Source of the DNA: Caballeronia sp. SBC1
Lineage (GTDB): Bacteria > Pseudomonadota > Gammaproteobacteria > Burkholderiales > Burkholderiaceae
Length of the DNA: 64,000 nt
Assembly (NCBI RefSeq): GCF_011493005.1
Contig: NZ_CP049156.1
Location: 1,240,001 to 1,304,000 of the forward strand
Reading direction: 5' to 3'
Part shown: in pieces, positions 1-64,000 of the stretch
Layout of the letters: the number at the start of each line of letters is the position of its first letter
Numbering within the stretch: position 1 is the stretch's first letter
Translations under genes and position numbers: made by a program
The notes under the pieces: model-generated
Databases searched by the model: none
The model's input: the letters and a program-made list of their open reading frames with translations, nothing else
What the model was told of the DNA's origin: nothing

Positions 1-549
1 CACCTTCTGGAAGTCGTTGGCCGGGCAAACGACTTCAATGCTGCCATCGTCATTCGTGACCACGTCGTCCGCGCCCGCTTCGAGCGCCGCTTCCATCAGC
101 TTGTCTTCGGACGTGCCGGGAGCGAACAGGAACTGGCCGACGTGATCGAACATGAACGCCACCGAGCCGTCCGTGCCCATGTTGCCGCCGAACTTCGAGA
201 ACGCGTGGCGGACTTCCGCAACGGTCCGGGTACGGTTGTCCGTCATGGTGTCCACGATGATCGCCGCGCCACCGATTCCGTAGCCTTCGTAGCGAATTTC
301 TTCATACGTAGCGCCGTCGACACCGCCCACGCCGCGCTGGATCGCGCGGTTGATGTTGTCCTTGGGCATGTTGGCGTCGTAGGCCTTCTCGACGGAGAGC
401 CGCAGGCGCGGGTTCGTGTCCATTTCTCCGCCGCCCATGCGTGCTGCGACCTGGATTTCCTTGATAAGACGCGTCCAGACCTTGCCACGCTTGGCATCGG
501 TCGCCGCTTTCTTATGCTTGATGTTGGCCCATTTTGAATGACCCGCCAT
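1..549 (-). CDS. yebC: YebC/PmpR-family protein (C-terminus outside window)
   Basis: The reverse strand from the ATG at 549 reads [20 protein letters not shown] and continues open to the left edge, giving the first 183 residues of a family usually about 240 long. The N-terminal MAGHSKW...KHKK signature and the following GGG/NPRLRLA-like segment are typical of YebC/TACO1 proteins. Family members act in the cytosol as DNA-binding regulators or as translation factors that relieve ribosome stalling at proline runs; which role applies here cannot be told. The gene is truncated only by the window. Confidence 0.93.
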
Positions 550-987
550 ACCTTTCTCCATAGCGCGCGAGCTTCTCTCGCACGCCTGTATGTCAATGAT
601 GCCGCCTTATCCCGAAAAGGCGCTTTTCGCCAGCCGGCATTTTTATGTTCGCGCTGCATGGTTGCAGGGCCTAAATGCCCGAGCGTGGCACGGCGCACGC
701 CCTGTTTTTGCGGTTCCGTGGGACAGGACCGGTTGCTGATAAGCCGCAAATCCACTATTGCGCGAACTAACACCCCCGCCGAGAACTTGCCGCTGGCCGA
801 ATGACGCCAGACAATTCCGAATGACGCCGGCCAACCCCTTCAGCCAACTCATTCAGCCAGCCCAATGCACGAACCGCCTATTTGGCGGACCCGAATTTTA
901 TCATGGCGCGCCGTTTCGGCAGGCGTTGGCCTTGCTGACACGGCGCGCACGTCCTCTCATGTTGCCGGGTTGAAGCTCGGTTCTGTA
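550..987. other. Intergenic region between yebC and upp
   Basis: This 438-bp stretch holds no convincing gene: its open frames are short, arginine-rich and resemble nothing recognised. It should carry the yebC promoter on the minus strand and the 3' end of the upp transcript. An imperfect dyad (GGCGCGCCGT near 905, ACGGCGCGC near 940) could be the upp terminator, but no T-run follows it. Confidence 0.5.
797..828. repeat. Short direct repeat, 12 bp twice
   Basis: CCGAATGACGCC occurs at 797-808 and again at 817-828, a 20-bp period, upstream of yebC. It could be a tandem regulator site or chance duplication; nothing else supports a function. Confidence 0.4.
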
Positions 988-1641
988 CTAGTTTTTCGTG
1001 CCAAATAGCCGGTCACCGGCGTCGCCCAGACCAGGCACGATATACGCGTGCTCGTTCAGATGAGAGTCGAGAGAGGCCACGTACAGCTTCACGTCCGGGT
1101 GGGCGTCCGAGAAGACCTTCACGCCTTCTGGCGCCGCAACCAGTGCCACGAAGATGATGTTTTCACCGAGCACCTTGCGCCGTTTCATTACGTCCACGGC
1201 ATGGACCGCTGAATAGCCGGTTGCCACCATTGGATCGCACAGGATAAACACGCGCTCTTCCAGGTCGGGTGGCAGACGCACAAGATACTCGACCGGCCGG
1301 TGGTCTTCCGCGCGATACACGCCAATATGGCCGACCCGCGCCGACGGAATCAGGTCCAGCAGCCCGTCCGACATGCCGATCCCGGCCCGAAGCACTGGCA
1401 CGATAGCCAGCTTCTTGCCGGCGATCACAGGCGAGTCCACGGTGACCAACGGGGTTTCGACACGCTTGGTGGTCAGCGGCAGGTTGCGCGTGATTTCATA
1501 ACCCATCAGCAGCGTGATTTCGCGCAGCAACTCGCGAAACGTTCGCGTGGACGTGTCCTTGTCCCGCATGTGCGTCAGCTTGTGCTGAATCAGCGGGTGG
1601 CTGAGGATGAAGAGATTGGGGAAGCGGCTGTCCTGTTTCAT
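988..1641 (-). CDS. upp: Uracil phosphoribosyltransferase
   Basis: The 217-residue protein matches the full length of Upp, which makes UMP from uracil and PRPP in cytosolic pyrimidine salvage. Visible marks are the N-terminal [18 protein letters not shown] segment, the [15 protein letters not shown] block, the PRPP loop [11 protein letters not shown], and the uracil-binding C-terminal region around [16 protein letters not shown]. It is transcribed away from the SDR gene. Next to it on the same strand lies yebC, 438 bp away, so the two are probably separate transcripts. Confidence 0.97.
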
Positions 1642-1955
1642 GGAATTCGCGCGGTTGCCGCGGCATTAAGTGTGGATTCGGGTGATTCGTTCGGTTCTGA
1701 AGCCGCGTTGGTTTTGCATGGCTGTGCTCAAGCAATGACGCCAGTTTACCCAAATTACGCGTGCCGAAAGCGGAGATTGCGGGCGATAGGCCGTCCGGCT
1801 TATTGCGCGGCCGACGTCCGATCCCTCATTCTTCTAGAATTGCATCAAGCGGTCCGCACGTACGGAAGGCGGACCAGGATTCGGCGCAAGACTTCACTAC
1901 CCCGGTTTTAATCGTTTCCACCGGTTTCAACGCGGACAACCAGAAAGGGACAGCA
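1642..1955. other. Divergent promoter region upp / SDR
   Basis: These 314 bp separate the divergently transcribed upp and SDR genes and must carry both promoters. No clean -35/-10 pair or regulator site stands out. The plus-strand frame of the SDR gene stays open upstream to 1761, but that part is not protein-like. Confidence 0.5.
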
Positions 1956-2735
1956 ATGGACATGGGAATCAAGGGGCGCACGGCGCTCGTGTGCGCGGCC
2001 AGCAAGGGTTTGGGACGCGGTTGCGCCGAGGCGCTGGCGGCCGAGGGCGTCAACCTCGTAATCGTGGCGCGTACGCCCGGTCCGCTCGAAGCCACGGCCG
2101 AGCATCTTCGTGCAAGCTTTGGCGTGACTGTGACGGCGGTAGCGTGCGACATCACCACGGAAGAAGGCCACGCCGCGGCTCTGGCCGCGTGCCCTGCGCC
2201 GGACATTCTCGTGAACAATGCCGGCGGGCCGCCGCCGGGGGATTTCCGGCAATTCTCGCGCGACGACTGGATCAAGGCGCTTGATTCGAACATGCTGACG
2301 CCGATCGAGCTGATCAAGAAGACGCTCGACGGCATGATCGAGCGTGGCTTTGGACGTATCGTGAATATAACGAGCTCGTCGGTGAAGGCGCCTATTGACG
2401 TGCTGGGTCTGTCCAACGGTGCGCGTTCAGGGTTGACGGGTTTTGTCGCGGGTTTGTCGCGCAAGGTCGCGGCGACCGGTGTCACCATCAACAACCTGCT
2501 GCCGGGCTCTTTCGATACCGACCGGCTCGTCACCACGTTCGAGGCGGACGCGAAGGCGAACAACATCTCGGTGGAAGAGGCCAAGAAGCGCCGCATGAGC
2601 CGGCTGCCGGCGGGCCGCTTCGGTACGTCGGAGGAGTTCGGTAAGGCGTGCGCGTATTTGTGCAGCGTCCACGCCGGCTATATCACGGGGCAAAATCTGC
2701 TGATCGACGGCGGTGCTTATCCGGGCACATATTGA
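1956..2735 (+). CDS. SDR-family NAD(P)-dependent oxidoreductase
   Basis: A 259-residue short-chain dehydrogenase/reductase. The start at 1956 is preceded by AGAAAGGGA and gives [20 protein letters not shown], a normal SDR N-terminus with the cofactor motif [13 protein letters not shown] follows near residue 87. The ITSSSV segment carries the catalytic-serine region, but the usual YxxxK tetrad is replaced by a segment reading [10 protein letters not shown], so the canonical Tyr/Lys are not in place. The C-terminal [11 protein letters not shown] motif is typical of FabG-like enzymes. The substrate is unknown. mgsA follows 49 bp downstream and qor after it, so the three may form an operon acting on reactive carbonyls. 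Confidence 0.88.
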
Positions 2736-2784
2736 ACGTATTGATCGTCGAATCCCACAAAACATCACAACCGGGAGGCATTTC

Positions 2785-3171
2785 ATGACCCCACGCGTCG
2801 CGCTGATTGCGCACGACATGAAGAAAGATGACATCGTGGCGCTAGCCGGCGAATTCGCGGCCACACTGGCACAGTGCCGGTTGGTGGCGACCGGTACGAC
2901 CGGTGCGCGGATTGCGGCGGCCCATGGTTTGGAGGTCGAGCGCAAGCTCTCCGGACCGTTTGGCGGCGATCTGCAGATTGGCGCTGAACTGGCCGAGGGG
3001 AGGGTCGACGTGGTGGTTTTCCTGCGCGACCCCATGACGCCGCAACCGCACGAGCCGGACATCAATGCGCTGGTGCGCGCGTGCGACGTCCACAACGTGG
3101 CGTGCGCAACGAATCTCGCGACAGCACGCATGATTCTCGACGACCTGAAGCTACGGCTGGGTCGAGCTTAG
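2785..3171 (+). CDS. mgsA: Methylglyoxal synthase
   Basis: The 128-residue product aligns end to end with MgsA, which converts dihydroxyacetone phosphate to methylglyoxal and phosphate as a bypass of lower glycolysis. The start at 2785 has GGGAGG 7 bases upstream. Conserved features visible are AHD (10-11), ATGTTG (35-40), [12 protein letters not shown] with the catalytic aspartate at 62, and [11 protein letters not shown] with His89 and Asp92, matching Asp71, His98 and Asp101 of the E. coli enzyme with an offset of 9. Phosphate normally inhibits the enzyme allosterically. Confidence 0.96.
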
Positions 3172-3231
3172 ACCGCGCTGAATAGTAACAATTGGTTAGT
3201 GACCGGCAGACGCCGGCAAAGGGAGACAAGG

Positions 3232-4206
3232 GTGACAAAGGCGATTCGATTCGATAAAACCGGTGGCCCGGAAGTGATGAAATGGGTCGACGTCGAAGTG
3301 GGCGAGCCGGGCAAGGGCGAGATTCGCGTGAAACATCATGCGGTCGGCTTGAACTTCATCGACGTGTACTTTCGTACCGGGCTATATCCCATGCCGCTGC
3401 CCGCCGGACTGGGCATGGAAGCCGCAGGCGAGGTAACCGCGGTCGGCGAAGGCGTGACAGGTTTCAAGGTAGGTGACCGGGTGGCTTACGCCTCACGGCC
3501 GCCGGGCGCTTATGCGCAAGAACGGGTCATGTCGGCGCAGTATGTCGTGCGTCTGCCTGACGCAATAGCGTATGAGGACGCGGCGTCGGTGATGTTGCAG
3601 GGACTGACTGCGCAATATCTGCTGCGACGGACGTATCGCGTGAAAGCAGGCGACACGATCCTGATCCACGCGGCGGCCGGCGGCGTGGGCATGCTCGCGT
3701 GCCAGTGGGCGAAGGCGCTCGGCGCGACGGTGATTGGTACGGTTGGATCGGACGAGAAGGCCGAGCTCGCGAAGGCGCACGGCTGCGATCATCCGATCGT
3801 CTATACCCGTGAGGATTTCACGAAGCGGGTACGCGAGATTACGAATGGCGCGGGCGTGCCTGTGGTCTACGATTCGATCGGCAAGGACACCTACACGGCA
3901 TCGCTCGACTGCCTTGCACCGTTGGGCATGTTCGTGAGTTTCGGCAATACATCAGGGCCGTTGCCACCCATCGATTCTTCCGAGTTCGCCGGGCGTGGAT
4001 CGCTGTATTTCACGCGGCCCACGTTGTTCAGCTATATCGCCAAACGCAGCGATCTTGAGGAGATGACGGGCGAACTGTTCAATGTGTTGAGCACAGGCCA
4101 GGTTAAGACGAGCGTGCGGCAGCGGTATCCGCTGGCCGAAGCGGCAAGGGCACACGAAGATCTGGAGGCGCGCCGAACCACGGGGTCGACAATTTTCCTG
4201 CCTTGA
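3232..4206 (+). CDS. qor: Quinone oxidoreductase (zeta-crystallin/Qor type)
   Basis: A 324-residue zinc-independent medium-chain dehydrogenase, close in length to E. coli Qor. The GTG at 3232 has GGGAGA upstream and gives MTKAIRFDKTGGPEVMKW, the typical Qor N-terminus; the frame is open further upstream but less likely. The catalytic N-domain contains GLNFIDVYFRTGLYP, and the Rossmann domain has the NADPH motif AAAGGVG (about residue 148). It would reduce quinones or enones with NADPH in the cytosol. It lies 60 bp after mgsA and may be co-transcribed. Confidence 0.93.
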   Translation: MTKAIRFDKTGGPEVMKWVDVEVGEPGKGEIRVKHHAVGLNFIDVYFRTGLYPMPLPAGLGMEAAGEVTAVGEGVTGFKVGDRVAYASRPPGAYAQERVMSAQYVVRLPDAIAYEDAASVMLQGLTAQYLLRRTYRVKAGDTILIHAAAGGVGMLACQWAKALGATVIGTVGSDEKAELAKAHGCDHPIVYTREDFTKRVREITNGAGVPVVYDSIGKDTYTASLDCLAPLGMFVSFGNTSGPLPPIDSSEFAGRGSLYFTRPTLFSYIAKRSDLEEMTGELFNVLSTGQVKTSVRQRYPLAEAARAHEDLEARRTTGSTIFLP

Positions 4207-4209
4207 TCA

Positions 4210-4257
4210 GAGCGTAAGAGCGTAAGAGCGCAAGAGCGCAAGAGCGCAAGAGCGTAA
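4210..4257. repeat. Octamer tandem repeat GAGCGYAA x6
   Basis: Six perfect head-to-tail copies of GAGCGYAA (Y = C or T) begin 3 bases after the qor stop codon. The array is non-coding, is followed directly by GGGGGCGG, and looks like a simple-sequence tract prone to slippage. Confidence 0.9.
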
Positions 4258-4680
4258 AGGGGGCGGACGCGGCGCTTTCGTGCCGCGCCGTCCATTGCGG
4301 GCAGCGAGATGAACGCGATTAGAAATATTCGGCGGATAACGCATCGGACGGGGCCGCCTTGCGATCCGCGTTACTGGAATGTCCGCTGTAAGACCACCGC
4401 AACAGAGCCTCGCCGGGAAGGTCTGTCGCAGTGCCATTTACACATTCTTTACGTCCGCATCCCGATCTTTGACCTGCCTTTTACGTCGGCGCGCTTAATG
4501 TTCGGGCCAGCGTTCAATACTTGGGGAAAATGCCTGGCAGCAAAACCTACATCGGACCCTGCGCCGGAGACACGACACGTACCGGCCCGCCATACGGGGA
4601 AAGCCGCGTGTCAGTATGTTGATGTTGAAACAAAGAAATCGAACCTCGCCTCGGATGCGACCGTTCTAAATAGCTAAAAA
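4258..4680. other. Non-coding region upstream of kdpD
   Basis: These 423 bp carry no recognisable gene. In many bacteria kdpF-A-B-C would sit here, yet no KdpC-like sequence is present in any frame. The last 60 bases are relatively A/T-rich and end in an A-run immediately before the kdpD ATG, without a clear Shine-Dalgarno sequence. Confidence 0.55.
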
Positions 4681-7545
4681 ATGAATCGCCCAAACCCAGA
4701 CGAGCTGCTCGGAAGACTGCAAAGAGAGGAAGAGAAGCGTCATCGCGGACGGCTGAAGATATTTTTTGGCGCATCGGCGGGGGTGGGCAAGACCTACGCC
4801 ATGCTGCTTGCGGCGCGGGGAAGGAAACAGCAGGGGGACGACGTAGTTATCGGCGTCGTGGAAACGCATGGCAGAAGCGAAACCGCCGCGTTACTGGAAG
4901 ACCTCGAACAACTGCCGTTGGCGAACATCACGTATCGAGGCCATGCGCTCCAGGAATTCGATCTCGACTCAGCGCTTCAGCGCCACCCGCAACTTGTCCT
5001 CGTCGACGAACTCGCCCACTCCAACGTCCCCGGCGCGCGTCATCTGAAACGCTGGCAGGACGTGCATGAACTGCTGGACGCAGGCATTGACGTCTACACC
5101 ACGGTCAATGTCCAGCATCTGGAAAGCTTGAACGACATTGTTGGCCAGATCACGCAGATCCGCGTGTTCGAGACGGTTCCGGATCGCGTGCTGGATCAGG
5201 CCGATGAAGTCACGCTGGTCGATCTTCCGCCCGAGGAACTGCTGGAACGGCTGCGCCATGGCAAGGTCTACCTGCCGCAGCAGGCGGAACATGCCGTCCG
5301 CAATTTCTTTCGCAAAGGCAACCTGATCGCGCTGCGTGAACTGGCGTTGCGGCGCACGGCGGATCGCGTCGATGCCCAGATGCGCGAATACCGCGCGGAT
5401 CGTTCTATCGAGAGAATCTGGCAGGCGCGCGACCGGCTGGTGGTGTGCATTGGGCCGGGACCGGAAGCCCCTACGCTCGCGCGCGCTGCGGCAAGGCTCG
5501 CGGCAAGCCTGCGCTCGGACTGGATCGCGGTCTATGTCGAAACGCCGCAACTGCAAAAACTTTCTGATGCTCGTCGCGAACGCACGCTCGCCGCGCTCAA
5601 GCTCGCCGCTGAACTGGGAGCCGAGACGGTGACGCTGGCCGGTGACGATGCAGTTGCGACGTTGATTGGGTACGCGCAGGCGCGCAACGCGTCGAAACTG
5701 GTGGCAGGCGCGTCGAAACATCGCGGTTTCGCACGATGGCTACAACGGCCGTTCGGCGAGCGCTTGGCAGAGCACGCTGGCGACCTCGACCTCACGCTGA
5801 TTCGAGCGCGGGAGAGCGACCGAAGCGAAGCAAGCGACTCGGGCGATCGGAGCGGATCGTCGTCGCAAGAAGAGGGGCTCGCCCCCGACTGGCACGACGC
5901 GCTGAGCGCCGCGCGCGAGCAGCGCTCGGCGCCGCGGGGCTACGCGTACGCCATTGCGATCTGCGCGGTCATCACGCTGCTCGCGAGCCAGATCCGCAAT
6001 CATTTCGATCTCACGAACCTCGTGATGTTTTATCTGATCGGCGTGATTTACACAGCGGCGCGTATTGGCCGCGGTCCGGGCGTGCTGCTGTCGTTCCTGA
6101 GCGTCGCGGCCTTCGACTTCTTCTTCGTGCCGCCGCGCATGTCGCTGTCCGTCTCCGATACCCAATACCTGCTGACCTTCGCCGGCATGCTGCTGACGTC
6201 GCTGGTGATCAGCCACCTCACATCGAGCTTGCGACGCGAGGCGCGCGTTGCGTCCAAGCGCGAGCGTCGCACCGGGGCGATGTATGCAATGGCTGGCGAA
6301 CTCGGCGCGGCGCTTGGCGTCGAGCAGATCGTGGGTATTGGCATGCGGCACGTAAGCGAAGTATTTCGCGCGAAAGTGGCCCTGCTGCTGCCCGATTCCA
6401 GCGACAAAGTCCGCCAGAAACTCGATCCATCGGATATGTCGGTGGCTGCGCTGCTGCTTGATGCAAGCGCGCTGGATCTCGATGTTGGCCAATGGGTCTA
6501 CGACCAGCAGAAGCCGGCCGGTCACGGAACCGACACGCTGCCTGCTGCCGCCGCGCTTTATCTGCCGCTCAAGGCACCAATGCGCACGCGCGGCGTGCTC
6601 GCGGTGCTCACGCGCAACGCTGGCGAACTCGATGTCCCTGAACAAAAGCGCATGCTCGACGCATTCGCCGCGCAGATCGCGCTGGCGCTCGAACGGGTGC
6701 ATTACGTCGAGATTGCACGCGACGCGCTGGTGAGCATGGAGTCCGAGCGCCTGCGCAATTCTCTGCTGTCCGCCATCTCGCACGATTTGCGCACGCCGCT
6801 TACGACCATTGTCGGTTTTGCATCCATGCTCGCCGAAGCGCACGGTGATGCCCGTTCGCCGGCCAACGCTGAGTTGATCGCGGCAATCCACGATGAATCG
6901 TTGCGCATGACCGGCATTGTCACGAACTTGCTGGACATGGCGCGCTTGCAGGCGGGCGGTCTGCGGCTGAACCGGCAATGGTCGCTCCTTGAAGAGACGG
7001 TCGGCGCGGCGCTGCGGGCGTGCCGGCGCGTTTTGAACGGCCGCCCGGTCGAGGTGCGTCTGCCCGCGGACCTTCCGTTCCTGCAACTCGATGCCGTGCT
7101 GATGGAGCGCCTCTTCTCGAATCTGCTCGAGAACGCTGCGAAATATACGCCGCCGGGCTCGAAGCTCGTCATTGGCGCGGAGAGCCTGAGTATGGATGGC
7201 AAGCCGTTCGCGCGTGTCTATATTGACGATAACGGTCCGGGTTTGCCCGCGAACATGGGAGACCGCGTGTTCGAGAAATTTACGCGCGGCGAGAAGGAGT
7301 CGGCGAAGCCTGGCATTGGGCTCGGGCTCTCGATTTGCCGCGCAATCGTGCAGGCGCACGGCGGTACAATCGGCGCGAATAACCGGCTGGACGGCAGTCT
7401 TCCGGACCCGCAGGTCCAGGGCGCGCGCTTCTGGTTCACCTTGCCCGTGGATGCACCGCCGCCTGTGCCCAGTTTCTCCGACGAAGCCGAACAGGATTTC
7501 GTCGATTTTTCCCCGTCGGACCTTAAGCCCCATGAAGCCCCATGA
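4681..7545 (+). CDS. kdpD: Sensor histidine kinase KdpD
   Basis: A 954-residue membrane sensor kinase of the K+-limitation system, somewhat longer than E. coli KdpD (894). Order of parts: cytosolic KdpD domain with Walker A GASAGVGKT at 30-38 and the LVDELAHSN Walker B; a Usp-like domain about 250-375; an acidic, Ser-rich linker about 380-415; a cluster of four membrane segments about 420-520; a GAF-like region about 540-660; and a kinase core with phospho-accepting His701 in SHDLRTPLTT, an N-box (ENAAKYTPPG) and GxGLGLS. Its stop overlaps the kdpE start by 4 bases. The pump genes kdpFABC are not adjacent. Confidence 0.96.
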   Translation: MNRPNPDELLGRLQREEEKRHRGRLKIFFGASAGVGKTYAMLLAARGRKQQGDDVVIGVVETHGRSETAALLEDLEQLPLANITYRGHALQEFDLDSALQRHPQLVLVDELAHSNVPGARHLKRWQDVHELLDAGIDVYTTVNVQHLESLNDIVGQITQIRVFETVPDRVLDQADEVTLVDLPPEELLERLRHGKVYLPQQAEHAVRNFFRKGNLIALRELALRRTADRVDAQMREYRADRSIERIWQARDRLVVCIGPGPEAPTLARAAARLAASLRSDWIAVYVETPQLQKLSDARRERTLAALKLAAELGAETVTLAGDDAVATLIGYAQARNASKLVAGASKHRGFARWLQRPFGERLAEHAGDLDLTLIRARESDRSEASDSGDRSGSSSQEEGLAPDWHDALSAAREQRSAPRGYAYAIAICAVITLLASQIRNHFDLTNLVMFYLIGVIYTAARIGRGPGVLLSFLSVAAFDFFFVPPRMSLSVSDTQYLLTFAGMLLTSLVISHLTSSLRREARVASKRERRTGAMYAMAGELGAALGVEQIVGIGMRHVSEVFRAKVALLLPDSSDKVRQKLDPSDMSVAALLLDASALDLDVGQWVYDQQKPAGHGTDTLPAAAALYLPLKAPMRTRGVLAVLTRNAGELDVPEQKRMLDAFAAQIALALERVHYVEIARDALVSMESERLRNSLLSAISHDLRTPLTTIVGFASMLAEAHGDARSPANAELIAAIHDESLRMTGIVTNLLDMARLQAGGLRLNRQWSLLEETVGAALRACRRVLNGRPVEVRLPADLPFLQLDAVLMERLFSNLLENAAKYTPPGSKLVIGAESLSMDGKPFARVYIDDNGPGLPANMGDRVFEKFTRGEKESAKPGIGLGLSICRAIVQAHGGTIGANNRLDGSLPDPQVQGARFWFTLPVDAPPPVPSFSDEAEQDFVDFSPSDLKPHEAP

Positions 7546-8240
7546 GCGAACCTAACCTCACTGTCGTGTTGATCGAGGACGAAAAGCAGATTCGCCGCTT
7601 TGTGCGCGCGTCGCTCGAGGCCGAGGGCATTACCGTGCACGAAGCGGAAACGGGCAAGCAGGGGCTGGTGGAGGCGGCAACCCGCAAGCCGGATCTCGTG
7701 ATTGTCGATCTCGGTCTGCCCGATACCGACGGTCTCGATGTGATCCGCGAACTGCGAAGCTGGACCGAATTGCCGGTGATCGTGTTGTCGGCGCGTACGC
7801 AAGAAGAGGAGAAGGTCGCGGCGCTGGATGCCGGCGCTGACGATTACCTGACCAAGCCGTTCGGCGTATCGGAACTGATGGCGCGGATTCGCGCGCATTT
7901 GCGGCGTCGCAATCAGGCGGCGTCGAGTGAATCGCCCCTGGTGAAATTCGGCGATGTAGTCATCGACCTCGGCCTGCGCCAGGTCACGCGTGCAGGCGCC
8001 CCCGTGCATCTGACGCCGATTGAATACCGGCTGCTTTCAACGTTGGTTCGGCACGCCGGCCGCGTGTTGACGCATCGCCAGTTGCTGCGCGAAGTGTGGG
8101 GGCCGTCGCATGTGGAAAGCCACCACTACCTGCGCATTTACATGGCGCACCTGCGTCAAAAACTGGAACGCGATGCCGCGCAGCCGGAGCATATTGTCAC
8201 GGAAACGGGCGTGGGTTATCGGCTGATCGGAGCGGTCTGA
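7542..8240 (+). CDS. kdpE: OmpR-type response regulator KdpE
   Basis: A 232-residue two-domain regulator. The receiver domain has the acidic pair EDE near 12-14, phospho-acceptor Asp56 in VDLGLPDTDG, and Lys in DYLTKPF. The C-terminal OmpR/PhoB winged helix contains LTPIEYRLLSTLVRHAGRV and ends in VTETGVGYRL. Translational coupling to kdpD (ATGA overlap) marks it as the cognate partner. It would activate the kdp promoter, which is not in this window. Its last 25 bases overlap the convergent gene at 8216-8872. Confidence 0.96.
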   Translation: MSEPNLTVVLIEDEKQIRRFVRASLEAEGITVHEAETGKQGLVEAATRKPDLVIVDLGLPDTDGLDVIRELRSWTELPVIVLSARTQEEEKVAALDAGADDYLTKPFGVSELMARIRAHLRRRNQAASSESPLVKFGDVVIDLGLRQVTRAGAPVHLTPIEYRLLSTLVRHAGRVLTHRQLLREVWGPSHVESHHYLRIYMAHLRQKLERDAAQPEHIVTETGVGYRLIGAV

Positions 8241-8872
8241 ATTGCATCGAGCACATCGTCTATTGGCACGTCGCCGCCGACAAACCCGATCACCTCGTTG
8301 CGTATATCGCGTTTGATGCATTCCACCGTGACGCGTGCAACGTCGTCGCGTGAAACGAGCGCCGCATCTGCGCTGCGTTGGATGGAGAGTGCAATCGTGC
8401 CACGGCCAATTTCGTCGGAGAGCGGTCCTGGTCGCAAGATCACGTGTGGAACGCCGCTTGCTTGGACGTAGTCATCGGCTTCGCGCTTCATTTTCGAGTA
8501 GTGCTTGAGCGCAAGCGGGCTGGATTGCGGCCAGTATGCGGAGATCGCGCTGATGACCACCAGCTGTTTTGTCCGGCGGCGTTTCGCGTAGTCGGCGGTG
8601 CGTAGGACGGCGTCGCGATCGATTGCACGTTCCTCGTTCACGCCTTCGCTTTCCGCCGATCCTGCTGCGTAGATTACGTGGGTGACGTCGTCAAAGGCGT
8701 GGGAGAAATCGTATGTCAGATCACCGAGCACGATTTCGGCGCCGAGTGCGGCGAACTCACCGCGGTGCGCGGATTTGCGCAGCAAGACTTTGAAGGGGAG
8801 GGATGCAGCGCGTAGTTGCCGGGCAATGTGGCGACCGGTCCGGCCGTGCGCGCCGATGAGCAGGACTTTCAT
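8216..8872 (-). CDS. NAD(P)-binding protein, atypical SDR (NmrA/YwnB-like)
   Basis: A 218-residue protein that begins MKVLLIGAHGRTGRHIARQL, giving the GxxGxxG dinucleotide motif at 7-13. It also shows VLGDLTYDF and THVIYAAGS segments and a SAYWPQSS/YSKMKREAD region resembling the SDR active-site area. Such proteins are NADPH-binding sensors or reductases of unknown substrate. It is convergent with kdpE, with a 25-bp overlap of the coding ends. Confidence 0.85.
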   Translation of the reverse strand: MKVLLIGAHGRTGRHIARQLRAASLPFKVLLRKSAHRGEFAALGAEIVLGDLTYDFSHAFDDVTHVIYAAGSAESEGVNEERAIDRDAVLRTADYAKRRRTKQLVVISAISAYWPQSSPLALKHYSKMKREADDYVQASGVPHVILRPGPLSDEIGRGTIALSIQRSADAALVSRDDVARVTVECIKRDIRNEVIGFVGGDVPIDDVLDAIQTAPISR

Positions 8873-9015
8873 TGCTGGTTCGCTCCTTCTGTTTGTGGGC
8901 AGGAGCTAAAACGGTAAGCGATTTTTGGAATCCATGCACTGGGGGCGGGCACCTACCAGTCGCCGTAACCCGCCCACGCCTACCCACGCCGCCCGTCCCC
9001 TGACAAGCAAAACCG

Positions 9016-12000
9016 TCACTCAATGACTTGAGCCGGACCTGCCTGACCCCTGCGCGCGCGCCGTTCCTCAGACCAAATCCGGATCCGGTCCATATAAAGA
9101 TAAACCACCGGTGTTGTATAAAGCGTCAGTAACTGACTCACGATCAACCCGCCCACAATCGCGATCCCGAGCGGTGCGCGCATCTCCGATCCCTCGCCAG
9201 TCCCGAACGCCAACGGCAACGCACCCAGCAGCGCCGCAGCCGTTGTCATCATGATCGGCCGGAAACGAAGTAAACACGCCTGCTCGATCGCCTCGCGCGA
9301 CGTTGCAGCGCCATGCCGCTGCGCCTGGATCGCGAAGTCGACCATCATGATCGCGTTCTTCTTCACAATGCCAATCAGCAAGATCACCCCGATCAACGCA
9401 ATGATGCTGAACTCCGTCCTGAACAGCAGCAGCGCGAGCAACGCGCCAATACCCGCCGAGGGTAATGTCGAGAGGATCGTGATCGGATGAATGTAACTCT
9501 CGTACAAAATTCCAAGCACGATATACACCGCGGCAAGTGCAGCCAGGATCAGGATCGGCTGATCTTTGGTCGAATCCTGAAACTGCTGCGCCGTACCCGC
9601 AAAACTGCCGTGAATCGTGCTCGGCATGCCAATGGTCGCCATGGTCTCGTAGATGGCAGCGGTGGCGTCGGAAAGTGACTTGCCGGGCGGCAGGTTGAAC
9701 GAGATCGTGGACGCCACGAACTGGCTCTGGTGATTCACCGACAACGGCGTGTTACCCGGCCCGAACTTGGCAATGGTCGAGAGCGGGATCATCGTCTCCT
9801 TCGACGTTGACACAGCCGCTCCCGACGACGAACTGGACTTGCCGCTCGCCGCAATGGCGTTGGTCGCGGCATTGCGGATGGACGCCAACGCCAGCGAACT
9901 GGTCGTGTCAGTTGACGAAGCGCTGCTGCTCGAACTCGTGGACGTTGACGTTGAAGTAGTCGTGGTCGCGTTCGTCGATGCCGACCCGCTCGCGGTCCCA
10001 CCCGACGTGCTCACATAAATCTGCTTGAGCATTTCCGGGTCTTGCCAGTATTTCGGCGCGACTTCCATCACCACGTGGTACTGGCTCAACTCGTTGTAGA
10101 TGGTGGACACCTGACGCTGGCCGAACGCGTCGTAGAGCGTGTTGTCGATCTGCGCCGGCTGAATGCCCAGGCGCGCGGACGTCGCCCGATCGATCGTCAC
10201 GAACGATTCCAGACCGCCTTGCTGCTGGTCCGAATTGACATCAGCGAGTTCGGGACGGTTGAGCAGGGCGTCAGTGAGCTTCGGTCCCCACGTGTAGAGA
10301 TCGGTGGTGGAATCAGCCAGCAGCGTGAACTGGTATTGCGCATTCGATTGCCGCCCGCCCGCGCGAATGTCCTGCACCGCTTGCAGGAAGGTCCGAACGC
10401 CCGCGACATCGGAAAGAGGTGCGCGCAGGCGCTGGATCACCTGTTCAGCCGATACCTTGCGGTCCTTCTTGGGTTTCAGCGAAATGAACATGAAGCCCGA
10501 GTTGGTTTGCCGTCCACCCGTGAAACCGGCGACGCTTTCCACAGCCGGATCGGCTTGCACGATCTTCATCATCTCGGAAAACTTGCCTTTCATCGCCTGG
10601 AAAGACGTGCTCTGGTCAGCCTGAATGCCACCAACGAGCCGCCCGGTATCCTGCTGCGGGAAAAATCCCTTCGGCACGATGATGTACAGATACACATTCA
10701 ACCCGATGGTCGCGAGCAACACCAGCAAGACGATCCTCGGATGTGCGAGCGCCACGCCGAGCGTGCGCGCGTAGCCGTTCTGCATCCGCACGAACTGGCG
10801 TTCAAGCCAGCGCGAAAACCGTCCCGGGGGTTTCTGGTTGTGCGGTTCGTGCAGCAAACGCGCGCACATCATGGGCGTGACCGTCAGCGAGACAACCAGC
10901 GAAACCGCAATCGCCAACGACAACGTCAACGCGAATTCGCGGAACAACCGGCCAACAATGCCGCCCATCAACAGGATAGGAATAAACACGGCGACCAGCG
11001 AAATGCTCATCGATAGCACCGTGAAACCCACTTCCTGCGCGCCAAGAATGGCGGCTTTCATGCGCGGCACGCCGTTCTCTATGTGCCGCGAGATGTTTTC
11101 AAGCACGACAATGGCGTCGTCGACCACGAACCCCGTCGCAATCGTCAACGCCATCAGCGAGAGGTTATCGAGCGAGAACCCAAGCAGGTACATTGCGGCG
11201 AAGGTGCCGATGATCGAGATCGGCACGGCCACGCTTGGAATCAGCGTCGCGCGCCAGTTGCGCAGAAACAGGAACACGACCATCACGACCAGCGCCACCG
11301 CAACAATCAGCGTGAATTCCGTATCGTGCAGCGACGCGCGGATCGTGGTCGAGCGATCGGAGGTCGGCGTGATCTCGACGTCGGCGGGGAGCGCGGCCTG
11401 GAGTTGTGGCACCATGGCCTTCACGCGATCGATGGTGTCGATAATGTTCGCGCCCGGCTGGCGGTAAATGATCACGAGCACGGCGCGCTTGCCGTTGATC
11501 AGGCCCAGGTTGCGCAGATCCTCGACCGAATCGACTACTTCACCGACATCGCGCAGATGCACCGGGGCGCCGTTCCGGTAAGCGACCACCAGGTCGCGAT
11601 ACTGCTCGGCCTTGCTCGCCTGGTCATTCGTATAGAGCTGAAAGTGGGTGCCGTTGAACTCGATGGCGCCCTTCGGGCTGTTCGCATTCGCCGACGCCAG
11701 CGCCGCACGGACATCTTCCAGGCCGATGCCGTAGTGGAACAGCGCGTTCGGTTCCAATTCCACACGCACCGCAGGATTCGCCGAGCCGCTCACATCCACC
11801 TCGCCCACACCGGGCACAGTGGATAGCGTTTGCTGCAGCACGGTCGCGGCCGAATCGTATAGCGAACCAGCCGTTCGAGTCGGGGAGGAGAGCGCGAGGA
11901 TCAGGATTGGCGCGTCGGCCGGGTTGACCTTGTGGTAAGTCGGATTGCTTTTCAGCGCCGTGGGAAGATCGGCGCGCGACGCGTTGATGGCGGCCTGCAC

Positions 12001-12321
12001 GTCGCGCGCGGCGCCGTCAATGTCCCGGTTCAAACCAAACTGCAACGTGATACGGGCTGAGCCGACCGAGCTTTGCGACGTCATTTCGGTGACGTCCGCG
12101 ATCGAGCCAAGATGGCGCTCCAGCGGACTCGCCACGCTGGTCGCGACGGTTTCCGGACTCGCGCCGGGCAAGCTCGCCTGGACCGAAATGGTCGGGAAAT
12201 CGACTTGCGGCAACGGCGCGACCGGCAGCTTCGTGAACGCGAACAGGCCGGCGAGCGCAATGCCGATAGCGAGCAACGTGGTAGCGACCGGGCGCGCGAT
12301 GAACGGTTGCGACAGGTTCAT
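9016..12321 (-). CDS. mdtC: RND efflux transporter subunit MdtC-like
   Basis: A 1101-residue inner-membrane proton/drug antiporter of the HAE1-RND class, last gene of the operon and starting 4 bases after the mdtB stop. It has the N-terminal [20 protein letters not shown] helix, periplasmic porter domains and the TM4 motif [22 protein letters not shown], whose aspartates carry protons. Mdt pumps are B2C heterotrimers with MdtA. Oddity: about residues 770-845 are a Ser/Thr/Ala tract in a periplasmic loop, making the protein longer than E. coli MdtC (1025). No outer-membrane factor gene follows. Confidence 0.93.
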
Positions 12322-12325
12322 GCGC

Positions 12326-15300
12326 TTACTCCGTTCCGCTTGCCGGGCTCGCCGGGTGGGGCGGCGCGTTCCGGTGGAAACGCGAACGCACGCGGCGCGC
12401 GAGCGAATCGAAGCCGAGATAGATCACCGGCGTGGTAAAGAGCGTCAGCGCTTGCGACACGATCAAGCCGCCCACAATCGCAATCCCGAGCGGTCGACGC
12501 AGTTCGGAGCCCGCGCCCCAGCCCAGCATCAGCGGCAACGCGCCCAAGAGCGCGGCCATGGTGGTCATCAGGATTGGCCTGAAGCGCAGCAAACACGCCT
12601 GATAGATTGCATCGCGCGGACTCTTGCCTTGCTCGCGTTCGGCTTCCAGCGCGAAGTCGATCATCATGATGGCGTTCTTTTTCACAATGCCGATCAGCAA
12701 CACGATGCCGATGATCCCGATGATGTCGAGATCGTGTCCTGTAATCATCAGTGAAAGCAGCGCGCCGACACCCGCCGAGGGCAGCGTGGACAAAATCGTG
12801 ATCGGGTGGATAAAGCTCTCATACAGCACGCCGAGCACGATATACATGGTGACGATCGCGGCCAGGATCAGGAACAGTTCGTTCGATAGCGACGCCTGGA
12901 AAGCCAGCGCCGCGCCCTGGAAACGGATCTGGAACGAGGCGGGCAAGCCGATGTCCTTCTGCGCCTGACCGATCGCCTTCACGGCCGCGCCCAGCGACGC
13001 GCCGGGCGCGAGGTTGAACGAAACGGTGGTCGCGGGGAACTGCCCGAGGTGCGTCACCAGCAGCGGCGCCGCGCGTTCATGGAAGGTCGCGATAGCCGAC
13101 AGCGGCACCTGACCGGAGCTTGCCGTGGAGGACGGCAGATAGATGCCGTTCAGCGTCTCGCTGTAATGCTCCTCGGTCGGCTGGGACTCCAGGATCACGC
13201 GATACTGGTTCGACTGCGTGAAGATGGTCGAGATGATGCGTTGACCGAATGCGTCGTAGAGGGCGTTGTCGACGGTAGCCGGCGTGATGCCGAAGCGCGC
13301 AGCCGTCGAACGGTCGATCTCCACGTACACCGACTGGCCGTTCTGCTGCAGGTCGGTCGCGACATCCGCCAGTTCTGGCGATTGCTGCAGCCGCGCAGTC
13401 AGTTTAGGCACCCATTCCGCGAACTCCGCCGAATTCGGGTCCGTCAGCATGAACTGATATTGGGTCGGGCTGACGGTGGAGTCGATGGTCAAATCCTGCA
13501 CCGGCTGCATGTAGAGCCGGATGCCGGGAATGTTCGCCACGTCTTTCTGCAGCGTGCGGATCACGTCACTCGATGTATTGCTGCGGTCGTCGCGAGGCTT
13601 CAGGTTGATCAGCATCCGGCCGCTGTTCAGCGTGATATTGGTTCCGTCCACGCCAATGAACGAGGTCAGGCTTTCAACATCTGGGTTCTTCAGAACCTGC
13701 GCGGCGAGTGCTTGCTGCTGTTCAGCCACCGCTTGGTAAGACGCGGCTTGCGGCGCCTGCGTAATCGCCTGGATCACGCCGGTATCCTGGATCGGGAAGA
13801 AGCCCTTCGGAATCCAGATGTAGAGCAGAGCGGTGAGCACGAGCGTGAGCAGCGCGACCACCAGCGTCGAGCGCTGCCGGTCGAGCACCCATGTCAGCGC
13901 GACGCCATAACGCCCGATCACATAGTCAATGAACTGATGCGCACGTGCTTCGAACTGGTGACTTTCCTTCGGCGGCGTATGACGCAACAGCTTCGCGCAC
14001 AGCATGGGCACGAGTGTGAGCGAGACGATTGCGGAGATCACGATGGTCACGGCCAGCGTGATCGCGAATTCGTGGAACAGGCGACCGACCACATCGCCCA
14101 TGAACAGCAGTGGGATCAGCACCGCGATCAGCGAAACGGTCAGCGAAATGATGGTGAAGCCAATCTGCTTCGAGCCCTTGAGCGCCGCTTCGAGCGGTGG
14201 CTCGCCTTCCTCCACATAACGCGCGATGTTCTCGATCATCACGATGGCGTCATCGACGACAAAACCCGTCGCAATGGTCAACGCCATCAGCGAAAGGTTG
14301 TCGAGCGAGAAGCCGCACAGATACATAACGGCGAGCGTACCGATTAGCGAGACCGGTACGGACAAGCTCGGAATCAGCGTGGCCCAGACGTTCGCGAGGA
14401 ACAGGTAGATCACGAGCACGACCAGCACTACGGAGAGCGCCAGTTCGAACTGCACGTCACGCACCGAGGCGCGAATGGTCGTGGTGCGGTCGGTGACGAT
14501 GCGCACGTCGAGCGCGGCCGGCAGCGCCGACTGCAATTGCGGCAGGATCTTCTTGATGCCGTCGACCACCGCAATCACGTTCGCGCCCGGCTGGCGCTGC
14601 ACGTTCAGGATGATGGCCGGCGTGTTGTCCACCCACGCGCCGAGCTTGGTGTTTTCCGCACCCTGGATGACCGTCGCGACATCCGTCAGCATCACCGGCC
14701 GGCCGTTCTTGTATGCGATGACCGCGCTCTGGTAGGCGCTCGCGTCGGTGAGCTGGTCGTTCGCGTTGATCGTGTAGGCCCGCGACGGACCGTCGAAATT
14801 GCCCTTCGGCGTGTTGACGTTGAGGTTCGAAATCGTGGTGCGCAAGTCGTCGATGTTCAGGCCATACGACGCCAGCGCGCGCGTGTTCGCCTGAATACGC
14901 ACAGCCGGCCGGTTGCCGCCGCTGACCGACACCAGTCCCACGCCGCCGACCTGCGAGATCTTCTGCGCGAGGCGGGTGTCGGCGAGATCCTGGACCTGCG
15001 TGAGCGGCAAGGTCTTCGAGCTGATCGCGAGCGTGATGATGGGCGCGTCAGCGGGGTTCACCTTCGCGTAGATTGGCGGAGCGGGCAGGTCGGACGGCAG
15101 CAGGTTGCCTGCTGCGTTGATCGCCGCTTGTACTTCCTGCTCGGCAATGTCGAGCGGCAAGTCGAGACTGAATTGCAGCGTAATGACGGAGGCGCCCGCC
15201 GAACTTTGCGACGACATCTGGTTCAGGCTGGCCATCTGCCCGAACTGCTTTTCGAGCGGCGCGGTGACGGAAGTGGTCATCACATCCGGCGACGCGCCCG

Positions 15301-15454
15301 GGTAGAACGTCTGCACCTGGATGGTCGGATAGTCGACGGCGGGCAACGCGGACAGCGGCAAAAAGCGCAGCGCGACGAGGCCGACCAGCATGATTGCAGC
15401 CATCAGCAGCGCCGTGCCGACCGGACGCAGAATAAAAGGACGCGATGGATTCAT
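12326..15454 (-). CDS. mdtB: RND efflux transporter subunit MdtB-like
   Basis: A 1042-residue RND antiporter, near the length of E. coli MdtB (1040). It starts [20 protein letters not shown] with the first membrane helix and carries the [13 protein letters not shown] proton-relay motif and two large periplasmic loops. It lies 33 bases after mdtA and 4 bases before mdtC on the minus strand, so the three form an operon. It pairs with MdtC for efflux of bile salts, novobiocin and similar compounds in the enterobacterial system; the substrates here are unknown. Confidence 0.94.
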
Positions 15455-15487
15455 GCGGGTGCAGTGCGGTTATGGATCATGAGTACA

Positions 15488-16855
15488 TCATTGTTGCTGT
15501 TGCTTGCGATGGTGACCGTGATGCGCGCCCGAAGCAGCCGATGCCGCCGATGCCGTCGCGGCTCCGGAAGCGCCGGAAGCAGCCTTGGGCTTGTCTGCCG
15601 GGATCGTGATCTTCGCGCCTTCCTTCAGGCGGTCGGAGCCGTCGATCACCACACGTTCGCCCACTTCCAGACCTGTCTTGATGCTGGTGCGTTCTCCATC
15701 GACCGGACCGATCTTCACATTGCGCACAGTCACTGTATTGTCCGGCTTCACCACATAGACAAACGCGCCCGATGAACCGTTGAGCACCGCCGGCGTGGGC
15801 ACGATGGTCGCGTCCTTGATGACATCGACCAGTAGTTTCGTGTTCACGAACTGGTTCGGAAACAGCATGCTTTCCTGGTTGTCGAAGGTCGCGCGCAGCT
15901 TGACGGTGCCCGTGGTGGTGTCGATCTGGTTATCGATTGTTTCCAGATAACCGCTTTCGAGCGACTTGGTGTTGGCCCGGTCGTAAGCGGTCACCGACAT
16001 CTTCGTGCCCGCATGCAGCGGCTTCAGGATGGCGGTGAGGTTGTCTTCGGAGGTCGTGAAAATGACGCTGATGGGCTGCAGTTGCGTAATGACCACCACG
16101 CCGTTCGTGTCGCCGGTTGTCACGTAGTTGCCCGGATCGACTTGCCGCAAGCCGACACGGCCCGACACCGGCGCCGTGATGCGCGCGTACGTCAGGTCGA
16201 GCTTGTAGGTATCCACATTAGCCTGGTCCGACTTTACCGTCCCTTCGTATTGCTGCACGAGCGACGCCTGTGTATCCACTTGCTGGCTCGCGATCGAGTC
16301 TTGCGAAAGCAGCATTTGATAGCGCTTCAGGTCGAGGCGGGCAGTCTGCAGCAGCGCCTGGTCTTTCGCGAGCGTGCCTTGCGCATTGCGCAGCGAGATC
16401 TCGTAGGGGCGGGGGTCGATCTGCGCCAGGACGTCCCCCTTCTTGACCATCTGCCCTTCCTGGAAGGCGACGTCCTGCAGCGTGCCGTTGAGCTGCGTCT
16501 TGACCGTGACCGACGCCAGCGGCGTCACTGTCCCGAGCGAGTTGATCACCACCGGCATTTCACCTTGCGTGACCGTTGCGACATGCACCGGTTGCGGCGG
16601 AGCCGCCATGCCTGGACCGCCGCCACCGTGCCGGCCGCCGCCTGCCTGCCGCGCTTGCTGCGAGTTATCAGCACCACCGCGGTTCCACGGATGCCATGCG
16701 ATCAAGCCTGCCACGATCAGGACCGCGACGACGATCCAAACGAGCCGGCGCCGGCGGGGCCGGGAGGCGGGCACAGGAGGAGTCGAGGCTTGGGAGGTAG
16801 GCGAACGGGCTTCAGAGTAAGGCGGTGGTGCTGGGTGTTTTTTTTGTTCGTCCAT
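15488..16855 (-). CDS. mdtA: RND efflux periplasmic adaptor MdtA-like
   Basis: A 455-residue membrane-fusion protein, first gene of the mdtABC operon. A Pro-rich cytosolic stretch is followed by one membrane anchor (VWIVVAVLIVAGLIAWHPW, about 35-53), a Gly-rich linker, the lipoyl halves (VTVKTQLNGTLQDVAFQEGQ), an alpha hairpin with Gln-rich coiled coil, and beta-barrel domains. The C-terminus ends in a His/Gln-rich tail after an Ala/Ser run. It would link MdtBC to an outer-membrane channel encoded elsewhere. Confidence 0.93.
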   Translation of the reverse strand: MDEQKKHPAPPPYSEARSPTSQASTPPVPASRPRRRRLVWIVVAVLIVAGLIAWHPWNRGGADNSQQARQAGGGRHGGGGPGMAAPPQPVHVATVTQGEMPVVINSLGTVTPLASVTVKTQLNGTLQDVAFQEGQMVKKGDVLAQIDPRPYEISLRNAQGTLAKDQALLQTARLDLKRYQMLLSQDSIASQQVDTQASLVQQYEGTVKSDQANVDTYKLDLTYARITAPVSGRVGLRQVDPGNYVTTGDTNGVVVITQLQPISVIFTTSEDNLTAILKPLHAGTKMSVTAYDRANTKSLESGYLETIDNQIDTTTGTVKLRATFDNQESMLFPNQFVNTKLLVDVIKDATIVPTPAVLNGSSGAFVYVVKPDNTVTVRNVKIGPVDGERTSIKTGLEVGERVVIDGSDRLKEGAKITIPADKPKAASGASGAATASAASAASGAHHGHHRKQQQQ

Positions 16856-17469
16856 CGTTTCAGTGGCTCGGTGAGTCGGTGGGCTCGGAAACTGTCTTGA
16901 GGTGCTGGCGGGGTGGTTTGCCGGCGTTCGCGTGGACGGGTTCTGAAGCGTACTGGGAACGCCGTCGATTTACGTCACGCACTTTACGCGACGCATTGGT
17001 CAGCCACGCGGCGAGCACGCCATTGGCGCCCGATGTACTCGCGAAATGTTCATTTGAGTGAAAGCTTCGAAAGGTGGCCCGGGCGCGCGAAGCATGATGC
17101 TACGTCCCGTGCTTCGTTGCAGTCCAGCTATCTTTCTTTCGATTGATTACGAACGTTACGAATCCCGATGAGATAGCAGGCAATTCGAAAACAACGCGCG
17201 GAAGGACGTCAACGCCGACCGACATCGTATCGTCTTGCGCATTCACGAGTGACGCGAAGCCATGAAAAGGCGTGATCCATGAGTCTGGACTCGAAGCAGG
17301 GGGGGCGTGCGGCGGGCGCATGCGCGAGGAAGCGCAACGATGGGCGGCAAAACGTCCCGATTTGCCGATGCGGGCGCACAACGGTACATCGGGTGTTTTG
17401 CCGCCCATCAGGCGCATGGGGCGAAGCGAAGCGTAATGTGGCGAGACGTCGCGGGCGTTATTCGGCGCG
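16856..17469. other. Intergenic region between mdtA and IclR gene
   Basis: These 614 bp lie upstream of mdtA (minus) and downstream of the IclR gene (minus). The open frames here are short and unlike known proteins. The only structure noticed is the large inverted repeat at 17340-17408. The mdtA promoter should lie in the first 200 bp; a clear hexamer pair was not found. Confidence 0.5.
17340..17408. repeat. Large imperfect inverted repeat
   Basis: The left arm at 17340 reads ATGGGCGGCAAAACGTCCCG and the right arm, read on the other strand from 17408, reads ATGGGCGGCAAAACACCCGA. They match over about 20 positions with one indel, around a loop of roughly 27 bases. It lies just past the IclR stop codon. 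It could be that gene's terminator-like structure or a REP-type element; there is no T-run. Confidence 0.7.
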
Positions 17470-18300
17470 TTATTCGCTCAGGCGCGCGGACGGTGTTCCG
17501 CCGATCTCGTGCGTGATCTTCGCGACGCATTCGAGCAACGCAGGCGCCACCTTGTTCAGCAGCACGTCCCGTGGGGCCTGATATTCAGCGCCGCCGCAAT
17601 TGACCGCGTAGCGTTGTCCCGACGGCCCCACAAACCCCGCTGCCACGGCGTTGAGCCCCTGATGCCAATCACCGGTGGAGATGGCGAAGCCACGGCGCAC
17701 CGCGTCTTCCAGGCCCGGCTTCAAGCTGCTGTCGATGCTCGGCCAGTCGTCACCCGAGGCGGTCCGCAGACTGTCGAGCAGGCCGGCCCTGTCGGGCTCG
17801 CCGAGCGCCGCCAGATAAGCACGGCCGACCGCCGTGCGGCCGAGGTCCATCCGCGAGCCGACTTCGAGCCGCGATACAAGCACGGCCGAGCGCGGCCGGA
17901 TGGTATCGATGACGACCATGTCCAGCCTGTCGCGTACGGCGAGATGTACGCTTAGCGTGGTCCGGTCCGCCAGTTCTATAAGAAACGGCCGCGCCCGCGC
18001 CCGGATGTCGAAGTTGCGCAGGAAACCGTTGCTCAATTCCAGGACTGAAGCCGTCAGTACGAAACGCTCACTGTCGGGTAATTGAAACAGCAAGTTGGCG
18101 CTCACCAGGGTCGCCGTTAATCGCGAGATGGTCGGTTTTGGAATGCCCGTCCATTCGGCTAGCTCGCGATTGCTGACCGGAGCGTTGGCGGCGGCGATAC
18201 GACGGAGTACGTCGAGGCCCCGCGACAACGCGACAACTTCTTCCCCATCACGCCCTTTTTCCTTTTCCCGGCTCGTAGGCCGGCTCTCAGTGATTTGCAT
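17470..18300 (-). CDS. IclR-family transcriptional regulator
   Basis: A 276-residue regulator. The N-terminal winged helix-turn-helix spans about 22-85 (ALSRGLDVLRRIAAANAPVS, then IPKPTISRLTATL as the recognition helix). The C-terminal IclR effector domain follows, with LGRTAVGRAYLAAL and the conserved AVAAGFVGPSG block. Such proteins usually control adjacent catabolic genes, but none lies next to it, so its target is unknown. The ATG at 18300 has no clear Shine-Dalgarno sequence. Confidence 0.93.
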   Translation of the reverse strand: MQITESRPTSREKEKGRDGEEVVALSRGLDVLRRIAAANAPVSNRELAEWTGIPKPTISRLTATLVSANLLFQLPDSERFVLTASVLELSNGFLRNFDIRARARPFLIELADRTTLSVHLAVRDRLDMVVIDTIRPRSAVLVSRLEVGSRMDLGRTAVGRAYLAALGEPDRAGLLDSLRTASGDDWPSIDSSLKPGLEDAVRRGFAISTGDWHQGLNAVAAGFVGPSGQRYAVNCGGAEYQAPRDVLLNKVAPALLECVAKITHEIGGTPSARLSE

Positions 18301-18489
18301 TATTTTTTTCGGAACTTGGTTTCGTTGGAAAGGCCGGAGACGCCATTCGTCGAAGTTGACTGAGCACGCGCGCCACCGCTCACCGGAATCGTATTATCCA
18401 GCAGTGAAAACGTGTATCTGCCGGACCCGTTTTTGTCATCAAACCCGCGTACCTACAGTCAGATAGTCGCTCAAACCTCGAAATTTCGC

Positions 18490-18656
18490 TTGACTAGGTT
18501 TCGCATAACGTAAAAAATGGAACCCGATTTCGAAAGCACTCCGGAAGCGCTAGTTGCGCGCGTCGAATTGCGATCGATAACCAGCTCTCAGGTTCTAGCA
18601 CGGCCCTCGGAATGGCTAGAACTTTTAAGGCGCTACGGCAACGTAGCGCCTTTTTT
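18490..18656 (+). ncRNA. Candidate small RNA with own terminator
   Basis: TTGACT at 18490-18495 with a weak A-rich -10 (AAAAAT at 18513-18518, 17-bp spacing) is followed about 110 bases later by a strong intrinsic terminator at 18627-18658. The unit would be roughly 130 nt and lies between genes with no recognised protein in it. A peptide starting at the ATG at 18517 is possible but would start upstream of the predicted transcript. Promoter quality is modest, so this is a candidate only. Confidence 0.35.
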
Positions 18657-18658
18657 TT
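18627..18658 (+). terminator. Rho-independent terminator (plus strand)
   Basis: AAGGCGCTACG (18627-18637), loop GCAA, CGTAGCGCCTT (18642-18652), then a run of eight T from 18651. The stem is perfect. No annotated plus-strand gene ends before it. Confidence 0.85.
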
Positions 18659-18887
18659 GCTTGCGGAAGAGGGCGCTCCCGAACGTGTTCGGACAGCGCT
18701 GTCCTTATAGCGTGTTTGCGTTCGCGCATGCAAAGGCGTTGTTGCCCGGTGCCGACCTCGCTCCAATACAAACAATGATGGACGCAGGATACGGTGCGCG
18801 CGATCGAAAGCCGAGCTAGGGCCTTAGGCTACCTTATCTCAGGTTTTCCAATGCATTCCCCGCGCATGTTTAGTATTTCGGGTGAAC

Positions 18888-18914
18888 TAAAGATTTTGAT
18901 GCTTTCGCCAATAA
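18888..18914 (+). promoter_or_regulatory. Sigma-28 (FliA)-like promoter
   Basis: TAAAGATT (18888-18895), an 11-base spacer, then GCCAATAA (18907-18914). The enterobacterial FliA consensus is TAAAGTTT-N11-GCCGATAA, so each box matches 7 of 8 with exact spacing. Initiation would fall near 18921, at the start of a hairpin, and run antisense into the gene at 19021-19329. No plus-strand protein gene is evident downstream. Confidence 0.45.
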
Positions 18915-18916
18915 GC

Positions 18917-18945
18917 CGATGCCCTTCCGAAATGAAAGGGCATCG
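18917..18945. repeat. Perfect 10-bp inverted repeat
   Basis: CGATGCCCTT (18917-18926), nine-base loop, AAGGGCATCG (18936-18945). It sits downstream of the minus-strand gene at 19021-19329 and could help terminate it, though only GGCTTATT follows on that strand. On the plus strand it would be the 5' end of any transcript from the sigma-28-like promoter. Confidence 0.6.
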
Positions 18946-19020
18946 TGAGAAGCGCTGATATGCGCACGGCGGTTAACCCGGCGCAGGGCTCACGCCGTCG
19001 TCAATACCTCGTCAATACCA

Positions 19021-19329
19021 CTAACGGTGCGCAGCAAACATCTTGCCGGGTTTCAGCAAGTGCCGGCCGCGTAGCGCCCAGTAAATGCCCGCCACTCCTA
19101 GTACTGCTGCGCTGCCGAACACGAACATAGGAGAAACCTGCTGCGGCGAGGGATTGCTGGTAACTACAATCATTGCGGCGACGAGTGCCACGCCTGCCTG
19201 CACAAAAGCGCGCATGGCTCGGCTGCGATGGTCTGAAAAACGCACTGAACGCGACATGGGCGTGCGCGTGAATGGCTCAAAAAGGATCAGGCCGGCGACG
19301 AGGGCAACTAGCAAGTTCATCAGGATCAT
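19021..19329 (-). CDS. Small membrane protein, unknown function
   Basis: A 102-residue protein not recognised. It has an N-terminal hydrophobic helix (LLVALVAGLILFEPF), a basic loop (RSVRFSDHRSRAMR), a second helix (AGVALVAAMIVVTS) and a third (VFGSAAVLGVAGIYWAL), so about three membrane segments. Hydrophobic pattern and length suggest a real inner-membrane protein. The start is uncertain between the ATGs at 19329 and 19320; neither has a strong Shine-Dalgarno sequence. Confidence 0.6.
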   Translation of the reverse strand: MILMNLLVALVAGLILFEPFTRTPMSRSVRFSDHRSRAMRAFVQAGVALVAAMIVVTSNPSPQQVSPMFVFGSAAVLGVAGIYWALRGRHLLKPGKMFAAHR

Positions 19330-19633
19330 GACAACACTTCAATATCTAATTCAGGGATGGCCGCACTATAAGAAGCGGCGTCGGTGAAATGAATCAGAAG
19401 CGTCTTAAAGCAGGTCGAATTTTGATTGTTTCGAGACTGGGCGGGTGGGGTTACTGCGAGTTACTGCCGTTTATCCGGGGATACGCCCGAAACCCGGCCG
19501 AATGGCCAGCATCGTTTGGTTGTAAGGAGATGGGCTGGCGTGCACGGTTATCATGGGGTTCGGATGACCCGTTCAAGCGGTGAATGTAACAATCGGGTGG
19601 GCAGCATTTTGCTCGCCCAAGAGGACAATGACG
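19330..19633. other. Intergenic region upstream of lipoprotein gene
   Basis: About 300 bp between two divergent genes. It must carry both promoters. No clear hexamers, repeats or RNA structure were seen, and the plus-strand frames are not protein-like. Confidence 0.45.
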
Positions 19634-20143
19634 ATGCAAAAGAACTGGATGAACCGGCTGGCCGGCGCCATGGTTGCGCTTGGACTTCTCGCCGCGTGTG
19701 AGAAGCACGACGCCGCGGCGGGGCAGGCCGCCGGTGCGCTGAGCAACGTAGCCAGCCAGGCTGGCCAGAAATTCGATCAGGCAGAGAACTATGTCGGCCA
19801 GCAGGTCGACTCGGTCAAGCAGTCCGCGCAGCAGAACCTGCAGTCGGCGGGCACCTTGCCGGATATGTCGGCGAGCGGCGTGGCTGCAGCCGCGCGCGCC
19901 AATCTGGAGGGCGCGGCAAGCGCGACAAACGCGGCTATCATCAACGCCGCAAGCGATACCGGTGCGGGCCTGCAGTCCGCCGGGCACAAATTGCAGGACT
20001 GGTCGGCAAGCTCAGCTATGAGTCAAAGCGGGGCGAGCGGAGCATCGGCAACAGGTTCGGGCAGTTCTTCGAGCGGTGCATCGAGTGGTTCGGCCGCCAC
20101 CTCAGCAGACCCAGGCAACGCCCGCTCGGACATGGACAAATAG
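19634..20143 (+). CDS. Putative lipoprotein, Ala/Ser-rich
   Basis: A 169-residue secreted lipoprotein. From the ATG at 19634 the signal MQKNWMNRLAGAMVALGLLA precedes the lipobox LAAC, followed by EKHDAAAG. GAGG at 19621-19624 is 9 bases from this ATG but only 3 from the in-frame ATG at 19628, so 19634 is preferred. The mature part has AQQNL/QAxxK-type segments that could form helices and ends in a Ser/Gly/Ala-rich tail and SDMDK. No enzymatic motif is seen. It precedes the MscS-type channel by 166 bp. Confidence 0.78.
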   Translation: MQKNWMNRLAGAMVALGLLAACEKHDAAAGQAAGALSNVASQAGQKFDQAENYVGQQVDSVKQSAQQNLQSAGTLPDMSASGVAAAARANLEGAASATNAAIINAASDTGAGLQSAGHKLQDWSASSAMSQSGASGASATGSGSSSSGASSGSAATSADPGNARSDMDK

Positions 20144-20309
20144 GTGACAACCCCGTGGAGTCTCGGAACCTGTCGCGCTTTCCAACGCGGTAAACACGGC
20201 CTTTGCGGGCTAACATCTCGTTACCTGCGTGACCGTATTGTCTAAAGATTATTTCAGCGCAGCGGCTAAACTGGCGGTCTTTTACCTCTTTTGCCTATTG
20301 CGCACCGCC

Positions 20310-22874
20310 ATGAAACCAAGCCGCATCCGGGCGCTTGCTAGCGCGCTGGTATTCGCCGCGTTGGTCAGCTCGGCGCTCACTGTTTTCGCCCTGAACGCTA
20401 GCGCCGCGCCTCCTGCGCTCACGTTGCCGTCGTTTCAGGAACTGATCAACAAACCCGCGGCATCAGACCCGGGATCGGGGGCCGCTGCCGCTTCCGGCAC
20501 GGCGGACGCCACGGCAAGTCCGGCCAGCGACGCGGATCTGACGCGCTCGCTCGACACAGTCATTTCCACGCTGGACAACGACCGGGAACGCACGACGCTG
20601 GTCGCGCAGTTGAAAAAGCTTCGCGATGCCAAGCGTGACGCCGAAGCTGCCGCGCAAGCCGCGGGCACAGCCGCTGCGTCCGACGGTTCCGGCGCGGCAG
20701 TGCTGCCGGAGGTAGCCGCGGCCTCGTCCGCAAGTTCAACGACGGCAGCGTCGGCGGTCGTCGCCGCTATCACGCCTAAAACGGGGCTGCTCGGGGCGAT
20801 CGCGTCGGGGCTGTCGAGCGTAGAAGCCGACTTCAGCCGCGGTCGTACGCCGCTCAATTATTGGGGCGGTCGCCTGAACGCCGCGGGCAATGAGCTTTTC
20901 ACCATTGTCTCGGGACAGAGCCGCGAGAGTTTCGGCCACACGCTGCTCAACTATTGCCTGATGTTGACTGGCTGGGGCGTCTGCGCGTTCCTGCTGGTCT
21001 ACCTCCAGCGGTACTTGCACGCGCGTTACAAAGTCCATTTCGGGCTGCGTGCCAATCCCACCACCAGCGAGCTTTTGATCTTCGCGCTGCGGCGGGTCGG
21101 GCCTTACCTGTTCGCGTTCATCGCGGCGCTGACTTTTGTGCGGCTGATGCCGGTGTCGCTCGGCCGCACGCTCGCGATGGTGACGGCGTACGCGATTGTC
21201 GCGGGCGCCGTGTTTTCATCGATCTGCCTGATCATGTTCTCGTTGTTCGGCTCGGCGCATCGCCGGGTGGCGGTGCATCTGCTGATTCTGCATGCACGTC
21301 GCCTGCTATTTCTCATTGGCACGCTCGGCGCACTGGGCGACGCCGCATCGAACTACGACGTGGCACAACAGCTCGGCACGAATCTGTCCGGGCTCCTCTC
21401 AACGGTCGCGAACATGGGCGCGGCGATCCTGACCGGCTATTTCACGCTGGCGTTCCAGCGGCCGGTGTCCCATCTGATCCGCAGCCGTTCGTATGAGCAG
21501 CGCAGCCAGCACAAGGCCGCGACTGAAACGTTCGAGGTGGTCGGTTCGCTCTGGCAGGTGCCAATGCTGCTGCTCGCATCCGCTTCGGTGATCGCGACGC
21601 TTGCAGGGATTGGCACCTCCGAGAACGTCCTGCAAATGGCGATCGCAACCGCCGGCTTGCTGGTGGTCGGACTGTTTCTCAGTGCTGTTGTGTTGCGGGT
21701 CACGCGATTGCCGCAACGCAAGACGCGCCGGCAATCGGCGTATGTACGACGGCTTTTCAAGTTCTTTGGCCGTATGGTCGTGCTGATGATCTGGTTAGCC
21801 TTCCTCGAACTTGCCTCGCGTTTCTGGGGGTTTTCGCTCACCAAACTTGCGGAGGAAAGCGTGGCCGCACGCGGCATCACGCATGCGGTGAGCGCGATCC
21901 TGCTGACCATTCTTATCGCTTGGCTAGTGTGGATCCTGATCGATACGGGGATTCAGGAGGCACTCAACCCGAACACGTCGCGCGGCAAAGGGCGCGGTCC
22001 AAGCATGCGCGCTCGCACCATGCTGCCGCTGATCCGCAACGTGGTGTTCGTGGGACTGCTGAGTGTTGCCGCGATCATTACCGCCGCCAATCTGGGGCTG
22101 AATGTGACGCCGTTGCTGGCTGGCGCCGGCGTGATCGGGCTGGCGGTCGGCTTTGGTGCGCAGTCGCTGGTGGCGGATCTGATAACGGGACTTTTCATCA
22201 TCATCGAGGACACCATTTCTGTCGGCGATTCGATCGAGGTCGACGGCGGCCATGCGGGCGTAGTGGAAACGCTCACCATTCGTACCGTGCGACTGCGCGA
22301 CGGGCAGGGCGCCATTCACGCCATCCCGTTTTCGCAGATCAAGGTCGTGAAGAATCTGTCGCGCGATTTTGCTTATGCGGTGTTCGAAGTGCGGGTGCCG
22401 TTTTCCGCCGATGTCGACCAGATCACGCAGATGATTCGGGAAGTCGGTGCGGAATTGATGGCCGATTTCCGATACCGGCGCGAGATGCTTGGGCCGATCG
22501 AAGTGTGGGGGCTCGACCGTTTCGATCCCAACTGGATGGTCGTGAAAGGGCAGATCAAGACCCTGCCGCTCAAGCAATGGAGTGTTGCGCGGGCATTTAA
22601 CGTCAGGGTCAAGCGCAAGATGGACGAAATCGGCATGGACGTTCCGGTGCCGCAAATGCAACTACGGGTATCGCGGGAATCCGGGGGCATGGACGCCGAC
22701 TTGAACGATCTGGAGGAGTTGACGGAAGCGGTTCCGCTGTCGCCGGTGGAGCGCAGCGCGGCCGCGATGGCCCGCGATGTTTCACACAAATCCCAGCCCG
22801 CACCGCCGCCGACAGATCAATCAGCGCAAGTGCCACCGCAGATTCCAACGGCGTCGGAGCCGGGGAAAGGGTAG
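20310..22874 (+). CDS. Large MscS-family mechanosensitive channel (YbiO-like)
   Basis: An 854-residue channel protein. The ATG at 20310 gives a signal peptide (ALASALVFAALVSSALTVFA...ASA) before APPALTLPSFQELI; the frame is also open upstream to 20229. A periplasmic Ala-rich region with coiled-coil potential comes next, then several membrane helices, and the MscS core about 590-790 with the pore helix GAGVIGLAVGFGAQSLV and the beta-domain segment IEVDGGHAGVVETLTIRTVR. The C-terminus is a Pro-rich cytosolic tail. Large MscS homologues release solutes on hypo-osmotic shock. Confidence 0.92.
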   Translation: MKPSRIRALASALVFAALVSSALTVFALNASAAPPALTLPSFQELINKPAASDPGSGAAAASGTADATASPASDADLTRSLDTVISTLDNDRERTTLVAQLKKLRDAKRDAEAAAQAAGTAAASDGSGAAVLPEVAAASSASSTTAASAVVAAITPKTGLLGAIASGLSSVEADFSRGRTPLNYWGGRLNAAGNELFTIVSGQSRESFGHTLLNYCLMLTGWGVCAFLLVYLQRYLHARYKVHFGLRANPTTSELLIFALRRVGPYLFAFIAALTFVRLMPVSLGRTLAMVTAYAIVAGAVFSSICLIMFSLFGSAHRRVAVHLLILHARRLLFLIGTLGALGDAASNYDVAQQLGTNLSGLLSTVANMGAAILTGYFTLAFQRPVSHLIRSRSYEQRSQHKAATETFEVVGSLWQVPMLLLASASVIATLAGIGTSENVLQMAIATAGLLVVGLFLSAVVLRVTRLPQRKTRRQSAYVRRLFKFFGRMVVLMIWLAFLELASRFWGFSLTKLAEESVAARGITHAVSAILLTILIAWLVWILIDTGIQEALNPNTSRGKGRGPSMRARTMLPLIRNVVFVGLLSVAAIITAANLGLNVTPLLAGAGVIGLAVGFGAQSLVADLITGLFIIIEDTISVGDSIEVDGGHAGVVETLTIRTVRLRDGQGAIHAIPFSQIKVVKNLSRDFAYAVFEVRVPFSADVDQITQMIREVGAELMADFRYRREMLGPIEVWGLDRFDPNWMVVKGQIKTLPLKQWSVARAFNVRVKRKMDEIGMDVPVPQMQLRVSRESGGMDADLNDLEELTEAVPLSPVERSAAAMARDVSHKSQPAPPPTDQSAQVPPQIPTASEPGKG

Positions 22875-22928
22875 TGCGGGTCTCGCTGCTGTTTCGCTAT
22901 CGGCGTGTGCCAACCAATCCGACGCCCG

Positions 22929-23471
22929 CTAAGCGGCAACCATGACGAGATCATTGACGTGCGTCGAGATGTGCGCGCCAGGCACGCCATAGACATGGAG
23001 CGAGACCGCGGTGCGTCCCGTGAGCGATGTGTTGCCCAACTGGTGAATCGCCCCGCGCCCCGCGCCGACAAACGACACCGCGCCGTGCGCCCGTTCGTGG
23101 CGGCGCGTTTGAACTGCCCGATTCGTCTCGGCATCCCATGCGAACAGTGTCTCAGACAGCGTTCCTTCGAGCACCGTATAGGCGCACCAGGTGTGATGTC
23201 CATGTACCGGACTCGCCTGACCCGCTTGCCAGACGAGTGCGGCGACGGCATAGCGGCCGAGCGGATCGGCAACCAGCAAATGCCGCCGATAACAATCCAG
23301 CCCGCCTTCACGCTGGGCATCGGACAAAAAGCCGACTTCCCCGGACAGTCCATTGAGAGCCGACCGTACGACAAGTGCGAATCCCGCCGACGACGGATCA
23401 AGGCAACAGGCTCGATCGAGTGCATCGGACAATCGCGCGAGTGGCGATTTTGTATCAGGGGCAGAGGTCAT
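22929..23471 (-). CDS. Cysteine dioxygenase-family protein
   Basis: A 180-residue cupin starting at the ATG at 23471 (MTSAPDTKSPLARLSDALDR); the longer upstream frame overlaps the shared promoter and is unlikely. The iron ligands are visible in PVHGHHTW (His-x-His) and GAIHQLGN, with VLEGTLSE in the cupin core. The family oxidises cysteine to cysteine sulfinate, or 3-mercaptopropionate in the related enzymes; the substrate cannot be fixed here. It is divergent from an Lrp-type regulator, which probably controls it. Confidence 0.88.
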   Translation of the reverse strand: MTSAPDTKSPLARLSDALDRACCLDPSSAGFALVVRSALNGLSGEVGFLSDAQREGGLDCYRRHLLVADPLGRYAVAALVWQAGQASPVHGHHTWCAYTVLEGTLSETLFAWDAETNRAVQTRRHERAHGAVSFVGAGRGAIHQLGNTSLTGRTAVSLHVYGVPGAHISTHVNDLVMVAA

Positions 23472-23539
23472 GGCGAGGCTCGTCAGGATGGCGGAATCAG
23501 GTAGAAAGGAGCGGAAAGCCGAGCCTCTTTTATACCGGT

Positions 23540-23567
23540 TTGCATGTGGAAAAAGTTTCCATATAAT
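23540..23567 (+). promoter_or_regulatory. Sigma-70 promoter of the Lrp-type gene
   Basis: TTGCAT (23540-23545), 16-bp spacer, perfect TATAAT (23562-23567). The start codon is 54 bases downstream. The spacer is occupied by the inverted repeat listed separately. Confidence 0.75.
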
Positions 23568-23600
23568 TTCGCCAAGGCACGGAAAAGTAGAATAATTTCC
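23547..23600. promoter_or_regulatory. Two GGAAA/TTTCC dyads, candidate Lrp operators
   Basis: TGGAAA-N3-TTTCCA (23547-23561) lies between the -35 and -10 boxes. GGAAA-N10-TTTCC (23581-23600) lies just after the -10. Binding at the first would block polymerase, so autorepression is a natural reading. The region is shared with the divergent dioxygenase gene. Confidence 0.6.
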
Positions 23601-23621
23601 TATCAGGGGCGGGCTGTGGGC

Positions 23622-24098
23622 ATGGACCTTATCGATCGCAAGTTGCTGGAGCTGCTGCAGGAAGACGTGACAATGCCGATTGCCGAACTGGCGACGCGCG
23701 TCAATCTCTCGCAAACTCCATGCTGGAAGCGCGTGCAACGGCTAAAGGAAACGGGCGTGATCCGTGCTCAGGTCGCGTTGTGCGATCCGCGCAAGCTGGG
23801 GGTTGGGACAACGGTGTTTGTCGCCGTGAAGACCAATCAGCACACGCAGACCTGGGCGGAGGACTTCACGCGCGCGGTGCGCGATATTCCCGAAGTCGTC
23901 GAGGTGTATCGAATGAGCGGTGAAACGGATTATCTGATGCGCGTGGTGGTGTCGGATATCGACGATTACGACCGCGTCTACAAAACGCTGATTCGCGCTG
24001 TCCCACTCTACGACGTGAGTTCGAGTTTCGCGATGGAACAGATCAAATATTCCACCGCCCTGCCTGTGCGCTCGCCGCTCGGGGTGACGGGAAACTGA
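23622..24098 (+). CDS. Lrp/AsnC-family transcriptional regulator
   Basis: A 158-residue regulator from the ATG at 23622 (MDLIDRKLLELLQEDVTMPI), the usual Lrp beginning. The helix-turn-helix runs through IAELATRVNLSQTPCWKRVQ, and the RAM/AsnC ligand domain has VFVAVKTNQH and VVEVYRMSGETDYLMRVVV, with the GETDY signature. An in-frame GTG at 23616 is also possible. It lies head-to-head with the cysteine dioxygenase gene, so it probably responds to a sulfur amino acid; that is inferred from position. Confidence 0.92.
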   Translation: MDLIDRKLLELLQEDVTMPIAELATRVNLSQTPCWKRVQRLKETGVIRAQVALCDPRKLGVGTTVFVAVKTNQHTQTWAEDFTRAVRDIPEVVEVYRMSGETDYLMRVVVSDIDDYDRVYKTLIRAVPLYDVSSSFAMEQIKYSTALPVRSPLGVTGN

Positions 24099-24219
24099 GG
24101 TTTTGCGGTTGAGGTGGAACGCGTTCTGCGGTGTGGACGGAAGGCTGACGCAACCCTTCTGAAATCCATGTCGGGTAAGATCGTGCGCTTCGTCCAATCC
24201 CACTCAGAGCTTCGATTTC

Positions 24220-24426
24220 ATGACCGATGACCGCCGCAAAAAGGCCCCGACGCGGAAGAACCCCACCTTCGCGATCAGTATTCTTATCGTGGTCGTGGTG
24301 ATGCTTGTGATGGGCACGTTGTTCTTCAACGCCATCCGCGACAAGCGCGAGTACGAAAGAGAGAATCCGCCGGATGCAGCGAGCGCTACTGTACCCGCCG
24401 CGGCTGCGACAGGGGCTTCGCAGTAA
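24220..24426 (+). CDS. Small single-pass membrane protein
   Basis: A 68-residue protein not recognised by family. It has a basic N-terminus (MTDDRRKKAPTRKN), one membrane helix (FAISILIVVVVMLVMGTLFF, about 17-36), a charged stretch (RDKREYEREN) and an Ala/Pro/Ser-rich tail. Topology with the basic end inside is expected. It lies alone between the Lrp gene and the convergent FUSC gene. Confidence 0.65.
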   Translation: MTDDRRKKAPTRKNPTFAISILIVVVVMLVMGTLFFNAIRDKREYERENPPDAASATVPAAAATGASQ

Positions 24427-24491
24427 CGCTTTTCCGCCTAGCGGTTTGTGCGGTTATGCGTTTATGTGCGATAGGGTGGGTGTCCGGGCCG

Positions 24492-27230
24492 TCACTCCGG
24501 CAGGTTGATCAGGCTCGCGTTCTTGCGAATCAGCAACGACGCCGTCAGCATTTGCTTGCACTGATGCGCAAGCAGCTTCAGATCCTGGACGGCATCGACC
24601 GGGATATCCTGGGCGCGCTCCGCACCCACCACCATGGAATCCAGTTCGCGCGTGAGCAGCTTCGACTGCTCGGCTTGATCTTCGGGGGCGGGCACTCCAT
24701 CCTGCGCCTGCGTTAGATTGTCGCGGATGACGGTCAGCGCGCGTTGCACGGGTTGCGACGCGTGCCCTGCGGCAGACTTCCCTACCGATTGCAGCAACGG
24801 GCCCGCCGCCGTGATCTGCGACGCGAGCACGTGGCTGCGGATCAGCAGATCGTTGAGTTCAGGCACGAATTTTTGCTGCGCTTTCGGTTCGAGCATCATG
24901 CGCTGAAACGCCTGGCCGAGATTCGCAAACGCTATATGCACGTTCTTACGCGCGAGGCGATAGCGGAAGTCGCTGTCGAGCGCCTCCGCTGCAATGGCTG
25001 CCGCGGCGGAGGCGCCTGAAATGGCGGTCGCGGCCGCGCTTTCGCCGGCGACGTTTTTTTTCTTCGACACCGCAGCCGGGCGATTGTTACCCGTTTCAGT
25101 GACGGTTGGTTGATCCGAGGTCTTCGCTGTCGCGCCCGCGAGCGCCTGGGCCGGGGCGTCCGCTTGCTTCATGGGCGCGGGAGGCTGCGCTTCGCCGGAC
25201 GTCTCCATGGCTGACGCGGCGACCGCATGCCTATCAAAGCTTGCGGCTAACTCGTCGTTCGCGAGGTCTGCTGCGGTGCTTCCGTTCGATACCACCGTCT
25301 CCGCCAAAATGGTTGCCCGGTCGCTCACGACGGGCGAAGGCCCGGCGTCGTCTCCATTTGCCAAGCGGAGGGAAGCATTCCCCGCCGTCGCGAGTTCCGC
25401 TTCGCCGGCTTCCACCCGCGCAAGCGCGGCTGTTGCTGCTTGCGCTGTTCCGGCGTTGGCATCGGCGAACAGATTGGCGTCCGCCGTGCTCTTCGCTTCA
25501 GCCTGAGCGGAGGGCTTGCCGGTCCACCACCAGCTTGCCTCGAGATAATTTCGCATTGCGCCGATCATGTCGCGCACCTGCTTGCCCATCAACCGGTATT
25601 CCCAGTACGGGAACAGATGGCTTGCGGCAATGGCGATAGCGCATCCGACGACGGTGTCAATGGCGCGTTCGCCGATCAGCCGCATGCCGCCCGGCGCGAG
25701 CAGGTGCAGCATCAGCAACACGTAAGCTGACGTGAACACTACGCTCGCCGTGTAGTTGAACAGCAGCAGGCTGTAGCTCATGACCATGCAGGCGAACATG
25801 GCCACCAGCAACACGTGCGGGTCCTTTACCACCAGGATCAGCCCCACGCACGCCGCGCAGCCGATTGCCGTGCCGATGATCCGCTGCACGTTACGCTGTT
25901 TGGTGAGCGAGTATCCGGGCTTGAGAATGATGACGGTTGTCATCACGATCCAGTACGCGTTGGTGAGCGGCAGCAGCCGGCCTAGCCAGAACCCTACCCC
26001 CACTGCAATAGTCACGCGCAGGGCGTGCCGGAAGCTCGGCGAGGCCATGGTCAGGTTCGAAAAAATCTGCATGAACGGCACACGGCGGCTCGACACAAAA
26101 CGGGACAAGGTCGGATCGACGCGAATCACCGTTTCCGTGATGCTCGGATCATGCCGTGTCTGGCGACGCATTTTGTCGATCAACCGTGTCGCACTCCAAA
26201 GCCTCCTGAACGCGGCGGACACCGCCGAATAGGCCTCCGGATTTTTCTGCGGGACGTCGTGCCGGCGCATCTGGTCGAGCTCGTATTCAATCGCGCGCAA
26301 CTCGGCTTTCACATTGATGCGTGCCCGCGCCGGGCGGTTTTGCAGCACGGCCAGGCCGATGTCCTCGAGATCGAGTGCGGTCTTTCTCATCAAGTCGCGA
26401 TAGAAAATCAGGATGTCCTGACCGCCGAAGGAGTTGCGCACGAGCGGGTAATCGGTGTGCGCGCCCACGAACATCTCGTGCAGGTCGACCACGTTGATAA
26501 AGAGGTTGAAGAGCATGACCCGGCGGGCATCGAGCTTGCCGCTTCTCAGTTTCGGCAGGTTGCGCAGCACGATGTCGCGCGCCGCGTCCTGGCGCTCGAC
26601 AGCCGCGATCTGATTTTCGATCAGTTTTCGGTAACACTCGTCAAGATTGGCGTCCAGATCGTAAAAAGCCGAGCGTGCGAGCAGATATTCGGCGCACCTG
26701 AACACGCTCTCAGCCAGCGCCTGGCGCTCGATGCGATAGACGAGCGAACGGCTGACGAAGGTCGCCCAGTAGGTGTACCAAAGGCCGCCGAGGAGAATCC
26801 ATGAAGCGTTGACAAGCGCCTGCATGGGCGTGAAATGCTCTTCCAGCGTCACGATCATCATGAAGAGCGTGGCGAAGCTGATCTGCGGCCAGCGGTTGCC
26901 GTACACCACGATCAGTGACAACACGAACGTGAGCGGCACGACGGTCAGCCACAGCGTCACCGCATTCGCGCTCGCGATGCCGGTAGCAAGCGCCGATAAA
27001 AAGCCAATGACCGTACACGCCAGCATTTCGTTGTGCTTGTACTTCAACGGCCCAGGCATGTCGACGACGCTTGCGCCTAGCGCACCCGTCGCAATCGTGA
27101 ATCCGAGTTCACGATTGTGAAATACAGTCAGCATCAGGATGGCCGGCAGCGACACGCCGAGCGCGATCCGCAAGCCACCGAAGAAGTACTGGCTATAAAT
27201 GAATTTTCTGATTTCTAGCGAGTAACGCAT
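24492..27230 (-). CDS. FUSC-family (YccS-like) inner-membrane transporter
   Basis: A 912-residue protein with two membrane blocks of about six helices each, at about 15-170 and 415-545, the layout of YccS/FusC aromatic-acid exporter relatives. Features include GFTIATGALGASVVDMPGP in the first block and YWIVMTTVIILKPGYSLTKQ in the second. Oddity: residues about 570-745 are an Ala/Ser/Thr-rich, mostly disordered insert before the final helical domain. The start is close to the divergent recC promoter, 254 bp away. The substrate is unknown. Confidence 0.87.
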   Translation of the reverse strand: MRYSLEIRKFIYSQYFFGGLRIALGVSLPAILMLTVFHNRELGFTIATGALGASVVDMPGPLKYKHNEMLACTVIGFLSALATGIASANAVTLWLTVVPLTFVLSLIVVYGNRWPQISFATLFMMIVTLEEHFTPMQALVNASWILLGGLWYTYWATFVSRSLVYRIERQALAESVFRCAEYLLARSAFYDLDANLDECYRKLIENQIAAVERQDAARDIVLRNLPKLRSGKLDARRVMLFNLFINVVDLHEMFVGAHTDYPLVRNSFGGQDILIFYRDLMRKTALDLEDIGLAVLQNRPARARINVKAELRAIEYELDQMRRHDVPQKNPEAYSAVSAAFRRLWSATRLIDKMRRQTRHDPSITETVIRVDPTLSRFVSSRRVPFMQIFSNLTMASPSFRHALRVTIAVGVGFWLGRLLPLTNAYWIVMTTVIILKPGYSLTKQRNVQRIIGTAIGCAACVGLILVVKDPHVLLVAMFACMVMSYSLLLFNYTASVVFTSAYVLLMLHLLAPGGMRLIGERAIDTVVGCAIAIAASHLFPYWEYRLMGKQVRDMIGAMRNYLEASWWWTGKPSAQAEAKSTADANLFADANAGTAQAATAALARVEAGEAELATAGNASLRLANGDDAGPSPVVSDRATILAETVVSNGSTAADLANDELAASFDRHAVAASAMETSGEAQPPAPMKQADAPAQALAGATAKTSDQPTVTETGNNRPAAVSKKKNVAGESAAATAISGASAAAAIAAEALDSDFRYRLARKNVHIAFANLGQAFQRMMLEPKAQQKFVPELNDLLIRSHVLASQITAAGPLLQSVGKSAAGHASQPVQRALTVIRDNLTQAQDGVPAPEDQAEQSKLLTRELDSMVVGAERAQDIPVDAVQDLKLLAHQCKQMLTASLLIRKNASLINLPE

Positions 27231-27270
27231 CGACTTCCTAATTTGCTGCCCGGATTTCTTCGGGGTGTCT

Positions 27271-27331
27271 CAGGTCCCGCCATGGTCTTGATATGCCACG
27301 TCGGGGCACTGGACCTGACTTAATGTGGCAT
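27271..27331. repeat. Interleaved inverted repeats before recC
   Basis: CAGGTCC (27271-27277) pairs with GGACCTG (27311-27317), and ATGCCAC (27293-27299) with GTGGCAT (27325-27331). The arms interlock. They lie in the 254-bp region between the divergent FUSC and recC genes and could be regulator sites; the arms are short enough for chance. Confidence 0.4.
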
Positions 27332-27484
27332 CGAGTCTAACCCAACTCGGCGGTGTCCAAACCTAGGCCGTTCGGACGAGTCCCGGTTAAGAACGGCCTT
27401 TGCTATCCTGTCGTTTCACCTCGCGACACGTCCGCGGCGTTTGCCGAACGAGCCGTTGCCTTTCATGCCCAACTAGCAGGATCC

Positions 27485-30400
27485 ATGCTCGAACTTTTCT
27501 ATTCGAATCGCCATGAAACGCTGTCGCAGGCGCTGCTCGACGACGTCGCCGCGTTCGCGCTGAATGGCGGCGATCCATTCGCGAGCCAGACGATCATCGT
27601 GCCGAGCGCGGCAGTGCGCCGTCGGCTCGAACTGGACATGGCCGCCCGCTTTGGCATTTGTGCAAACGTGGACCTGTGTTATCTGGCGCAGTGGTTGTGG
27701 GCGAGGATCGGCGGTGTGTTACCCGTACCCGAGCATTCGCCGTTTGCGCCCGACCGGTTGGTGTGGCGCTGCTTCCGGCTGCTCGGAGCAATGACGGAAG
27801 CAGCGCCGGAGAGCTCGTCGCGACTGCGCGTCTACCTAGATGCCGCCGACGACTCCATGCGCTATGAACTCGCGCGCCGTATCGCAACGGTGTTCGATCA
27901 CTATCTGACGTATCGGCCGGAATGGCTGCTGCACTGGCAGGCCGGTGGGTCGATCCTGGCGTCGGCCGGCGGGGCAATCGACGCAAACGGTCCGCGCTTG
28001 CCGAACGCCACGGCCATCCAGCGCGAGGACGAACGCTGGCAGGCCTCGCTATGGCGTGCGCTGCTCGCCGACCTCGCGCAAGACGCCGGCGCGCACGATC
28101 CCACGCCGCCCGCGTACCGGTTCCTGAGCGAATCGCCGAAACTCGATCTCGACGCCGTGATGAAGGCCGAGTGGCCGGAGCGCGTGAGCGTGTTCGCGTT
28201 GCCGACCATGCCGCCGTTGCATATTGCGTTGCTGCGCGAGTTGTCGCGATGGATCGACGTGCGGATCTATGCCATTGATCCGTGCCGCGAGTTCTGGTTC
28301 GACATCGTGAGCGAGGCGCGTGTGGAGCAACTCGAACTGGCGGGGAAGCTGGATTTCCAGGAAGTGGGCCATCCGCTGCTCGCCGAATGGGGCCGCCAGA
28401 CGCAGGCGCAATTGCACATGCTGCGCGAGCTGACGGAGAGCGCGGCGTCGCGGGAAGCCAGTCATTTCGAGGAGAATCCCGCGCCCACATGGCTCGCCCG
28501 CGTGCAGAACACGATCCTCAATTTGAACGAGGTTGCCGAACTGGGCGAAGCGGACGAAGCGCTTGAACCCGGTATCGAAATTCACGTGTGCCATAGCTTG
28601 TCGAGGCAGCTTGAAGTGTTGCACGATCGTTTGCTTGGCTGGTTCGACGAGATGGACGGGCTGCAGCCGTCGGACGTGCTCGTGGCGTTTCCGGATCTCG
28701 CGGCGGCGGGTCCGCTTATTGATGGCGTGTTTGGCACCGCGCCCGCTGGCGTGGCCGGTGAGCGCCGGCGGATTCCGTATCGGATCACGGGCCTGCCCCC
28801 TTCGCAGGCAAACCCGGTCGCGCGCGTGTTGCTCGATTGGCTGGCGTTGCCTGAACGCAGTGTCGGCGCACCCGAGTTGATCGAATGGTTGCGGGTCGAC
28901 GCGGTCGCGGCGCGTTATGGCATAGATGCCGTCGCGCTGGAAACCGCGCAAACGTGGCTCGCGGCGGCCGGTGCACGGCGCGGGCTCACGCCGTCGGCCG
29001 TTACTGCTGCGGACGTGCCTGCTGCCCGTCACACCTTTTCCGATGCCCTCACGCGGTTGTTCCTCGGCTATGCGTTGCCGGATGGCGGCGCGCCTGTCGA
29101 CGAGTGGCTGCCGGTTGGCGGCGCTCAGGGGTCGGACGCGGAATTGCTCGGCCGGCTGACGCGGTTTATCGACGACATTGACGCGTTCGGCGAGCGTATA
29201 GCCACACCGCGTACGCCGCGGGCCTGGACGCAATTGCTGCTCGACGCACTCACGCAGTTCTTCGATGCCGGTCTGCCGTTTGCAGACTCAATCGCCGACG
29301 TCCGGTCGACACTCGATGCACTGATGCTTTCCATGAGCGAAGGCGCCGTGGATACCGAAATTGCCGCCGACGTTCTGCGAACGGCACTCACCGACGCACT
29401 CGACGACGCCGCGCGTGGCGGCGTCCCATGGGGCGGCGTGACGTTTTCGTCGCTGACGAGCTTGCGCGGGCTGCCGTATCGCGTGGTCTGCCTGCTCGGC
29501 ATGGACGACGGCATGTTGCCGAGTCTCGCGCGCGCTGACGAATTCGACCTGATGGCGAGTTTCGGCAAGCTCGGTGACCGGCAACGCCGTGACGACGAAC
29601 GCAACTTGTTCCTCGACTTGTTGTTGTCGGCGCGAGACCGTTTGATGATCGCGTACACGGGACGCAGCATTCGCGACAACGCCGCGCTGCCGCCTGCCGC
29701 GCTGATCGACGAATTGCTCGACTATCTGGCGGAAACGGCGGCGGGCGAGGGGGCATCGCCGAAGGAGATCGAGCGCGCGCGCAGCCGTTTCGTATTCGAG
29801 CATCCGTTGCAGCCGTTCGCGCCCGAGTACTTCAGCGCGCCGTTGTTCACCTACGAGCCGGAGCGCGCGGAACTGGCGCAGACGCTCGCGCTCGGCAGGA
29901 GCGAGCCGGCAACGAAATTCTTTAGCGGGCCGTTGCCGGCGGAAGAGGTTGAACCCGTTGCGTTCGATGACTTCGAGCGTTTCTGGCGTCATCCGGCGCG
30001 CGCTATCTTGCGTGATCGGCTCGGCATTTCGCTCTTCGACGCTGAGACCGAACTCGGGGATACGGAACCATTCGAGCTTGAATATCCGGGCCGGGCCGCG
30101 CTGGCCGATCGGGTGCTGCCCGCGCTGCTCGAGCTCACCGCCGACAATGAAGCAAGCGGCCTCGACCGCGCGCGGCGAGTCGCGCGTGCGAGTCCCGAAA
30201 TGCCAGGCGGCGCGACGGGCGGCGTGTGGCAATCGCGGGAAATTAGCGCCTTGCATTCGCTTGCCAATAGGGTGCGTGTCGCGACAGGGGAAGGCGCGGA
30301 GCGCTTGCCGTTCACGCTGGATATCAAGCCACGCTGGCCGGATGCCGAATTATTCGGCCGCCACGACGCTACGTTGCAAGATGATGCTTTGCAGCCGCTG

Positions 30401-30874
30401 CAGCTTCACGGCACTCTGAGTTTGCTCACCGAAGAAGGCCAGATCATTTACCGATACGACGTGCCGCGCGCCCGCGACTACCTCTCTGCATGGCTTGCAC
30501 ATCTTGCCTATTGCGCCGCGTTGCCCGATGGCCCGCGACGTACGGTGTGGCACGGGCGCGGCACGCAATCGAGTGGCTTTGAACTGACGCCCGTCGACGA
30601 TCCTCACTCGCACCTGGCAACACTCGCTGCGCTATATCGTGCCGGGCGGCGCATGCCGCTGCGGTTCTTTCCGAAGAGCGCGTGGACATGGGTCAAGGAA
30701 AGCGAGTCCAAGGCGCAGGGCGTGTGGATATCGGACAGAACGCGTGGCGAGTCGGACGATCCCGCGCTGCGTATCGCGTTTCGCGGCGCTGAACTGAGAC
30801 TCGATGAAACTTTCGCCAAGTTGGCCAGGATCGTCTTCGAGCCGTTGATCCAGCACATGCGGAGCGACGCATGA
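27485..30874 (+). CDS. recC: Exodeoxyribonuclease V subunit gamma
   Basis: A 1129-residue RecC, near the E. coli length of 1122. The ATG at 27485 follows AGGA and gives MLELFYSNRHETLSQALLDD, matching the RecC N-terminus; upstream in-frame sequence is not RecC-like. Known blocks are IIVPSAAVRRRLELDMAARF, WLWARIGGVLP and SLTSLRGLPYRVVCLLGMDD. RecC has degenerate helicase and nuclease folds and recognises Chi within RecBCD. First gene of a four-gene operon with ATGA-type overlaps. Confidence 0.95.
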   Translation: MLELFYSNRHETLSQALLDDVAAFALNGGDPFASQTIIVPSAAVRRRLELDMAARFGICANVDLCYLAQWLWARIGGVLPVPEHSPFAPDRLVWRCFRLLGAMTEAAPESSSRLRVYLDAADDSMRYELARRIATVFDHYLTYRPEWLLHWQAGGSILASAGGAIDANGPRLPNATAIQREDERWQASLWRALLADLAQDAGAHDPTPPAYRFLSESPKLDLDAVMKAEWPERVSVFALPTMPPLHIALLRELSRWIDVRIYAIDPCREFWFDIVSEARVEQLELAGKLDFQEVGHPLLAEWGRQTQAQLHMLRELTESAASREASHFEENPAPTWLARVQNTILNLNEVAELGEADEALEPGIEIHVCHSLSRQLEVLHDRLLGWFDEMDGLQPSDVLVAFPDLAAAGPLIDGVFGTAPAGVAGERRRIPYRITGLPPSQANPVARVLLDWLALPERSVGAPELIEWLRVDAVAARYGIDAVALETAQTWLAAAGARRGLTPSAVTAADVPAARHTFSDALTRLFLGYALPDGGAPVDEWLPVGGAQGSDAELLGRLTRFIDDIDAFGERIATPRTPRAWTQLLLDALTQFFDAGLPFADSIADVRSTLDALMLSMSEGAVDTEIAADVLRTALTDALDDAARGGVPWGGVTFSSLTSLRGLPYRVVCLLGMDDGMLPSLARADEFDLMASFGKLGDRQRRDDERNLFLDLLLSARDRLMIAYTGRSIRDNAALPPAALIDELLDYLAETAAGEGASPKEIERARSRFVFEHPLQPFAPEYFSAPLFTYEPERAELAQTLALGRSEPATKFFSGPLPAEEVEPVAFDDFERFWRHPARAILRDRLGISLFDAETELGDTEPFELEYPGRAALADRVLPALLELTADNEASGLDRARRVARASPEMPGGATGGVWQSREISALHSLANRVRVATGEGAERLPFTLDIKPRWPDAELFGRHDATLQDDALQPLQLHGTLSLLTEEGQIIYRYDVPRARDYLSAWLAHLAYCAALPDGPRRTVWHGRGTQSSGFELTPVDDPHSHLATLAALYRAGRRMPLRFFPKSAWTWVKESESKAQGVWISDRTRGESDDPALRIAFRGAELRLDETFAKLARIVFEPLIQHMRSDA

Positions 30875-33800
30875 TGCGTACCGAAATAACCACAGTGACG
30901 GCTAACGCGGCCGACGAACTCGACGTCTTCGAGTGTTCGCTCGATGGCGTGAGCCAGATCGAAGCATCGGCGGGAACGGGGAAGACGTGGAACATCTGCG
31001 CGCTCTACGTTCGCCTTCTGCTGGAAAAGAAGCTCGCCGCCGACGCCATTCTTGTCGTCACCTTCACGAAAGCGGCCACGGCTGAACTGCATGAGCGCAT
31101 CCGCTCGCGGCTCGTCCAGATCGAGCACGCGATGAAAACCGGCGACACCGCGGGCGACGCATTCCTCGAGCGCCTGTTCGAGACTACGCTTGAACGTGTT
31201 GATCCTGATGAAGCGCTCAAGCGCATCAAAATCGCGCTGCATACCTTCGATCAGGCCGCCATCCACACAATCCACGCGTTCTGCCAGCGTGCTCTGCAAG
31301 AGGCCCCGTTCGCTGCAACCATGCCGTTCGCGTTCGAACTGGAAGCCGACGACAGCGCGTTGCGCTTCGAGATGGCAGCGGACTTCTGGCGTGAACGGGT
31401 CGAACCGGCCGCCGCTCGGGATTCGTCGTTCGCCGCGTGGCTCGTGAGCCGAGGCGCAGGACCTGCATCGCTCGACGCACAGCTTTCGCGCCGGCTGAAA
31501 AAGCCACTTGCCACGTTGCGCTGGGGAGAGTCGGAGCTCGCCCACCGCGAGGACGCGCAAGCGTTGTTCGATACGGCGTGCGCGGTGTGGCACGCCGAAC
31601 GCGACACCATAGTGCAATTGCTGGTCGACGCCGAAGCGAAGCTCAGCAAGACCACGCACAAGCGCACGCTGATTGACGCGGCGATTGCTGCGTGGTCCGA
31701 CTATTTCGCCAGCAACGATTGCCACGCCGCGCCGCCGAAAGAAGCGCTGAAGCTCACCGCGAGCGCGTTGAAGAAAGGCACGAAGGTGAAGAACGAACCA
31801 CCCTCGCATGCTTTCTTCGAGCACGCCGAGACGCTTGCCGCCGCTGCTGCTGCCGCGGAAGCGGCGCAGCGCGCGGCATGGCTTGGCATCGTGCGTGAGT
31901 GGCTTGACTACGCGCCGCTGGAACTGGCGGTGCGCAAGCGGACGCGGCGCGTGGTGTCGTTCGACGACTTGCTGTCCAACCTGTATCAGGCGCTCGCGGC
32001 TAATCCGTGGCTCGCCGATGCACTTCGGGCACGTTACCCGGCTGCATTGATCGATGAGTTCCAGGACACAGACCCGCTGCAGTTTGCCATCTTCAACAGC
32101 ATCTTCGCGCCGCAAGGGCCGTTGTTTCTGGTCGGCGATCCGAAGCAGGCCATCTACAGTTTTCGTGCCGCCGACCTGCATACGTATTTGATGGCGCGCG
32201 AGCGGGCGTCGGCGAGATATACGCTTGCGGTCAACCAGCGCTCGACTGCGCCGATCATCGATGCCTGCAACCGCATTTTCGGTGCGAACCCGGCGGCGTT
32301 CATTCTCGACGGATTGACTTACCAGCCGGTGCGCGCAGGCACGCGCGAGCGCAAGCCGTTCAATGACAACACAGCGTCGGCGGCGTATTCCGATACCGCG
32401 GATTTCTGCGTGTGGATGTTGCCGCAAGGCGATTCAGCGCTGTCGAAAACGAACGCCAACCGTCAGGCGGCGGAGGCCTGCGCGGCCGAGATCGTGCGAT
32501 TGTTGCGCGGTGCTCAAAACGGCGAAGTAACGATAGGCGACAAGCCCCTGTCGCCCGGCCAGATTGCGGTGCTTGTGCAGACGCACCGGCAGGGCAGTCT
32601 CGTCAAGCGGGTGCTCGCAAGCTGGGGCGTGGGCAGCGTGGAACTGGCGCAAGCATCGGTATTCGGTACGTTCGACGCGGAGCAGATCGAGCGTTTGCTA
32701 GCCGCCATCGATACCCCCGGCGACTTGCGCCGCTTGCGCGCGGCGCTTGCGACGGACTGGCTCGGGCTCGACGCCGCCGCGTTGTGGAACCTCGAGCATA
32801 GCGAAGCGGTGGAGGGTTCCGCCGCGGCCGATGCCATGAGCTGGGTCGAACGTTTCTCGCGTTACCGGATGCTGTGGCACGAGCGCGGTTTTGCGGTGAT
32901 GTGGCGCACGCTCGCGCGTGAGCTGATGATCGCGCAGCGTCTTGTTGTCGGTCCGGATGGCGAGCGCCGCCTGACCAACGTCAATCATCTGGCCGAGTTG
33001 ATTCAGGCACGTGGCGCGGTTCAACCGGGCATTGCGCCCACGCTGCGCTGGCTAGCCGCGCAGCGCGCGGAGCAGGGCGGCGGAGAAGATGCGCAGTTGC
33101 GGCTCGAGTCTGATCGTAATCTTGTGCAGATCGTCACGGTGCACAAATCGAAGGGTCTGGAATACGCGGTCGTATTCTGTCCATTCCTGAACGACGGCGC
33201 GTTGCGCGACCCGCCGTCCACGGGACTGCCCGACGCCCGCGAATATCACGATGACGGCACGGCCATACTGCACTACGGCTACACGGACGAAGAGGGCGAG
33301 CGAGCGTCGGGACTCGCCACGCGCGAGCAGGCTGCCGAACGCGCGCGGCTCGTGTATGTGGCACTCACGCGCGCGGTGTACCGGTGTTACGTGGTCGGAG
33401 GCGTGTATCTGATCGGCAAATCAGCGAAGGAATCGCGGCGCAGCGTGCTGAACTGGCTGGTCGCGGGCGCGGGCCATGCGTTCGGTGACTGGCTCGCCGA
33501 GCCGCCCGAAGAAGACGATGTGATCGGAAGTTGGCAAGCGCTTGCGACGGGCTCCATCTCCGTCGAACCGTTGCCTGTGATCGACATGCGTGAACCGCTC
33601 GTGGTGATCCGCGACGCGGGTTTCACGCCTCAGCCGCGAACCAGCCGTCGCGTGTTGCGTGACAGTTGGCGGACCGCCAGCTTCAGTTCCATGATCGCCG
33701 CCGGCGCACGTGAGGAATCGAATCAGGCGCAGCCGACTGACGAACGTCCCGACCACGACGGGCGTATCGACGCAATAGCGGCGCTTACACTGGTCACGCC

Positions 33801-34584
33801 AATTGAAATGCCGTTGCCCGCCGCCCCGATCCAACTCGATACCGACGATATCCTCGCGTTCCCGCGCGGCCCGTCGGCAGGCGAGTGCTTGCACCGCATG
33901 TACGAGCTCGCAGATTTCACGGACTCCGCAAATTGGCCCGAAGCGATCGAGCGCGCGTTACATGAACATCCCATTCCCGTCTCAGCGACCGACGCGCTGG
34001 CTGCCAACCTGCCCGCGATGATGGCGCGTCTGCTCGCCGATACGGTTGCGACCGAACTCGTGCCAGGCATGCGCCTCGATACCATTCCCACCAAGCGGCG
34101 CATGAATGAACTCGAGTTCCTGTTCCCAGCGGAATCGCTTGATTTCACGGCCTTGCGGCGCGTGCTCGTCGCGCATGGCTTCCCCGACGTCGCGCTGGAA
34201 GCCGGAACCTTGCGCGGCTTCGTCAAGGGGTTCATCGACTTGATCGTCGAGCATGAAGGGCGTTTCTGGATCGTCGACTGGAAGTCGAATCATCTCGGGC
34301 TGACACCCGCCGATTACGACGAGGAATCTCTTGACGCCGCAATGGCCTCGCATGCCTATCACTTGCAGGCGCTCTTTTACACGGTGGCGCTGCATCGTTA
34401 TCTTCGCTTGCGGCTGCGTGACTACGCGTTTGAGCGGCACATCGGCGGTTATTTGTATTTGTTCGTGCGCGGCGTAAGACCCGATTGGCGCGATGGTGAC
34501 AGGCCAGCGGGTGTGCATGTGGGCAAGCCATCGCTGGAACTGATCGAGGCGATCGATCGACTGATGCAAGGAGTTGCTGCATGA
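30871..34584 (+). CDS. recB: Exodeoxyribonuclease V subunit beta
   Basis: A 1237-residue RecB. The UvrD-type helicase has Walker A EASAGTGKTW near 31-40, the LIDEFQDTDPLQ Walker B and the VTVHKSKGLEYAVVF motif. The C-terminal nuclease carries the DxK active site in FWIVDWKSNHLG near residue 1136. It is the 3'-5' helicase and the nuclease of RecBCD, acting on double-strand breaks. It overlaps recC and recD by 4 bases each, so translation is coupled. Confidence 0.96.
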   Translation: MMRTEITTVTANAADELDVFECSLDGVSQIEASAGTGKTWNICALYVRLLLEKKLAADAILVVTFTKAATAELHERIRSRLVQIEHAMKTGDTAGDAFLERLFETTLERVDPDEALKRIKIALHTFDQAAIHTIHAFCQRALQEAPFAATMPFAFELEADDSALRFEMAADFWRERVEPAAARDSSFAAWLVSRGAGPASLDAQLSRRLKKPLATLRWGESELAHREDAQALFDTACAVWHAERDTIVQLLVDAEAKLSKTTHKRTLIDAAIAAWSDYFASNDCHAAPPKEALKLTASALKKGTKVKNEPPSHAFFEHAETLAAAAAAAEAAQRAAWLGIVREWLDYAPLELAVRKRTRRVVSFDDLLSNLYQALAANPWLADALRARYPAALIDEFQDTDPLQFAIFNSIFAPQGPLFLVGDPKQAIYSFRAADLHTYLMARERASARYTLAVNQRSTAPIIDACNRIFGANPAAFILDGLTYQPVRAGTRERKPFNDNTASAAYSDTADFCVWMLPQGDSALSKTNANRQAAEACAAEIVRLLRGAQNGEVTIGDKPLSPGQIAVLVQTHRQGSLVKRVLASWGVGSVELAQASVFGTFDAEQIERLLAAIDTPGDLRRLRAALATDWLGLDAAALWNLEHSEAVEGSAAADAMSWVERFSRYRMLWHERGFAVMWRTLARELMIAQRLVVGPDGERRLTNVNHLAELIQARGAVQPGIAPTLRWLAAQRAEQGGGEDAQLRLESDRNLVQIVTVHKSKGLEYAVVFCPFLNDGALRDPPSTGLPDAREYHDDGTAILHYGYTDEEGERASGLATREQAAERARLVYVALTRAVYRCYVVGGVYLIGKSAKESRRSVLNWLVAGAGHAFGDWLAEPPEEDDVIGSWQALATGSISVEPLPVIDMREPLVVIRDAGFTPQPRTSRRVLRDSWRTASFSSMIAAGAREESNQAQPTDERPDHDGRIDAIAALTLVTPIEMPLPAAPIQLDTDDILAFPRGPSAGECLHRMYELADFTDSANWPEAIERALHEHPIPVSATDALAANLPAMMARLLADTVATELVPGMRLDTIPTKRRMNELEFLFPAESLDFTALRRVLVAHGFPDVALEAGTLRGFVKGFIDLIVEHEGRFWIVDWKSNHLGLTPADYDEESLDAAMASHAYHLQALFYTVALHRYLRLRLRDYAFERHIGGYLYLFVRGVRPDWRDGDRPAGVHVGKPSLELIEAIDRLMQGVAA

Positions 34585-36635
34585 ACGCGCCCGACCTCAC
34601 GCTTGTCTCCGACGATAACGTTGCGCTCGCCGATGGTTTCGCGCGCCGGATAGGCGCGTTATCGAAACGCCTTCAGGGCGACGCCGACAACGTACGCTGG
34701 GCCCAGCGGGCGGCGTTTGCAGTAAGCCGCGCGACGACGCAAGGGCACGTGTGTATCGCGCTCGATGCACTCGCGCAGCGGTATGGCGAAACTGCCGGCG
34801 TGGTACATGCCGCATTGCTGGCGAGCGGCGTGGTGTGTGACGGCCGGAAAGCTGCTGCGGACCTGCTTCCTCTTGTTATTGATTCCAGTCGGCGTATCTA
34901 TCTCGCCCGGTATTTCGACTACGAACGGCGGCTCGCGCGGGCGCTGGTCGAACGTGCCCAGGTGTCTGCTGATGCACCCGATCCGGCTGAATTGAAGGCG
35001 CGCGTGGGGCGCTATTTCGCGGCGTCAAAGAACGACGATGACAACATCGACTGGCAGCGCGTCGCCGCGCTCGTCGCGTTGTCAGGGCGTCTCACCATCG
35101 TGAGCGGTGGCCCGGGAACGGGCAAGACAACAACGGTTGTCGGCGTGCTCGCTTGCCTGCTAGACGAAAACCCGGCTTTACGCATCGCGCTCGCGGCGCC
35201 CACGGGCAAGGCGGCGCAGCGCATGCAGGAAGCGCTGGTCGAACGCGCCAATGTGTTGCCGCCCGAGCTGGCGGCGCGTTTGCCGCACACGTCGTTCACG
35301 CTGCAGCGTCTGCTAGGCACGCAGGCGAACGGGCGCTTCCGGCATCATCGCGACAATCCGCTGCCGTTTGATGTGATCGTGATCGACGAGGCGTCCATGA
35401 TCGATGTCGCGCTGGCCGCGCATCTCCTCGAAGCGGTCGCGCCCGGTGCGCGGCTCGTGATGCTTGGCGACAAGGATCAACTTGCCGCCGTAGAAGCAGG
35501 CGCTGTGTTCGCTGAACTGAGCGCGCAGCCGGTTTTCAGCGATGCAGGCGCGGCGCGGATTGCTGCAGCGTTGTCGATGCCGGCAGATCGGTTCATCGCC
35601 GCGTTGCCGAGTGGCCGTGAAGGTGAAAGTGACGCTGATGGTCAGACCGAGCTGCTTGAAATCGAGCCCATGTGGATCGACGAACCTGGTTATCTGATCC
35701 CGGACGACGACAAAGACGCTTATGACGGCTACAACGTATTGGCGAGCGTGAGCGTGCCCGAAGTCGACTGGCATCCTGCGGCGCCTGCCGCATTCGATCA
35801 AACCGCGATCAGTCCGTTGACCGATTGTGTCGTGTGGTTGCAGCGCAATTATCGTTTCGGCCTGGATTCGGATATTGGCAGGTTGTCGGTCGCCATCCGT
35901 CGTGGTTCCGTCGACGACGCGCTTGCCGCCCTGACACTCGGCAGCCAGGACAACCCGACAAAAGCGGCGCTGCTTATCGACGACGCGGGACCTCATCTCT
36001 CCGAGCGCACGCTGGCGCGCCTGAACGCCGGTTTCGAACCGTACGCGCGAATGCTCGCCGAAACGCTCGAAGCGGGAACCGGGGCGGCACCGCTTTTCGA
36101 TGCGCTCAACCGCTTTCGCATCCTTGCCGCCACGCGTCATGGGCCGCGAGGTGTCGATGAAATCAACGCGCGTGTATCGGCGTGGGTCCGGACGGCTGCA
36201 TCGGTCACCCTGGGCGCGGGCGCTCAATGGTTCGCGGGGCGGCCAGTGATCGTTACGCGCAATGACTACGCGTTGGGCGTGTTCAACGGTGATATCGGCA
36301 TTGCGCTGCCGGCGGCCAGCGGCGCCATGCAGGTCTGCTTCCGCATGGCGGACGGAACGTTGCGGATGCTCTCTCCCGCCGCATTGCCGCCTCACGACAC
36401 GGCATTCGCGCTGACCGTCCACAAATCACAGGGCTCGGAATTCGATCACGCCGCGCTGGTATTGCCGAGCGCGTTTGGCCGCATGTTGTCTCGGGAACTG
36501 GTTTATACGGCGATCACGCGGGCGCGTAGCCGCATAGACGTGATTGGCTCGACGGACGTCTTCGCGCAGGCCGTCCGTACACCTACGCGGCGTGACTCGG
36601 GCCTGGCCGCGCGGATTGCGGAGGCGGCATTGTGA
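34581..36635 (+). CDS. recD: Exodeoxyribonuclease V subunit alpha
   Basis: A 684-residue 5'-3' SF1B helicase, longer than the E. coli subunit (608). Walker A GGPGTGKTT lies near 176-184, Walker B as VIDEASMID, and the C-terminal TVHKSQGSEFDHA and TAITRARS motifs are intact. Extra length sits about 335-410, an acidic segment with SGREGESDADGQ. It completes the RecBCD complex. Its stop overlaps the GTG start of arfB. Confidence 0.95.
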   Translation: MNAPDLTLVSDDNVALADGFARRIGALSKRLQGDADNVRWAQRAAFAVSRATTQGHVCIALDALAQRYGETAGVVHAALLASGVVCDGRKAAADLLPLVIDSSRRIYLARYFDYERRLARALVERAQVSADAPDPAELKARVGRYFAASKNDDDNIDWQRVAALVALSGRLTIVSGGPGTGKTTTVVGVLACLLDENPALRIALAAPTGKAAQRMQEALVERANVLPPELAARLPHTSFTLQRLLGTQANGRFRHHRDNPLPFDVIVIDEASMIDVALAAHLLEAVAPGARLVMLGDKDQLAAVEAGAVFAELSAQPVFSDAGAARIAAALSMPADRFIAALPSGREGESDADGQTELLEIEPMWIDEPGYLIPDDDKDAYDGYNVLASVSVPEVDWHPAAPAAFDQTAISPLTDCVVWLQRNYRFGLDSDIGRLSVAIRRGSVDDALAALTLGSQDNPTKAALLIDDAGPHLSERTLARLNAGFEPYARMLAETLEAGTGAAPLFDALNRFRILAATRHGPRGVDEINARVSAWVRTAASVTLGAGAQWFAGRPVIVTRNDYALGVFNGDIGIALPAASGAMQVCFRMADGTLRMLSPAALPPHDTAFALTVHKSQGSEFDHAALVLPSAFGRMLSRELVYTAITRARSRIDVIGSTDVFAQAVRTPTRRDSGLAARIAEAAL

Positions 36636-37045
36636 ATCATACGATAGAGTATGTGATCCGGCCGAACGAGGTCGAGCTGATCGCCGTGCGCGCACAAGGG
36701 GCGGGCGGGCAGAACGTCAACAAGGTGTCGAGCGCGATTCACCTGCGTTTCGATATCCAGGCGTCGTCGCTGCCGGAAACGATCAAGATGCGCTTGCTCG
36801 CATTACGCGACAGTCGCATCACCCGTGACGGGGTGATCATCATCAAGTCGCAGGAACACCGTACGCAGGACATGAATCGTGCCGCGGCACTTGCGCGGCT
36901 CGACGAGATTATCCAGCGCGTCAGCGTGACACGCCGTACGCGCGTGGCGACGAAACCTACCCGGGCGTCGCAGTTGCGAAGGGTGGATGGGAAAGTGCGG
37001 CGGGGCGCGGTGAAGGCAACGCGTGGACGGGTAGTGGGAGATTGA
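36632..37045 (+). CDS. arfB: Alternative ribosome-rescue factor ArfB
   Basis: A 137-residue class I release-factor-like peptidyl-tRNA hydrolase. The catalytic GGQ is in GAGGQNVNKVSSAIHLRF near 28-30, and a basic C-terminal tail rich in Arg/Lys (RRTRVATKPTRASQLRR) would enter the mRNA channel of stalled ribosomes. The start is the GTG at 36632, which overlaps the recD stop as GTGA. This is unusual company: it places ribosome rescue in the recombination operon. Confidence 0.92.
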   Translation: MNHTIEYVIRPNEVELIAVRAQGAGGQNVNKVSSAIHLRFDIQASSLPETIKMRLLALRDSRITRDGVIIIKSQEHRTQDMNRAAALARLDEIIQRVSVTRRTRVATKPTRASQLRRVDGKVRRGAVKATRGRVVGD

Positions 37046-37282
37046 GGTGCAGTCAGCCAGTTTCGTACGGCGGTCCGCTTTGGGGCCGGCCAACGATTGA
37101 CTTGGCCCGTCGCCAGCACAGCCCCGGCCCGCGTAGGAGGGCCACCTACGCCGACCATCCCGGCTCTCAACGCGATCAGCGCTGCCCACCGGAAGCCAAG
37201 CCCTGCCACCCGCATTTACGCGTGACAGGAACAGTGCCCTTCAAAGCGGCCGTATAAAAATCAAGGCGGCCGCGTATTACCG

Positions 37283-38881
37283 TCAATGCGGAATCATCCA
37301 CGTCAGCACATTTTGCTGCAGCCAAACCAGCACGCCGAGCAGCACGGTCAACAGGATGGAGTGCTTGAACGTCTTCGCGAAAACCACGCCTTCCTTGCCT
37401 TTCAGTTCGGTGGTGGCCACACCCGTCGAGATGTTTTGCGGCGAGATCATCTTTCCCATGACGCCACCCGATGAATTCGTGGCGGCCATCAGGATCGGAT
37501 TGAGATTGAGCTGCCGTGCCGCGACCACTTGCAGATTGCCGAACAGCGCATTACCCGATGTATCGCTGCCGGACAGGAACACCGCCACCCAGCCGAGGAA
37601 CGCCGACACCAGCGGGAAGAATGCCCCCACCGACGCCACGGCCAGTCCCAGCGTGTAGTTCATTCCCGAGTAGTTCATCAGGTACGCGAGCCCGACAATA
37701 GTGGCGACCGTCAGAATGGCGATGCGGGTCTGCACCCACGTATCCACAATCGCCGCGCCGAATTCGCTCACCGGCAGCCGCACGATCAGGGCGGTGATGA
37801 TCGACGCCAGCAGGATCGCGGTGCCGGTCGCGAGTGGCTGGAAGTCCCAGATCGCCCCGTACGGCTGGTTATAGAGCGTGATGAAGACGGCTTTGTCGAG
37901 GCCCGGCCACGGTACCTTGACATCGCCGATCAGGAAGATCTTGGCGACCGTCCACACGATCACCACCACCGATACCGCGATCCATGGCACCCAGCCGTGG
38001 CCGCCGGAAAGCTTGCCGCGGACCTGCGCCGCCCGATCAACATTGACGGCGAAACGCTCGTCCGGGGCGGGTTTCCAGACGCGCAGGAACGCAATCGTGA
38101 GGATCAGCGAGACCATCGACGCGAGCACGTCGGTGAGCGAGTAATTGATGTAGTTCGCCGTGACGAATTGCGTGAGCGCGAACGTCCCGCCGGCTACCAG
38201 GAGCACCGGCCAGATCTTGAGCATGTTGCGAAAGCCCGCGTACACGCCAATCACGTAGAACGGCAGCAGCAGCGCGAAGAACGGCAACTGGCGGCCGACC
38301 ATCTTGGCGAGCAGGTCAGGGGAGAGATGGGTCACGGCGCCGAGCACGGTGATTGGCACGCCGAGCGCGCCGAACGCGACCGGCGCAGTGTTGAAGATCA
38401 GCGTGAAGGTGAGCGCTTCGAGCGTCGGAAAGCCAAGCAGGATCAGCAGCGAACTCGTAATGGCGATCGGCGTGCCGAACCCGGAGATGCCTTCCAGAAG
38501 CGCGCCGAAGGAGAAGCCGATCACGACCAGTACGATGCGCCGGTCGTTCGGGAGGTTGTCGATCATCCATACCCGGAACGCTTCGAAGCGGCCCGAACGC
38601 TGCGCGATGTTATAGAGCAGGATGGCGGTGAAGACGATCCACATGACCGGCCAGACGGCGAACACGGCGCCTGCCGCGACGGAATCAATCGCCAGTCCCA
38701 CAGGGAAATGCCACACGGCGATGGCGATTACTATGCCAACAATCAATCCGGCGAGCGACGCTTGCCAGGCAGGGCGGCGCGCCCAACCGAGCAAAACAAG
38801 CACGACTGCGATAGGTAGCACGGCGACGAGAAAGGACAAGCCGAGTGAGCCGCCGACAGGCGTCAGAATCTGATGAAACAT
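37283..38881 (-). CDS. lldP: L-lactate permease
   Basis: A 532-residue LctP-family lactate/proton symporter with about 12-14 hydrophobic helices. The start has AGGAG 5-6 bases upstream. Family blocks are present: SFGALLEGISGFGTPIAITS and, near the C-terminus, NSSGGVMGKMISPQNISTG. It takes up lactate and glycolate across the inner membrane. No lldR or lldD lies beside it, so it is monocistronic here. Confidence 0.94.
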   Translation of the reverse strand: MFHQILTPVGGSLGLSFLVAVLPIAVVLVLLGWARRPAWQASLAGLIVGIVIAIAVWHFPVGLAIDSVAAGAVFAVWPVMWIVFTAILLYNIAQRSGRFEAFRVWMIDNLPNDRRIVLVVIGFSFGALLEGISGFGTPIAITSSLLILLGFPTLEALTFTLIFNTAPVAFGALGVPITVLGAVTHLSPDLLAKMVGRQLPFFALLLPFYVIGVYAGFRNMLKIWPVLLVAGGTFALTQFVTANYINYSLTDVLASMVSLILTIAFLRVWKPAPDERFAVNVDRAAQVRGKLSGGHGWVPWIAVSVVVIVWTVAKIFLIGDVKVPWPGLDKAVFITLYNQPYGAIWDFQPLATGTAILLASIITALIVRLPVSEFGAAIVDTWVQTRIAILTVATIVGLAYLMNYSGMNYTLGLAVASVGAFFPLVSAFLGWVAVFLSGSDTSGNALFGNLQVVAARQLNLNPILMAATNSSGGVMGKMISPQNISTGVATTELKGKEGVVFAKTFKHSILLTVLLGVLVWLQQNVLTWMIPH

Positions 38882-39102
38882 ATCGTCTCCTGGTTTTTAT
38901 TTTGCTGAACGCTTGGCGTTCTTCGGTCATGGCGACCGGTACTGACAGCCCCGTGAGCTTCGTCCGCGTTGCAATAAGCGCGCCGCCGCTCGGCACATCG
39001 TGGCAACTAAGCGTTTGCCTAATGCGTCAGGACTAAGGATAGAGCGAGGATGGCGCGCGTCAAGCAAGGAATACCCATAGCCGTCCGGATTGGGCTGAAG
39101 TC

Positions 39103-39237
39103 TTAACGTGTGGTGGGCTCGTGCGCGTCGGAAGCGTCGGTTTTGGGCGAGCCGTGCGGCGCCGAGCGCAACACCCAGATGGAGATCACGCCAAGACAGG
39201 CGGCGAGCCAGAGGAGGACCAGCGCGAAGACCAGCAT
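39103..39237 (-). CDS. Small single-pass membrane peptide
   Basis: From the ATG at 39237 a 44-residue peptide starts MLVFALVLLWLAACLGVISI, one membrane helix, followed by a short polar tail ending HEPTTR. AGGAA lies about 9 bases before this ATG. The frame extends upstream to 39315, but that part is not hydrophobic and has no better ribosome site. Not recognised as a known family. Confidence 0.5.
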   Translation of the reverse strand: MLVFALVLLWLAACLGVISIWVLRSAPHGSPKTDASDAHEPTTR

Positions 39238-39399
39238 GATCAGGGATTCCTGTAGCGGCAGCGCCCGGGAGGCGCAGCGATCAGGTATTCCAGCGAAAAG
39301 CGTGCCATATCGCACGAGCTGTCACGGAGCGGTCCGAAACGCGTTACTCATACGGCCAGACACGCCACACAAGAGGGGTACAAAACGCGCACAACAACA

Positions 39400-39423
39400 A
39401 ACCGCGCTAGTCCAAGCGCGGTT
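39400..39423 (-). terminator. Terminator of Tyr-rich lipoprotein gene
   Basis: On the minus strand AACCGCGCT, six-base loop, AGCGCGGTT, then TTGTTGTTG. It lies about 75 bases after the stop of the gene at 39497-39928. Confidence 0.6.
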
Positions 39424-39496
39424 CGTGTGGAAGCATTACACCGAACGCGTAAGGCGCGCCTGCGCAGCAACGCGGAGCGTTGCTCAGTGACGACGC

Positions 39497-39928
39497 TCAA
39501 TGACGATAATAATGTCCACGCCCACCGCCGCCGTACCAGCCGAAACCGACAGACAGCGAAGGGCCGTAACCGTACGGATAACCGTAGCCACCGTAATAGG
39601 CCGGATATGGCGCGTAGACCGGGTAGCTCGGGTAATAAGCGGGATACGGCGCGTAGACGACAGGCGGCGCAGCAACGTATTGCGGTGTCGTTGACGCATA
39701 GGCGGACGGCGGATTGTCGGCGCCTTGGTAACTTTGCGCATAGCCGGTGCCAGACGTCCCCACGGGCGCGACAGGGATCTCCTGCTGCGTTTGTGCTGTA
39801 CTGACTACCGGGGTGCCCGCGTAGGGTGGATACGCTGGGTAATATCCGTACGCACCATATGGCACGTAGTAACAAGCGCTCAAGCTCAAAGCGCCCACGA
39901 AGGCGGATAGTGCGAGCTTCGGGCTCAT
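39497..39928 (-). CDS. Tyr/Pro/Gly-rich lipoprotein
   Basis: A 143-residue lipoprotein. The signal MSPKLALSAFVGALS precedes the lipobox LSAC, and the mature protein starts CYYVPYGAYGYYPAYPPYAG. It contains repeated YP/PY and YGGYGYPYGYG segments and ends in GGGGRGHYYRH. The composition suggests an extended, surface-facing or periplasmic structural role. No catalytic motif is present, and no operon partner is close. Confidence 0.8.
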   Translation of the reverse strand: MSPKLALSAFVGALSLSACYYVPYGAYGYYPAYPPYAGTPVVSTAQTQQEIPVAPVGTSGTGYAQSYQGADNPPSAYASTTPQYVAAPPVVYAPYPAYYPSYPVYAPYPAYYGGYGYPYGYGPSLSVGFGWYGGGGRGHYYRH

Positions 39929-40154
39929 GATGCGACTCCAAATTGCGTCGAAACGCGACCGTTCGAATGAACGGGATGTCAGGAGCCTAGCGCATCGCTC
40001 AAACGTGGGAAAGCAGGGGCACGTGCCCCAATGTTTCTCGCTGTTTCACCGGCTGGGATCGGGCACACGACCGGACACACCCAAGCACTTAAATTAGGTT
40101 GTACCCGGCCGCTGTGTTGTCTAAGCGATGGGGCGGTCAAACCGACCGGGCAGA

Positions 40155-40184
40155 GCGTATCGGATGAAAAATCATCCGGTACGC
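40155..40184 (-). terminator. Terminator-like hairpin after OsmB-like gene
   Basis: GCGTA-t-CGGATGA (40155-40167), loop AAAA, TCATCCG-g-TACGC (40172-40184). It lies 26 bases after the stop codon of the minus-strand gene. There is no good T-run on the minus strand, so confidence is limited. Confidence 0.5.
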
Positions 40185-40209
40185 TTATTCGATACGCTGA
40201 GGTATCAAC

Positions 40210-40422
40210 CTACTTGCCGACCTGATTACCGATCAGGCCGCCCGCGGCCGCGCCGCCCACTGTAGACAGCGCGTTGCCGCCGAGTGCCGCCCCCGCTACG
40301 CCGCCGATACCCGCGCCGACGGCCGTATCGCGTTGACGTGTTGTCATTTGATCGCATGCAGACAGGCCGCCGAGAAGTGCGGCGATGAGAGCAGCAGCGC
40401 CAATCTGTTTGATCTTGTCCAT
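40210..40422 (-). CDS. OsmB-like glycine-zipper lipoprotein
   Basis: A 70-residue lipoprotein starting at the ATG at 40422, with GGAGAG upstream. The signal MDKIKQIGAAALIAALLGG leads to the lipobox LSAC and DQMTTRQRDTAVGAGIGG. The mature protein is a glycine-zipper (GAGIGGVAGAALGG...GGAAAGGLIGNQVG), as in OsmB and related outer-membrane lipoproteins. The osmotic-induction role is by analogy. Confidence 0.82.
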   Translation of the reverse strand: MDKIKQIGAAALIAALLGGLSACDQMTTRQRDTAVGAGIGGVAGAALGGNALSTVGGAAAGGLIGNQVGK

Positions 40423-40644
40423 TTCAACTCTCCAAAAACGATGAATCACGAAGGTGTAACGGGTTGCAGTTAAACCGGCGAGGCTCCTTCGGCAGATGAG
40501 CCTGACTGTCCACGTCCAACCCGGCGGCGAAAAGACAGTTGCTGCCGATTCTTTCAATGTAGAAGCAGAAACAGTGCCCGACCATCGTATTCGGCAGACA
40601 AATGTGAAATCGCGGCCTCCAAATCCTCCTAACCCTCCAAACGA

Positions 40645-40683
40645 AAAGCGGCGCGTCGCACATGACATGCGACACGCCGCTTT
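40645..40683 (-). terminator. Terminator of thiC
   Basis: On the minus strand AAAGCGGCGtGTCGCA, seven-base loop, TGCGACgCGCCGCTTT, followed by TTCGTTT. The stem has one mismatch. It lies about 50 bases after the thiC stop. Confidence 0.8.
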
Positions 40684-40733
40684 CATTTGCCACCGGGTCG
40701 TCGCGCCTTTAGGGGCGCCCAACTCGCTTGTTC

Positions 40734-42689
<1,956 letters not shown>

Positions 42690-42908
42690 TTAGCGTGTCG
42701 ACCGGAGTTGGTGCAGAGCACTTACTCCGGTCTCATGCGATTACCCCGGTCCCATGCAGATGGTTGCTTTGGGGAAGGGTGTTTCCCAGCCGGCCGGCGA
42801 AAAAACGCTAAGCGCGAAATCGCACGAAAAACGGCTGAGTCAAACGCTAGCTACGGGAGACCGAAGAAAAGCAGAGAAGGAGGCGGGCGGACTTGGCGGG
42901 GATGCGCG

Positions 42909-42959
42909 AGAAAGAAAAAGACCCCAGCGCGGCAAAATCCGAACGCTTCCCTGCGCTGG
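42909..42959 (-). terminator. Terminator-like hairpin overlapping the TPP aptamer
   Basis: On the minus strand CCAGCGC (42959-42953) pairs with GCGCTGG (42930-42924) over a 22-base loop, followed by GGTCTTTTTCTTTCT. The left arm belongs to the aptamer core, so this stem and the folded aptamer exclude one another. Whether it terminates in vivo is not known. Confidence 0.5.
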
Positions 42960-43053
42960 CATTATCCAGATCAGGTTCAAAGGGTATTTCTCACCCGCGA
43001 CACACGGACAATCCGGTGACGGATTGCGATGTGCAGCGCAGGACCCCCGCGTT
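42942..43053 (-). promoter_or_regulatory. TPP riboswitch (THI element)
   Basis: On the minus strand the aptamer starts with AACGC (43053-43049), which pairs with GCGTT at 42946-42942 as P1. Between them are GGGGGTCCTGCGC, a P3 arm with CAATCCG/CGGATTG, TGAGAAATACCC, and the hallmark CTGATCTGGATAATGCCAGC then GCAGGGAAG. The core matches the THI box closely. It lies 276 bases upstream of thiC. Confidence 0.95.
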
Positions 43054-43433
43054 AGCAGCCGTCACAATACACCTCGCCGTAGCGTGTTGGCAACCATCTG
43101 TAACACTCACGCGTGCGTCTGCATTGCTTACTGCATAATGACGACCACCGTGTTTTCCCGGATAGGGTCCAGCAACTTTGACCCGATCAGTCCGGCAAAC
43201 TCGCGGCGGCTCCTGCCGGCTTTTCAAGCTGGTATCGAGCTTCGGCACGTTGTTGCCCGACCCCTTTTTCTGCTTCCGACATGTTGTCCTGCCTTGCCCG
43301 TTTTGCCGCGACGCTCAAGCGGCATGCGCGCCGTTCTTCGCTTCCCCTGGTTTTGGGCGAAGCGAAACCGGCGGTTGTCAGCCTGCCCGTCTGGCCGGCT
43401 GACGTTGCAATCATCGTCGTCGCGGAGTAACGA
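43054..43433. other. Divergent promoter region thiC / EamA gene
   Basis: About 380 bp hold the thiC promoter (minus) and the EamA promoter (plus). No recognisable gene, and no confident hexamer pair. The last bases before the EamA start carry GGAG. Confidence 0.5.
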
Positions 43434-44549
43434 ATGTCTACACCGTTGCCGCCGCGTTCGCCGGATTCTGATTTGCCACCACCGCAGTTCGTGCCTCCGC
43501 AGTCCCAACCCTCGGCTGACGTGCTGCCGTTTCCGCAGGCAGCAGCCGGCGCGCCATTGCCATCTTTGGCGTCGCCGGACGTTCTGCAGGGCGTGACGAG
43601 CCCGCAACCCCCAGCCGATACCCCCGCGCGCCGCCCGTTCAATCTTCCCGGCCATTTCCCATTCCGGCTTCCCGCGACGCGTAGCGGCCGCGTGGCGCTT
43701 GCCCTTTGCGTCGTGTACCTCGTATGGGGTTCGACCTACATGGCGGTGCATCTGTCGCTGGAATCGTTCCCGCCGCTGCTGCTGTCCGGATTGCGCAACC
43801 TGTTCGCCGGCATCGGTTTGTTCATCTTTGCTGCGCGTCGGGACCCGGTCTGGCCGACTTTCGTCGAAGTGCGAAACGCCGCGGCGGTCGGAACGTTACT
43901 TGTGGGTTTGTCGAGCGGGATGCTCGCGTTCGGCATGCGCACGGTCGAAACAGGCACGGCTGCCGTCATGGTGGCGACCGTTCCGTTGTTCGCCACGGTC
44001 ATTGCCGCCATTGCCGGGCGCAAAGTGGCGAAGGGGGAGTGGGTCGCCGTCGGGCTTGGGCTAGTCGGAATTGCGTTGCTGAATCACGGCGATCCGTCGT
44101 CGGGTTCAACCGCCGGCAGTCTTGCGATCCTGTGCGGCGCGGTTTTCTGGGCAGGCGGCTCGTTTCTCGCGGGGCGTCTGAAGCTGCCGTCCGACCTGCT
44201 GGTATCGACCGCACTGCAGATCGGCCTGGGCGGCGCGATGGCGACAGTCGTTGCGTGGGTCTCGGGCGAGCGTATTGTAAGCATGGGGTTCACGCCGTTT
44301 TTGGCTTATCTCTACCTGATGCTCGTCGGCTCGATGGCTGCGTATGTCGCGTATGCGTACTTGATTCGCCACACGAGTCCGATTATTGCGAGCAGCTGCA
44401 TGTACGTAAATCCCGTTGTGGCTGTGGTGATAGGCGCGCTGTTTCTCGGCGAAGTGATCACGAAGTGGACCGTGATGGCGACCCTCATCATCCTGGCAAG
44501 CGTGGGTTTGTCGTTCTGGTTCGATTACAAGAGGCGCGGGCTGGTTTGA
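43434..44549 (+). CDS. EamA/DMT-superfamily exporter (YedA-like)
   Basis: A 371-residue transporter with ten predicted membrane helices in two EamA repeats, the first beginning VALALCVVYLVWGSTYMAVH near 86. Repeat 2 contains YAYLIRHTSPIIASSCMYVN and PVVAVVIGALFLGEVIT. The N-terminal 80 residues are Pro/Ser-rich and probably disordered. GGAG lies 6 bases before the ATG at 43434 and no later ATG falls before helix 1, so the extension is likely real. The substrate may be amino acids or metabolites. Confidence 0.9.
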   Translation: MSTPLPPRSPDSDLPPPQFVPPQSQPSADVLPFPQAAAGAPLPSLASPDVLQGVTSPQPPADTPARRPFNLPGHFPFRLPATRSGRVALALCVVYLVWGSTYMAVHLSLESFPPLLLSGLRNLFAGIGLFIFAARRDPVWPTFVEVRNAAAVGTLLVGLSSGMLAFGMRTVETGTAAVMVATVPLFATVIAAIAGRKVAKGEWVAVGLGLVGIALLNHGDPSSGSTAGSLAILCGAVFWAGGSFLAGRLKLPSDLLVSTALQIGLGGAMATVVAWVSGERIVSMGFTPFLAYLYLMLVGSMAAYVAYAYLIRHTSPIIASSCMYVNPVVAVVIGALFLGEVITKWTVMATLIILASVGLSFWFDYKRRGLV

Positions 44550-44570
44550 AGGCTTGACGACCAGCAGTAC

Positions 44571-44620
44571 AAAACGGCGGACCGTTTCGGGCAATTCCGG
44601 AGAAACGGTCCGCCGTTTTT
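44571..44620 (+). terminator. Terminator of the EamA gene
   Basis: AAAACGGCGGACCGTTTC (44571-44588), 13-base loop, GAAACGGTCCGCCGTTTT (44602-44619), then TT. An 18-bp perfect stem about 20 bases after the stop; it could work in both directions. Confidence 0.88.
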
Positions 44621-44891
44621 TATGGGTCGGCCGGATAGCCGGGAAAAGATAGACCTTGAGGCTTGCTCTCGTTCGACGCGATGAAACTGGCTATCCACGT
44701 GGCCAACGCCCAAAAGGGCCGGTCGCCACGTCATCGCAGACCGTCTGTGCCAGCATAGTTTTCGTGAAAACCATGCGCGAAAAATCAACGGAATTGACGT
44801 CAATTTACGCCGCGCAACTTCGACTCAGCGTCATCCCGAGGTCTTTGTAGTACAGGATTTGGCTAGGTCTTTGCCCAACTTCATGCTGAGA

Positions 44892-44987
44892 AAAGCATAG
44901 AACTCTAATTATAGTAAAGCATAAAACTCAAATTATAGTACGACACAAAACTCTGGATATAATACGACACAAAACTCTAATTATGGT
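44892..44987. repeat. Four 24-bp direct repeats before the Fic gene
   Basis: Units at 44892-44915, 44916-44939, 44940-44963 and 44964-44987 abut with no spacer. The shared core is ACTC-(T/A)-(A/G)-(A/G)-(T/A)-TATA-like. Units 1-2 begin AAAGCATA, units 3-4 begin ACGACACA. They end in TATAGT, TATAGT, TATAAT and TATGGT, each resembling a -10 hexamer. The array ends 5 bases before the GTG start of the Fic gene and is far more A/T-rich than its surroundings. It is probably promoter and operator in one. Confidence 0.92.
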
Positions 44988-44992
44988 CTGAA

Positions 44993-46624
44993 GTGTCTGG
45001 AGCGAACCGCGTGGCCGCACCCAACGAAAAACTGGCTTCTTCCCTGTCGATCCTCAAAATGCTGCAGGACAGGGGACTTTCCGTATTCCAGATAAGTGCG
45101 CATCCCGAGCTCACCCGCACGCACCGTGAGCGGCTTCAGAATGCCGGTTTCCTGAAATTGGTTATTCAAGGCTGGTATCAGTCGAACAATCCGGACGACG
45201 GGGAGGGGGACTCCACCCATTGGTACGCAAACATGGAAACCTTCGTGGCCGCGTACGCCAACTCCAGGTTTGCAAACCAATGGCAGGTGAGCCCCGAGCT
45301 GTCCCTCCTCAAGCACAGCGGCCACACGAGCATCGAAAAGCAGATCCTGTTGTACTCGCCGCTGGCGACCAACCAGCCCCAGGCATTGCCTCACGGCTGT
45401 TCCATGTTTCTCTACAAGACCAAGCCCGAGATGCTGGTGGACGGCCGTGCGCCGAACGCGAGCGGACTCATGCTGGTTCCTCTTCCCGAAGCGCTGATCC
45501 GGGTCAGTCGTAGCTTCTTCCACACGCACGAGCTTGCCGCGCAGATCGTCACGCGCCAGGTCGATATCAGCACGCTTACCGCCCGATTACTCGAGGGCGG
45601 TCACAGTGTTGTTGCCGGCCGTATGGCGGGGGCGTTGCGGGCCGTCGGCCGGGATCAGGACGCCGACCAGCTCCTCGATACGATGAAAGCGGCGGCCTAC
45701 GTCGTGGCCGAAGATAATCCGTTCGAGCGGCCGCTGGCCCATATTGGCGGCCGGATGAACGAGTCGCCTTACGTGCAGCGCATCCTGGCCATGTGGTCGG
45801 GCATGCGAGACATCGTGATCGACCGCTTCCGTAATATTCCGTGCTCGCCGAACCCCGACAGCGAAGCGCTTCTTCACGACATAGAGGCAAGGTACGTTGC
45901 GGATGCCTACCACTCGCTGTCTATCGAAGGTTATCGGGTCAGCACTGACCTCATTGCGAAGGTTCGCAATGGCGACTGGAGCCCCCTGACCAACAAGGAA
46001 GACCGGCTGACGCGGGATGCCATGGCGGCTAAAGGTTACGCGGAAACCCATGCCCGCGTCCGCTCCCTGATCGGCCGGGTAGTGGCTCAAGCTGACGATC
46101 CTTCTGCCACCCTCAAGCGAGATTTTTCACAGTGGTACGTGACGCTGTTTTCGCCGAGCGTTACCGCAGGTATCCTGAAGGCAAGCGATCTGGCCGGGTA
46201 TCGCAACAACAATGTGTTCATTCGAAATGCGTTGCATGTACCGCTCGCGCCTGAAGCTGTCCGGGATTGCATGCCGGCTCTCTTCGACTTGCTGCAGGCG
46301 GAAGAACACCCGGGCGTGCGAGCGGTATTAGGTCATTTCATCTTCGTGTTTATCCACCCGTACATGGATGGCAATGGCCGCCTCAGCCGCTTTCTCATGA
46401 ACTACCTGCTGACCACGGGAGGCTACCTTTGGACCATCGTGACCGTTCAGTCTCGTACCGCGTATCTGGCGGCGCTGGAGCAGGCCAGCACCTACCGGAA
46501 TATCAAGCCCTTCGCCGATCTGATTGGCGGACTTATCGAATCGCAGGCGGCTGAACCGATCGAGCGCATCACGCAACGTCCCGAGGCCGGAAGCTGGACC
46601 GCTTTACCGTCTGCTTTGGACTGA
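44993..46624 (+). CDS. Fic-domain protein with N-terminal winged-helix-like region
   Basis: A 543-residue protein. The C-terminal Fic domain has HPYMDGNGRLSR from His455, matching HxFx(D/E)GNGRxxR with Tyr for Phe. Upstream, SLSIEG (308-313) matches the inhibitory helix (S/T)xxxE(G/N), so it is a class II Fic enzyme of the self-inhibited type; the usual reaction is AMP transfer from ATP to a protein hydroxyl. Residues about 10-60 (HPELTRTHRERLQNAGFLKL, then GWYQSN) look like an AbiEi-type winged helix. The GTG at 44993 has no strong Shine-Dalgarno. No neighbouring antitoxin; target unknown. Confidence 0.88.
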   Translation: MSGANRVAAPNEKLASSLSILKMLQDRGLSVFQISAHPELTRTHRERLQNAGFLKLVIQGWYQSNNPDDGEGDSTHWYANMETFVAAYANSRFANQWQVSPELSLLKHSGHTSIEKQILLYSPLATNQPQALPHGCSMFLYKTKPEMLVDGRAPNASGLMLVPLPEALIRVSRSFFHTHELAAQIVTRQVDISTLTARLLEGGHSVVAGRMAGALRAVGRDQDADQLLDTMKAAAYVVAEDNPFERPLAHIGGRMNESPYVQRILAMWSGMRDIVIDRFRNIPCSPNPDSEALLHDIEARYVADAYHSLSIEGYRVSTDLIAKVRNGDWSPLTNKEDRLTRDAMAAKGYAETHARVRSLIGRVVAQADDPSATLKRDFSQWYVTLFSPSVTAGILKASDLAGYRNNNVFIRNALHVPLAPEAVRDCMPALFDLLQAEEHPGVRAVLGHFIFVFIHPYMDGNGRLSRFLMNYLLTTGGYLWTIVTVQSRTAYLAALEQASTYRNIKPFADLIGGLIESQAAEPIERITQRPEAGSWTALPSALD

Positions 46625-46650
46625 CGCGCGTTCGGGTTCCTTTTGCCGAA

Positions 46651-46688
46651 ACACAAAAAAAGCGAACCTCCGCCAGGGAGGTTCGCTT
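46651..46688 (-). terminator. Terminator downstream of entericidin gene
   Basis: On the minus strand AAGCGAACCTCC, five-base loop, GGAGGTTCGCTT followed by TTTTT. The T-run is on the minus strand, pointing to the entericidin transcript that ends about 145 bp upstream. The same stem may also stop the Fic transcript on the plus strand. Confidence 0.75.
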
Positions 46689-46831
46689 GATCGAATTCCA
46701 ACGAATTCCACGACCCGTTCAGTTGTCGGCGGGGCGTCACAACGCTCCGGAACCGGTAAAGGCCGCAGTCAGCAAATCGCCAGCGTGCTAGCGGCCATTA
46801 ACCGCTAACTATCTGTTGCCAGCTTCCTCGC

Positions 46832-46972
46832 TTACTCGGCGTTGTGCTTATCGGCCGAATTCGTGATGGCGTTGCCGCCCTTCGAGAGGTCCTGGCCGGC
46901 GCCGGCCACCGTGTTGCAAGCTGCGAGTGCGGCAGTTCCAACGAGCAACAGCAAAGCGATAAGTCGAGTCAT
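46832..46972 (-). CDS. Entericidin A/B-family lipoprotein
   Basis: A 46-residue lipoprotein starting at the ATG at 46972 with AGGGGAA upstream. The signal MTRLIALLLLVGTAAL precedes lipobox LAAC, then NTVAGAGQDLSKGGNAITNS, the family's GxGxDxxxGGxAI pattern. Entericidins are small envelope lipoproteins induced in stationary phase or stress. The gene lies beside the histidine kinase and downstream of two dyad motifs at 47240-47279. Confidence 0.88.
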   Translation of the reverse strand: MTRLIALLLLVGTAALAACNTVAGAGQDLSKGGNAITNSADKHNAE

Positions 46973-47347
46973 GAGCAATTCCCCTTGAGTTTGATGCGAG
47001 TACGCTGGCCGTTCGGCCATGAATGCGTACCCGATGTTCGAATCCTGTCCGCCGACGTCCAACAGCAAAAGCAGTTGCCAGACACGTTGCGGCCTTGGCT
47101 ACGACCGATCCTTGAAACGGTTTTGCCGGGTTTGAACAAGCAAGAAAACCATGGCGACTACCACTTCGATCGACCACACCGTCTGAAGAATCATAAAAAA
47201 CTGCGCGTTCGCAAGCTGTAGGCGCGGATGTTTTTATCGTGTCGGCGCAGTCTGTAACTTGTGTCGGCGCCGTCCTACAAGCGCGGCCCTGGAAGCGCAG
47301 CTCGAGCGCGCCAATCAAGAGCCAAGGGGCGCTAGACCCTTAACCCT
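46973..47347. other. Intergenic region upstream of entericidin gene
   Basis: 375 bp between the kinase stop and the entericidin start. It contains no convincing gene. It holds two tandem dyad motifs at 47240-47279 and should carry the entericidin promoter, about 270 bp from the start codon or closer. Confidence 0.5.
47240..47279. promoter_or_regulatory. Two tandem copies of an 18-bp dyad motif
   Basis: TGTCGG-CGCAGT-CTGTAA (47240-47257) and TGTCGG-CGCCGT-CCTACA (47262-47279), 22 bp apart. The second copy matches the site at 48882-48899 at 16 of 18 positions. The form TGTnGG-N6-CCnACA resembles sites of NarL/LuxR-type regulators. Confidence 0.5.
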
Positions 47348-48754
47348 TTAAGCATCGAAGTTACGCGCGCGGGGCATGGTGACGCGGATATCGGTGCCAT
47401 GCGGCTGGCGTCGTTCGATCTCGATGCGCCCGCCGCGCGCGCTGACCCGCTGGCGCATGCCCAGCAGTCCGTGCGTGTGCGTGCGCCGCAGATCCTGTGG
47501 GCGAATGCCGACGCCGTCATCGGCTATATGCATTGATACGCGCTCGTCATCCAGCGCCAGCGCTATCGACACGCTCGACGCACGCGCGTATTTTGCCGCG
47601 TTGGTCAGCGACTCCTGCGCGACCCGGAACAACGCGATTTCGACTTCTTCGCCGAGCTTGATGTCGTCATCGGGGAGCGCGAGTTCGAGCGTCCATCCGG
47701 TGCGTTGCGCGGTTTCATCGGCGAGGGTGCGCAACGCCGTGACCAGCCCGAAATTGGCAAGCACGGTTGGCCGCATGTCTTCGATAATCCGTCGCTTCAG
47801 CGCAATCCCCTGATCAAGATTCGCAAGCGCACGTCCAAGTTTCTCGGCCATCGCGGGCTCGGCGCTTTTGAGCTTGTTGTTGACCCACGCCACATCCATC
47901 TTGCTGGCCGTCAGGATCGAACCGAGTTCATCGTGCAGTTCGCGGGCAAGCTGGGTCTTCTCGTTTTCGCTCACCGATTGCAAATGCCACGCGAGCGCCT
48001 CAAGTTGCCGCGTGCGGTCGAACACGAGCTGGTCGAGCTCTTCTTGCTGCGTAATCAGCTTTTGCTGCACGCGGTCTTGCTTGTCCAGCTGGATACCGAG
48101 ATTGCGAAACAACAGCAGGAACAACACGATATTCAACGCGCACAACGCGCCCACGCAGATCGTGGAAATGCGCTGGTCGGCGCGGCTCGCGTCGAGCGCG
48201 GACTGCGCCCGCCGTTCTTCATTCAGACGCAGCAGGGCGAGCGCGCTGTCGAGGACATCGGTAGCCGGTGCAGCGTCTGAACCGGAGCGGGCGGCGAGTC
48301 CCGCGTTGATCCGCGCATCGAGGGTCGCGCTGATCTGCTTGAAACTGGCGAGCGCGGTGTCGTCCGATTTACGGCGATAGTACGCATCCAGCGACGCAAC
48401 CGTTTGTCTGATTTCAGCCGCAACTGCGTTGTAGTGGGCCGAGTAGGTGTTGTCGGGCGAGTTGCGGAACGCGCGTTCATCGGCAGTCAGCGACGCGATA
48501 TCCGCAGCCAGCACGGTCAACTGCGTGGTGGCGCCTTTCGCGTCGAGCGCGGTCTCGTATTCCGCGGCAATTCGCATGCGGCCGGACTCGAGTATCACCA
48601 AGCCGCCGACGGTTATCACAATGGCTACGGTCATGGCGACGGCCCAGCTCCAGCGGCGCATCCAAGCGTTCAGACGCGTGCTGAACCGCGTTGCGCGCCG
48701 CGTGATGCCCGCTACCGGATCCGCCGCGCCGCCTTCGTGCAAAGAGGAAGTCAT
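47348..48754 (-). CDS. NarX/UhpB-type sensor histidine kinase
   Basis: A 468-residue membrane kinase starting at the ATG at 48754 (MTSSLHEGGAADPVAGITRR). Helix 1 is about 36-56 (WAVAMTVAIVITVGGLVILE), then a CHASE3-like periplasmic region, then helix 2 near ICVGALCALNIVLFLLLF. The HisKA_3 dimerisation helix carries phospho-accepting His274 in ARELHDELGSI, and the ATPase has NAAKYARAS and DDGVGIRPQDL. Its likely partner is the LuxR-type regulator at 50360-50992, 1.6 kb away across four genes of opposite strand. The signal is unknown. Confidence 0.9.
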   Translation of the reverse strand: MTSSLHEGGAADPVAGITRRATRFSTRLNAWMRRWSWAVAMTVAIVITVGGLVILESGRMRIAAEYETALDAKGATTQLTVLAADIASLTADERAFRNSPDNTYSAHYNAVAAEIRQTVASLDAYYRRKSDDTALASFKQISATLDARINAGLAARSGSDAAPATDVLDSALALLRLNEERRAQSALDASRADQRISTICVGALCALNIVLFLLLFRNLGIQLDKQDRVQQKLITQQEELDQLVFDRTRQLEALAWHLQSVSENEKTQLARELHDELGSILTASKMDVAWVNNKLKSAEPAMAEKLGRALANLDQGIALKRRIIEDMRPTVLANFGLVTALRTLADETAQRTGWTLELALPDDDIKLGEEVEIALFRVAQESLTNAAKYARASSVSIALALDDERVSMHIADDGVGIRPQDLRRTHTHGLLGMRQRVSARGGRIEIERRQPHGTDIRVTMPRARNFDA

Positions 48755-48881
48755 AGGGAAGTCGCCGGGTTTTCTGTCAGGCCAGTGTAGCTTTTCACGC
48801 CGTGTCGGGCCGATCGAATTACGTCGACCAGTGCTTGATTGAGGACGGGCCGGATTAAGCCAGAAGTGAATTGAAAGCGTT

Positions 48882-48899
48882 TGTCGGTGACGTCCTACA
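48882..48899. promoter_or_regulatory. Dyad motif between kinase and DUF1328 genes
   Basis: TGTCGG-TGACGT-CCTACA, nearly identical to 47262-47279. It lies 128 bp before the minus-strand kinase start and 86 bp before the plus-strand DUF1328 start, so a bound regulator could act both ways. Confidence 0.5.
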
Positions 48900-48984
48900 C
48901 GAAAAACGGCCTGCATCCAGATGGCAGTTCATAACCGCCTCGCTAACATTCTGTTACTAGTCCAACCTTATTGGGGAACCGATC

Positions 48985-49161
48985 ATGTTGAAGTGGGCAT
49001 TGTTTTTCGCCATTGTCGCCGTCATCGCGGGCTTGCTCGGCTTCACCGGCGTGGCAGCGGGCGCGGCCAGCATCGCCAAGTTCCTGTTCGTGCTGTTCCT
49101 GATCCTGTGCGTGGTATTCCTCGTGCTCGGTTTTATCGTGACGAAGAAAATAGTCGATTAG
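48985..49161 (+). CDS. DUF1328 membrane protein, copy 1
   Basis: A 58-residue protein, [20 protein letters not shown] then [20 protein letters not shown], ending FIVTKKIVD. Two membrane helices joined by a GFTGVAAGA turn match the DUF1328/YtjA family. No molecular function is known; family members are stress-associated by expression in several bacteria. It is the first of two paralogous copies and follows GGGGAACCG. Confidence 0.87.
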
Positions 49162-49347
49162 CGGACACGCCATCGTCGTAGCCAGCGTTATTTAAACCTC
49201 GCGCGCTTCGACCGGCTTTATCTAAACCTCTGTTCCGCGAGTGGCCGGCTTTGCGCTTTACGGCAATCGTCCACTCGAGTCCATCCTGAAAGCCGGATTC
49301 GACGCCCGATCCGAGGCCGATAAAACCCAACAAAAGGGAAGGTCGCC

Positions 49348-49509
49348 ATGCTTCATTACGCCGTTGTTTTTTTCATCATTGCGATTATCGCGGCTGTGTT
49401 CGGTTTTACCGGGATTGCAGCAGGCGCTGCTGAGATCGCGAAGATCCTGTTCTACATCTTCCTCGTGGTTTTCGTTGTTACGTTGCTGCTGGGCGTGTTT
49501 CGAACGTGA
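49348..49509 (+). CDS. DUF1328 membrane protein, copy 2
   Basis: A 53-residue paralogue, [20 protein letters not shown] then [20 protein letters not shown], ending LLGVFRT. AAGGGAAGG lies 6-8 bases upstream. It shares the GFTG(I/V)AAGA turn and the (A)EIAK segment with copy 1 but has diverged in both helices, so duplication is old. It sits 186 bp after copy 1 and 141 bp before the ferritin-like gene. Confidence 0.86.
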
Positions 49510-49650
49510 TGCTCGCGAGCAGGCACGCTGTATGCGGGCAAGGACAAGAGTGACTGCGGACGGCGGTCCGGGCCTATATCCGGCCAGGCTGCCGTCACGA
49601 GCCTGTCCAACCGCCAAACAAAAAATCGATTCTCTTTCTGGAGCACATCA

Positions 49651-50244
49651 ATGTCGAAATCGTCTGCTGTAAAAGCTGCACCGGCACAATCGAAGGAATC
49701 CGGCGGCAAGTCGGATCCGTTCGTGCTGGATATGGAAAAAATTCGCGCCAACGCACGTCAGCACATGGACGATGGTTCGGTCACGTCGACGTATGGCGCA
49801 GACAAGGAAGTCGTTCTGAAGCTGCTGAACGATTCGCTCGCCACCGAGATCGTTTGCACGCTGCGCTATAAACGCCATTACTTCATGGCCAAGGGCATCC
49901 ATTCGGAAGCCGTCGCTGCCGAATTCGCGCAGCACGCGACCGAAGAGCAGGAACATGCCGACACCATCGCGGAACGCATTGTCCAGTTGGGTGGAGAGCC
50001 GAATTTCGCACCCGACAGCCTCGCGTCACGCGCGCATTCCGAGTACAAGGAAGGCGCCAATCTGATCGACATGATTCGCGAGAATCTGATCGCGGAGCGC
50101 ATTGCGATCGACACGTATGCTGAAATCATTCGCTACCTCGGCGAAAAGGATGTCACCACGCGCCGCCTTTTCGAAACGATCCTGGCGGTCGAAGAAGAGC
50201 ACGCCGACGACATGGCCGACCTGCTCGACGGCCTCGACGGCTGA
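49651..50244 (+). CDS. Ferritin-like (bacterioferritin/Dps-type) protein
   Basis: A 197-residue four-helix protein. A disordered Lys/Ser/Ala N-terminus of about 40 residues is followed by helices with ferroxidase-type Glu/His residues: LATEIVCTLRYKRHY, ATEEQEHADTIAERI and AVEEEHADDMADLL. Iron storage or peroxide-linked DNA protection is the family role; the disordered Lys-containing tail could bind DNA. GGAG precedes the ATG at 49651. Not certain between bacterioferritin and the DUF2383-like relatives. Confidence 0.85.
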   Translation: MSKSSAVKAAPAQSKESGGKSDPFVLDMEKIRANARQHMDDGSVTSTYGADKEVVLKLLNDSLATEIVCTLRYKRHYFMAKGIHSEAVAAEFAQHATEEQEHADTIAERIVQLGGEPNFAPDSLASRAHSEYKEGANLIDMIRENLIAERIAIDTYAEIIRYLGEKDVTTRRLFETILAVEEEHADDMADLLDGLDG

Positions 50245-50280
50245 TCGTTCGTTAGCGGTAAGAGAATACTGAAGCTCCAG

Positions 50281-50318
50281 GACAACGCGCGGCGGGATGA
50301 TTCCCGCCGCGCGTTGTC
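50281..50318. terminator. 17-bp perfect hairpin after the ferritin-like gene
   Basis: GACAACGCGCGGCGGGA (50281-50297), loop TGAT, then its exact complement (50302-50318). It is a very strong stem but lacks a T-run on either strand. It may be a pause or Rho-assisted terminator, or an mRNA 3'-stabiliser. Confidence 0.6.
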
Positions 50319-50359
50319 GGTACGATGATTCACCATAAATATGGCCGCAGGCAGCGCAG

Positions 50360-50992
50360 ATGATTCGAGTGTTGATAGCGGACGATCACGCCATTGTGCG
50401 AAGCGGATTCCGGCAATTTGTCGCCGATGAACCCGACATGGAAGTCGCCGCCGAAGCGTCCACCGGCGACGAAACCATCGCGCGCGTGCGCGAAAGTGCG
50501 TTCGACGTCGTGTTGCTGGACATCGCGATGCCGGACAAGAACGGTATCGATACTTTGCGCGTGATCAAGCAGATCCGCCCGGACCAGGGCGTGCTGATGC
50601 TGTCGGGTTATCCGGAAAGCCAGTACGCGATCAATTTGCTGCGCGCTGGCGCCAACGGGTATCTGAACAAGGACGCAGCGCCTGACGAAATCGTGCGGGC
50701 AATTCGGACGGTGGCGAGGGGCCATCGCTACCTGTCGGAATTTATCGCCGACGCGCTTGCCGACAAGCTTGAAAAGCCCGCAACCGAGCGTCCGCACGAA
50801 GCGTTGTCCGAGCGGGAGTTCCAGATTTTTTGCAAGATCGCGGGGGGCCAGATTCCGACCGAAATAGCGGAGGAGCTGCATTTATCGGTGAAGACGATCA
50901 GCACGTACCGCGCGCGCGTTCTCGAAAAAATGCGGCTCGCGAACAATGCCGATCTCACGTATTACGCGATCAAGAACGGTTTGATCGAGTAG
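50360..50992 (+). CDS. NarL/LuxR-type response regulator
   Basis: A 210-residue regulator. The receiver has DDH at 8-10, phospho-acceptor Asp54 in VLLDIAMPDKNG, and Lys in GYLNKDAAP. The C-terminal LuxR helix-turn-helix contains LSEREFQIFCKIAGGQIPTE and LSVKTISTYRARVLEKM. It is probably the partner of the kinase at 47348-48754 (a NarX-type kinase normally pairs with this class). The next gene starts 13 bases after its stop. Confidence 0.93.
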   Translation: MIRVLIADDHAIVRSGFRQFVADEPDMEVAAEASTGDETIARVRESAFDVVLLDIAMPDKNGIDTLRVIKQIRPDQGVLMLSGYPESQYAINLLRAGANGYLNKDAAPDEIVRAIRTVARGHRYLSEFIADALADKLEKPATERPHEALSEREFQIFCKIAGGQIPTEIAEELHLSVKTISTYRARVLEKMRLANNADLTYYAIKNGLIE

Positions 50993-51005
50993 GAGGGTGC
51001 CCGCC

Positions 51006-51431
51006 GTGGGCCAACAAACGATCGTCGACAAAACCGGTCTCGCCCATAAGCGGCCGCTGAGCGTGCTGTTGATCGAGGACTCGCCGTTGATTCGGCGCAG
51101 TCTGGTGGAAGCGATCGATGCATCCGGCGAACTGCAGGTCACCGCTTGGGCGGATACGCCCGAGACGGCGATCGGCCTGTTGGAAGCGGAGCGATTCGAT
51201 GCAGTCATTGTCGATCTGCAACTGAAGCACGGTTCCGGCGTCGAGGTGCTGGCATATTTGCAACGCACCGGGATGACCGATTCGGCCTTCGCCGCCGTGC
51301 TCACGAACCATGCATTACCGGCGTACCGTGAGCGCTGCCTGCAATACGGCGTGCGCCATTTCTTCGATAAATCCCTGGAATTCGACCGCGTTCTCGACGC
51401 GCTGCATCATTACGCTCGCGCGCGGGATTAA
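51006..51431 (+). CDS. Single-domain response regulator
   Basis: A 141-residue lone receiver domain with Glu24/Asp25 and phospho-acceptor Asp70 in AVIVDLQLKHGSG. Thr in VLTNHAL and Lys in HFFDKSLEF are the remaining conserved points. No output domain. AGGAGG at 50991-50996 abuts the GTG at 50997, so the GTG at 51006 with 9-base spacing is the better start. It is co-transcribed with the LuxR-type regulator and may be a phosphate sink or partner-switch component for the same kinase. Confidence 0.86.
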   Translation: MGQQTIVDKTGLAHKRPLSVLLIEDSPLIRRSLVEAIDASGELQVTAWADTPETAIGLLEAERFDAVIVDLQLKHGSGVEVLAYLQRTGMTDSAFAAVLTNHALPAYRERCLQYGVRHFFDKSLEFDRVLDALHHYARARD

Positions 51432-51468
51432 TCGCGCGAGGGCCGTTCAGCGTGGTTCAGGTGGCTGA

Positions 51469-52683
51469 TCACGCGTTTTTCGAACGGCTTCGTGAATGGC
51501 TCAACCCGGCAAGCCCGGTGGCCACCAGTCCCGCGATACACACGCCGACCCATCCGAACGCATGCCATGCCAGCGATGCGACGGCCGAGCCCGCGGCGCC
51601 GCCAATGAAATAGACCACCATGTACACGGTATTCACGCGGCTGCGCGCCTCCGGCTTGAGCGCGTAGATTCGCGATTGATTCGATATCTGCGCGGCTTGC
51701 ACGCCGATATCCAGCACGATCACGCCGATCACCAGGCCCACCAGGCTGCGTCCCGACAGCGCGAACACCACGAACGAGACGGCCACGAGCACGATGCACA
51801 GCGAAACCACCGCCCGCGGCCCGCGCTTGTCCGCCGACTTGCCGGCAAGCGGCGCGGCCAGCGCGCCCGCTGCACCGACAATCCCGAACAAGCCGGCCGC
51901 CTGAGGGCCGAGATGGAACGGCTCTCCCGCGAGCAAAAGCGTGAGCACCGACCAGAAGATGCTGAACGCGGCGAACAGCGCGCCGCCGGTCATCGATGCC
52001 TCGCGCAGCGCTGGCGACTCGACCACGAGATGCCACATCGACACGAGCAGTTTCCCGTAGGGCAGCGTTGAAGTTGGCTTGCTGCGCGGCAGCCGCATGA
52101 CGACGAGTACGGCAAGCGCGATGGTTGCGGCCACGGAGGCGCCATACACGGCTCGCCATCCGAAATACTCCGCGACAAAACCCGAGACCGTGCGCGCAAG
52201 CAGGATGCCGATCAGCAAACCGCTCATCACCGTGCCGACCGCGTGGCCGCGTTGCGCTGGCGGCGCGAGTTCCGCGGCGAACGGCACGGCTTGCTGCGCG
52301 ATGGTTGCCACGATACCGAGCGCCAGGCTGGCGGCAATCAGCACGCCGAGCGTGGGCGCGGCCGTTGCTGCGACGAGTGCGATACCGAGCGCGGCGAGTT
52401 GCAGAAGGATGATCAGGCGGCGGTCAAAGCGATCGCCGAGCGGCGCCAGCAATAACATGCCGATCGCATAGCCGAGTTGAGTGACGGCCGGCACCGCGCC
52501 GATCATCCCGGCGCTTTCCGGGAAGGACGCGCGAAACGCCGCGAGCAGCGGCTGATTCGTATAGATATTAGCGACCGATACGCCTGCGATCGTCGCCAGG
52601 ACGAGCAGCGTTGCCCGTGAGTAGTGTTGGTGGTGCGGCTGATGCGGTGCGTGGGAATTTGAATCGGTGGCGGCAGCGGACAT
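51469..52683 (-). CDS. MFS transporter, YdhP/AraJ-type exporter
   Basis: A 404-residue twelve-helix transporter. The His-rich N-terminus (MSAAATDSNSHAPHQPHHQH) is followed by helix 1 and the motif A segment LAPLGDRFDRRL between helices 2 and 3. A second LxxGxxADxRGxR-like loop, GKSADKRGPR, marks the midpoint. It resembles sugar or drug efflux proteins; the substrate is unknown. The start has no near partner. Confidence 0.88.
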   Translation of the reverse strand: MSAAATDSNSHAPHQPHHQHYSRATLLVLATIAGVSVANIYTNQPLLAAFRASFPESAGMIGAVPAVTQLGYAIGMLLLAPLGDRFDRRLIILLQLAALGIALVAATAAPTLGVLIAASLALGIVATIAQQAVPFAAELAPPAQRGHAVGTVMSGLLIGILLARTVSGFVAEYFGWRAVYGASVAATIALAVLVVMRLPRSKPTSTLPYGKLLVSMWHLVVESPALREASMTGGALFAAFSIFWSVLTLLLAGEPFHLGPQAAGLFGIVGAAGALAAPLAGKSADKRGPRAVVSLCIVLVAVSFVVFALSGRSLVGLVIGVIVLDIGVQAAQISNQSRIYALKPEARSRVNTVYMVVYFIGGAAGSAVASLAWHAFGWVGVCIAGLVATGLAGLSHSRSRSKNA

Positions 52684-52778
52684 GGGCGGGGGCTCGAGGA
52701 TTCAAGGCATGAAGCGAGCCGCTGATGATACTAAAGACGCCCGGGATTCGCTGACCGTGGCGCCGTCGTGCGTGATGC

Positions 52779-52813
52779 AAGTTACAAGTTACAAGTTACA
52801 AGTTACAAGTTGC
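52779..52813. repeat. Heptamer tandem repeat AAGTTAC x5
   Basis: Five copies of AAGTTAC from 52779, the last being AAGTTGC. It lies between the MFS gene and the lipoprotein gene, in non-coding DNA. Copy number is likely to vary between strains. Confidence 0.9.
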
Positions 52814-52904
52814 GGCGTGTTCGGCGCCAGCCGTTGATCGGACAAGTCCCCGCTTTCGTTGAAGCGTCGACCTGACGGCGTGTTCCGAACTTGCTGGAAT
52901 GCAT

Positions 52905-53276
52905 TTACTCCGTGTCGTCGGTGCCCGGCTTCAGCGGGTATTTTTCCGCGAGACTCGCCGGGGTCAGCCACTGGAACGTCTTGAGATTACCGCCTTCAAA
53001 AGTGCATTCGACGGCTGCCTGTACCGGCACCGACGTTACTTTGATGGGAGTCACGCCCGCTGGTGGAATTTTTTCGGTGTAGCTGCCCTCGACCACGACA
53101 CGCGTGCCTTGGTACGAGACGCGTGGTATTTCGTAGCTCAGCTTGGGAAGAGTGGCCGGGTAGGTCTCGACCATCTTGGTCTTGCACTCCTGGCCGTTGC
53201 GGTACGGGGTCGTGCAGCCAGCGGTGCAGGTAAGAACGGCAGCAGCGGCCACCGCATAAAAGGTTCGATGTTTCAT
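52905..53276 (-). CDS. Putative lipoprotein
   Basis: A 123-residue lipoprotein. Signal MKHRTFYAVAAAAVLTCTAG, lipobox TAGC, then TTPYRNGQECKTKMVETYPA. The mature protein has a beta-rich middle (YEIPRVSYQGTRVVVEGSYT) and a further cysteine, and ends KPGTDDTE. No known domain is recognised. A half-site GTCCTAC on the minus strand lies 20 bases before the start, and a LexA-box-like site lies 176 bp upstream; neither is proved to act on it. Confidence 0.78.
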   Translation of the reverse strand: MKHRTFYAVAAAAVLTCTAGCTTPYRNGQECKTKMVETYPATLPKLSYEIPRVSYQGTRVVVEGSYTEKIPPAGVTPIKVTSVPVQAAVECTFEGGNLKTFQWLTPASLAEKYPLKPGTDDTE

Positions 53277-53451
53277 GATGGCTCGCGCTAGGTAGGACGC
53301 GCAGTCTACTTCAGTCGATTAAGCGAAGACAGGATGACTGGCGCTTTCGGCATCGATAAAACGGGGCGATGCGCCCAATCGGCGTTCCTCTCGTTTTCTT
53401 TCAGCCAAACCAAATGAAATCCCGGAAAGTGCCCAACGGCGTTGATATGTT

Positions 53452-53467
53452 CTGTATGAATATACAG
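53452..53467. promoter_or_regulatory. SOS (LexA) box-like site
   Basis: CTGTATGAATATACAG is a CTGT-N8-ACAG dyad, close to the E. coli LexA consensus CTGTATATATATACAG (13 of 16). It lies 72 bases beyond the 3' end of tRNA-Leu and 176 bases upstream of the lipoprotein gene. A 19-residue minus-strand frame, TTG-started with GAGAGGAA before it and ending at 53319, lies between. Confidence 0.65.
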
Positions 53468-53538
53468 TGATCAGCGCGTTGATCGGCGCGCGGCGAAAAA
53501 CATCCCCTTCGTGCAGGGACGCTCGATCAATCTGACGC

Positions 53539-53623
53539 TGGTAGCGGGGACCGGACTTGAACCGGCAAGCCGTTAGGCGGCGGATTTTAAGTCCGCTATG
53601 TTTACCAATTTCATCACCCCGCC
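53539..53623 (-). tRNA. tRNA-Leu (UAA anticodon)
   Basis: An 85-nt class II tRNA. The acceptor stem GGCGGGG pairs with CCCCGCT, with a G-U first pair, and the 3' ACCA is encoded. The anticodon loop CTTAAAA gives UAA, and the long variable arm (CGCCTAACGGCTTGC area) and GGTTCAAGTCC T-arm are typical of leucine tRNA. Confidence 0.96.
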
Positions 53624-53634
53624 AAGCGGACGGG

Positions 53635-53663
53635 ATTCTACCATCGGACGGCCGGCGGGCCAA
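53635..53663 (-). promoter_or_regulatory. Promoter of tRNA-Leu
   Basis: On the minus strand TTGGCC (53663-53658), 17-base spacer, TAGAAT (53640-53635). Initiation would fall near 53628, about 5 bases before the mature 5' end. Confidence 0.65.
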
Positions 53664-53901
53664 TCCAGACAGGCGCCAGCGTCTTGCGTCCGCCTGGTCG
53701 TCGGGGATCGCGGGACCGGTTTTCATCGTTCGCATTAATCCTCGCGGCATCTTTGCACCGTATTTCGCAGGACGGAAGCCGAAAAATATTCTTCCCGGCT
53801 GCATCCATTCGAACCGGCGCTCGCGTATTCAGACACATGAAAATCCGCCGTCACTGAATGGCGGGGTCAACGAGTCGGCGCATCGATTTCAGGAGGCGAG
53901 T

Positions 53902-54024
53902 ATGAAGAACGTTTCTATCGGCGCATGGCGTGAGCGCACGCGTCTGGGACTCGGGCTGGCAATTCTCGCAGCCGGAGCAGGGTTGCAACTGCTGCAATGG
54001 CTTCACACTTCCGTTCCGGGATAA
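53902..54024 (+). CDS. 40-residue membrane peptide
   Basis: MKNVSIGAWRERTRLGLGLA followed by ILAAGAGLQLLQWLHTSVPG: a basic start and one membrane helix. A perfect AGGAGG (53891-53896) lies 5 bases before the ATG. The same frame is open upstream, but the Shine-Dalgarno picks this start. No family recognised; it lies in a stretch with no other gene between tRNA-Leu and the TMEM175 gene. Confidence 0.6.
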   Translation: MKNVSIGAWRERTRLGLGLAILAAGAGLQLLQWLHTSVPG

Positions 54025-54258
54025 CATCTGAAGATTTCCGGTGTATGGATGCACTGCATTTCATCCCTATACCACGACGTTCTTTCTCTCATTCACGCTA
54101 AATCGACAACGTCAGGTCGCTCGCGCATAATTTGCTGCGCGTGGCCGGGGTGGGGCCATATCAGGGGCATCCAGGCCGCCGTGCGGACCCCTTCACTTCG
54201 GAGCCAGCGCCTGCGCGTCAGACCATCAACCCCAGCGTTGGAACGAGAAAGGACGAAG

Positions 54259-54843
<585 letters not shown>

Positions 54844-54914
54844 CCTTGGCCCAGGTGATTTCATCGGCATGAACAGTGCTACGCTCGGACCATAGCGTTC
54901 TGCGAGCGAAGCCC

Positions 54915-55379
54915 ATGTCATCTGTCATCCGCATTGGGATCATCTCCGATACCCACAACCTCGTGCGTCCCGAGGCGCTCGACGCGTTACGTGGCTGCGA
55001 GCACATCATTCACGCCGGCGATATCTGCAATCCCGCTGTCCTCGATACGCTCAACGAACTCGCGCCCGTCACCGCGGTCCGCGGCAATAACGATTCGGGC
55101 GCACGGATCGATGACTTGCCGGAAGCGCTGACGTTTCATATCGGCGGTACGGCGATTCATCTCGTCCACGACATAGCCGACGTTCCGAAGCAACTCGACG
55201 GTATTGACGTTGTTGTCACCGGGCATTCGCACAAGCCTTTGATCGAACGCCGCGGTGCGACGCTGTTCGTCAATCCGGGAAGCGCCGGTCCGCGTCGCTT
55301 CAAGTTGCCGGTGACGATCGGCATCATGCTGATCGACAAAGGCGAGGTGCAAGCGGAGATCGTGCGGCTAATGGAGTGA
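54915..55379 (+). CDS. YfcE-type metallophosphoesterase
   Basis: A 154-residue calcineurin-like phosphodiesterase. Metal-binding motifs are visible: GIISDTHN (about 8-15), HAGDICN, RGNND and VTGHSHKP. Such enzymes hydrolyse phosphodiesters, and the physiological substrate is unknown. The start at 54915 gives MSSVIRIGIISDTHNLVRPE; the frame extends a further 13 codons upstream without a ribosome site. A strong terminator follows at 55426. Confidence 0.91.
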   Translation: MSSVIRIGIISDTHNLVRPEALDALRGCEHIIHAGDICNPAVLDTLNELAPVTAVRGNNDSGARIDDLPEALTFHIGGTAIHLVHDIADVPKQLDGIDVVVTGHSHKPLIERRGATLFVNPGSAGPRRFKLPVTIGIMLIDKGEVQAEIVRLME

Positions 55380-55425
55380 CTAGCGGCCCAATAACCGGCT
55401 GCGTTTTGAGCGAAAAGCAAATAAC

Positions 55426-55461
55426 AAAGAGGCCATCCAACGTTAGCTGGATGGCCTCTTT
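55426..55461. terminator. Bidirectional terminator
   Basis: AAAGAGGCCATCCA (55426-55439), eight-base loop, TGGATGGCCTCTTT (55448-55461), then GTTT. On the minus strand TGTTAT follows. It lies between the convergent phosphodiesterase and symporter genes. Confidence 0.85.
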
Positions 55462-55515
55462 GTTTAACAACGGAACGATGAGCTAAGCATCATCCGTCGT
55501 TCAGCTGAAGCAGTG

Positions 55516-56982
55516 TTACGCGCGTGCGGTTGCTTCCGGCATCCGGTCATCCATTTCGGCGGCTTGCCGCACGCCGCGCAGCACGGCATGCGCTTCCGAT
55601 CGCGAACCCACACACGGCGGCGAGCCCTTCAGTGGCTGCCTGGCCGTCTCATGGAGCGCGAGGACCGATACGATTCCGATCAGCGATGCCCCCATCAAGT
55701 AGTACGCGGGCATCATCAGATTTCCCGTCGATGAAACCAGCCATGCGGTGACTAGCGGCGTTGTGCCGCCGAACAACGAAACCGATACGTTGAAGCCGAT
55801 CGCGAGCGCGCCGTAGCGGATCTTGGTGGGGAAGAGCGCGGGTAACGCGGACGGCATGGCGCCGGTGAAACATGAAAGCAACACGCCGAGGATCAGCATG
55901 CCACCGAAAATTGGCAGCATGGTGCCCATGCGGATCAGGTTCAGCGCGGGTATCGACAACAGCAGCAACCCGACGCATCCGAACAGCATCACTGGCTTGC
56001 GCCCGACCTTGTCCGACAGATGACCCGCTCCCAGCGTCATTGGCATCATCAGCACCATGACGATCAGCACGATGAAGAGCCCGTGCGTTTCGTTGAATTT
56101 CAGCGTGGCGGACAAATAGCTCGGCAGGTAAGACAGCGCCATGTAATCGGTCACGTTGAAAATCAGCACGAGCCCGACACATTGCAGCATCGGCCTCCAC
56201 TGCTTGACCAACATATCGCGCAACTGCTCTTTGGGCGTGCTGTGCGCTTCGCTCTCGCGTTTATCCGCTTCACGCTGGAAGGCAGGCGTTTCTTCAAGCT
56301 TCAGCCGGATATACAAGCCGATCAGTCCCATTGGTCCTGCGATCAGGAACGGAATGCGCCATCCCCAGGAGAGCAGCGATTGCTCGGACATGGTCGCGGT
56401 CAGCACGGCAACACATCCCGCGCCCAACACATACCCGACGAGCGTACCGAACTCAAGAAAACTGCCCATGAAACCGCGTTTCTTGTCTGTCGCGAATTCT
56501 GCGATGAACGTCGCCGCGCCGCCATACTCACCGCCCGTCGAAAAGCCCTGGACCAGACGCGCGACCAGCAGCAGGATCGGCGCAAGAATGCCGATGCTTC
56601 CGTACGTGGGAATCAGGCCGATACAAAACGTGCCGATGGCCATCATGATCATGGTCATTGCGAGCACGCGCTTGCGGCCGATGCGATCCCCGAGGGGCCC
56701 GAACACCATGCCGCCAAGCGGGCGCACGAGAAATGCCGCGGCAAACGTCCCGAACGTGGCGATCAGTTGCGCCCCCGGATTGGCCGACGGAAAGAACACC
56801 TTGCCGAGCGTCACCGCTATATAGCTGTAGACGCCGAAATCGAACCATTCCATTGCATTGCCGATTGCCATCGCGCCGACTGCGCGCTTGAGCAGCGACT
56901 TATCGACAATGGTGATGTCGTCGAGCGACAGGTCTTTTTCGGGTTGGGGTTGTCGCCAGAGGCCGACGTTCGGTATTGCCAT
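55516..56982 (-). CDS. proP: MHS-family symporter, ProP-like
   Basis: A 488-residue twelve-helix MFS protein, near the 500 residues of ProP. The ATG at 56982 (MAIPNVGLWRQPQPEKDLSL) is preceded by GGAG. Family signs are MEWFDFGVYSYIAVTLGKVF, the GPLGDRIGRKRVL motif and STGGEYGGAATFIAEFATDK. ProP takes up proline, glycine betaine and ectoine in symport with protons; the substrate here is by similarity. The C-terminal coiled coil of enteric ProP is absent. Confidence 0.87.
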   Translation of the reverse strand: MAIPNVGLWRQPQPEKDLSLDDITIVDKSLLKRAVGAMAIGNAMEWFDFGVYSYIAVTLGKVFFPSANPGAQLIATFGTFAAAFLVRPLGGMVFGPLGDRIGRKRVLAMTMIMMAIGTFCIGLIPTYGSIGILAPILLLVARLVQGFSTGGEYGGAATFIAEFATDKKRGFMGSFLEFGTLVGYVLGAGCVAVLTATMSEQSLLSWGWRIPFLIAGPMGLIGLYIRLKLEETPAFQREADKRESEAHSTPKEQLRDMLVKQWRPMLQCVGLVLIFNVTDYMALSYLPSYLSATLKFNETHGLFIVLIVMVLMMPMTLGAGHLSDKVGRKPVMLFGCVGLLLLSIPALNLIRMGTMLPIFGGMLILGVLLSCFTGAMPSALPALFPTKIRYGALAIGFNVSVSLFGGTTPLVTAWLVSSTGNLMMPAYYLMGASLIGIVSVLALHETARQPLKGSPPCVGSRSEAHAVLRGVRQAAEMDDRMPEATARA

Positions 56983-57570
56983 GAAGAAAAGCTCCAGGTT
57001 GTTGCCGAGCCGCCCGTGGGACGGTTCGGCGTGCGCCAGGCGCACGTTGCCGGGAAAGTGCAGTTTCGCGACGAGGCGAGTTTCAGTGCGTGCACTGAAA
57101 GCGGTGGCCCGCCCGCCGAACGCAGGAGATGCGCTGACGGTGCGATGGACAATGCCGATGCCTCGCGGCGATGTCGCGAAATGGCACTTCGTGGGAAGCA
57201 CCGATACTGCGTGCACGGGTACTACGGGGATAGATGGCTGGACGCAGCTAAATTGGGCAACGGAGGCGCCGAGGGTGCAGCAGTCCGGTTGCGTGCTGTG
57301 TCGCGGATTGAGAAGGCTTGAGAACAACGTGTCCACGGGCAAATCCAGACCCGGGGAAGCCTCCACAACCACTCGCCGATATCTTGAATTAGCGCTTGAA
57401 TGAATGCTTCAGGCGCGTCATTGCGAAGAAATTGACTTTGAATTGCAGTTGGAAAGAGGGAAATGATAGCACGATGCAAGACGATACGCAAACCGGCTCT
57501 CAGAGAGGGGCGCTCGCGCACGTTTGCACAACCGTTTGCATGATCGTCTGCACCAGTCACGCAAAAAGAA
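56983..57570. other. Long non-coding region upstream of ProP-like gene
   Basis: 588 bp lacking a recognised gene, although one frame stays open through it on the minus strand. It includes the palindrome at 57081-57100 and should carry the ProP-like promoter. Confidence 0.5.
57081..57100. promoter_or_regulatory. Near-perfect 20-bp palindrome
   Basis: TTTCAGTGC-GT-GCACTGAAA, arms of 9 bp around a 2-bp centre. It lies 100 bp upstream of the ProP-like start and is a likely dimeric-regulator site, though the regulator is unknown. Confidence 0.55.
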
Positions 57571-57596
57571 AAAGCCGGCCTCGAAGGGCCGGCTTT
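57571..57596 (-). terminator. Terminator of yggX
   Basis: On the minus strand AAAGCCGGCC, six-base loop, GGCCGGCTTT followed by TTCTTTTT. It lies about 27 bases after the yggX stop. Confidence 0.88.
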
Positions 57597-57622
57597 TCAT
57601 TGCCAGAAAACAACTCGTCGGA

Positions 57623-57898
57623 TCAGCTTTGCGTCGGCGGCACGTAGCCTTGAGCGGTATCGGCGCCTTCACCGAAAAAGTACTTTTCCGTCTGCTTCAG
57701 CAGGTACTGGCGTGCGCGCGGATCAGCCATGTTCAGGCGGTTTTCGTTGATCAGCATGGTTTGCTGCTTGAGCCAGCCTTGCCAAGCCTCCTTCGAAATC
57801 GTTTCGTAGATCCGCTTGCCGAGTTCTCCCGGCAGGGGCGGAAAGTCGAGTCCTTCGGCTTCCTTGCCGAGTTTCGCGCATTGAATCGTTCGGGCCAT
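57623..57898 (-). CDS. yggX: Probable Fe(2+)-trafficking protein YggX
   Basis: A 91-residue protein of full family length. [20 protein letters not shown] carries the conserved cysteine at 7; [20 protein letters not shown] and [20 protein letters not shown] follow. The family protects iron-sulfur clusters from oxidation and appears to carry ferrous iron in the cytosol. The gene lies 100 bases after argA on the same strand, so they may share a transcript. Confidence 0.96.
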
Positions 57899-57998
57899 CT
57901 GTCATTCTCCTGTAGCGGGGTAGCTGGACGCTTCGCGTCGGGCGGCCGATCAGTCAGATCTGATCGCGCTCGCAGCCGGACGGACGCCTCGAAATAAG

Positions 57999-59369
57999 TT
58001 AAAGCTGCTTCATCAGCACAAGCGATTTACGTTGCCAGTTGTAAAGCCGGCGGCGATCTTCAGGCAGGTCATCAACGGTTACCTTGATGAATCCGCGTTT
58101 GAGAAACCAGTGCTCGGTACGCGTGGTCAGCACGAAGATATGCGTGAGTCCACGCGCCCGTGCGCGTTGCTCGACGCGTTTGAGCAAGCGTTCGCCGTCG
58201 CCAGAACCTTGCGCTTCGGGCGAAACAGTCAGGCAGGCCATTTCGCCTATGCGCTCTTGCGTGTACGGGTACAGCGCCACGCAGCCGAACAGCACGCCAT
58301 CGTGCTCGATCACCGAGAAATGGTCGATGTCACGTTCTATCTGGTGCCGGCCGCGCCGCACGAGCGTGCCGTCCATTTCCAGCGGTTCGATCAGCGTCAG
58401 AATCCCGCCGACGTCATCTGGCGTCGCTTCACGGAGGCTTTCGAGGTTCTCGTACGAGATCATCGTGCCGACACCATCGTGCAGGAACAATTCGAGCAGG
58501 ATGCTGCCGTCGAGCGCGTAAGGAATGATGTGCGCCCGCGCGACACCGCCGCGGCATGCACGAATGGTGTGCTTCAGGTAGAACGCGGCGTCGCCTTGCA
58601 GTTCGCCGCTTTCATGCAGCCTGTAGGCGTCGTCCAGCGACATTTCACGCACCAGCTCGCCGTTTTCATCGACGAGGCCGGGGGTTTCGGTCAGGAAAAT
58701 AATCTTGTCGGCGCGCAGTGCAATGGCTGCCGCCGACGCCACATCTTCCATCGACAAATTGAACGCTTCGCCCGTCGGCGAAAAACCGAGCGGCGAAAGC
58801 AGGACGAGTTTGCTGCTCGTAAGCGAATGGCGAATAGAATCGCCGTCGATCTTGCGGACCACGCCGGTGTGCTGGAAATCGACGCCGTCCAGGATGCCGA
58901 CCGGCCGCGCTGTCACAAAATTGCCCGATACCACGCTGATGTGCGCGTGCGCCATGGGCGTGTTCGGCAAGCCCTGGCTGATCGCCGCCTCGATGTCGAG
59001 GCGCACTTCGCCTGCCGCTTCCTTCGCGGATTCAAGCGCGCGGGCGTCGGTGATTCGCAAGCCGTGCGAAAACTCCGATTCCACGCCGTGCAGGTTCAGC
59101 TGTTCTTCCACCTGGGGTCGCGAACCGTGCACGAGCACGACGTGGATGCCCATGGCGTGCAGCAGCCCGACGTCCTGAACGAGTGCGTTCAGACGTCCTT
59201 CTTGGACCAGTTCGCCACCGAACGCGACCACGAAGGTCTTGTTTCGGAACGCGTGGATATAGGGCGCGACGGAACGCATCCATTCCACGAACTGGCCGTG
59301 GTCATCAGGCGCTTCAGGCTCGGTCGAAACCGGCGGAGGCGCGGCAGGGAGGTCGGTTTGAGAATTCAT
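57999..59369 (-). CDS. argA: N-acetylglutamate synthase
   Basis: A 456-residue enzyme for the first step of arginine synthesis. The amino-acid-kinase domain (about 35-290) has VVLVHGSRPQVEEQLNLHG and LLSPLGFSPTGEAFNLSMED, and the C-terminal GNAT domain contains LTVSPEAQGSGDGERLLKRV, the acetyl-CoA loop. Arginine feedback inhibition acts on the kinase-like domain. The ATG at 59369 gives MNSQTDLPAAPPPVSTEPEA; the frame reaches 59549 but overlaps hrpA. Only 22 bp separate the two divergent start codons. Confidence 0.95.
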   Translation of the reverse strand: MNSQTDLPAAPPPVSTEPEAPDDHGQFVEWMRSVAPYIHAFRNKTFVVAFGGELVQEGRLNALVQDVGLLHAMGIHVVLVHGSRPQVEEQLNLHGVESEFSHGLRITDARALESAKEAAGEVRLDIEAAISQGLPNTPMAHAHISVVSGNFVTARPVGILDGVDFQHTGVVRKIDGDSIRHSLTSSKLVLLSPLGFSPTGEAFNLSMEDVASAAAIALRADKIIFLTETPGLVDENGELVREMSLDDAYRLHESGELQGDAAFYLKHTIRACRGGVARAHIIPYALDGSILLELFLHDGVGTMISYENLESLREATPDDVGGILTLIEPLEMDGTLVRRGRHQIERDIDHFSVIEHDGVLFGCVALYPYTQERIGEMACLTVSPEAQGSGDGERLLKRVEQRARARGLTHIFVLTTRTEHWFLKRGFIKVTVDDLPEDRRRLYNWQRKSLVLMKQL

Positions 59370-59377
59370 GCCGGGAT

Positions 59378-59383
59378 TATAAT
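59378..59383 (+). promoter_or_regulatory. Candidate -10 box of hrpA
   Basis: TATAAT lies 9-14 bases before the hrpA ATG, which would start the transcript almost at the codon. No good -35 was found at 16-18 bp, so this is weak. If real, the mRNA would be leaderless or nearly so. Confidence 0.3.
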
Positions 59384-59391
59384 GCCGTGCT

Positions 59392-62300
59392 ATGCCGAAT
59401 GTTTCCAAACGTGCCGCCGATGCGGACAAGCTTGACCCCCAGGAGCAGTTGAAAAAGCTGCGTGAAGCGCTGCTGCGCGATGCAGCGGCGCGCGAAAGCG
59501 ATGGCGAAAATGACGCCGATGACGACGCGGGGAGTGCCGTCAACCGCAAGAAGGAAGCCGCTGCGCGGCGGTTTGCGGGGGCCTCGGCCGATGCGTCGAA
59601 AGCGCCGCACGGCGGGGCGGCCGCCAGCGCGCAAGCCGCTCAGCAGCTTGCCAAAAAAAATGTTCAGAAAAGGCCGGGAGTTTCGCCTTCTTCACCGTCT
59701 TCGTCATCTGCTCGGCGCGATCAACCGGGAGGTTCTTCGACCAGTCCCGCGTCTTCTCCGCAGCCCGCGCGAAGAAACGAGCGTGGTGGCAGTTTGGCCT
59801 CGTTGTCGTCGTTATCGACTTTGTTGTCCGACAAGGCGGACGCTGCGGGTTCGTCGGCTACTGCCGGAGAAAGGCATAGCGATGCCGCGGGCGCGAACGG
59901 TCGGAACGCGGGCAATCCATCGTCGGGCAAGCAAGCCACTGAAAGTCGAACGGCACGTCCTTCCTCAACACCTCACGTTCGCGGTCCTGCCGATGTTTTT
60001 GTACAACAACCGGCGGCGGCCGCGCGTCAGGCAGAGGCCAAGAGCATTCAACGTGGGCCGGAAGCCCGCATTGCCGGGTGGAGTGATTCACATCAGCCAT
60101 CGGGCGATGCTGGCGCGCGGGCCGAAAAGCGCGGACCGGTAGCGAAGGCCGGCCCTGCTCCAGAGGGGACGTCGAATATCCCTGCGATCAGTTCAAGCGC
60201 CGAACCTGCACGTCGTGAAGCCGTTGCGAGCGTCGAACGTATCGCGCATCCTGCCCGTCAACGCGAGCGACCGAGTGATGGCGATACTCGACCGGGCGAT
60301 GGCAAGCAGACTGCGAGCGTCGGGCGTAGCGGGGAACAGACGCAGGATAGAAAACCGTCGTCGACCAATTCCGCCGATCGGGCCGGACGCAATCCGCAGG
60401 ATGTGAACGCCCTACGAGACGCGGGAAGAACGCATCCTCGCGAAAGCGGCAACGCGGGACGACTGCGAGACGCATCCGTAAATCGGTCCGACGCAACCGT
60501 TTCACAGCAATCACCGATCGCAGCGCCGTCCGGAACTCCAGCCGGAAAACGTCCGGCGCGAAAACCTGAACGCCCTGCAACGAAGACAGAGCAGCGTCCC
60601 CCCCGTCGTTCCGACGAAGCGGGCAGCACTGGTTCCGTTTCCGGCGCTCAGGAGACCCGGCCGGCAGTCCGGCCGCAGAAGGGCGAACGCAATGAGGCCG
60701 ATACCGATAGGCAACAGCAATCGGCCGCTGACCCGGCGAACCGGCAGCGGCGTGAGTCCCCACGCCCGCGTCGCGTAGTCGAACCCAACCCCATTCCGCC
60801 TATCCGTTTCCCCGAAACGCTCCCGGTGTCTGCCCGACGCGACGAAATCGCTGCGGCGATCCAGGCGAATCAGGTGGTGATCGTCAGCGGCGAAACGGGC
60901 TCCGGCAAAACGACGCAGTTGCCGAAAATCTGTCTCGCGCTTGGTCGCGGCCTTGGCGCGGGCGGCACGGGGCTGATCGGCCATACTCAACCGCGCCGGA
61001 TCGCGGCATCGGCTACGGGTCGGCGGATTGCGGAAGAACTCGGGACGCCGTTCGGCGAAGTAGTCGGATACAAGGTCCGCTTCACAGACAACCTGTCGCC
61101 GGGTGCATCGGTGAAACTGATGACCGACGGCATTTTGCTCGCCGAGACGCAGACCGATCCGCTGCTCGCCGCGTACGACACGATCATCATCGACGAAGCG
61201 CATGAGCGCAGCCTGAACATCGATTTCCTGCTCGGATACCTGCGCGAAATCTTGCCGCGCCGGCCGGATTTGAAGGTGATCGTGACATCGGCGACTATCG
61301 ATGCCGACCGTTTCGCGCGCCATTTCGGCAGCGATGAAAAGCCGGCGCCAGTCATCGAAGTGAGTGGGCGGCTGTATCCCGTGGAAGTGCGGTATCGGCC
61401 GGTCGAGGAAGAGAGTCCGGCCATCAAGGCTGCTCAGGGCACAGCACAAGGCGCGCAGCAAAAAGATCGCCCGGATCGCCCACGAACCCAGCGCGAAAAC
61501 GACCGCGATTTGATGGAAGCGATCGTGGACGCCGTCGACGAACTCTGTCGCGAAGGCCCTGGCGACGTCCTCGTGTTCCTCCCCGGCGAGCGAGAAATTC
61601 GCGACGCCGCCGAGGCGCTGCGCAAGCACCATCCGCCGCACACCGAAATCCTGCCATTGTTCGCGCGCTTGTCCGCCGCCGAGCAGGAGCGTGTGTTCCG
61701 CACATCGAACGCGCGCCGGATCGTGCTGGCGACGAATGTCGCGGAAACGTCGCTGACGGTTCCGGGCATTCGTTATGTCGTCGATATCGGGCTTGCACGC
61801 GTAAAACGCTATTCTTATCGCAACAAAGTCGAGCAGTTGCAGATCGAGCCAATTTCGCAAAGCTCGGCGAATCAGCGTGCCGGCCGTTGCGGGCGCGTGG
61901 CGGACGGCGTGTGCATTCGTCTTTATGAAGAAGACGATTACAACCTGCGCGTGCGTTTCACCGATCCCGAGATTCTCCGGTCGTCACTGGCCGCGGTGAT
62001 TTTGCGGATGAAATCGCTGCACCTGACGGCGATCGAAACATTCCCGTTCCTCGAGCCGCCGCCGGGCCGGGCGATCGCTGACGGTTATCAATTGCTGAAC
62101 GAACTTGGCGCTGTCGATGACGACAACGCTCTCACGCCACTCGGGCGCGAACTGGCGCGTTTGCCGCTGGATCCGCGCGTCGGCCGGATGATTCTTGCCG
62201 CACGCGATCATCAGTCGTTGCGCGAGGTGTTGATCATTGCGAGCGCGTTGTCGGTTCAGGACCCGCGCGATCGGCCGATCGAGGCGCAGGAGCAGGCCGA

Positions 62301-64000
62301 TCTGGCGCACAAGAAATTCGCCGATGAACGCTCAGAGTTCCTGCAATGGACAAAAATCTGGACGTGGTTCGAGGACGCGATTGCGCACAAAAAATCGAAC
62401 AAGCAGCTCACCGATGCCTGCCGTGCGAACTTTTTGAATCACGTGCGGCTGCGTGAATGGCGCGACGTGCATTCGCAATTGCTGACAGTCGTCCGTGAAC
62501 ATGGCTGGCGCCTGAACGAGTCCGAAGCGACGTTCGAGCAGGTTCATCTCGCTTTGCTGACGGGTTTGCTTGGCAACGTGGGCCTGAAAGCCGACGACGA
62601 GCCGTATTACCTTGGCGCGCGCGGCATCAAGTTTTATCTGTGGCCGGGTTCGGCGCTGCTGAAGAAAGCCGGGCGTTGGGTCATAGCCGGCGAACTTGTG
62701 GAGACGAGCCGGTTGTATGCGCGGTGTATCGCGAAAATCGAACCCGAATGGCTTGAGCAGGTCGGCGCGCATTTGTTGCGCAAGTCGATCTCGGAGCCGC
62801 ATTGGGAAAAGAAGGCCGCGCAGGTGGCGGCCTTCGAACGCGCGACGCTGCACGGCCTGACGGTCTATGCGCGACGGCGCGTGAGTTTCGGCAAGCAGGA
62901 CCCGGAGCGCGCGCGTGAGTTGTTCATTCGCGGTGCGCTGGTCGATGGTGAATTCGAAACGAAACTGCCGTTTTTTGCGCACAACCGCAAGTTGCTCGCG
63001 GATATTGAACAGTTGGAGCACAAGTCGCGTCGCCAGGATGTGCTCGTCGATGACGAATTGATCTTTGGTTTCTACGATTCGCTCGTGCCGAAGGGCATCT
63101 ACTCCGGCGCGGCGTTCGAGCGCTGGTATCGGGATGAGGAAAAAAAGAACGGCGCGTCATCGCGCCTGCTTTTCCTCTCGCGCGACGACCTGATGCGCCA
63201 CGAAGCTGCTGGCATCACAACCGACCTGTTCCCGAAACGGATGACGATGGCCGGTATCGAAATGACGCTGACCTATCACTTCGAACCCGGTTCTCCACGC
63301 GACGGTGTGACGTTGACCGTGCCGCTGTTCGGCCTGAATCAAGTCGACGCCCGCCGTTCGGAATGGTTGGTTCGCGGCATGCTGAAGGAAAAAATACAGC
63401 TGTTGCTGAAGTCGCTGCCGCAGAAATTGCGACGCCACCTCGTGCCATTGCCCGAGTTTTCGGCGGGCGTCGTCGAGCGGCACAGCGGCAAGACTTTCGG
63501 CGCGGGTGGTTTGCTCGAAGCGTTGATCGCGGACATTCGTGAGCAAACGCAGGTCGCGATGAAGTCGTCGGACTTCAAGCTCGAAACGCTGCCAGCGCAT
63601 TTGTTCATGAACTTCAAGGTCATCGACGAACACGGCCGGCAACTCGCGATGGGCCGTAATCTCTCGCAATTGCGAACCGAGCTGGGCAGCCAGGCGCAGC
63701 AGCATTTCCAGAAGCTGGCGGCGGGGGCGACTTTAGACGGGAGTAATGATGCGACGGCGCCGATTACGCGAGCGGCTTCGGCGTCCGAGTCTTCCGGATC
63801 CAGTTCAAGCACCGCGCTCTACGAAAACCTCACCACGTGGGATTTCGGCAAATTGCCCGAGTTGCTGGAAATCCGGCGGAGGGGGCAGACGCTATTTGGC
63901 TATCCGGCGCTCGTCGATCGGGGGACGCATTGCGACGTCGAAGTGTTCGATTCGCCGGAAGAAGCTGCGCGGATTCATCGGGCGGGTTTGCGTCGATTGT
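59392..64000 (+). CDS. hrpA: ATP-dependent DEAH RNA helicase HrpA (3' end outside window)
   Basis: One uninterrupted frame from the ATG at 59392 to the right edge, 1536 residues so far. The helicase core starts near 470: Walker A GETGSGKT at about 500, DEAH at 601-604, TSATI, VAETSLTVPGIRYVVD and the QRAGRCGR motif, then the HA2 and OB-fold regions. Uncommon: residues 1-470 are a low-complexity, Ala/Ser/Arg/Pro-rich extension, whereas E. coli HrpA has about 90 residues before Walker A. HrpA helps rescue collided ribosomes and remodels RNA. The start has no clear Shine-Dalgarno sequence. Confidence 0.94.
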   Translation, partial: MPNVSKRAADADKLDPQEQLKKLREALLRDAAARESDGENDADDDAGSAVNRKKEAAARRFAGASADASKAPHGGAAASAQAAQQLAKKNVQKRPGVSPSSPSSSSARRDQPGGSSTSPASSPQPARRNERGGSLASLSSLSTLLSDKADAAGSSATAGERHSDAAGANGRNAGNPSSGKQATESRTARPSSTPHVRGPADVFVQQPAAAARQAEAKSIQRGPEARIAGWSDSHQPSGDAGARAEKRGPVAKAGPAPEGTSNIPAISSSAEPARREAVASVERIAHPARQRERPSDGDTRPGDGKQTASVGRSGEQTQDRKPSSTNSADRAGRNPQDVNALRDAGRTHPRESGNAGRLRDASVNRSDATVSQQSPIAAPSGTPAGKRPARKPERPATKTEQRPPRRSDEAGSTGSVSGAQETRPAVRPQKGERNEADTDRQQQSAADPANRQRRESPRPRRVVEPNPIPPIRFPETLPVSARRDEIAAAIQANQVVIVSGETGSGKTTQLPKICLALGRGLGAGGTGLIGHTQPRRIAASATGRRIAEELGTPFGEVVGYKVRFTDNLSPGASVKLMTDGILLAETQTDPLLAAYDTIIIDEAHERSLNIDFLLGYLREILPRRPDLKVIVTSATIDADRFARHFGSDEKPAPVIEVSGRLYPVEVRYRPVEEESPAIKAAQGTAQGAQQKDRPDRPRTQRENDRDLMEAIVDAVDELCREGPGDVLVFLPGEREIRDAAEALRKHHPPHTEILPLFARLSAAEQERVFRTSNARRIVLATNVAETSLTVPGIRYVVDIGLARVKRYSYRNKVEQLQIEPISQSSANQRAGRCGRVADGVCIRLYEEDDYNLRVRFTDPEILRSSLAAVILRMKSLHLTAIETFPFLEPPPGRAIADGYQLLNELGAVDDDNALTPLGRELARLPLDPRVGRMILAARDHQSLREVLIIASALSVQDPRDRPIEAQEQADLAHKKFADERSEFLQWTKIWTWFEDAIAHKKSNKQLTDACRANFLNHVRLREWRDVHSQLLTVVREHGWRLNESEATFEQVHLALLTGLLGNVGLKADDEPYYLGARGIKFYLWPGSALLKKAGRWVIAGELVETSRLYARCIAKIEPEWLEQVGAHLLRKSISEPHWEKKAAQVAAFERATLHGLTVYARRRVSFGKQDPERARELFIRGALVDGEFETKLPFFAHNRKLLADIEQLEHKSRRQDVLVDDELIFGFYDSLVPKGIYSGAAFERWYRDEEKKNGASSRLLFLSRDDLMRHEAAGITTDLFPKRMTMAGIEMTLTYHFEPGSPRDGVTLTVPLFGLNQVDARRSEWLVRGMLKEKIQLLLKSLPQKLRRHLVPLPEFSAGVVERHSGKTFGAGGLLEALIADIREQTQVAMKSSDFKLETLPAHLFMNFKVIDEHGRQLAMGRNLSQLRTELGSQAQQHFQKLAAGATLDGSNDATAPITRAASASESSGSSSSTALYENLTTWDFGKLPELLEIRRRGQTLFGYPALVDRGTHCDVEVFDSPEEAARIHRAGLRRL

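What the first reader, a model, noticed from the sequence alone, without database searches (positions are those of the whole stretch)
44892..46624. Solitary Fic gene with a four-unit, 24-bp direct-repeat promoter/operator array
Four abutting 24-bp units end 5 bases before the GTG start, and every unit ends in a -10-like hexamer (TATAGT, TATAGT, TATAAT, TATGGT). The protein joins an AbiEi-like winged-helix segment to a class II Fic domain with an intact catalytic motif and an SLSIEG inhibitory helix. The natural reading is a one-gene toxin-like system: the N-terminus binds the repeats and represses its own promoter, the inhibitory helix holds the enzyme off, and no separate antitoxin is needed. 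That reading is inferred.
Basis: partly seen in the sequence, partly recalled or inferred. Interest (0 to 1): 0.72.

Follow-up and report, generated by a model that had tools for sequence, protein, structure and literature searches.

The report
Self-regulating AbiEi–Fic gene with operator array
A stand-alone bacterial enzyme gene carries its own DNA-binding half and a row of repeated sites in its promoter, and the same layout with the same 24-base spacing precedes its relatives in very different bacteria, which suggests a one-gene, self-controlled, toxin-like switch.

Summary
The array is a family trait. Of 119 family loci examined, 109 (81 of 89 below 90% identity) have a 23/24-bp self-match upstream that at most 1 of 200 shuffles reaches, in Pseudomonadota and Bacteroidota. 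Unit sequences diverge; the period does not. Controls: 0 of 30 SoFic-type Fic genes, 0 of 17 AbiEi_4 genes, 7 of 517 neighbouring ORFs. Residues 1-235 are predicted to fold like the whole AbiEi antitoxin. Unit sequence tracks residues 1-150 somewhat better than the Fic domain. No neighbour gene is shared by more than 8 of 78 loci. Two relatives without the gene keep shortened or degraded arrays; one keeps the gene without an array. Best reading: an AbiEi-Fic fusion that represses its own promoter through head-to-tail sites, with the class II inhibitory helix as a second brake. DNA binding, repression, AMPylation and toxicity are not shown.

The parts
44892..44915 (+). operator unit 1 of the 24-bp direct-repeat array
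   Evidence: read; period-24 self-match
44916..44939 (+). operator unit 2
44940..44963 (+). operator unit 3; ends in TATAAT (44958-44963), the candidate -10 kept in 5 of 5 Caballeronia arrays
   Evidence: conservation read; the consensus scan prefers unit 1 instead (CTGAGA-18-TATAGT)
44964..44987 (+). operator unit 4
44999..45002 (+). GGAG, Shine-Dalgarno-like, 8 bases before GTG 45011
   Evidence: sequence
45011..46624 (+). AbiEi-Fic fusion gene, 537 residues, GTG start (the alternative start 44993 adds 6 residues)
   Evidence: Pfam Fic E 4e-12
45011..45715 (+). AbiEi-like region, residues 1-235 (winged helix 1-62, then the AbiEi-type C-terminal part)
   Evidence: predicted structure; fold matches
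45116..45145 (+). predicted recognition helix, residues 36-45 (RTHRERLQNA)
   Evidence: secondary structure; R41 is the column most associated with unit sequence
45914..45931 (+). class II inhibitory motif SLSIEG, residues 302-307
46355..46390 (+). catalytic Fic motif HPYMDGNGRLSR, residues 449-460

Best explanation
A one-gene, self-repressing Fic switch. Residues 1-235 are an AbiEi-type DNA-binding module fused to a class II Fic AMP-transferase. Each 24-bp unit is taken to be the site of one AbiEi-like protomer; in most arrays three or four sit head to tail. One repeat length (24 bp) nearly equals the distance between the starts of a -35 and a -10 hexamer (23-24 bp), so the row covers the promoter and shuts off the gene. 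The SLSIEG helix is a second brake that keeps the protein inactive. When the protein is diluted, degraded or sequestered, or the gene enters a new cell, the array is free and expression rises. Shown here: the array, its conservation, its restriction to this architecture among the controls tried, the AbiEi-like predicted fold, the motifs, the lack of a regular partner. Inferred: binding, repression, stoichiometry, toxicity, trigger.
Confidence: 0.72

Rival explanations
1. The array is bound by another regulator (host or plasmid), and the N-terminal region does something else, such as recognising the Fic target or acting as a built-in antitoxin.
For: The AbiEi-type C-terminal part resembles nucleotidyltransferases (MenT1, TM1012), and AbiEi is an antitoxin as well as a repressor (PMC7319586, passages). 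Part of the unit-protein association also lies in the Fic domain.
Against: Arrays accompany this fusion on chromosomes and plasmids of distant bacteria and unit sequence follows residues 1-150; a host factor would not move with it. No second array was found in the own genome.
Confidence: 0.12
2. A single-gene anti-phage or anti-plasmid defence of the SoFic kind, in which the array sets expression and the Fic domain causes abortive infection.
For: PADLOC SoFic model matches the Fic half (E 3.3e-21, model positions 58-273 of 361); SoFic is reported to defend by AMPylation (PMC12249575, abstract); patchy occurrence (18 of 398 family genomes; 32 of 369 class genomes), plasmid carriage (79 records), and recombinase or HipA-like neighbours in some loci. 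It does not contradict the best explanation.
Against: No phage data; the SoFic match covers the Fic half only; 0 matches in 50,697 phage records says nothing either way; no regular defence-island partner.
Confidence: 0.35
3. The array is only a drifting tandem duplication that supplies an AT-rich promoter; no protein reads it.
For: One period fits the -35 to -10 distance; arrays are AT-rich; L022 keeps the gene without an array.
Against: Fixed period with diverged unit sequences across two phyla, association with residues 1-150, absence from other Fic and AbiEi genes, and shortened or degraded arrays where the gene is gone.
Confidence: 0.07

Closest known systems
CccR of Yersinia pseudotuberculosis (PMC9755527; abstract and passages)
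   Same: class II Fic enzyme joined to a DNA-binding domain in one polypeptide; represses its own promoter
   Different: DNA-binding domain is a C-terminal HTH; operator is one inverted pair (10 bp, 26-bp spacer, 10 bp). Here an N-terminal AbiEi-like module and mostly 3-4 direct repeats; 0 of 30 PF13784-type genes had such arrays
AbiEi antitoxin / Rv2827c, type IV toxin-antitoxin repressors (PMC7319586; passages)
   Same: two-domain fold over residues 1-235; site length 23 vs 24 bp; several sites overlapping the own promoter
   Different: stand-alone antitoxin paired with a nucleotidyltransferase toxin; sites are inverted pairs. Here fused to Fic, direct repeats, sequence models not met
CbFic2 of Coxiella burnetii (PMC10628234; abstract and passages)
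   Same: class II Fic enzyme with its own DNA-binding domain; precedent that DNA changes Fic activity through dimerisation
   Different: C-terminal HTH, random DNA used in its assays, secreted effector; no operator array described in what I saw
SoFic, single-gene anti-phage Fic (PMC12249575; abstract and outline; PADLOC model)
   Same: Fic core
   Different: Fic_N domain and C-terminal domain, small downstream antitoxin AS1; no AbiEi-like module

Membership tests
Class II Fic enzyme | catalytic Fic motif | tested here: met
   HPYxDGNGRxxR in 63 of 63 aligned members; Pfam Fic 47.3 bits vs cut-off 24
Class II Fic enzyme | inhibitory motif (S/T)xxxE(G/N) N-terminal to the Fic motif in the same chain | tested here: met
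   SLSIEG in the window; S and E in 63 of 63, last position G in 48, R in 11, K in 4
Class II Fic enzyme | AMP transfer to a target, held off by the inhibitory helix | not testable with these tools
   needs biochemistry
AbiEi antitoxin family | two-domain AbiEi fold | tested here: met
AbiEi antitoxin family | match to AbiEi sequence models | tested here: not met
   no AbiEi model above cut-off; AbiEi_4 at E 0.0035-0.011 in one member only; hhalign weak
AbiEi / type IV toxin-antitoxin system | separate AbiEii-type toxin gene beside it | tested here: not met
   no such recurrent neighbour among 543 ORFs near 78 loci
AbiEi / type IV toxin-antitoxin system | inverted 23-bp sites at the promoter | tested here: not met
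   direct repeats of 24 bp; length similar, orientation different
SoFic / CccR architecture | Fic_N (PF13784) domain with C-terminal HTH | tested here: not met
   no PF13784 hit at E <= 1 in the window protein or among 63 members; DNA-binding fold is N-terminal
SoFic / CccR architecture | repression of the own promoter | not testable with these tools
   inferred only
Class I Fic toxin-antitoxin pair (VbhT/VbhA, FicT/FicA) | separate small antitoxin gene carrying the inhibitory helix | tested here: inconclusive
   the motif is in the same chain and no partner of 90 aa or more recurs, but shorter genes were not searched

The most novel reading that the evidence does not exclude
The array is not only an operator but an activity switch: lining up three or four Fic protomers at a fixed 24-bp pitch on DNA holds the enzyme in an off or AMP-removing state, and release from DNA turns it into an AMP transferase, so that promoter occupancy and enzyme state are one variable. 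The fixed period across phyla, while sequence drifts, would then reflect contact between neighbouring protomers. CbFic2, where DNA-induced dimerisation switches AMPylation to deAMPylation (PMC10628234, abstract and passages), is a precedent of the principle.
Probability: 0.15. Interest if true: 0.82.

Novelty: new variant of a known kind. Interest (0 to 1): 0.62.

Why it matters
Fic enzymes with a DNA-binding part have been described one by one; here one promoter architecture accompanies a widespread family in Pseudomonadota and Bacteroidota (109 of 119 loci; 7999 of 8000 scored candidates match at E <= 0.001, though only 120 are listed and weaker ones may share the Fic domain alone). It offers a natural library of matched protein and operator variants for working out AbiEi specificity, and makes it directly testable whether DNA occupancy controls a Fic enzyme. 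It also replaces two-gene toxin-antitoxin control by one fused gene. Searches of the paper library listed no paper that I recognised as describing such arrays; I saw listings and abstract beginnings only for most, and the library lacks most subscription journals.

Tried and rejected
AbiEi by Pfam and profile comparison: not significant; the case rests on predicted fold. The whole-protein fold search listed Fic folds only in its top 50, so the N-terminal part was folded alone. A conserved partner gene: the largest neighbour groups are recombinases (8 of 78 loci), Caballeronia synteny (5 of 78), HipA-like kinases (5 of 78, five different genera) and smaller groups (Pfam names for one example each); none is regular. 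A stand-alone N-domain: 29 hits at E <= 0.001, some annotated as Fic, not checked one by one. Second array in the own genome: not found. Direct repeats before AbiEi_3 genes: 0 of 10 reach 26 of 44, though 3 of 10 have period 24 as their weak best. Consensus promoter scan of the window: 1 site, 0.5 expected. Residues 1-62 alone were associated with the units less than residues 63-150, so I claim 1-150, not the helix alone. The own genome's other Fic gene found (396 aa, L002) has no array (best 24 of 44 at period 34).

Rows dropped and an error: of 128 loci taken for the array count, 9 were not parsed or had no upstream DNA (L081, L086, L117, L128, L130, L136, L141, L169, L171); 119 were counted. 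L003-L012 repeat genomes of L020-L032 or so and were not used; partial or distant matches (L019, L139, L149-L167) were not used. In some searches two loci (L013, L016) were read on the wrong strand and so counted as failures; searches use the right strand (checked). For the association test 98 loci with arrays were cut to 83 (self-match >= 25 of 40, period 24, protein >= 470 aa) and to 63 below 90% identity. For the promoter count 48 loci met the array cut. In one search one partial AbiEi_3 match (L196) was left out.

Full report
OBSERVATION. The four 24-bp units lie at 44892-44987 exactly as described, found independently by TRF. The self-match is 35 of 44 bases at period 24, reached by 0 of 100 dinucleotide shuffles. 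With GGAG at 44999-45002 the likely start is 45011, and the array ends 23 bases before it.

FAMILY-WIDE ARRAY. In the protein collection 7999 of 8000 scored candidates match at E <= 0.001 (120 listed, down to 51% identity). I took 80 loci from named genomes, 6 from family genomes, the window's own gene, 28 from class genomes, 9 from viral contigs and 4 from plasmids: 128 loci, of which 119 could be parsed with upstream DNA. In 109 of 119 a 23- or 24-base self-match is reached by at most 1 of 200 shuffles; after removing proteins at 90% identity or more, 81 of 89. The ten that fail are L022, L035, L037, L045, L058, L066, L073, L074, L111 and L168; by eye some of them (L037, L045, L073, L168) still show two or three related units. 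In 89 loci with clear arrays the unit count is 3 in 45, 4 in 29, 2 in 11 and 5 in 4. Hosts include Beta-, Gamma- and Alphaproteobacteria and Bacteroidota. The family is patchy: 18 of 398 genomes of the family, 32 of 369 of the class, 79 plasmid records, none in 50,697 phage records.

CONTROLS. With one threshold (28 of 44 matches at period 23-24), 53 of 85 Fic upstream regions pass and 7 of 517 other ORFs in the same loci. Two of the 85 (L013, L016) were read on the wrong strand there, which makes 53 an undercount at worst; five of the seven control hits (L013, L044, L067, L069, L093) read the same array from the opposite side. Fic genes of the SoFic type (PF13784): 0 of 30 at that threshold, highest 26 (30 of 44 matches had loci). 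AbiEi_4 genes: 0 of 17, none above 24 at any period from 12 to 40. AbiEi_3 genes: 0 of 10 reach 26. Among what I tried, the array belongs to the fusion, not to Fic or AbiEi genes in general.

WHAT VARIES AND WHAT DOES NOT. Aligned in one register (98 of 109 loci), the units share a frame (consensus agtACAACA.AATAatATAattAT, strongest at one C) with a variable core: CTCTAAT-like in the window's group, TAGTG in many Betaproteobacteria, CCTA or GCTA in many Gammaproteobacteria, TTTAATA or ACTAAA in several Bacteroidota. The period stays at 24, or 23 in a minority. Over 63 loci the distance between unit sequences correlates with that between residues 1-150 (r 0.61) and with the Fic domain (r 0.54). 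Partial correlations are 0.37 (1-150 given Fic) and 0.14 (Fic given 1-150); bootstrap difference 0.225, interval 0.012 to 0.446. In 30-residue windows all 15 that start at residues 1-141 are positive (0.05 to 0.24); those starting at 151-291 lie between -0.20 and 0.11; one Fic window (391-420) reaches 0.21. Against a sharper claim, residues 1-62 alone do worse (partial 0.27) than the Fic domain given them (0.35), although the single best column is R41 in the predicted recognition helix.

ONE GENE. Among 543 ORFs within 4 kb of 78 loci, no neighbour family is regular: recombinases in 8 loci, HipA-like kinases in 5, Caballeronia synteny in 5, smaller groups in 3-4 (Pfam on examples). In the genus the gene sits between an EamA transporter and a histidine kinase (Pfam). 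Six genomes carry it there (G000, G297, G312, G342, G361, G371), and in seven others with both flanks within about 1.1 kb it is absent (G009, G047, G203, G307, G337, G366, G381). Of these, L202 (G366) keeps two units and the beginning of the gene, L204 (G381) a degraded array, and in L206 and L209-L212 BLAST finds no trace. L022 lacks window bases 44623-44995, array and promoter included, with SLSIEG and the catalytic motif intact.

PROMOTER. In proteobacterial loci the best sigma-70-like promoter falls in the array in 41 of 48, with the -10 at one phase in 18 of 41. One repeat length equals the -35 to -10 distance, so neighbouring units can supply both hexamers. AT content and relatedness bias this count. 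In the window the consensus scan prefers unit 1, whereas conservation in five Caballeronia arrays favours unit 3.

MECHANISM. AbiEi is a monomer that binds 23-bp sites overlapping its promoter (PMC7319586, passages). CccR shows that a Fic enzyme with a DNA-binding domain can repress its own promoter (PMC9755527, abstract and passages). Combining these, I read the array as three to four AbiEi-type sites in a row, one protomer each, that close the promoter; the inhibitory helix is a second brake. At 10.5 bp per turn (textbook value), 24 bp turns each protomer by about 103 degrees from the last, so the fixed period looks like butt-joint packing, not same-face alignment (inference). The trigger and the AMPylation target are unknown. 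A defence role of the SoFic kind is compatible with this and untested.

NOVELTY. The parts are known: Fic autorepression (CccR), AbiEi autorepression, DNA control of a Fic enzyme (CbFic2, PMC10628234, abstract and passages). I did not recognise the fusion with a direct-repeat array in the listings. I file it as a new variant of a known kind.

Noticed in passing
L022 (strain S171), junction near 5993-6000: Natural allele without array and promoter: the ribosome-binding region follows directly on the upstream terminator stem, the gene otherwise open with both motifs.
   Followed up: partly
L202 from 2864 and L204 from 2773: Relatives without the gene: two units plus the gene's beginning left in one, a degraded array in the other.
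   Followed up: partly
L060, L061, L069, L080, L083: A HipA-like kinase gene lies within about 3 kb of the Fic gene in 5 of 78 loci from five genera (Pfam on the L060 copy).
   Followed up: partly
alignment A1, residues 302-307: The inhibitory motif ends in R or K instead of G in 15 of 63 members; the ones I saw are Bacteroidota. Effect on autoinhibition unknown.
   Followed up: no
L168, Bacteroides thetaiotaomicron plasmid p5482, BT_RS24275: A member on a plasmid of a common laboratory strain, with about two visible 24-bp units and a sub-threshold array score.
   Followed up: no
L169, Agrobacterium plasmid pAt1D1460: The annotated Fic gene begins 72 bases before the aligned protein start, possibly a misplaced start running into the upstream region.
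   Followed up: no
L172, L177: By eye, inverted rather than direct repeats precede some stand-alone AbiEi_4 genes.
   Followed up: no
window 4209-4254 and 52778-52811: Short tandem arrays, AGAGCGCA x 5.8 and CAAGTTA x 4.9, with 97% and 100% matches.
   Followed up: no
window 44568-44622: Inverted repeat with 21-nt arms, 95% complementary, ending in a T run: probably the terminator of the upstream EamA gene, which would insulate the Fic gene.
   Followed up: no
own genome, for example G000:C1:2527464 and 3453312: One identical 21-mer (ACACCCATCTCTAAGTATGCT) occurs five times in the genome as a 3-mismatch match to the unit pattern; probably an unrelated dispersed element.
   Followed up: no
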